A DNA stretch of 38,013 nucleotides from a virus. Both the position numbers and the translations under genes were made by a program. The DNA is taken from positions 1-38,013 of IMG/VR virus record IMGVR_UViG_3300033141_005271; one strand, given 5' to 3'. This document shows, piece by piece, positions 1 through 38,013 of the stretch (the stretch's first letter is position 1; every line of letters starts with the position of its first letter). The notes beneath the pieces are model-generated. The model was not told the DNA's origin. It was given only the letters and a program-made list of their open reading frames with translations, and did not search any database.

Positions 1-179
1 ACATTACTTTCTACCCCATATTTTAAAGCAACTAAATCCCCACAAACCATATCTTTTCCAAACCCACCAGACTGTGTAAAAGCACTCGTTCTACGAAATT
101 CACCATCACCTACTGGATAATAGACTTCTGTAAAAGCCTTAGCTATAGACCGTTCAAAGGCTTTCCAATCTTTACTCAT
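1..179 (-). CDS. Partial CDS, possible PD-(D/E)XK-type nuclease (N-terminal 59 residues)
   Basis: The open frame starts at the ATG at 179 (MSKDWKAFE...) and runs off the left edge, so only the N-terminus is visible. The pattern of an early Glu in WKAFERSIAKAF followed about 40 residues later by a GDLVALKYG strand resembles the start of PD-(D/E)XK nucleases such as phage Holliday-junction resolvases. The Asp-Xn-Glu-X-Lys core would lie outside the window, so the family call is inference. It begins one base after the stop of the next upstream gene and belongs to the same transcription unit as the gp46/gp47 genes, which would suit a recombination nuclease. Confidence 0.45.
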   Translation of the reverse strand, partial: MSKDWKAFERSIAKAFTEVYYPVGDGEFRRTSAFTQSGGFGKDMVCGDLVALKYGVESN

Positions 180-180
180 T

Positions 181-450
181 TTATCTTAAATGACCTGGAA
201 TTTCACCACTACCAGAATTATCAGTAGAATCTTCATCAATTTTAATTTTAGGCAATGGCTCAATATACAAAACATTACTTAATGGTATATTTGAAAACAA
301 CCCATTACCTAAATTTAGTTCCAAATACCAAACTTTAGTTCCAATAACTGTAAATTGAGTACCAAATTCAAACATTTTATATGAAACAACATCAACAAAA
401 TTCCGTCCATCAGATAATGAAGCCTTAAACCAAATACGTAAATTTTTCAT
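181..450 (-). CDS. Hypothetical protein, 89 aa
   Basis: I do not recognise this protein. It is mostly short beta-type segments (TQFTVIGTKVWYLELN) with a polar, Asp/Ser/Gly-rich C-terminal tail, and it has no Cys pair or membrane segment. Its ATG shares one base with the TAA stop of the gp46-like gene (TAATG), so it is probably translated by coupling to it. Its position among recombination genes suggests a replication or repair accessory role, but nothing in the sequence proves that. Confidence 0.75.
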   Translation of the reverse strand: MKNLRIWFKASLSDGRNFVDVVSYKMFEFGTQFTVIGTKVWYLELNLGNGLFSNIPLSNVLYIEPLPKIKIDEDSTDNSGSGEIPGHLR

Positions 451-2375
451 TAATACTGTACCTCCAAACTAGATATACCATTTTTATTTTTTATCAAGAT
501 AACATTTTTGAAATAATCAGCTAATTCTTGAATATGACTAATAACAAAAATAGATTTATCTTTAGATTCTTCTTCAAGAAGATTAATAACCCTTTCAATT
601 CCTATTCTATCCAAAGAATCAAAAACTTCATCAAAGATAATCAAATTACTTGAATTAATATTCCTTGAAAAAATCAAATTTTGAAGAGCAAGCAAAATAG
701 AAACATCAATTCTTCGTTTTTCCCCAGATGAACAATTTTTATAATCAACTTGATCTCCATTTATAATCAACCGTATATCAAATTTATCTCTTTTTTCGCC
801 ACTTTTCAATGTAGTCTCAGTATCAAACTCAACTGAAATTGAATTATCCATCAATGCCGAAGCATAATAAGAAACTTTATTATTCAACATTGGAACAGTT
901 TCATCTAAAAGAAGAGACTTAATTCCTTGATTTCCAAATCCATCTTTCCAAAATTTCAAATACTGCAACTCATCTTTTTTATTTTCTATAATTTCATTAA
1001 ATTTTTCTATTTCATTAATATTTTCTTTTAATTTTCTATTCTCAATATCAATTTGTTCATTAACATACTCAACCTTTTCATCATAACTCGTTTTAACTTG
1101 CTCAATCTCAAATTTAAATGACTTAATTTCTGATTCAAGCTCAAAAATCTTTGTCTTATTCTCCATAATTGAGTCTCTTAAATCTGAAAGAGTTTTTTCC
1201 AATTCCATTTTAGACTTAACAGTAGCAGAAATTTTTTCTTCCCAAACATTATTTTTTTGTTCAAATATGTCTTCTAATTTACTCAATTTTTCAACATATT
1301 GTGTATATACACTTTCTTTTTTTTCTTTTTCATTTTTAAAATGATTTCTAACATCTGCAACACTTTCCTCATTAAATTCATGTCCACATGTTGGACAACG
1401 AGTTCCAAATTTAAAAGAATCTAATTTACTAATTGAAGAATCAAGATTATTCAATTCTATAAGCAAAACATTAATTTCAGCCTTTAATCCTTCTATTTCA
1501 TTTTTTGGATCAGAAAGATTTTCCTTTTTCTCATTTTCAAGTTTATTCATATACTGCATCAGTTTTTGATCATCTGATTCTAATTCTTCTTTTATTTTTA
1601 AATTTGCATTATAAACTTCTTTTAATTTATCTAATTTCTCAGTATTCTCTTGAATTTTTTTTGTGTTATACTCTAACTCGGATCCAATCTTTTGATAATC
1701 ATTCTCTAATTTAACAAGATCCTCTTCATACTGTGCAATTTTTGATGTATTCTCTTCAATCAATTTATTATAAGTAATAATCATTTGCTCTGTAGCAGAT
1801 ACCTCATTTTCCACTACTCTAATATCTTCTTTAACTTTACTTAAAGCATCTAAATATTGATGAAACATAAGAATCTCATCAAAAATCTGTTTTTTCTCTG
1901 AATCAACTGCTTCAGAAAATCGTCTTGCTCTTTCTCCAAAAAGAGTTGCTACAGAAAATACAAGCCAGTTCATCCCCAATATTTTTTCTATCTCTTCTTG
2001 AGTTTTTAAAACAGTCGACTGAGTTAAATTTTGGTTATCCTGAAAAAGAAACAAACTATTACCATTTTCATTATGCTTCCTAAAACGAGCAATTGTATAA
2101 ATTTTTCCATAATCATCTTCAAATTCAATCATTGATGAACAGTCTTTTCCAACAGTCCAATTAACAACTTCATCCTTTCCTATATTCCGTATTGTATTTC
2201 CAAATAATGTCCATGCCAGAATTTCTACAAATGCACTTTTACCAGATCCATTAGAATTTGAAATCTTTGAATCATATTTCTCTCCACCTATAAAATATAG
2301 TCCAGTTTCTGGAAATGAATAATTTAGAGAATGAAATGAAAGAAAATTTTCAGCTTTAATTGATAAAAATTTCAT
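450..2375 (-). CDS. SbcC/Rad50-like recombination ATPase (T4 gp46-type)
   Basis: SMC-type ATPase of the Mre11-Rad50 class, 641 aa, which with its nuclease partner resects DNA ends. Seen: an N-terminal Walker A in SNGSGKSAF (near residue 45), a long Lys/Glu-rich coiled coil on both sides of a zinc hook CPTCGHEF (near residue 327), a C-terminal signature SSGEKRRIDVS and Walker B LIIFDEVFDSLD, then a D-loop and VISH switch. The length is close to T4 gp46 rather than the much longer bacterial SbcC. The Mre11-like partner is encoded just upstream at 2939-3958. The ATG lies 9 bases after the TAG stop of the preceding gene and in the same frame. Confidence 0.93.
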   Translation of the reverse strand: MKFLSIKAENFLSFHSLNYSFPETGLYFIGGEKYDSKISNSNGSGKSAFVEILAWTLFGNTIRNIGKDEVVNWTVGKDCSSMIEFEDDYGKIYTIARFRKHNENGNSLFLFQDNQNLTQSTVLKTQEEIEKILGMNWLVFSVATLFGERARRFSEAVDSEKKQIFDEILMFHQYLDALSKVKEDIRVVENEVSATEQMIITYNKLIEENTSKIAQYEEDLVKLENDYQKIGSELEYNTKKIQENTEKLDKLKEVYNANLKIKEELESDDQKLMQYMNKLENEKKENLSDPKNEIEGLKAEINVLLIELNNLDSSISKLDSFKFGTRCPTCGHEFNEESVADVRNHFKNEKEKKESVYTQYVEKLSKLEDIFEQKNNVWEEKISATVKSKMELEKTLSDLRDSIMENKTKIFELESEIKSFKFEIEQVKTSYDEKVEYVNEQIDIENRKLKENINEIEKFNEIIENKKDELQYLKFWKDGFGNQGIKSLLLDETVPMLNNKVSYYASALMDNSISVEFDTETTLKSGEKRDKFDIRLIINGDQVDYKNCSSGEKRRIDVSILLALQNLIFSRNINSSNLIIFDEVFDSLDRIGIERVINLLEEESKDKSIFVISHIQELADYFKNVILIKNKNGISSLEVQY

Positions 2376-2384
2376 TTTTGTTTC

Positions 2385-2711
2385 CTATGCCAATCTATCT
2401 TCTACTTTTTTGATTTCCCTATATGCCTCCCTTTGCGTTCCCATAATTGCTGAATATAAATGTCGCTTCTCATAATCAGTCAAACACTTAGTATCCTCAA
2501 ATATTCGTTTTTTATACCAAAGCTTCATCCAAACCAAAACACGTCTTTTCAAATCATTTGACAAATCAGAAATAAGTAAATTATTAATATCCTGACGATG
2601 ACAACTAAAAATACTGCCAATACATCTTCGTTTTTTATTGTTATCACCAATAATTTCCCATAGATTCTTCATAGACTTTTGATTTCCCCAAGAACCATTA
2701 TATTTTCTCAC
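2385..2711 (-). CDS. Hypothetical protein, 108 aa (GTG start)
   Basis: No family recognised. The protein is basic and helical with several Trp/Tyr residues and no clear motif. The longest frame starts at a GTG preceded by GGAG five bases upstream, a good ribosome binding site, so I accept the GTG. An internal ATG 14 codons in (MKNLWEI) is the only alternative nearby. It ends in TAG 9 bases before the gp46 ATG and lies between the two nuclease subunit genes, so it is co-transcribed with them. Confidence 0.65.
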   Translation of the reverse strand: MRKYNGSWGNQKSMKNLWEIIGDNNKKRRCIGSIFSCHRQDINNLLISDLSNDLKRRVLVWMKLWYKKRIFEDTKCLTDYEKRHLYSAIMGTQREAYREIKKVEDRLA

Positions 2712-2723
2712 TATATCTCCAAT

Positions 2724-2939
2724 CTAATCTTTCAATTTTACAACATTATATCCTATCAACAAATGATTAACTGCTCTTATCATATCAGAAAAATCAGAAA
2801 ACAATACTTCAATATCATCACCATTATATTGTTTCAAATTAATACAATAATTTGTCTATGCATCTGAAGGATAATATCTAGTATATATTTCTATCTTATC
2901 TTCATATTTACCATTAAGTGGATTTATTAAAATACTCAT
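2724..2939 (-). pseudogene. Small 71-aa reading frame interrupted by one in-frame TAG
   Basis: The ATG overlaps the stop of the Mre11-like gene (TAATG), a coupling arrangement typical of real genes here. The frame encodes MSILINPLNGKYEDKIEIY... and meets TAG at 2856-2858 after 27 codons. It then continues open in the same frame for 43 more codons (TNYCINLKQYNGDDIEV...) to a second TAG at 2724-2726, just before the GGAG of the next gene. The two halves look like one protein. Options are a nonsense mutation (CAG to TAG), readthrough or a sequence error. TAG clearly acts as a stop elsewhere in the window. Function unknown. Confidence 0.6.
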
Positions 2940-3958
2940 TATAAATACCCCCTTCCTATTTCGATTAATTTTTGTCTATCAAATCCTTCTGAAATTTTTA
3001 AATCAACATACTTTGCTATTAAATCTTCATTCTTATCAGAAAAAGAAATTTTACTTCTTGCCTTTCGATCAGACTCTTTATTAAAAATAACTCGTTTCCA
3101 TTTAATTCTCTGACATATCTTAGGTAACTTATTTCCAGAAACATTTATCCTATAAAAATCCCTTTCTGGATTTCCAGGAAGTTCTTTTCCTTCATCATCA
3201 ATAGATACCTTGATATCCCAGAAACTAGGAGAAAAATTATTCTGATAATAATCCATCTCATTAGTTTCATCATCATAAACTATCCATCCTCTATTCTTCC
3301 CAAAATCGGAAAAGTTATGTTGCAATGGTGCCCCAACACTTATTACATTCTCCTTATATCTATCATGATTATGGTTATGACCAATAAATGACATTTTAAA
3401 TTTCTTACTAAGAATATCTGCATCCAACCCTCTTGTAACTTCAAAAGCACCATAATGAGCACCAATAACATCCTGATGACCAAAAAATACTGATTTTTCT
3501 GTTGTCTCTAGACTTTTGATTCTATTATTTAAATCATCAATTCTCCTTGTATATGGCTCGAAATAAAAATCAAGAATCCAAGTCGGTTTAGTAATAACTT
3601 TTATATTATGCCAAACTTCCCTCATAACAGAATCACGAAATAATTCCAACAATATCGGTTCAGAACTCCACATCCGATAGTCATGATTTCCTGGAACAAA
3701 AATCGAATGTCTTTCACGACAAAGTTGTTCTAAAAATTCTATTGTTAATTTAATTACTTGGCTATCAATATTATTTTTTAGATGATAAAGATCCCCTACA
3801 AATATAATATTAAGTATTTCTTCTCTTTTACAAAAAGCATCAAGTTCTTCTAAGACAATAACACAATCATCCAAACGACTGTTTATTCCATCATCTTTTG
3901 TTTCAGAAAACTCCCTATAATTATGTGAATGAATATCAGAAAAAATAAGATATTTCAT
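2939..3958 (-). CDS. SbcD/Mre11-like nuclease subunit (T4 gp47-type)
   Basis: Calcineurin-like phosphoesterase acting with the gp46-like ATPase in DNA end resection. The metal-binding motifs appear in order from the new N-terminus: FSDIHSHN (D-x-H), FVGDLYH (GD), PGNHDYR (GNHD), FGHQD and IGHNHNHD (GHxH). I place the start at the ATG at 3958, giving 339 aa. It begins the phosphoesterase fold at once and overlaps the upstream stop as ATGA. The longer frame to 4030 adds a Lys/Arg-rich stretch that overlaps the upstream gene. An upstream AAGGAAG supports initiation. Confidence 0.92.
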   Translation of the reverse strand: MKYLIFSDIHSHNYREFSETKDDGINSRLDDCVIVLEELDAFCKREEILNIIFVGDLYHLKNNIDSQVIKLTIEFLEQLCRERHSIFVPGNHDYRMWSSEPILLELFRDSVMREVWHNIKVITKPTWILDFYFEPYTRRIDDLNNRIKSLETTEKSVFFGHQDVIGAHYGAFEVTRGLDADILSKKFKMSFIGHNHNHDRYKENVISVGAPLQHNFSDFGKNRGWIVYDDETNEMDYYQNNFSPSFWDIKVSIDDEGKELPGNPERDFYRINVSGNKLPKICQRIKWKRVIFNKESDRKARSKISFSDKNEDLIAKYVDLKISEGFDRQKLIEIGRGYL

Positions 3959-4218
3959 TTTTTTGTTCTTCCTTGACAATAAAACATTCCTTTTTCTGGG
4001 GAGTAATTTTCCCAATAAAGGTGAATCCATTTATAAGGAATATAATGTGATACTTCTACTGAATCTCCAACACGATGTCCATTATCAGAAACAATTAAGA
4101 ATTTTGGGTTATCAATTCGTACTTCATCACCCCCACTAAAAACATATACACGATATTTTTCCATACTAATATCGATTTCTTTATAATAAGGAAATAAAGA
4201 ATGTTTAGTTTGTTTCAT
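3955..4218 (-). CDS. Hypothetical protein, 87 aa
   Basis: No family recognised. It is a small, Tyr/Trp-rich and probably beta-rich protein (YRVYVFSGGDEVRID, HYIPYKWIHLYW). I choose the ATG at 4218 because GGAGGAAG lies seven bases before it. The frame extends to 4242, but that part has no ribosome binding site and overlaps the exonuclease gene further. The start overlaps the end of the flap exonuclease gene by 14 bases, and the stop forms ATGA with the Mre11-like start. Confidence 0.7.
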   Translation of the reverse strand: MKQTKHSLFPYYKEIDISMEKYRVYVFSGGDEVRIDNPKFLIVSDNGHRVGDSVEVSHYIPYKWIHLYWENYSPEKGMFYCQGRTKK

Positions 4219-5122
4219 TTGTCTTCCTCCATAATTTTTCAAAAGGATCTATAAAAGATATAAAATCATTTAAATAACGATTAAAACCACAAACTTCTAA
4301 AAATTCATGTGCAACACTATGAAGCATTTCTGTAGTTGGCAAAGTTTTTTTCCACATTCCATTTTTCATCTCATCTTCACTCACTTCTCTAAATTTTATT
4401 AAATCCACCATCTTTGTAAATTCATCCTTTTGATCTAAAAATTGAGAAAGAAGTTTTAAATCTTTTTCTTTTACAATTACTTCTTCATCTGGCATTTGCA
4501 TGATTTCTATCAATCTTCTAGCTTTCTTTTCCCCAATTCTTGCAACACCTGGAAGATTGTCACTCCTATCACCAACTAAAGCTTTATATGTTACAAAATA
4601 TTTAATAGGAAAACCTAAATACTCCTCAATATTTTTTTTCGTCCAAATCTTGCCTTTCATTGGGGAATATACTATTAAATTATTTTTAACTGTAAAAAGC
4701 TGGTACATATCTCCATCTGTTGAAACAACTATTGATTCATCTATTTTATTAGAATTTTTTATTAGAGTAAAAATTAAATCGTCAGCCTCTCTTCCCTTAC
4801 ATCTATATTGAGTAATTCCAAAAAGTTCAAAACCTAAACGAATAATATCTGCTTGGGCAAACAAAATCTTCTTCTGTTTTTTCTCCACAGCTGTCTCTTT
4901 ATCTTTTTTTACTTTATATTCAGAAAATTTGTCTGTTCTTTTTTTATCTCGTCCTCCATCCCACACTACTATACAATTATTTGGAGAAAAATCAACAAGA
5001 TACTTCCTTAATAAATTAAGACAAATATAAATAGCCTCAGTTCGCATAGAGTTATGAGTCATTGGAGGTTTTCCATGCCCCCTAAAAAGTAAATTATTAC
5101 CATCAATTATCAATGTTTTCAT
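4205..5122 (-). CDS. 5'-3' exonuclease / flap endonuclease (T4 RNase H / T5 exonuclease family)
   Basis: FEN-type nuclease that would remove RNA primers and 5' flaps. Seen: LIIDGNNLLFRGHG with the first metal Asp, IVVWDGGRDKKRTDKF, GREADDLI with the acidic pair, VVSTDGDMYQLF, and the helix-hairpin-helix VGDRSDNLPGVARIGEKKA. The start at 5122 puts the catalytic strand at the N-terminus, as in the family, and has TTGGAAA upstream. The frame continues to an ATG at 5164, eight bases after the recA-like stop, but no ribosome binding site fits that one. The length from 5122 is 305 aa, normal for the family. Confidence 0.9.
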   Translation of the reverse strand: MKTLIIDGNNLLFRGHGKPPMTHNSMRTEAIYICLNLLRKYLVDFSPNNCIVVWDGGRDKKRTDKFSEYKVKKDKETAVEKKQKKILFAQADIIRLGFELFGITQYRCKGREADDLIFTLIKNSNKIDESIVVSTDGDMYQLFTVKNNLIVYSPMKGKIWTKKNIEEYLGFPIKYFVTYKALVGDRSDNLPGVARIGEKKARRLIEIMQMPDEEVIVKEKDLKLLSQFLDQKDEFTKMVDLIKFREVSEDEMKNGMWKKTLPTTEMLHSVAHEFLEVCGFNRYLNDFISFIDPFEKLWRKTNETN

Positions 5123-5172
5123 TTTATTTCCAATTTTTCCTTCATCAAATTTTTGCAACTTCATTTAAAATT

Positions 5173-6102
5173 TCATTGCCTTGCCTCCCATAATTCTGGA
5201 AATTGATTACCACGAAATTTATGTTTTTCATCATCAGGAAAATAGTACCATGCACCAGATTGGATAACTTCTCCATGACGCACGAAGTAATCTAATAATC
5301 CTGTATATTTATCAAGATCATGCATTTCAATATGTTCGAAATTAACTTGCCCAAAAGGTTTTCCTGCTTTGTTTTTCTTTATAAGCAAATTACATTTATT
5401 TCCAATCTGCTCTCCAGACTTTTCATCTTTTATCATTCCTTTATTCTTAAACCGCATTCTCACAGATGCCCAAAATCTAATAGCCTTTCCACCAGGAGTA
5501 TCTTCAGTATCACCATAAACAACTCCCATTTTATCATATAGCTGATTAACTAGAATAAGGCAACCATCTTCCTTTCTAATCCGTGGCATATATTTTGTGA
5601 GACCACCCTTAATAATCATAGCCCTACGTGCTGCTGCTGTCCTCACACCCAACTCATTTACCATATCTTCGTAGCCTGGAACTGCTGCTATAGAGTCAAT
5701 AGCAAATATCAATCGTTTTTTCAATTCAAGAGCTTTATCTAATGCAAATTCCAACTGATCAAATAAAGCCTCCAAAGTGTAGATTTTGTTGATATCCAAA
5801 TAAATTAGTTTTTCAATATCTAAATTTACCATATCAACAAGACCTTTTTCTATTGAACCTTCTGTATCAACATATACAACAAAATTTTTATCATCTAATA
5901 AAGCATTAGATAAAATTTTCAAAACAACCAAAGATTTATAAGAACTCTCACCACCATACATTTCAGTCATACGCCCAGAAGGAATACCACCCTGAAGAAC
6001 CATATCAAAGGCAATAACACCAGTTGAAAGCCTATAAATTGGAGTCAATCTACTAGACAAATCAATTGTTATTAGTTCTTTTTTCTTTTTCTCAGCCTTC
6101 AC
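5173..6102 (-). CDS. RecA/UvsX-like strand-exchange recombinase
   Basis: 309 aa RecA-fold ATPase for strand invasion in recombination-dependent replication. The P-loop is YGGESSYKSL, where the usual Gly before Lys is Tyr; T4 UvsX similarly has Phe there (SFKS), so this is closer to phage UvsX than to bacterial RecA. Walker B is LIFAIDSIAAV, followed by a loop with LVNQLYDKMGVVYG and GGKAIRFWASVR. It starts with GTG overlapping the previous stop, with AGGAG seven bases upstream; no in-frame ATG is available before the P-loop. The neighbouring gp32-like and UvsY-like genes complete the presynaptic set. Confidence 0.9.
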   Translation of the reverse strand: MKAEKKKKELITIDLSSRLTPIYRLSTGVIAFDMVLQGGIPSGRMTEMYGGESSYKSLVVLKILSNALLDDKNFVVYVDTEGSIEKGLVDMVNLDIEKLIYLDINKIYTLEALFDQLEFALDKALELKKRLIFAIDSIAAVPGYEDMVNELGVRTAAARRAMIIKGGLTKYMPRIRKEDGCLILVNQLYDKMGVVYGDTEDTPGGKAIRFWASVRMRFKNKGMIKDEKSGEQIGNKCNLLIKKNKAGKPFGQVNFEHIEMHDLDKYTGLLDYFVRHGEVIQSGAWYYFPDDEKHKFRGNQFPELWEARQ

Positions 6103-6302
6103 ATTTTTCTCCTATTTTCATATTTTTCAACAGTTTTTTCAATTTCTTTAATTTCTTTGTTAAGTTTCTTTAACTGATATTCAATACTATTGACATGTTT
6201 TTGAAATAAAATACAAGTACTTATCGTTGTACCAATAGCCCAGACAACAATAAGTCCTATCACTAATGCTATCTTCCAATGTTTTTTTAGAAAATTTCTC
6301 AT
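6099..6302 (-). CDS. Small membrane protein with C-terminal coiled coil, 67 aa
   Basis: One strongly hydrophobic segment (about residues 12-33, IALVIGLIVVWAIGTT...) follows a basic N-terminus. After it comes a Lys/Glu heptad region (SIEYQLKKLNKEIKEIEKTVEKY) that should form a coiled coil. The layout resembles inner-membrane spanins of the Rz type, but it is short, has no partner lysis genes and lies between SSB and recombinase genes. It could instead tether replication to the membrane. The family is unknown. Its stop overlaps the GTG of the recombinase gene. Confidence 0.65.
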   Translation of the reverse strand: MRNFLKKHWKIALVIGLIVVWAIGTTISTCILFQKHVNSIEYQLKKLNKEIKEIEKTVEKYENRRKM

Positions 6303-6316
6303 TTTAATTAATAGGT

Positions 6317-6362
6317 GGAGGAGGGAAAGAACGAAACCCGCATTTGTGACAATCCCTCCTCC
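6317..6362 (-). other. GC-rich intercistronic hairpin downstream of the SSB gene
   Basis: GGAGGAGGGA at 6317-6326 is perfectly complementary to TCCCTCCTCC at 6353-6362, a 10-bp stem with a 26-nt loop in an otherwise very AT-rich region. It lies between the stop of the SSB gene and the start of the next gene. No U-run follows on the minus strand, so it does not look like a terminator; mRNA processing or protection is more likely. Similar elements occur at 22729-22810 and 32187-32252. Confidence 0.7.
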
Positions 6363-6395
6363 TGTAACACCAATGTGACCACTCAGAGTTGGATT

Positions 6396-7430
6396 TTATT
6401 TTGTTTTCATTGCTTTTTTAGCTAATTCAATCTTTTTTGCAATTCCAGCAGCAATATCTGCAATATCATTACTTGATATGCTTTCCTTTTTCTCTTCTGC
6501 TTTTTCTTCTGTTTTCTCTTCTGTTTTTTCTACAACACTTTCTAATTTTGAACCACTATTTTCTTTTTCCTTATCAAGTTCCTCCATTACTTTTCTACCC
6601 ATTTCAGCAACATCATCATCCTTTATAGCAGTTTCTTCCTGACTATTTTCAAATTCTTTATCTTCTCTTTCCTGTTGTTCTTTTTGCCATCTTTCACGCA
6701 AAGCCTGTCTTTCTTCAATTGATCCAAAAGTTTTAATGTATGCATCCTCATACGAAATCATTTTTCCCCAAAGACCCTCAACTGTTAAATCTTTTATTTC
6801 AGAATACCACATTTCAACTTGTTTAGGGTCTCCCAAAGGAGATTTTTCAAATGGATAGATACTATACATTTCTCCTGGAGAAGTCTTTTCCTTATAAATT
6901 AGAATAAGATCACGACCAGGTTTTGAAATACTAAAGTCATCTTCAATATTATCAAAAATATCAGACATAGATCTTCCACTTCTAACTAAATCAACCACTC
7001 TTTTACAAACAGTAGTCATTGGTGAAAAATAAATCTGAACATGTGGATTTTCTTCATTACGATTGATAACATTAAATACACCACGAATCTGTGGTTTGTA
7101 TTTATCTGCATGCTCACTCTTCTTTTTTTTCAAATCAACATAAGCCTCACATGCTGGACATGGATCACCAACAGTTTCTTTTGGACAAATAAACATTTCT
7201 GTGTAATCATTATGTTTGATGAAATGCCTTCCAATTCGTAAATAATAAGTACCCTTTGAATCTGCCCTAGCCCTTAGAATACGAATCCTATTTTCGACTT
7301 GAAATCGATCAGTACTAGGCTTTGGCTTATACTCATCAAACAGAGGACGACGACGCTTATTGCGACGCTCTTCATCCTCAACGAACTTTGAATCCTGCTC
7401 TATATCAGGATCTTTAAAAAGTTTTGACAT
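6396..7430 (-). CDS. Single-stranded DNA-binding protein, T4 gp32-like
   Basis: 344 aa. A zinc-binding segment near residues 70-95, H-N-D-Y...FICPKETVGDPCPACEAY, has the His, Cys, Cys-x2-Cys pattern of T4 gp32 (H64, C77, C87, C90). A basic N-terminus (NKRRRPLFDEYKPK) resembles the gp32 cooperativity region, and an acidic, Glu/Lys-rich C-terminal tail resembles the protein-interaction tail of SSBs. It coats single-stranded DNA and should recruit UvsY-like and polymerase partners. The start has GGAGG seven bases upstream. It lies between the putative mediator and recombinase genes. Confidence 0.8.
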   Translation of the reverse strand: MSKLFKDPDIEQDSKFVEDEERRNKRRRPLFDEYKPKPSTDRFQVENRIRILRARADSKGTYYLRIGRHFIKHNDYTEMFICPKETVGDPCPACEAYVDLKKKKSEHADKYKPQIRGVFNVINRNEENPHVQIYFSPMTTVCKRVVDLVRSGRSMSDIFDNIEDDFSISKPGRDLILIYKEKTSPGEMYSIYPFEKSPLGDPKQVEMWYSEIKDLTVEGLWGKMISYEDAYIKTFGSIEERQALRERWQKEQQEREDKEFENSQEETAIKDDDVAEMGRKVMEELDKEKENSGSKLESVVEKTEEKTEEKAEEKKESISSNDIADIAAGIAKKIELAKKAMKTK

Positions 7431-7446
7431 TTAAACCTCCATATAT

Positions 7447-7965
7447 TTATTTTCTCAGCCTACGTTCATGCTGTTCTTTTAGTATTATATCCGTATCTAG
7501 CTGTGCTCTTAGATTAGATGCTAAAGCAATCAAAATTTCTTTTTTCTGAGCAATTGCATCACGATATACTTTTAAAAGACCTGCATTTCTTTTGGCTTCA
7601 AACATTTTTTGTTCTTTCTCTCGTTTGCTTTTTAATAACTCTGCTCTCTTCTCAATGTAAATATCATTTAATTTAATTTTATTTTTAATTGATGATTCAG
7701 TAAATTTTTCAAGTGTATTACGATAATGATTGTCCAATTCGGCCTCAACTATTTCCATCTCATTTTTTACATCTTCCTTTGTTATATTAAAAATTCTTTC
7801 AGCCTCTGTTTCTTCTGCTTTTGCCATTTCATAAAGAGTAGAATAATAGGCAAAAAGAGATGGTTGATCAATTAAATTCTGATTAATAGTCTCTTCGGAA
7901 CATTCAAAGACACTATCATCAAGTTTATGAATTGTGTCACCTATTTTGATTTCTATTTCAGGCAT
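7447..7965 (-). CDS. UvsY-like recombination mediator (tentative)
   Basis: A helical, highly charged protein of 172 aa. Its C-terminal part (KVYRDAIAQKKEILIALASN followed by LRAQLDTDII) resembles mediator proteins that load UvsX on gp32-coated DNA, and the gene sits directly before the gp32-like gene. The call rests mainly on context and general resemblance. I choose the ATG at 7965 because it has GAGAG just upstream and because a strong promoter -10 element (7981-7986) lies inside the longer frame beginning at 7992. That longer start has no ribosome binding site. Confidence 0.5.
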   Translation of the reverse strand: MPEIEIKIGDTIHKLDDSVFECSEETINQNLIDQPSLFAYYSTLYEMAKAEETEAERIFNITKEDVKNEMEIVEAELDNHYRNTLEKFTESSIKNKIKLNDIYIEKRAELLKSKREKEQKMFEAKRNAGLLKVYRDAIAQKKEILIALASNLRAQLDTDIILKEQHERRLRK

Positions 7966-7976
7966 TTCTCTCTTTT

Positions 7977-8410
7977 TCACAGTATACTCCATTTTAGTTC
8001 ATTTGTCAAGTAGACATTATTCTTGATAATATTTTTTCTCCTACTGCTCTTACCACTTGATTCGTGCCAACTACCTGTGAAATGTCTGTAATTTTTAATT
8101 TTTCTTGTTTCTCTGTCAAAAGTTGGTTTGTCCCATGATCCAATAATTGTTTCTTTTGGTTTTTCATTTTCATCTCCAAATCTTTTTCTGTAGATTTTAC
8201 AGGCATATGGGTCAATGTCGTTTGCCCACACACAAGTAAATTGTTTTGTTCCCACGCACTTGTACTTAATGACGGAATTTCGCTTACTTCTTTGTTGAAT
8301 CCTAAATTGTACCCTCTTGCTAGTTGAATCATTCACACTTTCAAGTCCGAGTCTGAATCCTCCGACTCCACAGAACAGTTCAATGAATCTGATTTCTTTT
8401 TTTCATTCAT
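7977..8410 (-). pseudogene. Truncated, frameshifted cytosine-C5 DNA methyltransferase remnant
   Basis: The frame to 7977 encodes the hallmark start of a Dcm-type enzyme: motif I FIELFCGVGGFRLGLE and motif II CVWANDIDPYACKIYRKRFG. It lacks motif IV (the PCQ catalytic Cys) and everything after, ending about 50 residues beyond motif II. The only good start, an ATG at 8410 with AGGGGTG upstream, is in another frame. A seven-A run at 8397-8403 followed by G forms A AAA AAG in the zero frame, and a -1 slip there gives MNEKKEIRFIELFCG. This can be a decayed gene with a homopolymer indel or a product made by programmed frameshifting. It cannot be an active methyltransferase as it stands. Confidence 0.8.
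7981..8009 (-). promoter_or_regulatory. Sigma70-type promoter for the UvsY-like/SSB/recombinase operon
   Basis: On the minus strand TTGACA (8004-8009) is followed by a 17-bp spacer and TATACT (7981-7986). Expected transcription start is near 7974, leaving a short leader with GAGAG before the ATG at 7965. The promoter is embedded in the tail of the broken methyltransferase frame. Confidence 0.7.
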
Positions 8411-8418
8411 TTACACCC

Positions 8419-11400
8419 CTATAATTCTAATTTTTCCAATTCACCCCAAACATTTCCTAATTTTATATCAACCTTTATTGGAACATTCACAAAATCAAAA
8501 TGTGAAAAATCTTCCATTAAAAGTTTTGCATTTACAATTATATCCATAAATTCATCTTTCGTAGCATCAATCAAAATAGAATCATGAACATCAGCTATAA
8601 TTTTTGATTCCAATTGATTTTCTCTCATCCATTTCCACAACCTAGCCTCAGCATCAAAAACCAAATCTCTCGCAGTTGAATTATGAGAAACAACATTATA
8701 AATCATAAATGAATGGTCAAAATCATCAACACATAAATCATACATATCAATAACTTGATTCATATCTTGTATATCAATTATTTTTATTCTATAATAATCA
8801 TTATGTTTTTCTCTATTAATAGAATAATACGCAGATACAACATTCCAAAGTTTTTTCTTTTTTTCTGATACTAAAGGCAAATCCAACATTACTGCATCTT
8901 TTAAACACAAAATAACTCTATAAGGAATTTTATGATTCTTTTTTGATGGTTTAAGCTCTCTAATTGTGCTTCTACACCCAACAGAATTAAGTAATAAAAA
9001 AATATCATTAGCCAATCCTTTGCTAACAGTTGTATAACAAAATGAAAAACCATTACTAGTTGTTCCTGTAATACCTCCATCTGAATCAAAAAGTCCTGCC
9101 AACAGAGCCAAACGAAACTCTATTGGTGCTGTAAACAACCAAATTGGAATTCTTTTTTTATCTGCAACAACACGAAACAACCCTAATTTTATAAGCCATT
9201 TTCGAAAAGAAAAATATTCAACACGACCACGCCAATATGACAAATTTCCTTGATATTTAAAAAGTTTCCAATGTGGACTCATTCCATATGATTTCCAAAT
9301 TGAGTCTATTTTATATTTTATTGTCATTGATTCAGAAAAACCTATTGAAACATCTACTCCATTTTTATGTCCATAACTCCCATTACCAATTAAAAATCCA
9401 AGCATCCATGTATCATCAATAGTTGGAACAGAATGAAAAATTAAAGCATTTGATCTTATAATATTAGAATTACAACAATTAGAAGTTTTAAAAATGTCAG
9501 AAGAAACAAGATTATTCGGAAGTTTTCCATTAATAACTTTCGTTGCACTGCTTTTCAAATAATCACCACTTCTCAACTCTTTAACTTTTTTCCAAGTGCC
9601 ATTTTCTAACATAAACTTATGGTCTTTAGAAGCAGAAATTACATAACCTCTATCTGTATAAATCCTAAATTCTCTCTGTTTTTTCCTCCCAACATCAATA
9701 ACATTAGTCCACTTTTTTCCAGACCAAACTTTATCACCAATCTTTATGGTACTAATAGGTCTATACCCAAAATTAGTTAAAACTGGTGTATTACCACTTA
9801 AACACTGAATCGGGTAATTTACAGCCATATTATAGATATGCTTTTTCTCTTTTTCACTCATTCCATTATAAACAGAAAATTTCCATTTTCGACCAAAAAA
9901 TGTAGTTATATACTTACCATCTTCAACTCTATATTGCATCTCCATAATAAAGTCTTTCACTTTTGGATAACGAGACAAAAAAGTGTCAATTCTCCTTTGT
10001 GCCTCACGTTCTGAAATCTTCAACTGCTTTGAAAGACTATAAGCAGAAATCCCATATACAATCCCAAAATTAATTGTTTTCGCTTCAACCCTTTGTTTAG
10101 TTTTTTTCTCATCTGATAGATTAGAATTATCACCAAAAATAGCAAAACGAGTTTCTTCATGAATATCTTTTCCATTTTGAAATGCGTTGATAAGAACATC
10201 ATCCTGTGAAAAAAATGCTAGAGTTCGAAGCTCAAGCTGTGAAAAATCAATTTCTATTAAATGGCTTCTCTTAGCCGTAAACACTTTTCGTATTCCATAA
10301 GGAATGTTTTGTAGATTTGGTTTCTTACATGCCAACCTCCCAGTAGCAGTTCTGCTTGTTAAATACTCAGCATATATAATTCCGTTGATATTAACTTCAT
10401 TATATGGTTCCAAATAAGTTCCACTTATTTTTTCCAATTCTCTGTGCTTTAATAAATCCCCAATAAATGGATGTTTATTTTTGATTAATTTTAAAGTATC
10501 CTTATCTGTAGCAATTTGACCTGACTTAGATGTTTTTTTCTCTGGGGCTATTCCCAAAACTTTCAATACCTCACCCAATTGTTTTGGTGATCTAAAATTT
10601 ATTAATTTCTTATTCTTCTCTTCTATTTTCTCAATTGCATCATAAGAATGCATTTTCTCTTCTAATTTTTGCAAATTTTCCAAATATTCTTTTGATATTT
10701 TCTCCAAATTTTCTTCATGCAATCTCATTCCATCAAGTTCCATTTCACTTAAAACAATACTTGCAGGAGACAAAACTCTCATTAGCAGATAAACTTGTGC
10801 ATCACTTAAAAGTTCAAACAATTTAAACATAACTAAATAAGTCACAAATGAATCTAAAATACAATATTGAGCAACATCACTTATTGGTTTTTTTCTTAAA
10901 TTTCGTACATCAAGAACTCCATACCCACCATAATCTGTATATTTCCATGCCATACTCTTCAAACTTTGTGGATCTCTTTCTCCAACATAGAGATAATGAC
11001 CAATTTTAGTATCAAATTTGAAATTTAAAACATCAATTCCAAAACAATACTTCAACCATTTAACATCAAATTTTCCATTTTGCCCAACAGAAAAAATTTC
11101 AGAAGAAGAAAAAATATGTGCTATTGAATCCATTACTTCCTGACTATTATCATAAAAAGGACTTTCAGGATGCTGAAGAGGCAAAACCCAATTCTTATCT
11201 TTTCCACTCCCAAACGAAAAACTAATCATCAAAACTTGAGGATTATCAAGTTTCTGAGGTTCCAATCCTGTAGTTTCCAAATCAAAAGCAAAACAAGGTT
11301 CATTTTTTAATGCATCCAAAAAATCATTAACTTTTTCTTTTGTATCAATGAATGTATATTGAATATTCTTATCTACATCTAACCAAGTTTTTACTTTACT

Positions 11401-11901
11401 CAAATCCTGTTTGAACTGTTCTGATGTTTTTGGATTATAATTTCTTAACACATATGATGGATGATATGTTGCAAAATAATTATATTCATTTCCTGCAAAT
11501 CCATACCCTCGATAGAGTGTTATTCCTTTTTTGTTTAAAAGTGAAGACATTGGTGTATTACCAAGAAGAACAACAAGACCTTTAAAACCTTCAAGTTCCT
11601 GAAGCAAGTATTTACTACAACATCTCATTTCAGATGTAGTTGGAGTTCTATTATTCAAAGGTCGGCATCTACAAATATTGGCAAATACAACATCATTCTC
11701 ATCTATTCCAACTTCTTTCATTGTCAAACGAAGAAGTTGCCCAGCTCTTCCAACAAATGGTTTTCCTTGTTTTTCCTCATCTGCTCCTGGTGCCTCACCA
11801 ACAAAAACAACTTTAGCTGTTTTATAATTACCATAAGAATGAACTACAATCTTATCATCAGTATTTAATGGACATTTTTTACAAAAATCAATAGAAGTCA
11901 T
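8419..11901 (-). CDS. Uracil-DNA glycosylase (family 4)-DNA polymerase I fusion, interrupted by an intein
   Basis: 1160 aa. Residues 1-175 form a family 4 UDG with iron-sulfur Cys (C7, C10, C79, C94/95), GEAPGADEEKQGKPFVGRAG, CRCRPLNNR and HPSYVLR. A 3'-5' exonuclease follows, beginning FAFDLETTG near residue 204. The family A polymerase comes next, with DFSQLELRTLAFFS (motif A), RVEAKTINFGIVYGIS (motif B) and ADVHDSILID (motif C). An intein of 375 residues (700-1074) splits NYPIQ from STARDLVFD, so the spliced enzyme is 785 aa. Phage SPO1 polymerase has a comparable UDG-like N-terminal domain. The ATG overlaps the previous stop (ATGA). This is the likely replicative polymerase. Confidence 0.93.
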   Translation of the reverse strand: MTSIDFCKKCPLNTDDKIVVHSYGNYKTAKVVFVGEAPGADEEKQGKPFVGRAGQLLRLTMKEVGIDENDVVFANICRCRPLNNRTPTTSEMRCCSKYLLQELEGFKGLVVLLGNTPMSSLLNKKGITLYRGYGFAGNEYNYFATYHPSYVLRNYNPKTSEQFKQDLSKVKTWLDVDKNIQYTFIDTKEKVNDFLDALKNEPCFAFDLETTGLEPQKLDNPQVLMISFSFGSGKDKNWVLPLQHPESPFYDNSQEVMDSIAHIFSSSEIFSVGQNGKFDVKWLKYCFGIDVLNFKFDTKIGHYLYVGERDPQSLKSMAWKYTDYGGYGVLDVRNLRKKPISDVAQYCILDSFVTYLVMFKLFELLSDAQVYLLMRVLSPASIVLSEMELDGMRLHEENLEKISKEYLENLQKLEEKMHSYDAIEKIEEKNKKLINFRSPKQLGEVLKVLGIAPEKKTSKSGQIATDKDTLKLIKNKHPFIGDLLKHRELEKISGTYLEPYNEVNINGIIYAEYLTSRTATGRLACKKPNLQNIPYGIRKVFTAKRSHLIEIDFSQLELRTLAFFSQDDVLINAFQNGKDIHEETRFAIFGDNSNLSDEKKTKQRVEAKTINFGIVYGISAYSLSKQLKISEREAQRRIDTFLSRYPKVKDFIMEMQYRVEDGKYITTFFGRKWKFSVYNGMSEKEKKHIYNMAVNYPIQCLSGNTPVLTNFGYRPISTIKIGDKVWSGKKWTNVIDVGRKKQREFRIYTDRGYVISASKDHKFMLENGTWKKVKELRSGDYLKSSATKVINGKLPNNLVSSDIFKTSNCCNSNIIRSNALIFHSVPTIDDTWMLGFLIGNGSYGHKNGVDVSIGFSESMTIKYKIDSIWKSYGMSPHWKLFKYQGNLSYWRGRVEYFSFRKWLIKLGLFRVVADKKRIPIWLFTAPIEFRLALLAGLFDSDGGITGTTSNGFSFCYTTVSKGLANDIFLLLNSVGCRSTIRELKPSKKNHKIPYRVILCLKDAVMLDLPLVSEKKKKLWNVVSAYYSINREKHNDYYRIKIIDIQDMNQVIDMYDLCVDDFDHSFMIYNVVSHNSTARDLVFDAEARLWKWMRENQLESKIIADVHDSILIDATKDEFMDIIVNAKLLMEDFSHFDFVNVPIKVDIKLGNVWGELEKLEL
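8680..9804 (-). mobile_element. Intein with LAGLIDADG homing endonuclease in DNA polymerase
   Basis: 375 residues. Block A starts CLSGNTPVLT (Cys1), block B has SASKDHKFM, and two LAGLIDADG motifs are present (WMLGFLIGNGSYG and ALLAGLFDSDGGI). The C-terminus reads DHSFMIYNVVSHN followed by Ser as the first downstream extein residue. All splicing residues (Cys1, penultimate His, Asn, Ser+1) are present, so a class 1 intein able to splice is expected. It is inserted next to the conserved polymerase segment NYPIQ/STARD, corresponding to NFPIQGTAAD in bacterial Pol I. The endonuclease acidic residues look intact. Confidence 0.93.
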
Positions 11902-12704
11902 TTCATTACCTTATAAAATTCTTTATGTATCGCCATACAAACCTCATTTACAAAATGATGATCTGGTCTTGCAGGTAGTCTTGAATTGTTTAATGCATCA
12001 AGCAATTTAGGAAATAAACTTTCTGCATATTTTAATACATCGTCTTTTTTCCACTCACCTCTCTTAATTTCCAATAACATCTGAGCATCTGGTCGCTCAA
12101 CCTGTAATTCACCAGTAGAAAGTGCCTCTATTCCCTGTTTTAGAAGTCTTATCAAATGACTAGCATTTTTTACGTCATACCCAAATTTTTCTATTAATTC
12201 CTTCCTTTTAGCACCCATACGATCAGTTGGAGCATGATGAGTCATCCTATGGAGCTGAGAATAGGCATAACCTGAAAAAGAGTTATACATTCGTTTTGAC
12301 ATAAACTTATGTCTATTTTCTATAAGTATTTCACCAAGCGGATGTACATCAATATAATGTTTTTTATCTAACCATAAAAGCATCAAAACGTTAGGATTTT
12401 GTTTAAGTAATAACTCAATAAATTTTTGCAAGGTATAACAAACAATATCCCATTGAATAATTTTCTTTTGGCTGATTTGCTCTTCAAAAGTTCTTTCAAT
12501 TGTCTCCATTCGTTCAATTCCAAAAATAACCGATTCAGGTGCAACAAAAATATTCATTAAATCTTTATCATCGTTTGTAGTTTTAGATTCATAAGTACCA
12601 TGAGCAATACTACCACGATATGCCTGTATGATGTAGTAAGGTTCAATTCTACTAAGTAATTGATCAGTTCTGAATATAGCTTTGGTCTGTATTGATAAAC
12701 TCAT
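11898..12704 (-). CDS. RlaP-type nucleotidyltransferase (DNA polymerase beta superfamily)
   Basis: 268 aa. The N-terminal half has AYRGSIAHGTY followed by NDDKDLMNIFVAP, matching the G-S...D-x-D core of the predicted nucleotidyltransferases in the RlaP family (Pfam PF10127). WDIVCYTLQKFIELLLKQNPN is also typical of that family. These proteins are linked to RNA repair in some bacteria and are common in phages, but their substrate is poorly known. No RNA ligase or kinase was found in the window. The stop overlaps the polymerase start by four bases. Confidence 0.75.
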   Translation of the reverse strand: MSLSIQTKAIFRTDQLLSRIEPYYIIQAYRGSIAHGTYESKTTNDDKDLMNIFVAPESVIFGIERMETIERTFEEQISQKKIIQWDIVCYTLQKFIELLLKQNPNVLMLLWLDKKHYIDVHPLGEILIENRHKFMSKRMYNSFSGYAYSQLHRMTHHAPTDRMGAKRKELIEKFGYDVKNASHLIRLLKQGIEALSTGELQVERPDAQMLLEIKRGEWKKDDVLKYAESLFPKLLDALNNSRLPARPDHHFVNEVCMAIHKEFYKVMK

Positions 12705-12746
12705 GGGAATTACCTGTCAGTATCCTGAATATGGGCAGATGACTCT

Positions 12747-12872
12747 TTAATTGCAATAGCCAGAGTCAAAAAGAGCATATCCTATTCCTTTAAGTACACT
12801 AACTTGATGCACACCTGTATTAAGTTTGTCATAAGATAACTTTGTGGATACTTCAAATGTAATGTTATTCAT
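12747..12872 (-). CDS. Small hypothetical protein, 41 aa
   Basis: This short frame (MNNITFEVSTKLSYDKLNT...) begins within the last codons of the Ntn-hydrolase gene and has AAGGAG about 11 bases upstream, so coupled translation is plausible. It looks like a small beta protein with no recognisable motif. The remaining bases to 12704 hold a short inverted repeat GACTCT/AGAGTC (12741-12746 with 12762-12767) and the ribosome binding site of the nucleotidyltransferase gene. Confidence 0.5.
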   Translation of the reverse strand: MNNITFEVSTKLSYDKLNTGVHQVSVLKGIGYALFDSGYCN

Positions 12873-13449
12873 TTTTCTCTTTCTCCTTATTTGGTTCACT
12901 ATGGTCCAATTCACCTATAGTAAATGGACCTCTGACACCAGCTGAAAAATATTCCGCAGTTCTAAGTGCCAGTAATATTCTATCCTTTGGACTATATTTT
13001 TTGCTATCTTTCGTAGCAAACAATGATCCCAATGCATATTGTTCTCCACATCCAACGGAATCAAACCCATCAATGCATTCACCTACTTGCAAATCACTAT
13101 CTACGATATATAATCTGTTGTTATACCCCACTAAGAAACATCCACCTTCCTCTACACCATCTTTAACTTTCAAACATCCACCAGCTTTTAATCTCTTTCT
13201 TACTGCATCAATAAAATCAGTACACATATATTCATAATCAGAATCTGTTGTTCTTTGTCTGGGTGGATGAAAACCAAATCTTAATAATTGACCCATTCTA
13301 AATGAAGATGTATAACCTATTAAAAAGCGACCATCAACTGAGAATACCTTCACATCTTTCCGAACTCTAAGATTCAGTCCTTCAACACCAGCACTATCAC
13401 CTCCTATCCAAACGCTTTTACCATCAACTAGTCCAACAATACAAGTCAT
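12865..13449 (-). CDS. HslV/proteasome-like Ntn hydrolase
   Basis: 194 aa of the N-terminal nucleophile hydrolase fold. If the initiator Met is removed, the mature protein starts T-C-I-V-G. Counting from that Thr, Asp falls at 17 (IGGDSAG) and Lys at 33 (RKDVKVF), exactly the Thr1/Asp17/Lys33 catalytic set of proteasome beta subunits and HslV. The later SVGCGEQYALGSL near residues 130-142 matches the conserved Gly-rich segment around residue 129 of that family. No propeptide is present, as in HslV. No HslU or other unfoldase gene was seen nearby. It may be a self-assembling peptidase; substrate unknown. GAGGAT lies six bases before the ATG. Confidence 0.75.
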   Translation of the reverse strand: MTCIVGLVDGKSVWIGGDSAGVEGLNLRVRKDVKVFSVDGRFLIGYTSSFRMGQLLRFGFHPPRQRTTDSDYEYMCTDFIDAVRKRLKAGGCLKVKDGVEEGGCFLVGYNNRLYIVDSDLQVGECIDGFDSVGCGEQYALGSLFATKDSKKYSPKDRILLALRTAEYFSAGVRGPFTIGELDHSEPNKEKEKNE

Positions 13450-13458
13450 GATATATCC

Positions 13459-13701
13459 TCATCTATTTTCAAACAATTCTTTTAAAGCCAGATATAATAA
13501 TTTCCAAGCTGTATAAGATTTTCTTGGAAAGTTATCAATTTCAACTTGTTTAAATTTACTGCCCATCTTTCCACATATTCTAGCAGTATAGTTTCCATGA
13601 CTCTCTGTTCCAGTCCCATCATTTGTAATCATTGCAGTACCAATTATTTTACGTTTGTTTAAATCTCCATATTTCCATAATTCAATTGTTATAAGTAACA
13701 T
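13459..13701 (-). CDS. Hypothetical protein, 80 aa
   Basis: A small protein starting with a strand-rich segment (LLITIELWKYG), then NDGTGTESHGNYTARI and FPRKSYTAWKLLYLALKEL. This pattern of two strands, a Gly/Thr-rich turn and a C-terminal helix recurs in phage hypothetical proteins that I recall, but no function is known to me. GAGGAG lies seven bases before the ATG. It sits between the replicative helicase and the Ntn hydrolase genes. Confidence 0.75.
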   Translation of the reverse strand: MLLITIELWKYGDLNKRKIIGTAMITNDGTGTESHGNYTARICGKMGSKFKQVEIDNFPRKSYTAWKLLYLALKELFENR

Positions 13702-13703
13702 TT

Positions 13704-15071
13704 TTACTCCTCTACTTCCATACTTGGATCAAAAACCAAACAATTTGCCTTGTTTAGCACTAGATTGACACCAATCCTATCTCTCATTTCCCTTCCTCCA
13801 GCTATGAATAAATTAATTCTTTGCAAATCTTTTTCTTCTTCTTCTTTTTTCATACCAAGAGTCACTATAAGATCTGCATCCCTCATAGGTTCAATACTAT
13901 CAGCTGAATGCTCTAAATCAACTTTTTCCTTAGATTTACTAGCACGACTTGATTGATGTAGAACCCACAAAGCAATATTCTGTTGGTATGCCAAAGCAAG
14001 CAATTCCTTAGTTATGAATCCTAGCATATGGTACTTACCACCAGAGGATAGATCGATCTTCAAAGATCTATCAGCTGGTCTCATCAACCCCAAATAGTCA
14101 ATAATCAGCAAATCAGGTTTAAAATTTTTTAACATTTTTAATTTTTGCAAATGAGCTTCAATTGTCATTGCAGTCATCTTTCCAGAAGGATATTTTTTAA
14201 TAACAATCGTCCCCATCTTATGTCCATTTGTTTTTATCTCCAATTCAGTTTTTATTGCATTTAAAACCTCAGCCTCTCTTGTCAAGAGTTGATCTTTTGG
14301 AACTCCAGAAATACGAGAGTCATACAAAACTTCAGTTCGTTCCTGTGATGACTCAAGAGTGTAATGAATGACATTATACCCTGCAAATGCTGCTCCAACT
14401 CCAAAATTCACTGATACAATTGTTTTTCCCCTTTTCATTGGGCCCATTAGTATTGCCATTTCTCCTACAGCAACACCACCACCTAAAATTTTATCAAACC
14501 TGTCAATTCCTGTAGGAATAGCAAGCTGAGAACGAGAATGCCCAGAACGCCTTCGATCTAGTCTCTCCTCCAACTCATCGAAATAAAAAGCCCCCAAATT
14601 TTCGGAATCTTCACCAATCATAATAGCCTCCTTAATATTTGTCATAATCTTGCCATAGTCTTTATATTTTTTTAATGTCTCAACCGAACCAATAATAGCA
14701 TTTTTTACTGCTTGATATCTGGCAAAATCAATAATTTTATCTTTAACATAGGAAAAATCTGCTGTCTCAGCCAAAAGTCCCAATTCCGTTACTTTTTTCC
14801 AGTACAAATCTGATGGCAAACTACTATTCTTCCCAAGGAATATTTGTACTTCTTCTATTAACTCATCAAAAACAGGTCCTCTCCTATACTTTTTGTAAAA
14901 CTTCAAAATTATTCTTATTATATTTCCTATTATTTTATTATCAAAGAATTCAGGCTTGATTATCTCATAATTTTGAGATAAAAATCCTTGATCTCGAACA
15001 ATCATTGCAGCTATTCGAGTCTGAATCCCTTCCGAAAATCCATATTTTGATTCTTGCTCTTTATTAGACAT
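13704..15071 (-). CDS. DnaB-like replicative DNA helicase
   Basis: 455 aa. The N-terminal helical domain is followed by a RecA-fold ATPase: GGGVAVGEMAILMGPMKRGKT (Walker A), HYTLESSQERTEVLYDSR, LLIIDYLGLM (Walker B), LHQSSRASKS and a final Arg-rich GGREMRDRIG. The order and spacing are those of DnaB/T4 gp41 hexameric helicases. I set the start at the ATG at 15071, which has AAAGGA five bases upstream; a TTG extends the frame to 15086 without improving it. No primase was identified in the window. Confidence 0.87.
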   Translation of the reverse strand: MSNKEQESKYGFSEGIQTRIAAMIVRDQGFLSQNYEIIKPEFFDNKIIGNIIRIILKFYKKYRRGPVFDELIEEVQIFLGKNSSLPSDLYWKKVTELGLLAETADFSYVKDKIIDFARYQAVKNAIIGSVETLKKYKDYGKIMTNIKEAIMIGEDSENLGAFYFDELEERLDRRRSGHSRSQLAIPTGIDRFDKILGGGVAVGEMAILMGPMKRGKTIVSVNFGVGAAFAGYNVIHYTLESSQERTEVLYDSRISGVPKDQLLTREAEVLNAIKTELEIKTNGHKMGTIVIKKYPSGKMTAMTIEAHLQKLKMLKNFKPDLLIIDYLGLMRPADRSLKIDLSSGGKYHMLGFITKELLALAYQQNIALWVLHQSSRASKSKEKVDLEHSADSIEPMRDADLIVTLGMKKEEEEKDLQRINLFIAGGREMRDRIGVNLVLNKANCLVFDPSMEVEE

Positions 15072-15086
15072 TATTCCTTTTTCCAA

Positions 15087-15851
15087 TTATATTTTTTGAA
15101 ATACTAAGATATACTCATGTAACTTAACTGTATAACCAAATTTGTCGGCCTGTTTTAGAAATATTGGTACTCTATAGTTTATACTTTTATCTATAATTAC
15201 TTTATCAAAAATAGAAAATGAATTTGCTTTAAATATATTAATAGTATCTGTTGAAAAGTCATAAAAAATTCCCTTTTTTCTAAAATCACCAACAACAAAA
15301 ACACAAAATGAATTTTGTTTTAAACATCTATTAATCTCTTTAATAACTTTAGTATATTCTAATAAAAAATTTGAATAAGTAGAATATGCAGATAATTGTC
15401 CATCTTTTACTTGGTACTTTTCTAAATTCCAATATGGCGGACAAGTATAACAAAAATCTACCATTTCATTATTTAATGGAATGTTTCTAGAATCTGCTAA
15501 AATATTATCAACATTGAAATTTATCTTTGCATATTTTATTGCTTCGTCACTAATATCAAATCCAAAATAGCTATAACCAAATTTTTTAGCATAAAAATGA
15601 CGTTCTCCCCATCCAGCAAAAGGATCTACAATAATTCTACTTCCTCGTGCATAATATTTCAAAATAAATTCAGATATATCTGCATCAAAGTAACTCTTTG
15701 TTCGTCTACTACTTTCATTATAATATTTATCCCAAGTATTAGATTTCCGATTTTGCCTAAGACTTCGTTCTTTAGTATTCCTTTGAATTTTTATTATTGA
15801 AACTGGTAAATAATTATATTTATCTTTCACTTGTATTATTTTTTCAGACAT
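15087..15851 (-). CDS. DNA methyltransferase (amino-MTase type)
   Basis: 254 aa SAM-dependent methyltransferase. Motif I is VDPFAGWGERHFY and the following acidic loop is YFGFDISDEAIKYA. Motif IV is YTCPPYWN, the catalytic form of N6-adenine or N4-cytosine enzymes, and a later VFVVGDFR corresponds to motif VI or VIII. The order is motif I before motif IV. There is only a short spacer for target recognition, so the specificity module may be small or supplied by another protein. The start overlaps the end of the upstream gene by eight bases, so the two could be a pair. Confidence 0.8.
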   Translation of the reverse strand: MSEKIIQVKDKYNYLPVSIIKIQRNTKERSLRQNRKSNTWDKYYNESSRRTKSYFDADISEFILKYYARGSRIIVDPFAGWGERHFYAKKFGYSYFGFDISDEAIKYAKINFNVDNILADSRNIPLNNEMVDFCYTCPPYWNLEKYQVKDGQLSAYSTYSNFLLEYTKVIKEINRCLKQNSFCVFVVGDFRKKGIFYDFSTDTINIFKANSFSIFDKVIIDKSINYRVPIFLKQADKFGYTVKLHEYILVFQKI

Positions 15852-16641
15852 ATTTCATTAATTCCTTATTTTCAAACTGAAGAGAACTATGTATCTCCAT
15901 AGCCTCTTTATATTTTTCATATCCCAATTTCTCCTTTACTTTTAACTTTATTGTCTTTAAATCATTTGATTGTCCATTTTCTACAACTGGTGAAACTGAG
16001 ATATAAATATTTGATACCATTTTTGCTCTGTATAAAAATTTTAATTCCTCAATAGCCATATCTGAAGTTATCTCTTGATTATGCGATATAAGATACTTTA
16101 ATCGATTATAAAATTTGGTAGCTGAAAAAAGAATTGAGTTTTTAATATCCAATTCAACCTTTTTCTCTTTTTTAACTTTTCCAAAAAAGTCTAATCTTTT
16201 TTCATCTGCTAATGCACACTGTCTAAACCGTTCTTCAGCAGATGGAGAAACTAAAAAACCAAAAGTCAATATTTTCTTTCCATCAAACAATTCACTGAAT
16301 TCTTCTTTAAAATACCGAAAATTAAATTCCATATATTTTTCAAATGGAACATTTAGTCTTTTACAAATATTAACAAATTTTTTGAAATTGTCAAATTTCT
16401 TTTTTGCTCTTTTTGCTCTTTCAGTTAAAATCATCCGTCTATTTTTACTTCGTCTTTTTTCATTTAATTCCCATTTAAGTGGAACTTCATAAACTTTAGC
16501 CTTTCCAAGATATTTGAAACTGAACATGCTGAAGAGATTTGATATTTTCTGATAGTTTTCTTCTGTATGAATATTTTCACTAGAAAGTTTGAATTTACCT
16601 AATTTTTCTAAATTAATTGTTTTTGACTCAATTTCTTCCAT
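15844..16641 (-). CDS. Hypothetical protein, 265 aa, coupled to the methyltransferase
   Basis: Unrecognised. It is strongly basic and helical, with a Lys/Arg-rich central stretch (ELNEKRRSKNRRMILTERAK) that could bind nucleic acid, and no Cys cluster or membrane segment. Overlap of its stop with the methyltransferase start suggests joint production, so a DNA-recognition partner is conceivable, but this is inference. GAGTAG lies upstream of the ATG. It is the first gene after the repeat-rich gap at 16642-16854. Confidence 0.75.
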   Translation of the reverse strand: MEEIESKTINLEKLGKFKLSSENIHTEENYQKISNLFSMFSFKYLGKAKVYEVPLKWELNEKRRSKNRRMILTERAKRAKKKFDNFKKFVNICKRLNVPFEKYMEFNFRYFKEEFSELFDGKKILTFGFLVSPSAEERFRQCALADEKRLDFFGKVKKEKKVELDIKNSILFSATKFYNRLKYLISHNQEITSDMAIEELKFLYRAKMVSNIYISVSPVVENGQSNDLKTIKLKVKEKLGYEKYKEAMEIHSSLQFENKELMKYV

Positions 16642-16686
16642 TTTCTACTCTATTTATATATTAGTATTAATAATATATTTCTTCAG

Positions 16687-16710
16687 TATTATTATATAAA
16701 TATAATAATA
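16687..16710. repeat. AT-only perfect inverted repeat upstream of the 265-aa gene
   Basis: TATTATTATA at 16687-16696 pairs perfectly with TATAATAATA at 16701-16710 around a four-base loop. It lies about 45 bases before the ATG at 16641 in the untranslated leader. It may be a weak hairpin or a melting site. Confidence 0.5.
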
Positions 16711-16733
16711 TGCTCGAGTAAATTTCATTTTTT

Positions 16734-16854
16734 AGAAAACACTTTCAAAATGTTTTCTGTTCCATATAAAACATTAAAGAAAACATTTTTAAATTTTGAG
16801 ATAATTTTGTCTTTTTCCAGAGGTAATGTTTTCTGTTCCATATAAAACACTAAA
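16734..16854. repeat. 30-bp direct repeat with four AGAAAACA/TGTTTTCT boxes (possible operators)
   Basis: Two 30-bp copies differing at one base lie at 16749-16778 and 16825-16854. Within and beside them the octamer AGAAAACA or its complement occurs at 16734, 16751, 16778 and 16827; the first two form an inverted repeat with a nine-base spacer. The winged-helix gene ends immediately next to them, so it is a candidate binder. A 38-aa frame (ATG at 16841, stop at 16725) also crosses the repeats but has no ribosome binding site. The rest of the 213-bp gap shows no clear gene. Confidence 0.6.
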
Positions 16855-17136
16855 CTAAAATTTGTAAACATTTGAGTGCTGTCCTTTTTTTTCAACCAAA
16901 ATTATTCCCTCTTTTTTTAGTTTATAAATATTTTTGTGTATTGTTGTAATACTGAATCCTGTTAATTTTTTTATTTTTTCATAACTAATTTTTGTCATAC
17001 TTTTTTCATTTTCGCATGCTATTATAACCAAAAATATTTGTAATGCAGCCGGTCCTAAATTAAAATTTTTATTCCATTTTAGAAAGAATCCTTTCTTTAT
17101 ATCACTCATTTTGATATTTAAAAGGCTAGTTTCCAT
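16855..17136 (-). CDS. Winged helix-turn-helix DNA-binding protein, 93 aa
   Basis: The second half fits a winged helix: MTKISYEKIKKLTGFSITTI as helix-turn-helix, HKNIYKLKKEGIIL as recognition and following helix, and VEKKGQHSNVYKF as the wing. The N-terminal half (NFNLGPAALQIFLVIIACEN) looks like the first helices of a MarR/GntR-type domain. It is a likely transcriptional regulator; ligand unknown. GAGGG lies eight bases before the ATG. Four inverted or direct boxes lie just after its stop, which may be its own operators. Confidence 0.75.
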   Translation of the reverse strand: METSLLNIKMSDIKKGFFLKWNKNFNLGPAALQIFLVIIACENEKSMTKISYEKIKKLTGFSITTIHKNIYKLKKEGIILVEKKGQHSNVYKF

Positions 17137-17715
17137 TCACAACCCTCTTCCACTGAATGTATTTATATAGTTAAAATTGTGAGGTCTTGTTTTCATATAT
17201 TCAACTATTTCATTCCAAGTCCATGGATAATAATTATGTCCATCTACTCCAACATCCAACGACTTTCCTTCTGGTTTTAGTCTATTATGACTATGACCAA
17301 ATAAGTGCCACGAATCATAATGACTTTTAGGCCATACTCTCATACAATAGTGATTCAGTGTTATGTCTTGCTTGTTAATTTTTATTCTGAGCTGTGGTGT
17401 AGTTTTAAGAACAAATTTTCTATATCCTTCTTTTATCAGTTCAATTGATGGCTTATCATGAGATCCTTCTATTAAAAATATTTGACCATTAAGCCTGTCA
17501 ATAATCTCTCTGGTTCCTTCAGTTCTGTATCCTCTTTCCTTCCCCCAAATAAAATCACCTATAACATACACCAAACTACCTGGTGGAACAACTTCATTCC
17601 AACGTTTAATTAATTCCTCATTCATATCATTGACATTTTTAAAAGGACGATTGGCATACTGAATTATTGGAATATGATTGAAATGGCAATCAGCAGTAAA
17701 AAATGGTGTTTTCAT
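17137..17715 (-). CDS. Calcineurin-like metallophosphoesterase
   Basis: 192 aa with the binuclear metal motifs in order: TADCHFNH (D-x-H), VIGDFIWG (GD), EGSHDKP (GSHD in place of the usual GNHD), TLNHYCMRVW (His) and FGHSHN (GHxH). This is the compact type often found in phages and bacteria, distinct from the gp47-like enzyme in this window. The substrate is unknown; a small phosphodiester or RNA end is possible. Asn to Ser in the third motif is a conservative change, so activity is likely. Confidence 0.87.
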   Translation of the reverse strand: MKTPFFTADCHFNHIPIIQYANRPFKNVNDMNEELIKRWNEVVPPGSLVYVIGDFIWGKERGYRTEGTREIIDRLNGQIFLIEGSHDKPSIELIKEGYRKFVLKTTPQLRIKINKQDITLNHYCMRVWPKSHYDSWHLFGHSHNRLKPEGKSLDVGVDGHNYYPWTWNEIVEYMKTRPHNFNYINTFSGRGL

Positions 17716-17894
17716 AGAAACTTTCTTTTATTTAAAAAATATTGAATATCTTGTTTTAAAGCCCATGTTGCTAAGTTCTTTTCTTTCTCATCAGTGAGAA
17801 ACTTTATCAATGACTCTATCAAGAAATTCCTACTAAGTAACCAACCCATAATAAATATGAATAGTACTGTTGAAACTGAAAATAAGTTTGTCAT
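17712..17894 (-). CDS. Small membrane protein, 60 aa
   Basis: An N-terminal hydrophobic segment (SVSTVLFIFIMGWLL, about residues 6-20) precedes an amphipathic, charged remainder with DEKEKNLATWALKQD. One membrane span is expected. No family recognised. Its stop overlaps the phosphoesterase start as ATGA. Confidence 0.65.
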   Translation of the reverse strand: MTNLFSVSTVLFIFIMGWLLSRNFLIESLIKFLTDEKEKNLATWALKQDIQYFLNKRKFL

Positions 17895-17931
17895 TTTTTC
17901 TCCATATGTAATATTTTTTAATAAATTCTAC

Positions 17932-18861
17932 TCAAAATATCTCATCAATTAATTTGCAAATGTAGATATCATCTATTTTAGCTTTTTTCTCACTTCGTAA
18001 TCTATTGATTAAATCCATCATGTATGCTACATCAACTCCTATAAGTTGATCTTCTAGAACATCAACATTATTCAAATCAAGCTTGTTTAATTGTAATGCA
18101 ATTTTTAGAATTTGTCCAGCATTTATTGTCCAACCACGTGAGATAAACTTTCGTATTCTGAATAATGAGCACAAAGGATAAAGTGAGTCCAGATATTTGA
18201 GTTCTTTTGCCAAAATTGTTTCCAATGCTTCTGGTCTTAAAATAAGTTCTCGGCTTTTTGAAGTCCAGTAATTTGTGCAATGAACGAAATCATAATTTTT
18301 GTGTATTTCTTCAGCACTACCATAGAATCTTGTAATGATTTGTATTTTATTGCTTAAAGTAATTGCATTTGAAGTAATAAAAATTGGAGAATATTTTTTG
18401 TTATCTTTTGATTGTGTATTCTTAATTGACAATGCAGTATCAACAAAAGATTCTTGTTCTGGGCTACCAGGATCTAATAAAGTTTCAAAAAATCGATAAT
18501 CATTTGGTTTTGATGTTGAAGAGGCAATACCAGACGATTTGATTACAATTGAAATTCTTCCAAAGTTGTCCACTACACATATGTTATTTACAGCTTTTTT
18601 GTTGTTAACATTGTATTTTGGATTTTCTCGTTTGAATTTATTTATATAATATTTTGCAACCTCAAATGTTGTCTCTTTGTTAGAGAAATATATATCATAA
18701 TCAGATACTTCTTCATTTAACAACATAGAAACAATAGCCCCACCAGTAATGATTGTATTTTCTTGAATAAGATTTCGCAGTCTTTTGTAGTTTGATGGAA
18801 TACTTGATACCCAAGAATTAAATTTATGATTTAGAATTTTTTCAATTGTTTTTCTTTTCAT
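17932..18861 (-). CDS. Predicted nucleotidyltransferase (polymerase beta-like fold)
   Basis: 309 aa. The segment ITGGAIVSMLLNEEVSDYDIYF has the GG-x(8-13)-D-x-D core of nucleotidyltransferases, and the remainder is largely helical, as in tRNA-nucleotidyltransferase-like proteins. The acceptor is unknown. I set the start at the ATG at 18861 because GAGGAG lies seven bases before it; a further ATG at 18879 lacks one. The start overlaps the cupin gene end. It is the second nucleotidyltransferase of the window, unrelated in detail to the RlaP-type one. Confidence 0.75.
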   Translation of the reverse strand: MKRKTIEKILNHKFNSWVSSIPSNYKRLRNLIQENTIITGGAIVSMLLNEEVSDYDIYFSNKETTFEVAKYYINKFKRENPKYNVNNKKAVNNICVVDNFGRISIVIKSSGIASSTSKPNDYRFFETLLDPGSPEQESFVDTALSIKNTQSKDNKKYSPIFITSNAITLSNKIQIITRFYGSAEEIHKNYDFVHCTNYWTSKSRELILRPEALETILAKELKYLDSLYPLCSLFRIRKFISRGWTINAGQILKIALQLNKLDLNNVDVLEDQLIGVDVAYMMDLINRLRSEKKAKIDDIYICKLIDEIF

Positions 18862-19231
18862 TATTTTCTCCTCTACCATAAAAATCTTTTATTCGCACAG
18901 AGTCATCTGGGAAATAGGTTGAAACCTCAAATAGGATAACATCATCTGAACCAATATTTTTCATACTATGAGGTTGGTTTGGTCTGATATGAATTGTTTC
19001 ACCAATAATTTTTTTCTCTTTGATAATGTTATCCTCATCATATTCTACGTTGTTAGTACTCGTCCAGAGTTGCATTGTTCCTTGTTGAATAAAAAAATGT
19101 TCCTCTTTGTGAATATGTTTATGAAAACTTACCTGTTGTCCAGGAAATATTATTAGAACTTTCCCCATATATTTCCCAGGAACTTGGGCAAACCAATGCT
19201 CTCCACCCCAAGGCTTTTTAACTATCTTCAT
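18842..19231 (-). CDS. Cupin protein, mannose-6-phosphate isomerase type II-like
   Basis: 129 aa single-domain cupin. It begins KPWGGEHWFA, as sugar-phosphate isomerase cupins do. Cupin motif 1 is FHKHIHKEEHFFIQQG with the metal His/His/Glu and motif 2 is RPNQPHSMKN with the last His. It may bind or isomerise a sugar, for example in making a capsule-like or nucleotide sugar, or serve as a metal-dependent binding protein. AAGGAGGT seven bases before the ATG is the best ribosome binding site of the area. Confidence 0.85.
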   Translation of the reverse strand: MKIVKKPWGGEHWFAQVPGKYMGKVLIIFPGQQVSFHKHIHKEEHFFIQQGTMQLWTSTNNVEYDEDNIIKEKKIIGETIHIRPNQPHSMKNIGSDDVILFEVSTYFPDDSVRIKDFYGRGENNEKKNN

Positions 19232-19243
19232 ATCTACCTCCTT

Positions 19244-19606
19244 TTAGTCCCATATTGACATGAAGAAACTGGAAAACAATTCCATTGTTTCATCTATATA
19301 ATCATAATCAGGTGTATCATAAAAATCTTTGCTTGCTATCATTTCAAACCCATCAATCATTTTCCACAATATAGCATCCCAAATCTCTGTGTAATCGTCT
19401 GCATTATCACTCATATCATCAAGAAGCATAGCTGGTACTCCATGTCTCTTCATTTCTACGAATCTTTTTATTGTTTTTGCTATTTTCTTGGCAAGAAAAG
19501 TATCAACACTCCATAAATCAACTTCTGAAATGCCTCCATGAAATAAACGTCCAAAAAATCTTCTGAGCCATAGATAGATATTATATCTCAATGTGAAAAT
19601 AGTCAT
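19244..19606 (-). CDS. Hypothetical phage protein, 120 aa
   Basis: No named family. It starts with an aromatic, basic segment (LRYNIYLWLRRFFGRLF), followed by an acidic helical body with EIWDAILWKMIDGFEMI. The first segment could associate with membrane or be a buried helix. I recall similar conserved phage proteins of unknown role, without being able to check. The start overlaps the end of the Cys-rich gene as ATGA. Confidence 0.75.
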   Translation of the reverse strand: MTIFTLRYNIYLWLRRFFGRLFHGGISEVDLWSVDTFLAKKIAKTIKRFVEMKRHGVPAMLLDDMSDNADDYTEIWDAILWKMIDGFEMIASKDFYDTPDYDYIDETMELFSSFFMSIWD

Positions 19607-19881
19607 TCTTTGTTCTCTTTTTTTAGTTGTTGCATATTAGATTCTATTTTCTTCAATAATTTAGCTTCAACTCCTGAGTCTTTCCACTGTTTAAATATTT
19701 CTGGATAGTTTGCAATATTATTTTGAACTCTCTTTATACATGATGGAGAATCAGCCTCTCCACCCATACGATACCACCACAACGGACAATTTATAACAGG
19801 ACAAATAGTAACTTCAATGTATGAGTTTCCAGAACATTCAAAACAATACTTCTTAATAAGATATTTACGTGTTCTTTTCAT
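19603..19881 (-). CDS. Cys-rich small protein, probably zinc-binding, 92 aa
   Basis: The N-terminal half has KYCFECSGNSY, then TICPVINCPLWWYRMGG: two Cys pairs in a zinc-finger-like arrangement with a CPLWWYRMG signature that I associate with phage hypothetical proteins. The C-terminal half is a charged helix. It starts three bases after the lipoprotein gene's stop. Function unknown; protein or nucleic-acid binding is possible. Confidence 0.75.
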   Translation of the reverse strand: MKRTRKYLIKKYCFECSGNSYIEVTICPVINCPLWWYRMGGEADSPSCIKRVQNNIANYPEIFKQWKDSGVEAKLLKKIESNMQQLKKENKE

Positions 19882-19884
19882 TGT

Positions 19885-20268
19885 CTAATTGCTTATTTGC
19901 AATCTCCTTTCCAATGATACCATGAATTTTTTTATATCCTTCTCTGGTGTATGAAAGATATTCATAATCTGTCCTTTTTCTAAATATTTACAGTAAACAT
20001 TAATTCCAGTTGCTGATTTTTGTATAATAATATTCATTTGTGGATCTTGTTCCTGTGTTGCTAAATTAGCTTCTTTGGTGGTTATAATTATTCCAGAATT
20101 CTTATCACTATTGACAATTGTAAAACCAACATCATTAGCAGCTAACATGGAAGCGTTCCAAACCTGATCAAATGTCTTTCCATCAAATATTGTACTATCT
20201 GTTTTTATGTTTTGAATAGCACAACATACCATAAAAGCTAACAAAATGCAAATAATCTTTGGTTTCAT
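19885..20268 (-). CDS. Predicted exported lipoprotein, 127 aa
   Basis: A signal peptide (MKPKIICILLAFMVCCAIQ) with positive residues, a hydrophobic core and a Cys in a lipobox-like FMVC/VCC context suggests lipid anchoring after secretion. The mature part (FDGKTFDQVWNASMLAANDV then GFTIVNSDKNSGIIIT) resembles bacterial periplasmic or outer-membrane lipoproteins, with strand-helix-strand repeats. A secreted lipoprotein is unexpected between replication genes; superinfection exclusion or envelope modification is possible. Its ATG overlaps the helicase stop (ATGA). Confidence 0.75.
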   Translation of the reverse strand: MKPKIICILLAFMVCCAIQNIKTDSTIFDGKTFDQVWNASMLAANDVGFTIVNSDKNSGIIITTKEANLATQEQDPQMNIIIQKSATGINVYCKYLEKGQIMNIFHTPEKDIKKFMVSLERRLQISN

Positions 20269-22703
20269 TTTAAATACTCCTCATTTCTATAGATTTCAAT
20301 TCGTCTTTTTGAATGCTTTGATAGATATTTCCATCCAATATCATTAAAATCATATACTATCAGACGACCTCCATCTTTCTTTTTTCTTAAACCACGTCCA
20401 GTTTCTTGAATTACTACAGCTTCTGCCTTTCCACCACTTGCTTTTATCAGAACATTTATCTCTGGTATATCAACACCTTCAGAGAATATTGATGAAGATA
20501 TCATGATAAAATCACCTTTATCATTGAATCTTTTCTTCATTTTTTCCCTTTTCCAAGTCTCTGATATACCATGAAGAAAAACTGCTGGAACATTTTGCCC
20601 CTGGCTTAACATTCGCTGTAGGATCTTACCATGCTCAATCATTCTGACTAAAATTAAAACTTTATCACCTCTAGTGAAATGATCTTTAGCTGTATACACA
20701 ATCTTTTGATTTCTTCCTTCATGTTTTACTATTCCATATTCATATTCTCTTTGCCAACTTAAAGGAATTGCCTCTAGTTCTAATGGCTTATGAGAATCAA
20801 GTATTCTAACTTCAATATCACTTAAATGCCCCTCATCTATTCCTTCTTTTGCCAATTTACTATATACAATTGGACCAGTAATTGCCATAAGTTTCATGTT
20901 TGCCAGATTATCTCTACGAAATGGAGTTCCGCTTAATCCAAATCTGTAATGACAATTATGCATATACATTCCAACTCTATAAAAAGTTGTAGAGCTGGCA
21001 TGATGACACTCATCCCAAAATCCAACATAAAATGAATTTAAAAATTGTTTGAATCGTTGTCTATTTTTGTTAAACCAACTATCTAAAGTTTGGAAAGTGG
21101 CTATAACTATGTCGGAATCCAAACCTATCTCATTAGAATCCCCAATCTTTCCCAAGCTCTTTCCAGATAGCCTTTTTTTATAACGTTCATAGGTTTGGTT
21201 AAGTAATTCCTTTCTGTGAACAAGGAACAATGTTCGCTTTTCAAGGAATTTTGTTGTAGCTATAGCCACTTCTGTATTATGTGTTGGTATAAAATTATCT
21301 GTTACATACATATGTTCTTGATTATTAAGAAGTATGCAACAACATTCTTTTTTACCAACATATTTTATTGTTTGAATCATTCTTGAATTCCATTTTCCAT
21401 TTCTTTTAGCAAATAATAATTTCTTTCTTTGTAATCGAAAAATATTTGGACCAATACCACCACTAATATAAACAACATAACATCGTTTTCCTATCTTTCT
21501 TTTTCCTTTATATAAATAAGTTGTGGTTTTATATTTAATTCGACATATATATCCTAAAGACTCAGCAATTTCTTTTACATCATTTGCAAGTTGTTTTGAC
21601 GTTGAATAAAATTCAGCCCCTCCAGCACCATTTTTTGGCATATAACCATCTGTATCCATTAATCCTTGTAAGATACTGAGTCTAACTTCTTTACTATTAT
21701 ACTTATAATCTAAAGGAATAAATTTGTTATCAGAATGTTTATTTTCTAAACCATAATATCTAATAGCATCAAGGTAATAATTAGACTTACCACCTTGTCT
21801 TTTACATTTAGCAATATAATAATCATATTTACCACAAGGTTTTAATTCATATTCTAAAGAAATAATTTTTCTAATAGAATTAAGAATCTCTTCATCTTTA
21901 TTTGAAAATCCTATCATATCATGTCCAAACTTACCATCTCCCAATAAAATGCCCATTAAATATGGATCTATTTTCACTTTTCGTGGTTTAAATGAAATAT
22001 TTGTTATTGGATAAATCTGATAAATTGGTCGTTTATTTTTAATATATTTTCCAAAAATATCTTTAAGTTCTATTATCTTTTGATGATGTTTCCAATTAAT
22101 TTTGCTAGCAACTTTCCACAAATGATTCTCTGTACATTCAACAGTATCTCCATTAGAAAATCCAATCTGATAAATTGATAATTTTCCTTGTGGAAAGACT
22201 CCAATTACTTTAGCAGTAGAACCATTTGGTGTTACAACTTCATCACCAATTTTAATATCTCTCATATATGTAACACCAGTTGGTGTATAAATTTTAGAAT
22301 CAAGTGGTTGAGCCTTTCCTAATCCAGTTGCTAATTCAATAATACCTCTTCCATTTTTTATTGCTGAATTAATTGCTTCTATTTGATAGTTTCTAAGGGT
22401 AATTTCGTTTAAGTAATCAGCTTTAATAATCTCTAAATTTAGTGTATCCTTTGATAACGACCTGTGGTCAAAAACTTTATGTTCAATATTTTTTTCTTTA
22501 AAATAATCTATCACTATTGAGAGAAGTCCTGTTGGAAACTTACATGTTGGAAGTTTTAAAAAATGGTATCTTCCGTCATCCCATCCTTCTTTGTAACCTT
22601 TTGTAAACCAATAATTAGGCTTGTAAACAGCCAAAAGCTGTTCCAACTCCTCAGTATAATCAGATAAAACTGAATAGACATTACGAACATGTATTTCAAT
22701 CAT
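20265..22703 (-). CDS. Superfamily 2 DNA helicase (UvsW-like), interrupted by an intein in Walker A
   Basis: 812 aa before splicing, 466 after. Seen: ITLRNYQIEAINSA (Q-like motif), ELATGLGK then the intein then TEVAIATTKF (motif I, GKT), FWDECHHASS (motif II), RFGLSGTPFR (motif III), FIMISSSIFSEGVDIP (motif V) and VIQETGRGLRKK (motif VI). The N-terminal domain (about 100 residues) resembles UvsW-like helicases, which unwind branched recombination intermediates. The intein covers residues 131-476 and interrupts the ATP-binding loop, so the precursor cannot hydrolyse ATP. The start follows a long hairpin at 22729-22810. Confidence 0.9.
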   Translation of the reverse strand: MIEIHVRNVYSVLSDYTEELEQLLAVYKPNYWFTKGYKEGWDDGRYHFLKLPTCKFPTGLLSIVIDYFKEKNIEHKVFDHRSLSKDTLNLEIIKADYLNEITLRNYQIEAINSAIKNGRGIIELATGLGKAQPLDSKIYTPTGVTYMRDIKIGDEVVTPNGSTAKVIGVFPQGKLSIYQIGFSNGDTVECTENHLWKVASKINWKHHQKIIELKDIFGKYIKNKRPIYQIYPITNISFKPRKVKIDPYLMGILLGDGKFGHDMIGFSNKDEEILNSIRKIISLEYELKPCGKYDYYIAKCKRQGGKSNYYLDAIRYYGLENKHSDNKFIPLDYKYNSKEVRLSILQGLMDTDGYMPKNGAGGAEFYSTSKQLANDVKEIAESLGYICRIKYKTTTYLYKGKRKIGKRCYVVYISGGIGPNIFRLQRKKLLFAKRNGKWNSRMIQTIKYVGKKECCCILLNNQEHMYVTDNFIPTHNTEVAIATTKFLEKRTLFLVHRKELLNQTYERYKKRLSGKSLGKIGDSNEIGLDSDIVIATFQTLDSWFNKNRQRFKQFLNSFYVGFWDECHHASSTTFYRVGMYMHNCHYRFGLSGTPFRRDNLANMKLMAITGPIVYSKLAKEGIDEGHLSDIEVRILDSHKPLELEAIPLSWQREYEYGIVKHEGRNQKIVYTAKDHFTRGDKVLILVRMIEHGKILQRMLSQGQNVPAVFLHGISETWKREKMKKRFNDKGDFIMISSSIFSEGVDIPEINVLIKASGGKAEAVVIQETGRGLRKKKDGGRLIVYDFNDIGWKYLSKHSKRRIEIYRNEEYLK
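21276..22313 (-). mobile_element. Intein with LAGLIDADG endonuclease in the helicase Walker A motif
   Basis: 346 residues inserted exactly between GLGK and T of the P-loop. It starts AQPLDSKIYTPTG, so residue 1 is Ala and not Cys or Ser. Block B is ECTENHLWKV, with Trp two residues after the His, and the C-terminus is YVTDNFIPTHN followed by Thr. Two LAGLIDADG motifs (LMGILLGDGKFG and ILQGLMDTDGYM) mark the homing endonuclease. Ala1 means it must use a class 2 or 3 type splicing route. The block B Trp fits the class 3 WCT set, but no block F Cys is evident. Confidence 0.92.
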
Positions 22704-22728
22704 TATAATTACTTTATGATATAAATGG

Positions 22729-22810
22729 GTGGGTACTGAGAAAGAATGATATTAAAAGTGGTGGAAAAGGAGAAAACCACCTGTATGAATGGAAAAATCT
22801 CAGTACCCAC
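22729..22810 (-). other. Intercistronic hairpin with 13-bp perfect stem before the helicase gene
   Basis: GTGGGTACTGAGA at 22729-22741 pairs perfectly with TCTCAGTACCCAC at 22798-22810. The 56-nt loop contains a nested GGTGG/CCACC stem. It occupies nearly the whole gap between the 98-aa gene and the helicase start. No U-run follows on either strand, so a simple terminator is unlikely. Confidence 0.75.
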
Positions 22811-22816
22811 ATGTTA

Positions 22817-23113
22817 TTATGTTTTTGGTATTAATATACAGAACTTTTTCTCATCTGGAATTGTATCAAAAATTTCATTAAGAGTAGGTGGCTGTATTTC
22901 ACCAAGATATTCTTTTTGTAACCGTTTTATATTCTCTGAAGTAAGCTCAATAGTAAAAACAGGTCTTTTAAGAATCTTTTCAATTGCCTTATGAAAAATA
23001 TCAAATGGTATTTGAAGTTTTGATTCAAATAATTGAAATCTAACAATCTCTTCATCTGACATTTCTTCCCAAAATTTGTCTTTCTTAGTATCTAATGTCG
23101 CTTTTTTAGTCAT
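22817..23113 (-). CDS. Hypothetical acidic protein, 98 aa
   Basis: No family recognised. It is a mixed Lys/Glu-rich helical protein (TLDTKKDKFWEEMSDEEIVRF) with a more hydrophobic end. The ATG at 23113 is chosen because AAAGGAGAT lies seven bases upstream and because it overlaps the previous stop as ATGA; the longer frame to 23143 would run through the upstream gene. Confidence 0.72.
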   Translation of the reverse strand: MTKKATLDTKKDKFWEEMSDEEIVRFQLFESKLQIPFDIFHKAIEKILKRPVFTIELTSENIKRLQKEYLGEIQPPTLNEIFDTIPDEKKFCILIPKT

Positions 23114-23277
23114 ATCAAGATCTCCTTTCGATTGATATAACAAGTATTTTTACAATCAAATATTCTCAAAATATTTCCTTCTTTATCTTTCTCAACTCCA
23201 TGATATTTCAATTTGCATCCTTGACATCGATTAAATTTAATTCTAGTAACTGGTATATTCCTTCGTTTTTTACTCAT
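23110..23277 (-). CDS. Small basic zinc-ribbon-like protein, 55 aa
   Basis: MSKKRRNIPVTRIKF is followed by NRCQGCKLKYHG and IFDCKNTCYIN. The four Cys form two pairs about 25 residues apart, as in a zinc ribbon. A basic N-terminus suits nucleic-acid binding. The start shares a base with the previous stop (TAATG) and the stop overlaps the next start (ATGA), which strongly supports the gene. Confidence 0.7.
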   Translation of the reverse strand: MSKKRRNIPVTRIKFNRCQGCKLKYHGVEKDKEGNILRIFDCKNTCYINRKEILI

Positions 23278-23888
23278 TACACGAGTAAATTCAATATACT
23301 ATCTTTTTCCAAAGCCTCTGGTGAAAGATCTATAACATTCTCATTTTTTTCTCTAACAATCTCAGCACCTGCTTTTATCAAAATATCTTCTAAACTAATT
23401 GTATGTTCATAAAAATCAAAAAGATACTGACGACTGTGATCGGAAAGTTTTGATTTCTTTGATGATATTGAATTTCCAATACTTGTCTCAACAAAATAAA
23501 ATCTACATTCCTCTGTAGTCGTAACAACTAATCCAAGTATTTTTTGTTTTTTATTAATTTTTGTAGATTCTGTTACAATTAAGTTATTTGGATTTACCAT
23601 ATAATTTTTTCCAAAATCTGTCACATATTCTCTAGCTACAATTATCTTAAATGGAACTTCTGTATCCTCTTTAAAATTAAAATAATTGACATATAAGATA
23701 TTAGATCCTTTTCTCTGTCTCTTTACAAAAAATAGCTCTGTTGCTCCATTTGGCTTAGGAGCAGCAGTAACATCTCCAGAAAAAATAAATCCTTTTGGGA
23801 TAGTCCTTTTCATAAGATTTTTGTCTATAGTTTGATGAGATGATGATTCAATTGGAAGAGCTTTAAAAAGTCTAAGTGTCGATCTCAT
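23277..23888 (-). CDS. Hypothetical protein, 203 aa, preceded by tandem RNA hairpins
   Basis: Unrecognised. It begins MRSTLRLFKALPIES; the middle is beta-rich (ILYVNYFNFKEDTEVPFKII) and the C-terminus is a helical, acidic segment (LEDILIKAGAEIVREKNEN). No catalytic motif is visible. AAGGAG lies six bases before the ATG. The three covarying hairpins at 23906-24100 are in its leader, so its expression may be controlled by that RNA. Confidence 0.77.
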   Translation of the reverse strand: MRSTLRLFKALPIESSSHQTIDKNLMKRTIPKGFIFSGDVTAAPKPNGATELFFVKRQRKGSNILYVNYFNFKEDTEVPFKIIVAREYVTDFGKNYMVNPNNLIVTESTKINKKQKILGLVVTTTEECRFYFVETSIGNSISSKKSKLSDHSRQYLFDFYEHTISLEDILIKAGAEIVREKNENVIDLSPEALEKDSILNLLV

Positions 23889-23905
23889 AGTAACTCCTTT
23901 TTAAA

Positions 23906-24100
23906 GATAGCGAGTAGTAAAATAATTATCAATAGATAGGAACTACTTTTTGCTATCATTGGGTACACTCTCTTTATATGGCGAACAGTAAATTAAATAA
24001 TACCTGATTATTAAATAGGAACTGTTTATGCCATTTAATTCTAAAGTTTAAAAGTTGCGAATAGTAAGATAACCTTTCAATAGGAACTATTTTTGCAACT
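23906..24100 (-). ncRNA. Three tandem covarying hairpins in a 5' leader (unknown RNA motif)
   Basis: Units lie at 23906-23957, 23978-24034 and 24053-24100. Each has two stacked stems. Outer stems (plus-strand reading) are GATAGC/GCTATC, ATGGC/GCCAT and AGTTGC/GCAACT. Inner stems are GTAGT/ACTAC, ACAGT/ACTGT and ATAGT/ACTAT. Sequence changes in both stems are compensated. Unpaired parts are conserved: GA between the 5' strands, a four- or five-base U-rich run between the 3' strands, and a loop ending in TAGGA. On the transcribed (minus) strand the inner loop starts TCCTAT and the bulge reads TC. The array ends 18 bases before the ATG of the 203-aa gene. It could be a tandem riboswitch-like element, a translational operator or processing sites. 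It matches no family I can name. Confidence 0.82.
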
Positions 24101-24145
24101 AATTTATTTACCATTCTATTTACCTAAAATATAATAAATACATAT

Positions 24146-24538
24146 TTAACCTTCTATATCTGTTATCAACATTTTTTTAGCAACAACACAACGGAAATCA
24201 ATCATACAATAAGTTTGAATACCAGTAGCAATTGGCTCTTTAAATTTAACCTTTCTAATTACAATATGTTCACTAGATCCAGAAAATACTTCCTTCCACT
24301 TTCTAGCATCTTTTCTGGCCAAGAAAATATGAAAATATGGATAATAACCAAAAAGGTGTTTAGGAATCTTTTTTGGGAGTTTTGCTCGATACCATCCATT
24401 TCGTTTATATTCAAATAGATGACGCATTACTTCTGGACACAAAGTCCCATCAGAGTCCTTATAAAATACCTTCCAACCAATACCTACACCATTTTCATCT
24501 AACTTAACTGAAAATTTTCTAAGTTCTTTCAAACACAT
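24146..24538 (-). CDS. MCL-family phage protein, copy 1 (130 aa)
   Basis: First of a paralogue family in this window (also 28408-28809, 33448-33732 and the remnant 33331-33446). Shared segments: MCL at the start, LDENGVGIGWKVFYK, YPYFHIFLARKDARKW, IRKVKFKEP and the end CVVAKKMLITDIEG. Function unknown; the conserved GWKVF and FHIF segments suggest a compact alpha/beta domain. AAGGAG precedes the ATG, and a strong promoter at 24582-24610 lies 44 bases upstream, so this gene heads a transcription unit. Confidence 0.78.
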   Translation of the reverse strand: MCLKELRKFSVKLDENGVGIGWKVFYKDSDGTLCPEVMRHLFEYKRNGWYRAKLPKKIPKHLFGYYPYFHIFLARKDARKWKEVFSGSSEHIVIRKVKFKEPIATGIQTYCMIDFRCVVAKKMLITDIEG

Positions 24539-24581
24539 ATGATTTTCTCCTTATTCTGCTTTTTTATCATTCATTTTTCAT

Positions 24582-24610
24582 ACTATAGCACTTTTTGAAA
24601 CAAAAGTCAA
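24582..24610 (-). promoter_or_regulatory. Sigma70-type promoter upstream of MCL-family copy 1
   Basis: On the minus strand TTGACT (24605-24610), a 17-bp spacer and TATAGT (24582-24587). Transcription should start near 24575, giving a leader of about 37 nt before the ATG at 24538. Confidence 0.75.
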
Positions 24611-24633
24611 ATTGTCTTCTTCTATTCTTAATA

Positions 24634-24765
24634 TCAATTAATTAAACCTTGCCATATAACATTTATAACAAGAGTAGCAACTGACATTAAAAAAATTGTT
24701 ATCAAGATAAATATTAATTCTAGAATAAGAACATACAAAAAAAGAAGTATCAATAAAATTCCCAT
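24634..24765 (-). CDS. Small hydrophobic membrane protein, 43 aa
   Basis: Almost entirely hydrophobic (MGILLILLFLYVLILELIF followed by ILITIFLMSVATLVIN), enough for one long or two short membrane spans. The ribosome binding site is weak (GAAG). It begins 15 bases after the stop of the upstream Cys-rich gene. One of several tiny membrane proteins in this zone. Confidence 0.5.
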   Translation of the reverse strand: MGILLILLFLYVLILELIFILITIFLMSVATLVINVIWQGLIN

Positions 24766-24779
24766 TAGTTAACAAATCT

Positions 24780-25187
24780 TCACTGTTTTTTATTTCTACT
24801 TTCTTCGAAAGTTTTAAGATGTTTGATCCAACGCTTCAACATTGGAACACGAATCTTAATCCATTCTTCATCTCGAAGAAGTCTACATAAATTGACAAAA
24901 CCTTTACTCATTGGAGAATTTTCCTCAGACCAAGAACTACAATCCATTCCAGTAAAAACATACCAAGGACAGGGTAAATAAACAATTTTGTTATCAACCT
25001 TTATTTCATGACAATAAAGACCCTCAACATTGCAGAGTGGACAACGGCATAATTCAACATTATGGTCAGCATATTCATTATTATATGTATAGTAATTCAA
25101 TAAATCTTCACAAGCATTTATGATTTTTCTGAGCAGTCGTTTTCCTATCTTTCCATAATGTTTATTTAATCTTTCATTTACTGTCAT
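24780..25187 (-). CDS. Cys-rich protein, probably zinc-binding, 135 aa
   Basis: A helical N-terminus (NERLNKHYGKIGKRLLRKII) precedes VELCRCPLCNVEGLYC and YLPCPWYVFTGMDCSSW. The Cys-rich middle could hold one or two zinc ions, and the CPW/MDC pattern recalls other small phage zinc proteins here. Function unknown. The start overlaps the end of the small membrane gene at 25174-25275. Confidence 0.72.
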   Translation of the reverse strand: MTVNERLNKHYGKIGKRLLRKIINACEDLLNYYTYNNEYADHNVELCRCPLCNVEGLYCHEIKVDNKIVYLPCPWYVFTGMDCSSWSEENSPMSKGFVNLCRLLRDEEWIKIRVPMLKRWIKHLKTFEESRNKKQ

Positions 25188-25275
25188 TTTTTTCTTCCCA
25201 AGTTGGTATTATATTCCAAAAACAAATAATAAGTCCAATAACACACAACCAAACTACAAAAATTTTCCAAATCAT
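25174..25275 (-). CDS. Small single-span membrane protein, 33 aa
   Basis: MIWKIFVVWLCVIGLIICFW makes one membrane span, followed by a short charged tail EEKNDSK. The ATG follows directly on the stop of the 63-aa gene and its end overlaps the Cys-rich gene start by 14 bases, consistent with coupled translation. Confidence 0.5.
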   Translation of the reverse strand: MIWKIFVVWLCVIGLIICFWNIIPTWEEKNDSK

Positions 25276-25467
25276 CTATTCTTCTTTCACACTATCAATA
25301 ATTCTAACTTCAACTAAGTGATCCCCATCACCAAATAATGCACTAAGAAAATCTGATTTAATTTTCATAATTGTCATTGGATTTATATCAGAACCAACTT
25401 TTCCATCCCATTCAGAAGTTTCTACATCTGTAAGCTCAACTATTGCTCTAATTTTACATTGTGACAT
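25276..25467 (-). CDS. Hypothetical acidic protein, 63 aa
   Basis: MSQCKIRAIVELTDVETSEW, then DGKVGSDINPMTIMKIKSDF, then DGDHLVEVRIIDSVKEE. It looks like a small beta-alpha-beta fold with no known motif. AGGAGGT lies six bases before the ATG, a very strong ribosome binding site, so good expression is expected. Confidence 0.72.
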   Translation of the reverse strand: MSQCKIRAIVELTDVETSEWDGKVGSDINPMTIMKIKSDFLSALFGDGDHLVEVRIIDSVKEE

Positions 25468-25481
25468 TTTTTACCTCCTAT

Positions 25482-25613
25482 TTATAGAATCCCACAAGTC
25501 CATAGTAAAACTTTTACAATAACAAATACAGTAAGAGCTAAAAACCCAAGATAAAATATCAGTGTAAAAATTCCAATAAAAATTGAAATAAATGCTATTT
25601 GTTTAAACTTCAT
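25482..25613 (-). CDS. Small hydrophobic membrane protein, 43 aa
   Basis: MKFKQIAFISIFIGIFTLIF followed by YLGFLALTVFVIVKVLLW predicts two membrane spans. AAGGAGGAT nine bases before the ATG is an excellent ribosome binding site, which makes this a convincing gene despite its size. Function unknown. Confidence 0.65.
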   Translation of the reverse strand: MKFKQIAFISIFIGIFTLIFYLGFLALTVFVIVKVLLWTCGIL

Positions 25614-25648
25614 AACAATATCCTCCTTGTTTTTTTAATATTCCAATG

Positions 25649-25984
25649 TTATTCATTACAATTTCTTGGCAACAGACTTTTTAGGAATGCTAATTCTTTT
25701 TCTGCTAGTTTCTTACAAGTTTCACATTCTATGTAAAGGTCTGTGTAAAAATCATCCGAAAGACAATTATGTTCATCACTATGATGCCCAACCCATTCCC
25801 TGTATGGACTTCCCCCACATCCGGCATATCCAGTTAATTCACAAATAGGACATTCAGTACAAGAATCTGCATATAATTCACAAAGATGACAGTTTTTTCC
25901 ACCCATATCTACTCTTGTTCTCTTTACAATTTCTTCCCATTTTTTGATACTACCTTGTAATGCTTCTAGTGTTTTCCTATCCAT
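25649..25984 (-). CDS. Cys-rich zinc protein, paralogue of 31297-31620 (111 aa)
   Basis: MDRKTLEALQGSIKKWEEIV precedes GGKNCHLCELYADSCTECPI then CELTGYAGCGGSPYREW, and the protein ends in ELAEKELAFLKSLLPRN-type sequence with a further CETCKKL pair. At least six Cys are arranged in pairs. It is closely similar throughout to the protein at 31297-31620, so a duplication. I use the ATG at 25984; a TTG at 25990 is the only extension. It overlaps the end of the glycosidase-like gene. Confidence 0.77.
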   Translation of the reverse strand: MDRKTLEALQGSIKKWEEIVKRTRVDMGGKNCHLCELYADSCTECPICELTGYAGCGGSPYREWVGHHSDEHNCLSDDFYTDLYIECETCKKLAEKELAFLKSLLPRNCNE

Positions 25985-27320
25985 TGTCAACCTTTCGTTT
26001 TATATCAACATTCCACAATTTTTTAGCAAGCTTCCAATAAATATCAGCACTAACTTCATTGTCAAATAAATCTAAACGAGTTTTCCCCTTGTAGAGAATT
26101 TCTCTTGGAAGAAATGCTATCGAGTGACAAAAAGTTCTATTCCTCATCTTTCCGATGAAAGCCTCAACTGTCTCAATTCTTGCTTCCGTATTAGCACTAC
26201 AAGCATATTTTTTCCCATTCTTAGTGATTTCACAATATCCTTGTTTCTCCTTTGGTATCTTGTTCCACCAATTTGTACCAACTCCATCGTCTGAATATGA
26301 GTACATTCTTCTCTGACTTGGATTGAAACGCTCTTCAACATGCTCTGGCAACCCAAGACCATGCTCCTGTTTACAGGACGTTCTGTATGTCCAACCATAA
26401 TCGTCCCCATGCTCTTCTTTCGAAATATATCCAAGAAGCTTCTGTGCAGTTTCCTTAGAACCAGAAAATGGAATTGGTTGACTAAATCCACGATCTAATA
26501 TATTTTTCGCTCTTGTTACTCCCCATTTTTCAGCCCAAATCTTGCGTTCTGATACGCTGTTTTCCACATGTGATGCTAATTCATTCCCAAGACTTACAAT
26601 ATCCACATCTGGATTCAATATATTCATAATTCTATTATCCCAGTAGTCAATCATAAAATTTACTTCGTTGACAGATATTAAATTTCCTGATTCGTCCTTC
26701 TTGTTTGTCCTAATCATTTTCGTATATCCATAGAAATAATGACTAAAATCATGTCTAGCTGTAGTGAAAGGATTCCAATCCAACTTGTGAGAGCAATTAT
26801 CGTACAAATCAATATACAGTCTCATATGATATTTGTGCAATAAATCTCTGAATCTCAACAACGTTGAATACCAATCAGGATTTGGTTTGAAGAATGAATA
26901 TTCTCCTGTTTCCAGCATAACTTTAAATGGCTCAATGGAAGGATTCCATCCTGTGGCAAATATTCGGATAGCATCACATCCTGCTAAACTCAATTTGATA
27001 ATCAGATCTTCTAATTCTTCCCATGTATAATCGACTCCAACATTAAATGGCAATTGAACTATATCACATACCATGAGTGGCATCCAGGATGGCTTAGGAT
27101 TGTCAATTATAACAATATCCTGTGGAGGTTCTGGGACCAAATCTCTCAAATAATTTATCCCTCCATGCAGATACTTTAAGGCTCTGTCACAGTTACGTCT
27201 CAGCTCTCCATGTGAAGAATTTATATCAAACTCCTCTCTTGTTAGATTGAGCCAGACCTTACTTGTCTTCAAATTTTTTATATGTTCTTTTATCTTTTTT
27301 TCAGTCATTTTTTCTCTCAT
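25977..27320 (-). CDS. Glycoside hydrolase-like TIM-barrel protein (clan GH-A type)
   Basis: 447 aa. The middle has the look of a GH5-like barrel: CDAIRIFATGWN (strand with Arg), RLYIDLYDNC, and DVDIVSLGNELASHV where Asn-Glu fits the acid/base Glu at the end of strand 4. A second catalytic Glu cannot be assigned by eye. No signal peptide is present, so it would act in the cytoplasm or on the virion, or be released at lysis. Sugar target unknown. An ATG four codons in (27308) follows GAGAG and may be the true start. Confidence 0.6.
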   Translation of the reverse strand: MREKMTEKKIKEHIKNLKTSKVWLNLTREEFDINSSHGELRRNCDRALKYLHGGINYLRDLVPEPPQDIVIIDNPKPSWMPLMVCDIVQLPFNVGVDYTWEELEDLIIKLSLAGCDAIRIFATGWNPSIEPFKVMLETGEYSFFKPNPDWYSTLLRFRDLLHKYHMRLYIDLYDNCSHKLDWNPFTTARHDFSHYFYGYTKMIRTNKKDESGNLISVNEVNFMIDYWDNRIMNILNPDVDIVSLGNELASHVENSVSERKIWAEKWGVTRAKNILDRGFSQPIPFSGSKETAQKLLGYISKEEHGDDYGWTYRTSCKQEHGLGLPEHVEERFNPSQRRMYSYSDDGVGTNWWNKIPKEKQGYCEITKNGKKYACSANTEARIETVEAFIGKMRNRTFCHSIAFLPREILYKGKTRLDLFDNEVSADIYWKLAKKLWNVDIKRKVDNG

Positions 27321-27334
27321 TTATTACTGAATTT

Positions 27335-28069
27335 TTAATCATTCTTTAATGATTCCAAGCAATGCTTGAAAATTTTTTTCCATTCCTCATCTGATATCTC
27401 TTTACTATACTCCATATCCCTTCCAATCCATTTATACCAACGAACTTGAAAATTGATTGGCTTGTAATGAAAATTTGGAACAATTAATGAACATGACTCC
27501 AAATGTCCTTCAAGCCATTCATCGTCCATTGGTTTTATCTTGGTTTTATTTTTAAATTCCATCACTTTTTCATTATGCCATTCTTTGTATCTCTTATCTC
27601 TTCCACAAGTACAATGACTTTCACATCCTAACATTGGAAGACCAAATTCCTTAGTAAGTTCTTTATATATTTTTTTTCTAATTTTTTCATATTTCGAATA
27701 TGGCATATTTTTTGGTGGTTCAAGCCAACCATAAAGATCTGTCTCCGTCCATCCATTTTCCATCTTTTTCTTTTTTAACTTGGTTTGATAGCAATCTGGT
27801 AAATGATGTGGATTAACTTCCTCATTTTCGAATTTTTGCTGACCAAAAAACTCTTCCCACCCACAGTCACATTCACCCCAATAGTACGGACGCATGACAA
27901 AAACATCATTTTCAAAAAAGCAACCGTACCAATAATGACCACCTATCAAACCACCAATATAAGCTTTGGCAAATCCGTTTTCTACCAAGTATTTTGTAAG
28001 ATTAACAAGATCAAGATCCCTATTAGAAGATGCTATAGGTGGAAAAATTACTTCAATTTTTTTCTTCAT
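27335..28069 (-). CDS. Hypothetical phage protein, 244 aa, Cys/Trp-rich
   Basis: GGLIGGHYWYGCFFENDVFV, RPYYWGECDCGWEEFF and GCESHCTCGRDKRYKEWH are notable: aromatic Gly-rich strands with clustered Cys that may bind a metal. I recall similar conserved phage proteins but no function. It overlaps the end of the 113-aa gene by 17 bases. Confidence 0.75.
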   Translation of the reverse strand: MKKKIEVIFPPIASSNRDLDLVNLTKYLVENGFAKAYIGGLIGGHYWYGCFFENDVFVMRPYYWGECDCGWEEFFGQQKFENEEVNPHHLPDCYQTKLKKKKMENGWTETDLYGWLEPPKNMPYSKYEKIRKKIYKELTKEFGLPMLGCESHCTCGRDKRYKEWHNEKVMEFKNKTKIKPMDDEWLEGHLESCSLIVPNFHYKPINFQVRWYKWIGRDMEYSKEISDEEWKKIFKHCLESLKND

Positions 28070-28394
28070 TTTTAATTAAATCCTTATCTAAATACCCACA
28101 ATAAAGTTTTGAAAGTCCTTTTGCAAAGGTCTGTTTGCATGATTTTGGACATTTTTTGCACTCGTCAAAAAACTTTTCATTACAATATCTATCAGCTATT
28201 GAAAATCGTACATATGTAATTGGACTATTCATTAATATATAATCATCACCAAAATCATTATATCGTGGTAGAAATTTTTCTACTTTTTTAAGTTGCATAT
28301 ATTCTCTCTTACGATATTCTTTGATAAATTTTGTAAAAAAGTCCCCATAATTAATTAAATGATTAGTAGCCCTATGACCTCTTACTCTAGACAT
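28053..28394 (-). CDS. Cys-rich hypothetical protein, 113 aa
   Basis: A basic N-terminal half (FIKEYRKREYMQLKKVEKFL) is followed by DRYCNEKFFDECKKCPKSCK and LYCGYLDKD. Five Cys in the second half suggest a metal site. AAGGAG lies eight bases before the ATG. Function unknown. Confidence 0.72.
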   Translation of the reverse strand: MSRVRGHRATNHLINYGDFFTKFIKEYRKREYMQLKKVEKFLPRYNDFGDDYILMNSPITYVRFSIADRYCNEKFFDECKKCPKSCKQTFAKGLSKLYCGYLDKDLIKNEEKN

Positions 28395-28407
28395 TTTTGT
28401 CTCCTTT

Positions 28408-28809
28408 TTAACCTTTTACATTTGTTATTAACATTTCTTTAGCTACAATGCATCTAAGAAATTTACAATCAAAAACCTGTAGTCCTGTCACTGTCATTTT
28501 TCTGAATTTAACTTTTCTTATAGTTACATCATATTCGTTATCACGCCATATTCTTGCGTCTTTTCTGGTTAAGAAAATATGAAAGTATGGATTATATCCC
28601 TGTAGCATCTTTTTATAAGGAATAAAATATTCTGCAACACATTTTGGGTTAGCTATTATCCACTTATTTGTTTTGTATTTTATAGAATTAGATCCAAACA
28701 ATTCTGGTGATAAAGAACCATCTTCATTTTTACGAAATACTTTCCAACCTATACCTACTCCTTTTTTGTTTAATTTTACTGGAAATTTTTCAAAATAAGT
28801 TAAGCACAT
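28408..28809 (-). CDS. MCL-family phage protein, copy 2 (133 aa)
   Basis: Full-length paralogue of 24146-24538: MCLTYFEKFPVKLNKKGVGI then GWKVFRK, YNPYFHIFLTRKDARIW, IRKVKFRKM and the C-terminal CIVAKEMLITNVKG. It is closer at its N-terminus to the shortened copy at 33448-33732 than to copy 1. AAAGGAGAT precedes the ATG. Function unknown. Confidence 0.77.
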   Translation of the reverse strand: MCLTYFEKFPVKLNKKGVGIGWKVFRKNEDGSLSPELFGSNSIKYKTNKWIIANPKCVAEYFIPYKKMLQGYNPYFHIFLTRKDARIWRDNEYDVTIRKVKFRKMTVTGLQVFDCKFLRCIVAKEMLITNVKG

Positions 28810-28840
28810 GCTAGGATCTCCTTTTTGATGTTAAGTTCCT

Positions 28841-29191
28841 TCAGATTTGATTTTTAGTAAAAAGTCTCTTTCTTCTCTCTCTATTTCCCTCCTTTATCTT
28901 GTATTCTAAGCATTGCTCTGTGAATTCTGATAACTTTTCTATATGCTCCCATCCAAAGAATATACAATCAACAAAAACTTGATATTTGCCTCTGATAATA
29001 TATTTCCAAGCATATTTGAGTCTTCTCCAAAATTTTCCTTGATAAAATTCTCCACAAATCAACAATTCTGGCAATTCCTTCACATACTTCTCACCACATT
29101 TTGTCCAAACCGTATTTTTATCAAAACTAAAATACAGAAACTCATAAGGATCACCACAATCACAATATAATTTTAATTCAACATCATTCAT
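28841..29191 (-). CDS. Hypothetical protein, 116 aa
   Basis: MNDVELKLYCDCGDPYEFLY, then a middle with aromatic residues (KFWRRLKYAWKYIIRGKYQV) and an acidic-to-basic C-terminus. The pattern of an N-terminal CDCG strand and a WRRLKYAWKY helix recurs in phage hypothetical proteins; no role is known to me. GAGGAT precedes the ATG. Confidence 0.72.
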   Translation of the reverse strand: MNDVELKLYCDCGDPYEFLYFSFDKNTVWTKCGEKYVKELPELLICGEFYQGKFWRRLKYAWKYIIRGKYQVFVDCIFFGWEHIEKLSEFTEQCLEYKIKEGNRERRKRLFTKNQI

Positions 29192-29209
29192 TTCTTATCC
29201 TCACAATTA

Positions 29210-29551
29210 TTAATTCTTAGATATAATATTTGAGTTTGGACTTTCATAGATATTTCCCAATACTTCACAAAAACAACATTCACCTGGAAAAATGTTCCAC
29301 CCACATGTTATATCATTCTGAGTCCAACTAATTACCCACATTTCTTTATCTAAAAAACCATTTATTTCAACACAATGCTGAATTATATCTCCCTCATATA
29401 TCTCCTTGCCGTTTTTGTCTTTTAATCCAGTGTATTGCATAAGGATAAATCTATCATCATGCAAAGCTTCATTAAAAAATGGTGCTATTTCCCGCCAAGT
29501 CCTTATTACACTCTCATCTTTTTTCCACGCTCTAAATTTAATCTCTCTCAT
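29210..29551 (-). CDS. YopX-family protein
   Basis: 113 aa matching the YopX family (Pfam PF09643) of phages and prophages: MREIKFRAW at the start, LMQYTGLKDKNGKEIYEGDI in the middle and EVLGNIYESP at the end. The fold is a small beta-rich protein, found widely in prophages, with no agreed function. AAAGGA lies upstream of the ATG. Confidence 0.9.
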   Translation of the reverse strand: MREIKFRAWKKDESVIRTWREIAPFFNEALHDDRFILMQYTGLKDKNGKEIYEGDIIQHCVEINGFLDKEMWVISWTQNDITCGWNIFPGECCFCEVLGNIYESPNSNIISKN

Positions 29552-29553
29552 TG

Positions 29554-29739
29554 TTAGTGTCCTTTAATTCCATCCATAATTTTTTTTAATTCTTTATAAA
29601 GTTTTATTCGCTCATCTTTAGTCAAAAGTCTTATTACTTCCAAACATTCATTGCAATTCACTGTATTTGTCCATACACAGATAGACAATGCATCTTCCTT
29701 TCCACATTTTGGACATTTTTTATTTGATAATATTGACAT
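29554..29739 (-). CDS. Zinc-ribbon protein, 61 aa
   Basis: NKKCPKCGKEDALSICVWTN and NCNECLEVIRLL give two Cys-x2-Cys knuckles about 19 residues apart, the classic zinc ribbon, with a Lys-rich C-terminal helix. It may bind nucleic acid or a protein partner. It is packed two bases before the YopX gene. Confidence 0.75.
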   Translation of the reverse strand: MSILSNKKCPKCGKEDALSICVWTNTVNCNECLEVIRLLTKDERIKLYKELKKIMDGIKGH

Positions 29740-29741
29740 TT

Positions 29742-29996
29742 TTAATCCATAATTTCTAATAATTTTACTTTAATTATTTTATGGGTTCCACGCCTACGGA
29801 TATTTTTCCATTTAAGACATGAAGAAGAATCTCGAAGAAGATTATCATTCCATTTTTTAATAACATCAACTCTTTTATATCTAAATGTCCAAGGCAAAAT
29901 ATCACAATATTTTGATTTTATAACCCATCCATCATATTTTTTTTGACATCTTTCATCTCCGTTAACAAATATCAAGATAGAGTTTTTTCCCTTCAA
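29742..29996 (-). CDS. Hypothetical basic protein, 84 aa (TTG start)
   Basis: Unrecognised. The frame MKGKNSILIFVNGDERCQKK continues with Lys/Arg/Trp-rich sequence. It starts with TTG at 29996, eight bases after a GGG, and overlaps the preceding gene by 35 bases; no in-frame ATG exists. A later start is possible, so the N-terminus is uncertain. Confidence 0.5.
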   Translation of the reverse strand: MKGKNSILIFVNGDERCQKKYDGWVIKSKYCDILPWTFRYKRVDVIKKWNDNLLRDSSSCLKWKNIRRRGTHKIIKVKLLEIMD

Positions 29997-30453
29997 ATTT
30001 AATCCCAGTATAAATAGCTATAACAGGAGCTATGATTTCTTTAAACATAGCAGATTCAAAGACAACAACTTTTTTAGGCAGTTCTGTTGGTATATTTTTG
30101 AGAACAGATGATGAAATATCACCTTTATAGTTTCTAAGAGAAACCTTTTTGTACTTTCTTGGACATCCATATTTACCATCTCTTATTACATCCATCACAC
30201 CATTTGGAAACACTCTATATAAAAAATCAGTGTTATCACTTCCAAAAAGATGCATCCCCTTTTTGCTGACAACAATTGCTAAAACATTACCTTTAGTTTT
30301 TTGAATTATTTTTTTAGCCGCATGTTCCATACCTAAACGTCTAAAATGTTCTAGTTGTAAATTAGTCTCATTAATCAAATCACTGACTTCCTTTATTTTA
30401 AGAAAAGGATAAAAGTTTCCTTGAGCAATTAAAGCACATTCATTTTGTAACAT
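29962..30453 (-). CDS. Hypothetical protein, 163 aa
   Basis: Unrecognised. It has helical segments (EVSDLINETNLQLEHFRRLG) followed by strands (GNVLAIVVSKKGMHLFGSD) and a basic CPRKYKKVSLRNYKGD stretch. No catalytic motif is visible. AGGAG lies eight bases before the ATG. Confidence 0.72.
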   Translation of the reverse strand: MLQNECALIAQGNFYPFLKIKEVSDLINETNLQLEHFRRLGMEHAAKKIIQKTKGNVLAIVVSKKGMHLFGSDNTDFLYRVFPNGVMDVIRDGKYGCPRKYKKVSLRNYKGDISSSVLKNIPTELPKKVVVFESAMFKEIIAPVIAIYTGIKFEGKKLYLDIC

Positions 30454-30464
30454 AGTTTGATCTC

Positions 30465-30657
30465 CTATTTATTATTTTTTGTTTTTTCATGTTTTACTAC
30501 TATTTCAACTACTGAACAACAAGGAAATTTCTCTTCCCAAGGTTTCAACATTCTATCATCTCCTTCACCAAAAAGTCCACATCGAACATGAATTTCACAT
30601 CTAGTTTCCCATTCAAAAAAGAAAGGACAATCTTCACAACACTGTTTTCTTATTCAT
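30465..30657 (-). pseudogene. Small Cys-rich protein gene with a one-base frame lesion
   Basis: A good start (GAGG then ATG at 30657) reads only MNKKTVL before a stop. One base over, an open frame encodes QCCEDCPFFFEWETRCEIHV then RCGLFGEGDDRML... and ends at TAG 30465-30467, right beside the next gene's ribosome binding site. Removing one A from AAAA near the start joins them as MNKKQCCEDCPFFF. The Cys pairs look like a small metal-binding protein. Either a mutation or an assembly error. Confidence 0.55.
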
Positions 30658-30739
30658 TATTCCTCATTCTCATACCTGCTACATTCCCTTTAATTTCATT
30701 ACCACATATGTGGCAGTAGCCTTTAATCTTTCCCCTCAT
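30650..30739 (-). CDS. Very small protein with one CHIC knuckle, 29 aa
   Basis: MRGKIKGYCHICGNEIKGNV then AGMRMRNNE. It starts within the end of the 94-aa gene, and its stop overlaps the next ATG (ATGAATAA). The single Cys-x2-Cys and basic composition would allow metal binding as a dimer. Being so short, it may also be chance. Confidence 0.4.
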   Translation of the reverse strand: MRGKIKGYCHICGNEIKGNVAGMRMRNNE

Positions 30740-31007
30740 TTTTGTCCAGTTCATTATTTAATAGTTCCTGTCCGATCCTTGCCAGCCTCCAGAAATCTTC
30801 ACATTCTATATTTTCACGAAATGGCCTATCACCCACAAACAGTAAATCATATTCCGCAGCACTCCGGACCCAATGCGCAATAGACCAACAACTCTCTCTG
30901 GCTTGATTCCAGCACACAATCTCTGCATGTGTGTGTTTTCCGTTGGAGCATAAATAAGAATCACATGATCTCAAGGTAAGATTTCCTCGATCTACAATAA
31001 AATTCAT
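30723..31007 (-). CDS. Hypothetical protein, 94 aa, higher-GC patch
   Basis: MNFIVDRGNLTLRSCDSYLC continues with CWNQARESCWSIAHWVRSAA and ECEDFWRLARIGQELL. It resembles short conserved phage proteins with a WNQ/W...A..W core; function unknown. Local base composition is clearly richer in G+C than the surrounding genes, a sign of more recent acquisition. Confidence 0.7.
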   Translation of the reverse strand: MNFIVDRGNLTLRSCDSYLCSNGKHTHAEIVCWNQARESCWSIAHWVRSAAEYDLLFVGDRPFRENIECEDFWRLARIGQELLNNELDKNEGKD

Positions 31008-31009
31008 TC

Positions 31010-31147
31010 TTATTTCCCCTCATTTTTCTTAGCCAATCTTTTCCTTCGTCTTCTTTCCTTTTGAAGTATATGGATAAGCTCATTAATATCTTCTAACGAT
31101 TTCCCCATACGGTTCCCCCGAGTAGAATAACCATCTCTAAATACCAT
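31010..31147 (-). CDS. Small basic protein, 45 aa
   Basis: MVFRDGYSTRGNRMGKSLED, then a helix rich in Lys/Arg (HILQKERRRRKRLAKKNE). A basic C-terminal helix could bind nucleic acid. The stop lies two bases before the ATG of the 94-aa gene. The ribosome binding site is poor, so the start could also be the internal MGKSLED. Confidence 0.5.
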   Translation of the reverse strand: MVFRDGYSTRGNRMGKSLEDINELIHILQKERRRRKRLAKKNEGK

Positions 31148-31159
31148 TTTATATATCTT

Positions 31160-31279
31160 TCACGCCGCATAGCGGTAACTTACATAATGAGCTAACCCGC
31201 AATCACAGCATACTTCCCAATACCAATACTTACAGTCATACTCTATCTCCTGTCCGCTCTCTACATGCTCGGTTTTCAT
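31160..31279 (-). CDS. Small Cys/Tyr-rich protein, 39 aa
   Basis: MKTEHVESGQEIEYDCKYWY then WEVCCDCGLAHYVSYRYAA. Four Cys, including CCDCG, and many aromatic residues suggest a zinc-binding mini-protein. GAGAG precedes the ATG. It lies in the same higher-GC patch. Confidence 0.5.
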   Translation of the reverse strand: MKTEHVESGQEIEYDCKYWYWEVCCDCGLAHYVSYRYAA

Positions 31280-31296
31280 AAATATCTCTCTTTCAT

Positions 31297-31620
31297 TTAT
31301 TTTGTAGGTAACAGACTTCTCAGGAATGCCAATTCTTTCTCTGCTAGTTCCTTACAAGCGATACATTGTATTTTTAAGAAACCTCGATAATCAATGTAAG
31401 ATTCGTGGGTCACATAATGATGTGCACGCCACTCATCATACGGTGTTCCGCTACATCCAATTTGTCCAGTTGCTTGACAAATAGGACATTCGCCACAACT
31501 ATCTGAATATAATCGACAAAGAGGACAGTTTTTTCCGCCCAAATCTTCTCCTGTTCCCTTTACAATTTTCTCCCATTTCTTAATGCTTCCTTGTAATGCT
31601 TTTAATGTTTTCTTATTCAT
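31297..31620 (-). CDS. Cys-rich zinc protein, paralogue of 25649-25984 (107 aa)
   Basis: MNKKTLKALQGSIKKWEKIV, GGKNCPLCRLYSDSCGECPI, CQATGQIGCSGTPYDEW and the end ELAEKELAFLRSLLPTK align throughout with the copy at 25649-25984. I set the start at the ATG at 31620, which matches the paralogue and overlaps the stop of the DnaJ-like gene (ATGAATAA). The frame is open further upstream, but that stretch is the other gene read out of frame. Confidence 0.77.
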   Translation of the reverse strand: MNKKTLKALQGSIKKWEKIVKGTGEDLGGKNCPLCRLYSDSCGECPICQATGQIGCSGTPYDEWRAHHYVTHESYIDYRGFLKIQCIACKELAEKELAFLRSLLPTK

Positions 31621-31789
31621 TGTTTTTGACATCCTCACTCCAAACAATCCCTCGACCACCACAAGCACTGCATGGATAACAAGACCCTGTGGTAGAATCA
31701 TCCCAATGATCTATATCGCCAGGAATATGTGGTGGTCGGCTGACTTTTCCTGTACCATTACAAACTGGACACTTATATGGAGTACTCAT
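31613..31789 (-). CDS. Small zinc protein with DnaJ-type CxxCxGxG motifs, 58 aa
   Basis: MSTPYKCPVCNGTGKVSRPP and SCYPCSACGGRGIVWSED contain two CxxCxGxG-like repeats, as in the zinc domain of DnaJ/Hsp40 and in stand-alone zinc proteins of phages. No J domain is present. It is preceded by GGAGGGAAA and overlaps both neighbours as ATGA and ATGAATAA, so it is well supported as a gene. It may serve as a small redox or protein-binding module. Confidence 0.75.
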   Translation of the reverse strand: MSTPYKCPVCNGTGKVSRPPHIPGDIDHWDDSTTGSCYPCSACGGRGIVWSEDVKNNE

Positions 31790-31907
31790 TTTCCCTCCAA
31801 TATCTTAATCATTGCTTTGGCTATAGCTTCGTGGTGAGTTTCTTCATCTTTTCCCAATCTCTGTTGGAGATTCTTACCTTGTGACCAAACGCAGTGAATG
31901 TTACCAT
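31786..31907 (-). CDS. Uncertain small gene; two competing frames
   Basis: An ATG at 31907 with AGAGG upstream opens a 28-aa frame (MVTFTAFGHKVRISNRDWEK...) ending at 31821. A second frame, with no normal start, reads GKNLQQRLGKDEETHHEAIA then KAMIKILEGK and ends in an ATGA overlap with the next gene, the usual pattern here. A one-base lesion may separate start and body. I cannot choose between them. Confidence 0.4.
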
Positions 31908-31910
31908 TGT

Positions 31911-32159
31911 TTACCTCTTTCCGATTGAAGAAATTATGTTGTTATGATCAATTATCTCTCTAGGAAATATCCTATTCCCCCATTTATCAATGATGAATTC
32001 ATATTTTTCAATAAAAACACCGTTTTTGATAAGAGCTATCCCCTCATAACCTACATATATTCCATCTTCCAATGGAGTTTCATCACCAATATTATACTCA
32101 TCAAGATTGTTGAAACCAATTTTCAGTTGAATACCATCATAAGTGTCATAAACTCCCAT
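31911..32159 (-). CDS. Hypothetical protein, 82 aa
   Basis: MGVYDTYDGIQLKIGFNNLD, then GDETPLEDGIYVGYEGIALI and a KYEFIIDKWGNRIFPREIID end. It looks like a small beta protein of a kind common in phages. I choose the second of two adjacent ATGs because it lies six bases after GGAG. A promoter, a terminator and a long hairpin precede it. Confidence 0.72.
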   Translation of the reverse strand: MGVYDTYDGIQLKIGFNNLDEYNIGDETPLEDGIYVGYEGIALIKNGVFIEKYEFIIDKWGNRIFPREIIDHNNIISSIGKR

Positions 32160-32186
32160 CATTAACTCCTTTTTAATCAAGATTGA

Positions 32187-32252
32187 GGAGAGGTGTGAGA
32201 GTTTGGATTAGAGATTACATTTTGGAGGATATTTCTCATCTCACACCTCTCC
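32187..32252 (-). other. Leader hairpin with 14-bp perfect stem
   Basis: GGAGAGGTGTGAGA at 32187-32200 pairs perfectly with TCTCACACCTCTCC at 32239-32252 around a 38-nt loop. On the minus strand it ends about 15 bases before the AAGGAG of the 82-aa gene. There is no U-run after it. It may protect or expose the ribosome binding region. Confidence 0.72.
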
Positions 32253-32274
32253 AATGAAGGGTTTTAAGAAAACA

Positions 32275-32321
32275 GGAAAAAATTGGACTTTTCTCACAAT
32301 ACCAAATAAGAGAAAGTCCAA
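32275..32321 (-). terminator. Rho-independent terminator
   Basis: On the minus strand a 12-bp stem (TTGGACTTTCTC with GAGAAAAGTCCAA, one bulged base; plus-strand arms 32283-32295 and 32310-32321) is followed by six Us. It lies about 25 nt after the start expected from the promoter at 32352-32380, before any gene. Confidence 0.72.
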
Positions 32322-32351
32322 AAAGACTAATAAAATGTAACATCACTTATT

Positions 32352-32380
32352 AATATAAACTATTTCTTTTCATTTGTCAA
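32352..32380 (-). promoter_or_regulatory. Strong sigma70-type promoter for a short RNA or attenuated leader
   Basis: On the minus strand TTGACA (32375-32380), a 17-bp spacer and TATATT (32352-32357). The start should be near 32345. The -35 overlaps the stop codon of the upstream zinc-ribbon gene. Confidence 0.75.
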
Positions 32381-32583
32381 GTGTTTTTTTCAAGATGCTG
32401 ATCCTTACATTTCTGACAGCAGAACATTTCTCCATCAATATTATCAAAAACCCATCCAAGATCTTTCAATCCTCCTTCAATGTGTCCATCACTATAATTA
32501 CCTCTAGCTGTAACAGTGGGTCCAATTCTTGTTGTATATCCGCAATTGTCACATTCAGCAACGATACAGGCATCACTAATCAT
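32377..32583 (-). CDS. Zinc-ribbon protein, 68 aa
   Basis: MISDACIVAECDNCGYTTRI opens with the first Cys pair, and MFCCQKCKDQHLEKNT closes with the second, about 45 residues apart, as in zinc ribbons; the Gly-rich middle has YSDGHIEGGLKDLGW. I take the ATG at 32583 because AAAGGAG lies eight bases before it; the upstream ATG at 32601 has none. It belongs to the cluster read from the right. Confidence 0.75.
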   Translation of the reverse strand: MISDACIVAECDNCGYTTRIGPTVTARGNYSDGHIEGGLKDLGWVFDNIDGEMFCCQKCKDQHLEKNT

Positions 32584-32587
32584 TGTT

Positions 32588-32755
32588 TTACTCCTTTTCA
32601 TCTGGATTTACAGTTTGTTTATATGACCATTCTAATAAATCAAAAACAGTTGATTTTGATGGTAAGTTGCCAGTATGTCTAATAAAATCACTAATTAGTT
32701 CATCAAGCATTAGATGTAATTTGATATGATGTTTGATATGTCGTCTTCTTGTCAT
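32588..32755 (-). CDS. Small basic protein, 55 aa
   Basis: MTRRRHIKHHIKLHLMLDEL followed by ISDFIRHTGNLPSKSTVFDL then LEWSYKQTVN. A His/Arg-rich start and a helix-turn-like remainder could bind nucleic acid. The start overlaps the previous stop as ATGA, and its end carries the ribosome binding site of the zinc-ribbon gene. Confidence 0.65.
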   Translation of the reverse strand: MTRRRHIKHHIKLHLMLDELISDFIRHTGNLPSKSTVFDLLEWSYKQTVNPDEKE

Positions 32756-32964
32756 TTTTTCCCTTTGTCAAGTCTTTTTTTATTTAACCAATTCGCTCTC
32801 AATTGCATCTTTTTTAATGTTATAGCAAGACCAAAACTACCAGCAAATTGTCCAAATGTGATCAATTGTATTACACCATCTAATATCAGACAGATAGCTT
32901 GCAACATGGTTAAAAACCATATCAATTTTGTAAAATTTCCTTTTATTCTAAATATTATCATCAT
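32752..32964 (-). CDS. Membrane protein, 70 aa
   Basis: Hydrophobic stretches KLIWFLTMLQAICLILDGVI and TFGQFAGSFGLAITL predict one or two spans, with a Lys/Arg-rich cytoplasmic tail (RANWLNKKRLDKGKK). The ILDGVI...FG segment is shared with the next protein (33164). I use the ATG at 32964, with AAAGGAG upstream; the frame extends to a TTG at 32982. Confidence 0.65.
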   Translation of the reverse strand: MMIIFRIKGNFTKLIWFLTMLQAICLILDGVIQLITFGQFAGSFGLAITLKKMQLRANWLNKKRLDKGKK

Positions 32965-33164
32965 TTCTTCTCCTTTTTCCAATGTTCTCTAGAATACCAA
33001 ACACTTGCCCTATAAGATAAATCATTATTCAAAATACCAAGTGATAAAACCAAAATAACCCCATCCAATATTTCAGCAAATCCAATCATCCAGAATGAGA
33101 ACCATGTACGCAAAGAGGTTGGAAATCCATGATACTTTGGTCTAAGATCCATAATTTTTCTCAT
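32961..33164 (-). CDS. Membrane protein, 67 aa, related to its neighbour
   Basis: After a basic start (MRKIMDLRPKYHGFPTSLRT) comes WFSFWMIGFAEILDGVILVL then SLGILNN, one or two membrane segments, and a basic Trp-containing tail. The EILDGVI.VLSLG piece resembles ICLILDGVIQLITFG in the adjacent protein, so they may be tandem duplicates. AAGGAG lies 12 bases before the ATG. Confidence 0.65.
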   Translation of the reverse strand: MRKIMDLRPKYHGFPTSLRTWFSFWMIGFAEILDGVILVLSLGILNNDLSYRASVWYSREHWKKEKK

Positions 33165-33179
33165 ATTATTTTTTACTCC

Positions 33180-33329
33180 TTACTTTTTTTGTTTCCATGA
33201 AAGACCGAGCGTTCCAAAAACACATAATATAAAATACCAAATCGGAGCATTGATCAAAAATCCAATTACAAAGAAAAGAATTTGCCTTACCGTCAATGCA
33301 GTATCGATACCAAAAGTAATTCCTCTCAT
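33180..33329 (-). CDS. Small membrane protein, 49 aa
   Basis: MRGITFGIDTALTVRQILFF then VIGFLINAPIWYFILCVFGT and LGLSWKQKK: two hydrophobic segments and a basic C-terminus. It resembles the two neighbouring membrane proteins in size and layout (basic start, ..FGID..). GAGGAGAAA precedes the ATG, formed by the end of the pseudogene upstream. Confidence 0.6.
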   Translation of the reverse strand: MRGITFGIDTALTVRQILFFVIGFLINAPIWYFILCVFGTLGLSWKQKK

Positions 33330-33330
33330 A

Positions 33331-33446
33331 CTATTTCTCCTCAATTATTCGTATTTCCTTAGCCACTACTATAGGAGCATTTAACCAGTGCCTACACCAC
33401 TTTTGTTTAATTTAATAGGGATTTTTTCTACTTTGTCTAAACACAT
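33331..33446 (-). pseudogene. Remnant of a fourth MCL-family copy
   Basis: The first 21 codons (MCLDKVEKIPIKLNKSGVGT then G) match the start of the MCL family, then a stop follows. A few bases on, in another frame, LNAPIVVAKEIRIIEEK matches the family's C-terminal VVAKEMLIT segment. Everything between, about 90 residues, is missing. This is a collapsed copy directly next to the shortened copy 33448-33732. Confidence 0.8.
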
Positions 33447-33447
33447 G

Positions 33448-33732
33448 TTATCCTCTCATATTTGTTATTAATATCTCTTTAGCTACAACACATTTGTATA
33501 AATAGGGAGTATAACCCCTTTTTCTTCTACGTCTTTTTGATATGTAGGGATATTCAAAAAATACTGGACATGCGGCTGTAATCCATCTATTTATCCTGTA
33601 TTTTTTAAGTCTATGACCATATATTTCTGGAGATAAAGAACCATCTTTATTTCTACGGAATACTTTCCAACCAATGCCTACTCCTTTTTTGTTTAATTTT
33701 ACTGGAAATTTTTCAAAATGAGCTAAACACAT
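33448..33732 (-). CDS. MCL-family phage protein, copy 3, internally shortened (94 aa)
   Basis: The N-terminal 45 residues (MCLAHFEKFPVKLNKKGVGI then GWKVFRRNKDGSLSPE) and the C-terminal CVVAKEILITNMRG match the full-length copies. The FHIF...RKDARIW...RKVKF segment of about 40 residues is absent, replaced by a join after RGYTPYL. The frame is intact, so it looks like a recent in-frame deletion. It may be inactive. A strong ribosome binding site, AAGGAG, is kept. Confidence 0.75.
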   Translation of the reverse strand: MCLAHFEKFPVKLNKKGVGIGWKVFRRNKDGSLSPEIYGHRLKKYRINRWITAACPVFFEYPYISKRRRRKRGYTPYLYKCVVAKEILITNMRG

Positions 33733-33733
33733 G

Positions 33734-33923
33734 TTATTTCTCCTTAAAGATTATTCCATTTGATTCCAAAAATATGACAAGTTCCCTAAAAAAAATCCCA
33801 CGAACCATCAAGGGTTAGGACTTTTCTGCCATTAACATAATTGTTATAGACTCTATAATTCTTAAACCAATATATTAATAAGTCAAGCAATTTTTCATTG
33901 AAATTTTTAGGAGTTACAATCAT
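33734..33923 (-). pseudogene. Small gene with a T8 homopolymer frame lesion
   Basis: The ATG at 33923 has GGAG seven bases upstream and reads MIVTPKNFNEKLLDLLIYWF then KNYRVYNNYV..., ending in LDGSWDFF at TAG 33786. The eight-T run (plus strand A8, 33788-33795) sits at that stop. Losing one T lets the frame continue as RELVIFLESNGIIFKEK to 33734, where its last codons carry the next gene's ribosome binding site. The continuous 62-residue product looks natural, so either a slip mutation or a sequencing error. Confidence 0.6.
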
Positions 33924-34821
33924 ATTTCACTCCAATAAAATCTAAAACTTTTCCACATCCAAGCTTATTAATACAATAATCATATTGTCTCGGATGAGTT
34001 TTTTTCATTCTTTGGAATCTATTTTCACCCTTCTCTAAATGAACTCCAAACATACAAAACATACAGCCAGTTCTTCTCTCACCCATATCATATATTTTTG
34101 AATAAGATAAATTATTTTTTTTGACATAATCCCAAATATCGTTTTCAAGCCAAAAAGCGATAGGCATTGATATTAGATTGGTTTTATTTTTAAAATGATT
34201 ACATCCATATTCTAGATAATCTCGAGATCTTCGATCTGACTCAAATGCCATAACACCAGAAATAGGTACTCTATTGGTTTTCTTTTTATATCTAAGAAAA
34301 GGCTCTTTTTTCATAATATCACAACATCTCTCAGAAATCTTAAATCCAGAATTTACTAATGGAATCCATTTTTTTGATATTCTCATAGATGGACAGTATT
34401 CACCATTTCTATTATAGCCTGTTAACCGTAAATTGACAGTAGCCTTATTTCTTTCGCTTGCATTTTGCACATCACTAATAAATCTAGCTTGTACTTTACT
34501 TATAACAGGAAACCCATATTTTTTAATCACTTCATGGAACTGCATTTTAGGTCTTAACCAAATAATATTATCCCTAGTTTTCACAAAGTCTCGAATTTCA
34601 GGATATTCAAGTCCAGTATCAACAAAAACTCCAGGTACTTCAGGATACATAGTCCTAACTAAATGAAGCAATACCGTAGAATCCTTTCCACCTGAAAATG
34701 ATACATACACTCTGCCTTCGAAATGTTCATACCATTCTTCAATTCTATTTTTTGACATTAGGATCTTAGCTTCTAGAGACAAAGATTGCCGTTGTTTAAG
34801 AATATTTCTGTCAATCTTCAT
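33907..34821 (-). CDS. PAPS reductase/adenylyl-sulfate PP-loop family protein (DndC-like)
   Basis: 304 aa of the PP-loop ATP pyrophosphatase fold (PAPS reductase family, Pfam PF01507). The P-loop is VYVSFSGGKDSTVLLHLVRT, then VFVDTGLEYPEIRDFV. Cys are clustered in SERCCDIMKKEP and RRTGCMFCMFGVHL, which may coordinate an iron-sulfur or metal centre, as in DndC-type proteins. The family activates substrates with ATP for sulfur chemistry, but phage members have no proven reaction; base or RNA thio-modification is a guess. It follows a methyltransferase gene. Confidence 0.87.
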   Translation of the reverse strand: MKIDRNILKQRQSLSLEAKILMSKNRIEEWYEHFEGRVYVSFSGGKDSTVLLHLVRTMYPEVPGVFVDTGLEYPEIRDFVKTRDNIIWLRPKMQFHEVIKKYGFPVISKVQARFISDVQNASERNKATVNLRLTGYNRNGEYCPSMRISKKWIPLVNSGFKISERCCDIMKKEPFLRYKKKTNRVPISGVMAFESDRRSRDYLEYGCNHFKNKTNLISMPIAFWLENDIWDYVKKNNLSYSKIYDMGERRTGCMFCMFGVHLEKGENRFQRMKKTHPRQYDYCINKLGCGKVLDFIGVKYDCNS

Positions 34822-34824
34822 TAA

Positions 34825-34962
34825 TTAAAAGGTTTCTATAGACATTTCATATTTAAAGGTAGTTTTTGCGAAAGAAATACCGCTTTTTGCGTCATTTTTT
34901 GGGCAAACTAAGGCTGACCCATACCTAACCATTGGTTTTTGGATTTTTAAGCTTAAAAGCAT
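34825..34962 (-). CDS. Doubtful small reading frame, 45 aa
   Basis: The 147-bp gap between the methyltransferase and PP-loop genes holds one frame (MLLSLKIQKPMVRYGSALVC...) with no clear ribosome binding site. It starts six bases after the methyltransferase stop. Coding is plausible by position only. No promoter or terminator stands out in the gap. Confidence 0.3.
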   Translation of the reverse strand: MLLSLKIQKPMVRYGSALVCPKNDAKSGISFAKTTFKYEMSIETF

Positions 34963-34968
34963 GTTTTT

Positions 34969-36363
34969 TCACTTTTGATTCAAAATTTTATCTAAAATAT
35001 TATTCAAGCGTTTCAACGCCATATTACAATACTCTTTTTTTAATTCTATTCCGATAAAATTCCGTCCGTTCTTAACTGCCACACAAAGGGTTGTACCTGC
35101 TCCTGCAAATGGATCTAACACTATTCCATCTTCAGGACATCCTGCTTTAATTGGCTTTTCACATAGTTTTTCCGGAAACACTGCAAAATGTGCTTCGGGA
35201 AATGGCTGTGTTGAAATTGAAAAGAAGTCTCCAGGATTCTTGCCTTCTGGTGGACACCATCTAGGATCCTTTTGACAGGCAGCACCTCCACCTTGAGGAT
35301 GTCCTGTCCATCCTTTACCACCAGGAACTTTCACAGCCCCACTTTCACCCAGAATCGCTCCAAGTGTCCTTGTTTCTGATGGAATTTTCATTACATCTCC
35401 AGGATTCTTACCTAATGGATTAGGACATCGTTCATGTGGTCCTATTTGCATATCCTTAGGTCCACCTTTATATTTTGTATCTTTTCTTCCATCATATTTA
35501 TGTAGTGCTCTTACAGCATCCAAATCAAAGTAATATGTAAACCCTCTCCATAAGGAGACTTTCTTATTTTCTTTCCATCTCCAATCGATTCCTTCAACAC
35601 CTTTTGTTCCTAAAGGTTTATTTTTTACCCATTCTTTTGTCTTTTTATTTTGCCAGAGAATTGTTTTATTACTCTTACTGAACATAAATAAATATTCCCA
35701 TTTATTGCTGAACCTGTCTCTAACCGAAGATGGCATACCATTTGGTTTGTACCATATAACTTTATTCCTTAATATCCATCCATCCTGAATGAGCGACCAA
35801 GCAAGGCGTTCTGGGATCATAGAAAGACATTTTGATGGTAAATTGGAAACATTTAACTTTATACCAGATGTTTCATATCTACCATCTTTTCCAAGATTTC
35901 CAGATGGACGCATTCCTCCTCTGTTATCGTTAAAATATGTATCACCTACATTCAACCAAAAAGTTCCTTCTTTTTTCAATACCCTTTTAACTTCACCGAA
36001 TATTTGTGTCATATGTTTGATATACATTTCTGGGGTTGGTTCAAGTCCTATTTGTCCTTTCCAAGCGAGACACTTAGAGCAGGTCTTGGTTGGCTCTCCT
36101 TTTCTTGCTTCATATTGGGCATGTTTTGTTGTCCCTAGTATACTTCCTGGTCCATGCGGTCCGCTTTTATCTCCTGCTCTTCTATGAATAATATTAAAAT
36201 CGTGTTCGCAATCCTTGTCTCCACCGAATATCTGTTCAACTCCATAATCTCTTAATCTCCAATATGGAGGGGAGGTCATACACATATCAATTGATTCACT
36301 TGGGAAGGACTTTAAAATATCAAAACAATTTCCACATTGAATTGTGTTAATAAATTTATTCAT
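34969..36363 (-). CDS. Site-specific DNA methyltransferase (N4-cytosine or N6-adenine, beta class)
   Basis: 464 aa. Motif IV DMCMTSPPYWRLRDYG lies near the N-terminus and motif I VLDPFAGAGTTLCVAVKNGR at the C-terminus followed by FIGIELKKEYC, the circular order of beta-class amino-methyltransferases. TSPPYW is most typical of N4-cytosine enzymes but also occurs in N6-adenine ones. The long middle region would contain target recognition. No matching restriction enzyme gene is present, so protection against host restriction or regulation is likely. Local G+C is higher than in the replication genes. Its own strong promoter lies at 36380-36408; AAGGA precedes the ATG. Confidence 0.9.
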   Translation of the reverse strand: MNKFINTIQCGNCFDILKSFPSESIDMCMTSPPYWRLRDYGVEQIFGGDKDCEHDFNIIHRRAGDKSGPHGPGSILGTTKHAQYEARKGEPTKTCSKCLAWKGQIGLEPTPEMYIKHMTQIFGEVKRVLKKEGTFWLNVGDTYFNDNRGGMRPSGNLGKDGRYETSGIKLNVSNLPSKCLSMIPERLAWSLIQDGWILRNKVIWYKPNGMPSSVRDRFSNKWEYLFMFSKSNKTILWQNKKTKEWVKNKPLGTKGVEGIDWRWKENKKVSLWRGFTYYFDLDAVRALHKYDGRKDTKYKGGPKDMQIGPHERCPNPLGKNPGDVMKIPSETRTLGAILGESGAVKVPGGKGWTGHPQGGGAACQKDPRWCPPEGKNPGDFFSISTQPFPEAHFAVFPEKLCEKPIKAGCPEDGIVLDPFAGAGTTLCVAVKNGRNFIGIELKKEYCNMALKRLNNILDKILNQK

Positions 36364-36379
36364 TCGTCCTTTTTCTTTA

Positions 36380-36408
36380 TTTATACAATATTTTTATATA
36401 ATTGTCAA
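36380..36408 (-). promoter_or_regulatory. Strong sigma70-type promoter for the methyltransferase operon
   Basis: On the minus strand TTGACA (36403-36408), a 17-bp spacer and TATAAA (36380-36385). The start should be near 36373, leaving a leader of about ten bases that still contains AAGGA. Confidence 0.8.
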
Positions 36409-36808
36409 ATTACTTCTTGAACCTAGTTGGAGTTTATTGCAACAAAATATTTATGTTCTGTCGTACTTATGGGGTTATGCAGAGCCAAATGGTACCCTTC
36501 CTTTGTTAAAAATTTTGACTTTCGGAATAGGATTAAAATAGGGGATTAGTTGACATAATAAATGTTATACGACACAAAAAAATCCAGCATAAACGAAAAA
36601 GATCACATACAGAAAGGAAAAGAATCTGAATGACCTGGCAAAAAAGACCAAAAATGCTGCAGAGCCGACCAAAGGAAAAACAAAAAGCCTTGATGACGAC
36701 ATAAAACATTGAAACCTTACATATGGAGAAATTGTTTTTTCCGGAAAAATTAATCTACTTTCATTTTTCATTTTTTTACTAGCAATTTCCTGAAAGAATT
36801 TTTCCTTT
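36409..36808. other. 400-bp region without a confident gene
   Basis: The minus-strand frame 36565-36771 (68 aa, Phe-rich, no ribosome binding site) is probably an antisense shadow. On the plus strand a 23-aa frame from 36562 (MLYDTKKSSINEKDH...) and, one base over, NDLAKKTKNAAEPTKGKTKS then LDDDIKH could be halves of a broken Lys-rich gene, but no ribosome binding site supports them. A TTTTTCCGGAAAAA palindrome lies at about 36735-36749. Confidence 0.4.
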
Positions 36809-37315
36809 TCATTCTTCCTTATCTTCCAAATAATATCCTCTCTCTCGATTTATCCTATCCATATAATACCATCTAATAGCTAATTGATTATACGGATAAT
36901 ATAAATCTAAAAACATATCAAGATCTTCCTTTCGAACTCTCACTGTTTTATTGCCTAATTTTATTATTTTTAGCCTTTTTTTGAATAGCCACGATTCAAC
37001 CGTTTTTCTTGACCTATTCGTCAGATAGGCAATATCACTCAGTGATAACAACGGTTCTAGAAAATACACATTCTTTCTCCTATCACCTATTTCTATATTC
37101 AGGAATTTTTCTATCTGTTCAATTTTCCACGCATAGTATTTTCCAATTTTCTGTGCTGAAGGAAAATATTTTATCACTCTCTCTCTTTTTCTCCATATTC
37201 TTATCGTCCATATTCCAAGTCTCAAATATTTTGCCAATTCATATTCCGTTACATAATTCATTATTTTCAGATGGATTCTTTCTAGATCTTTTTCTTGCAC
37301 CTTATATTTTTTCAT
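36809..37315 (-). CDS. Tandem helix-turn-helix (excisionase/MerR-like) DNA-binding protein
   Basis: 168 aa with two consecutive domains of the HTH-17/excisionase kind. The first has TEYELAKYLRLGIWTIRIWR and IGKYYAWKIEQIEKFL; the second has LSLSDIAYLTNRSRKTVESW and LGNKTVRVRKEDLDMFL. Each shows the helix-turn-helix, wing and final acidic helix layout, so it should bind two adjacent DNA sites. It is likely a regulator of the flanking promoters. It has its own promoter (37337-37365); GGA precedes the ATG. Confidence 0.75.
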   Translation of the reverse strand: MKKYKVQEKDLERIHLKIMNYVTEYELAKYLRLGIWTIRIWRKRERVIKYFPSAQKIGKYYAWKIEQIEKFLNIEIGDRRKNVYFLEPLLSLSDIAYLTNRSRKTVESWLFKKRLKIIKLGNKTVRVRKEDLDMFLDLYYPYNQLAIRWYYMDRINRERGYYLEDKEE

Positions 37316-37336
37316 TCCAAATTTTCTTTCTTTTTT

Positions 37337-37365
37337 ATATTAGCAAAAATTGAGAAAAATTGCAA
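37337..37365 (-). promoter_or_regulatory. Sigma70-type promoter for the tandem-HTH gene
   Basis: On the minus strand TTGCAA (37360-37365), a 17-bp spacer and TAATAT (37337-37342), 22 bases before the ATG at 37315. It drives the leftward regulator gene, divergent from the plus-strand RNA promoters. Confidence 0.6.
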
Positions 37366-37630
37366 ATTATGAATACTAGTATATAGGTTAATGTACGATC
37401 GTGTCTCTACCGGCGAATAAGGCATAGTTTATATTGTTGATAATAAACAAGTTATGTATTTTTGGGCAAAAATGGAGTAATTTCGATATCAACTATTCTG
37501 TATCTTATTGAAAACAAATAAGTTATATTTTCCTAGTTTTTGAGGATAACTTAATTGCAATTTTATTCTCTTGTAATTAGCTTTCTCATATCTCAATTTT
37601 CCTAAAAAAATCCTATATTTTCCTGAAATT

Positions 37631-37647
37631 TGGCATGAATCTTGCAT
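37631..37647 (+). promoter_or_regulatory. Possible sigma54 promoter (-24/-12)
   Basis: TGGCATGAATCTTGCAT has GG and GC separated by exactly ten bases and matches TGGCAC-N5-TTGCW at all but one position. Transcription would start near 37657 toward the structured RNA. Chance occurrence in one site cannot be excluded. The 37366-37738 region otherwise shows no confident gene: the minus frame 37489-37800 starts with TTG, lacks a ribosome binding site and overlaps both promoters. Confidence 0.4.
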
Positions 37648-37738
37648 ACATTTCAAAGTGACAAAAAATTGTGTAAAAATAATTTCAAAATTTAATGTAA
37701 AGTATTGATAATAAAGGAAATAAAATTTCAAAAAATAG

Positions 37739-37767
37739 TTGACAAATACCTTGACAGAGACTATATT
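37739..37767 (+). promoter_or_regulatory. Strong sigma70-type promoter for plus-strand structured RNA
   Basis: TTGACA (37739-37744), a 17-bp spacer and TATATT (37762-37767). Expected start is near 37774. It points opposite to nearly all genes and leads straight into GC-rich, strongly structured sequence with no open frame preceded by a ribosome binding site. Confidence 0.78.
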
Positions 37768-37773
37768 TAGTAA

Positions 37774-38013
37774 TAGAGACAAAAAGCGATGCAGAGACAA
37801 TATCCAGATGTCAAGGCTAGTTAAGCCAAGTGACTTGCCTCTCGAATTGTTCCCAGCCGTTCAATGGGGATAGCCGCCTATGGGCCGAGACTCCCTAGAG
37901 GGATAGCCGCCTTCGGGCCGAGACTCCCGATACCATGCGGAATCATGTCTGGCACAGACGCCAATTCGATTGTGGGACTAATGCCAGAACGTCAGTATTG
38001 ATATAGTAGATGA
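37774..38013 (+). ncRNA. Candidate structured noncoding RNA, 3' end outside the window
   Basis: From about 37800 G+C rises sharply above the AT-rich surroundings. Stems seen: GGCT/AGCC (37815-37818 with 37824-37827) inside GTCA/TGAC (37810-37813 with 37831-37834); long-range TCGAATTG/CAATTCGA (37842-37849 with 37962-37969) closing a domain; two tandem hairpins (37866-37895 and 37899-37928); and GTCTG/CAGAC (37947-37951 with 37955-37959). CTGGCA (37949-37954) can also pair with TGCCAG (37982-37987), a possible switch or pseudoknot. It resembles no tRNA, tmRNA, RNase P or group I core that I can identify. Large phage RNAs such as ROOL or GOLLD are candidates to test. Confidence 0.7.
37866..37928 (+). 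repeat. Tandem 30-nt hairpin repeat inside the RNA
   Basis: Copies at 37866-37895 and 37899-37928 agree at 27 of 30 positions, with a three-base spacer. Each folds as GGGA...TCCC enclosing GCC-loop-GGC, with loops TATG and TTCG and a conserved internal loop (TAGCC opposite CGAGAC). Differences fall in the terminal loop and at the first base, as expected if structure is kept. Confidence 0.8.

Follow-up and report, generated by a model that had tools for sequence, protein, structure and literature searches.

In Salmonella, Ro60, tRNA-mimicking Y RNAs and RtcBA are encoded in one operon that is induced by tRNA fragments, and such rsr-yrlBA-rtcBA operons are the known parallel to the RNA module with RtcB neighbours described below (PMC7790460). 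Other RNAs have been reported around phage tRNAs: theta ribozymes, which are HDV-like double pseudoknots, lie next to them (PMC10879173), and the tRNAs of Lak megaphages carry introns, insertions of unknown type without an Rfam class (Devoto 2019, PMC6784885). For the TerD fold, which also enters the comparison, a role as a binder of nucleotide derivatives has been proposed in systems of stress and conflict (PMC7159879).

The window, i.e. the whole stretch of viral DNA analysed here (IMG/VR record IMGVR_UViG_3300033141_005271, 38,013 nucleotides), contains three hairpin units at 23906-24100, as an earlier note made from the sequence alone had stated and as direct reading of the sequence confirmed. 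The array is flanked by genes for 130 and 203 aa and constitutes the 5′ leader of the latter (Table 1). A pattern describing the unit matched three times in the window, compared with 0.00 expected in shuffles. A covariance model built from 45 relatives, with the window excluded (R1), recovered exactly these three units, all on the minus strand (E 8.6e-11 to 1.8e-9), with no further match in the window below E 1. Single units folded better than shuffles (z −2.3 to −5.1); the complete leader folded no better than shuffled (z −0.5). The Rfam search of the array returned no riboswitch, leader or other family at gathering score, in line with the earlier note, which knew of no family with this pattern. 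The larger genes around 18-30 kb of the window are all on the minus strand. Two genes of this phage fragment bear homing endonucleases: a uracil-DNA-glycosylase/DNA polymerase A fusion with an intein (8419-11901, minus strand) and a helicase with a LAGLIDADG insertion (20265-22703, minus strand).

Table 1. Features of the array and the adjoining gene in the window, in the order of the transcript for the RNA copies.
Feature	Position	Strand	Parts or description	Apical part	Scores or basis
RNA module copy 1, 5′-most in transcript	24053..24100	-	P1 AGUUGC/GCAACU, loop AAA/C, P2 AAUAGU/ACUAUU	UCCUAU...UU	cmsearch with R1 41.9 bits, E 1.2e-9; fold z −2.3
RNA module copy 2	23977..24035	-	P1 AUGGC/GCCAU, loop AUA/C, P2 AACAGU/ACUGUU	AUAAU/AUUAU stem possible	cmsearch with R1 45.9 bits, E 8.6e-11; fold z −3.2
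RNA module copy 3, closest to gene	23906..23957	-	P1 GAUAGC/GCUAUC, loop AAAA/C, P2 AGUAGU/ACUACU		cmsearch with R1 41.2 bits, E 1.8e-9; fold z −3.7
Shine-Dalgarno AGGAG of the 203-aa gene	23894..23898	-	7 nt after copy 3, 5 nt before ATG		read directly
203-aa gene	23277..23888	-	helical + TerD-like family member, internally deleted		window profile search, alignment
Deletion junction in the 203-aa gene	23773..23783	-	TTTTCTGGAGA (FSGD/FSGE)		alignment and pattern search

On the gene strand, the element has the form P1 - [ANA/C internal loop] - P2 - UUCCU...UA, in which the inner stem P2 has 6 bp and A-N-A stands opposite a single C. Written as gene-strand RNA, a window unit reads P1 - A(N)A - P2 - UCCUAU ... 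UU - P2′ - C - P1′. The invariant UUCCU, the U-A pair atop P2, the A-rich 5′ side and the single 3′ C are common to the three window units, the letters of P1 and P2 differ with pairing kept, and copy 3 presents one additional A in its internal loop. The repeated two-stem architecture of the earlier note was correct, but it had been read on the plus strand, and the RNA is the minus strand. The "GA bulge" of that reading is really half a base pair plus the single C of the internal loop, next to an inner stem of 6 bp. Among relatives, the near-invariant letters are few (A, C, UUCCU and the U-A pair), the leaders hold 1-6 copies each, and the apical parts, from 15 to over 90 nt, are very different. 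Described motifs were compared and set aside: the K-turn and the bulge-helix-bulge are incompatible with the 3/1 internal loop, the theta ribozyme differs in structure, and a sarcin-ricin/loop-E motif (AGUA/GAA) on the plus strand was dropped because P2 engages these letters in Watson-Crick pairs and the opposite strand is the RNA.

In an alignment of 45 diverse copies, 95.4% of the cells were paired versus 74.1 in shuffles, two-sided changes occurred in 11 of the 12 pairs and the covariation score was 0.677 compared with 0.232 shuffled and at most 0.214 slid, the P2 part of these figures being partly circular because the alignment was selected on P2 pairing. P1, to which this does not apply, was 90.7% paired with covariation in 6/6 pairs. 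Equally free of that selection is a permutation test in which partners were shuffled at loci retrieved by protein and not by motif. A fully pairing partner was present for 153 of the 186 UUCCU-strand sites in the viral loci versus 25.0 shuffled (maximum 39 in 1000 shuffles) and for 102 of 146 in the cellular loci versus 35.7 (maximum 48 in 1000). The two-sided changes and the permutation test bear out the claim of a selected RNA structure with covariation. Among single non-Watson-Crick cells of P2 on the gene strand, G-U pairs numbered 25 and A-C/C-A 4. This bias, together with the leader copies being all on the gene strand and the orientation of the tRNA-embedded copies, establishes that the RNA is the minus strand, the same as that of the adjacent gene.

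The exact pattern matched in 59 viral contig stretches, with stems compensating in nearly all of them, and an open frame of ~600 aa repeatedly begins just behind the module in these loci; about 29 open frames near the module constitute one protein family. A covariance-model search of the kind proposed in the earlier note, here with the model from the 45 relatives (Infernal cmsearch), gave further copies in phage records and cellular loci. The family protein was used as an independent probe, the fetched sets not being selected by motif. Eighty viral loci were fetched of 188 relatives, and 80 cellular loci of the 207 relatives that genome assemblies of bacteria and archaea contained. Under a strict definition, a copy was present in the 700-nt leader of 62/80 viral and 69/80 cellular loci, the latter rising to 73/80 under a slightly wider one. 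On the gene strand, these leaders held 160 viral and 104 cellular copies (264 in ~111 kb), compared with none on the opposite strand of the same leaders, while the gene plus downstream sequence (~711 kb, over six times longer) held 12 + 1 copies on the same strand. With R1, four large phage records totalling 578 kb gave 14 matches, each of them adjoining the family gene, and 28 cellular loci gave 46, all on the gene strand and 5′ of the gene. The family protein is encoded in 13 of 16 module-bearing records, the remaining three being fragments of 12-74 kb.

The linkage of the module to this one gene family is almost exclusive, and the window array represents a widespread structured RNA, present here three times, which makes up one genetic unit with the protein whose gene directly follows. 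The suggested link to the adjacent gene of unknown function was supported; phage specificity was not, since 69 to 73 of the 80 cellular loci carry the module. The cellular hosts comprise Chryseobacterium chromosomes, Selenomonadaceae, Erysipelotrichaceae, Ktedonobacter, Marinicella, Desulfobacterales and archaeal assemblies, some of whose contigs may be phages or misbinned. Cultured carriers of both array and family gene are the cyanophage S-CRM01 and strains of Chryseobacterium. The family gene of Chryseobacterium indologenes AA5 has TAA at codon 5 (L287 2860-2900), which other Chryseobacterium lack, and may therefore be inactive in that strain. The plasmid collection searched held no relative. 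A search with the 203-aa protein alone found none either, because this protein is internally deleted, and the full-length relatives were reached through the motif.

Full-length members of the family have ~580-690 aa, with a helical N-terminus followed by a TerD-like domain. In Foldseek searches with the AlphaFold model of one of them (mean pLDDT 91), the C-terminal ~200 residues matched the TerD structures 3ibz (E 8e-5, TM by target 0.59) and 2qng (E 3.5e-4, TM by target 0.58). The Pfam search of the family gave no TerD match, so that TerD membership is by fold and not by sequence. The helical N-terminal ~400 residues had no significant match in the PDB, Ro60 included, and distant full-length fold relatives are present in Campylobacter and Lactobacillus phages. 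A weak match to the MXAN_6230/SCO0854 RING-TerD family (NCBIfam NF041916) begins ahead of the TerD-like region and runs into it (E 8e-4 to 2e-2), at 13-18 bits compared with a curated cut-off of 600, and no RING domain was seen in the phage proteins. Residues ~1-37 of the 203-aa protein match the family N-terminus and the remainder matches profile positions 460-625, in the TerD-like C-terminus, which corresponds to an in-frame internal loss of ~425 residues at an FSG repeat. In relatives, FSG flanks the segment missing here on either side, so that the short form likely arose by deletion between short repeats, as judged from the alignment; alternatively, it may be a collapse in metagenome assembly.

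Tandem RNA repeats directly upstream of a gene are also the arrangement of a type III toxin-antitoxin unit, in which a tandem RNA antitoxin accompanies an endoRNase toxin. Here, the repeats are alike in structure more than in sequence, and the gene is TerD-like with no toxin-family match. A system of the ToxN/AbiQ type was rejected as the units differ in sequence and the 203-aa protein has no match in Pfam or PADLOC, nor to a known defence or toxin family. An element acting at the DNA level is opposed by the strand-specific G-U bias. We consider it extremely improbable that the array is either of the two. Nor is the suggestion of an origin-like element supported, because the copies lie on the coding strand and adjoin one gene family only.

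The copies lie on the coding strand within the 5′ leader, often ending 7-40 nt ahead of the start codon, and this position would suit a cis-acting autoregulatory leader, whose hairpins would be operator sites on their own mRNA with no separate RNA produced. Binding of these sites, by the protein or by a small molecule that its TerD-like domain senses, would then control translation or mRNA decay, and the multiple copies would fit cooperative binding. This explanation does not account for the tRNA-like domains carried by some modules or for the modules inside tRNA genes, both described below, nor for copies outside the immediate leader: one lies directly downstream of the family gene in S-CRM01, and another is located ~1.2 kb upstream of it, between rtcB and the next gene (L226 1783-1833). 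As the whole explanation we regard it as rather unlikely, although cis autoregulation may be true in addition to a ribonucleoprotein role. A tandem riboswitch, which had also been proposed and in which a ligand would control the downstream gene, could be expected to appear as a small conserved tandem leader element with a fixed internal loop, as is seen here. It is made very unlikely by the few near-invariant unpaired letters, by the variation in copy number and apical parts and by the presence of the module inside tRNAs; moreover, only one gene family is concerned, and the leaders read have no conserved expression platform.

Fusion to tRNA takes several forms. With its strands in the opposite order, the module occurs as inserts of 29-31 nt in the anticodon arms of otherwise good tRNAs, whose bodies score 51-57 bits as tRNA. 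In the hairpin order, the copies with long heads carry circularly permuted tRNA-like domains, 3′ half first, in which the acceptor end is closed by UUCG or another short loop without CCA. S-CRM01 has such a copy at 132,220-132,333, just 5′ of its family gene, and a further one (L061 1636-1713, HQ615693.1 132,490-132,567) in which the head is reduced to a T-arm plus a short hairpin. Whole tRNAs are mounted on the module by their acceptor end at L009 3608, L023 7613 (minus strand), L036 5158, L044 706 (minus strand) and L155 623, with CCA encoded and with GNRA-type tetraloops replacing the anticodon loop. At L009 10217, L023 4668 (minus strand) and L036 2971, in large rumen phages, the module is found in a third kind of fusion, inside an acceptor plus T-arm minihelix without D or anticodon arm. 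The tRNA-like domains occur in a subset of loci (S-CRM01/L061, L086, L105, L155, L169, L014 and L222); most copies, among them the three of the window, are simple hairpins without such a head. The Rfam model of YrlA (RF02553) matched the permuted domains in 7 records at 34-40 bits, end to end in three of them, below its gathering threshold of 69 bits, and did not match the window array. When L086 2426-2538 was aligned to YrlA, the tRNA-like domain fitted and the letters of the terminal Ro60-binding stem differed.

The short heads present anticodon-loop-like 7-nt loops on stems of at least 5 bp more often than shuffles (17 vs 3.0), and in plain hairpins UGG, located some 6-8 bases ahead of the 3′ strand, is enriched (37 vs 8.9). 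In many viral cases, canonical loops reappear once the insert is taken out at 33|34 or 29|30, examples being Pro UUUGGGU, Gly CUUCCAA, Arg CUCCGGA and Thr CUGGUAA. The restored viral anticodons (L068, L076, L120, L125, L139, L054, L009 and L023) are mostly NNG with G37, corresponding to codons that start with C (Pro, Arg, Gln, Leu). This bias may stem from GG pairing with UUCC and not from decoding. A tRNA-fused copy in G010 duplicates a normal tRNA-Gln(UUG), and says little about function.

The restored loops, the scores of the interrupted tRNA bodies and the precedent of the Lak megaphage tRNA introns (PMC6784885) are all in agreement with a splicing element, the module then marking introns, ~40 nt long, in tRNA anticodon arms. 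In the permuted genes, the module would be split as a permuted intron-exon whose joining would circularise the tRNA, as happens with the permuted tRNAs of red algae but here through a new, non-BHB motif, and the leader copies would be mimics or mini-circles. The insertion sites vary (29|30, 33|34, 38|39), though, and the tRNA-fused copies of Chryseobacterium yield no sensible anticodon once the insert is removed. The G-rich anticodon bases are confounded, because the UGG enriched in plain hairpins could pair with UUCC. In addition, acceptor caps with UUCG or short loops and without CCA, and likewise GNRA tetraloops, are ill-suited to tRNA precursors, and nearly all copies are at one locus rather than spread across tRNA genes. 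We therefore hold splicing to be unlikely. A broader version would be a novel system of RNA processing that belongs to none of the known intron classes, in which the two-strand module of ~30 nt, in any circular permutation, would direct excision or joining in tRNAs, from ordinary as well as permuted genes of phages and bacteria, with the helical-TerD protein as splicing or chaperone factor, RtcB as ligase and the leader array as autoregulatory mimic; this appears quite improbable.

The RNA ligase RtcB is encoded within 3 kb in 21/80 cellular loci (18 Chryseobacterium and three from other lineages) and in one viral case, and an RlaP-type RNA-repair gene is present in one locus. RtcB neighbours are present in several lineages. 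At the level of whole genomes, RtcB was encoded in 10/10 sampled cellular genomes versus 9/14 control genomes, and in 5 of 10 phage records, the other five having none. In two unrelated bacteria, a HEAT-repeat protein gene follows the family gene (L226 4972-6624 and L230 4850-6514).

A two-strand module that tolerates any circular permutation, accompanies one protein family and carries interchangeable heads looks like a protein-docking site. Combined with the tRNA-like heads and with RtcB as a neighbour, these features make a Y-RNA-like ribonucleoprotein the best fit, and with a confidence just above even we favour the hypothesis that the array RNA and the helical, TerD-like protein form a Ro/Y-RNA-like particle, built on an unrelated protein and working in or near RtcB-type repair. 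The RtcB adjacency is mainly that of one genus and RtcB is common anyway (9/14 controls), and the leader position fits a cis-acting element equally well. In the proposed ribonucleoprotein, the RNAs would be produced from the gene's own leader and then be bound by the family protein, for which the two-stem module (ANA/C internal loop, P2, UUCCU) would be the docking site. The variable part beyond P2 would serve as a display head, in the form of a plain hairpin, a loop resembling an anticodon arm or an entire tRNA-like domain. The particle would act like bacterial Ro60 with the tRNA-mimicking Y RNA YrlA, in or near RNA repair of the RtcB type, and would hold, decoy or steer tRNA-directed enzymes; phages might deploy it against tRNA damage or host anticodon nucleases, and binding to the leader could additionally autoregulate the family gene. 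Physical binding, release as separate RNAs and the repair or anti-nuclease role are what we infer from this arrangement. Of the earlier guesses, a binding platform for a phage protein came closest; the restriction to phages did not hold. Membership of the protein in Ro60/TROVE was dropped, as neither Pfam nor fold gave a match for the family, and no TROVE was found in the window record; since the protein is not TROVE by sequence or fold, the Ro parallel is a functional analogy only.

The open-licence literature on MXAN_6230, phage tRNA introns, permuted phage tRNAs and TerD with Y RNA contains no description of this system; among open-licence papers the structured RNA is so far undescribed, and a description elsewhere is possible. 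If the ribonucleoprotein hypothesis is true, RNA partners that mimic tRNA have arisen for a protein unrelated to Ro60, by evolution with it or by re-pairing, and exist in jumbo-type phages and cultured bacteria close to RNA repair. It would provide an independent case for the purpose of Y RNAs, a named and testable function for a large unannotated protein family and a candidate answer to what the unexplained megaphage tRNA inserts are.

Permuted tRNA genes with BHB motifs, the 3′ half preceding the 5′ half, occur in the red alga Cyanidioschyzon merolae. The permuted copies described here are similarly ordered, with the halves joined by a helix; unlike the algal genes, they have a module that is not a bulge-helix-bulge and acceptor ends capped by short loops, and their splicing is only putative. 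As described (PMC6784885), the Lak megaphage tRNA inserts resemble the insertions of the module in phage tRNAs, with which they may be identical. Theta ribozymes share with the module that they are small structured RNAs associated with phage tRNAs, but the module is a hairpin with an internal loop, situated in gene leaders or inside tRNAs. A further close system is the pair of YrlA (RF02553) and Ro60 (Rsr, TROVE). The module differs from it in usually having several copies with mostly plain hairpin heads, it also occurs inside tRNAs of ordinary order, the letters of the Ro-binding stem are unmatched, and its partner is helical and TerD-like without detectable relation to TROVE. In both, the gene of the presumed protein partner adjoins the noncoding RNAs, the stem that binds the protein, putatively in our case, bears a tRNA-like domain in circular permutation whose acceptor end is closed, and RtcB is nearby. 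By this analogy, the module and its protein look like an independent, second form of the Ro/Y-RNA system.
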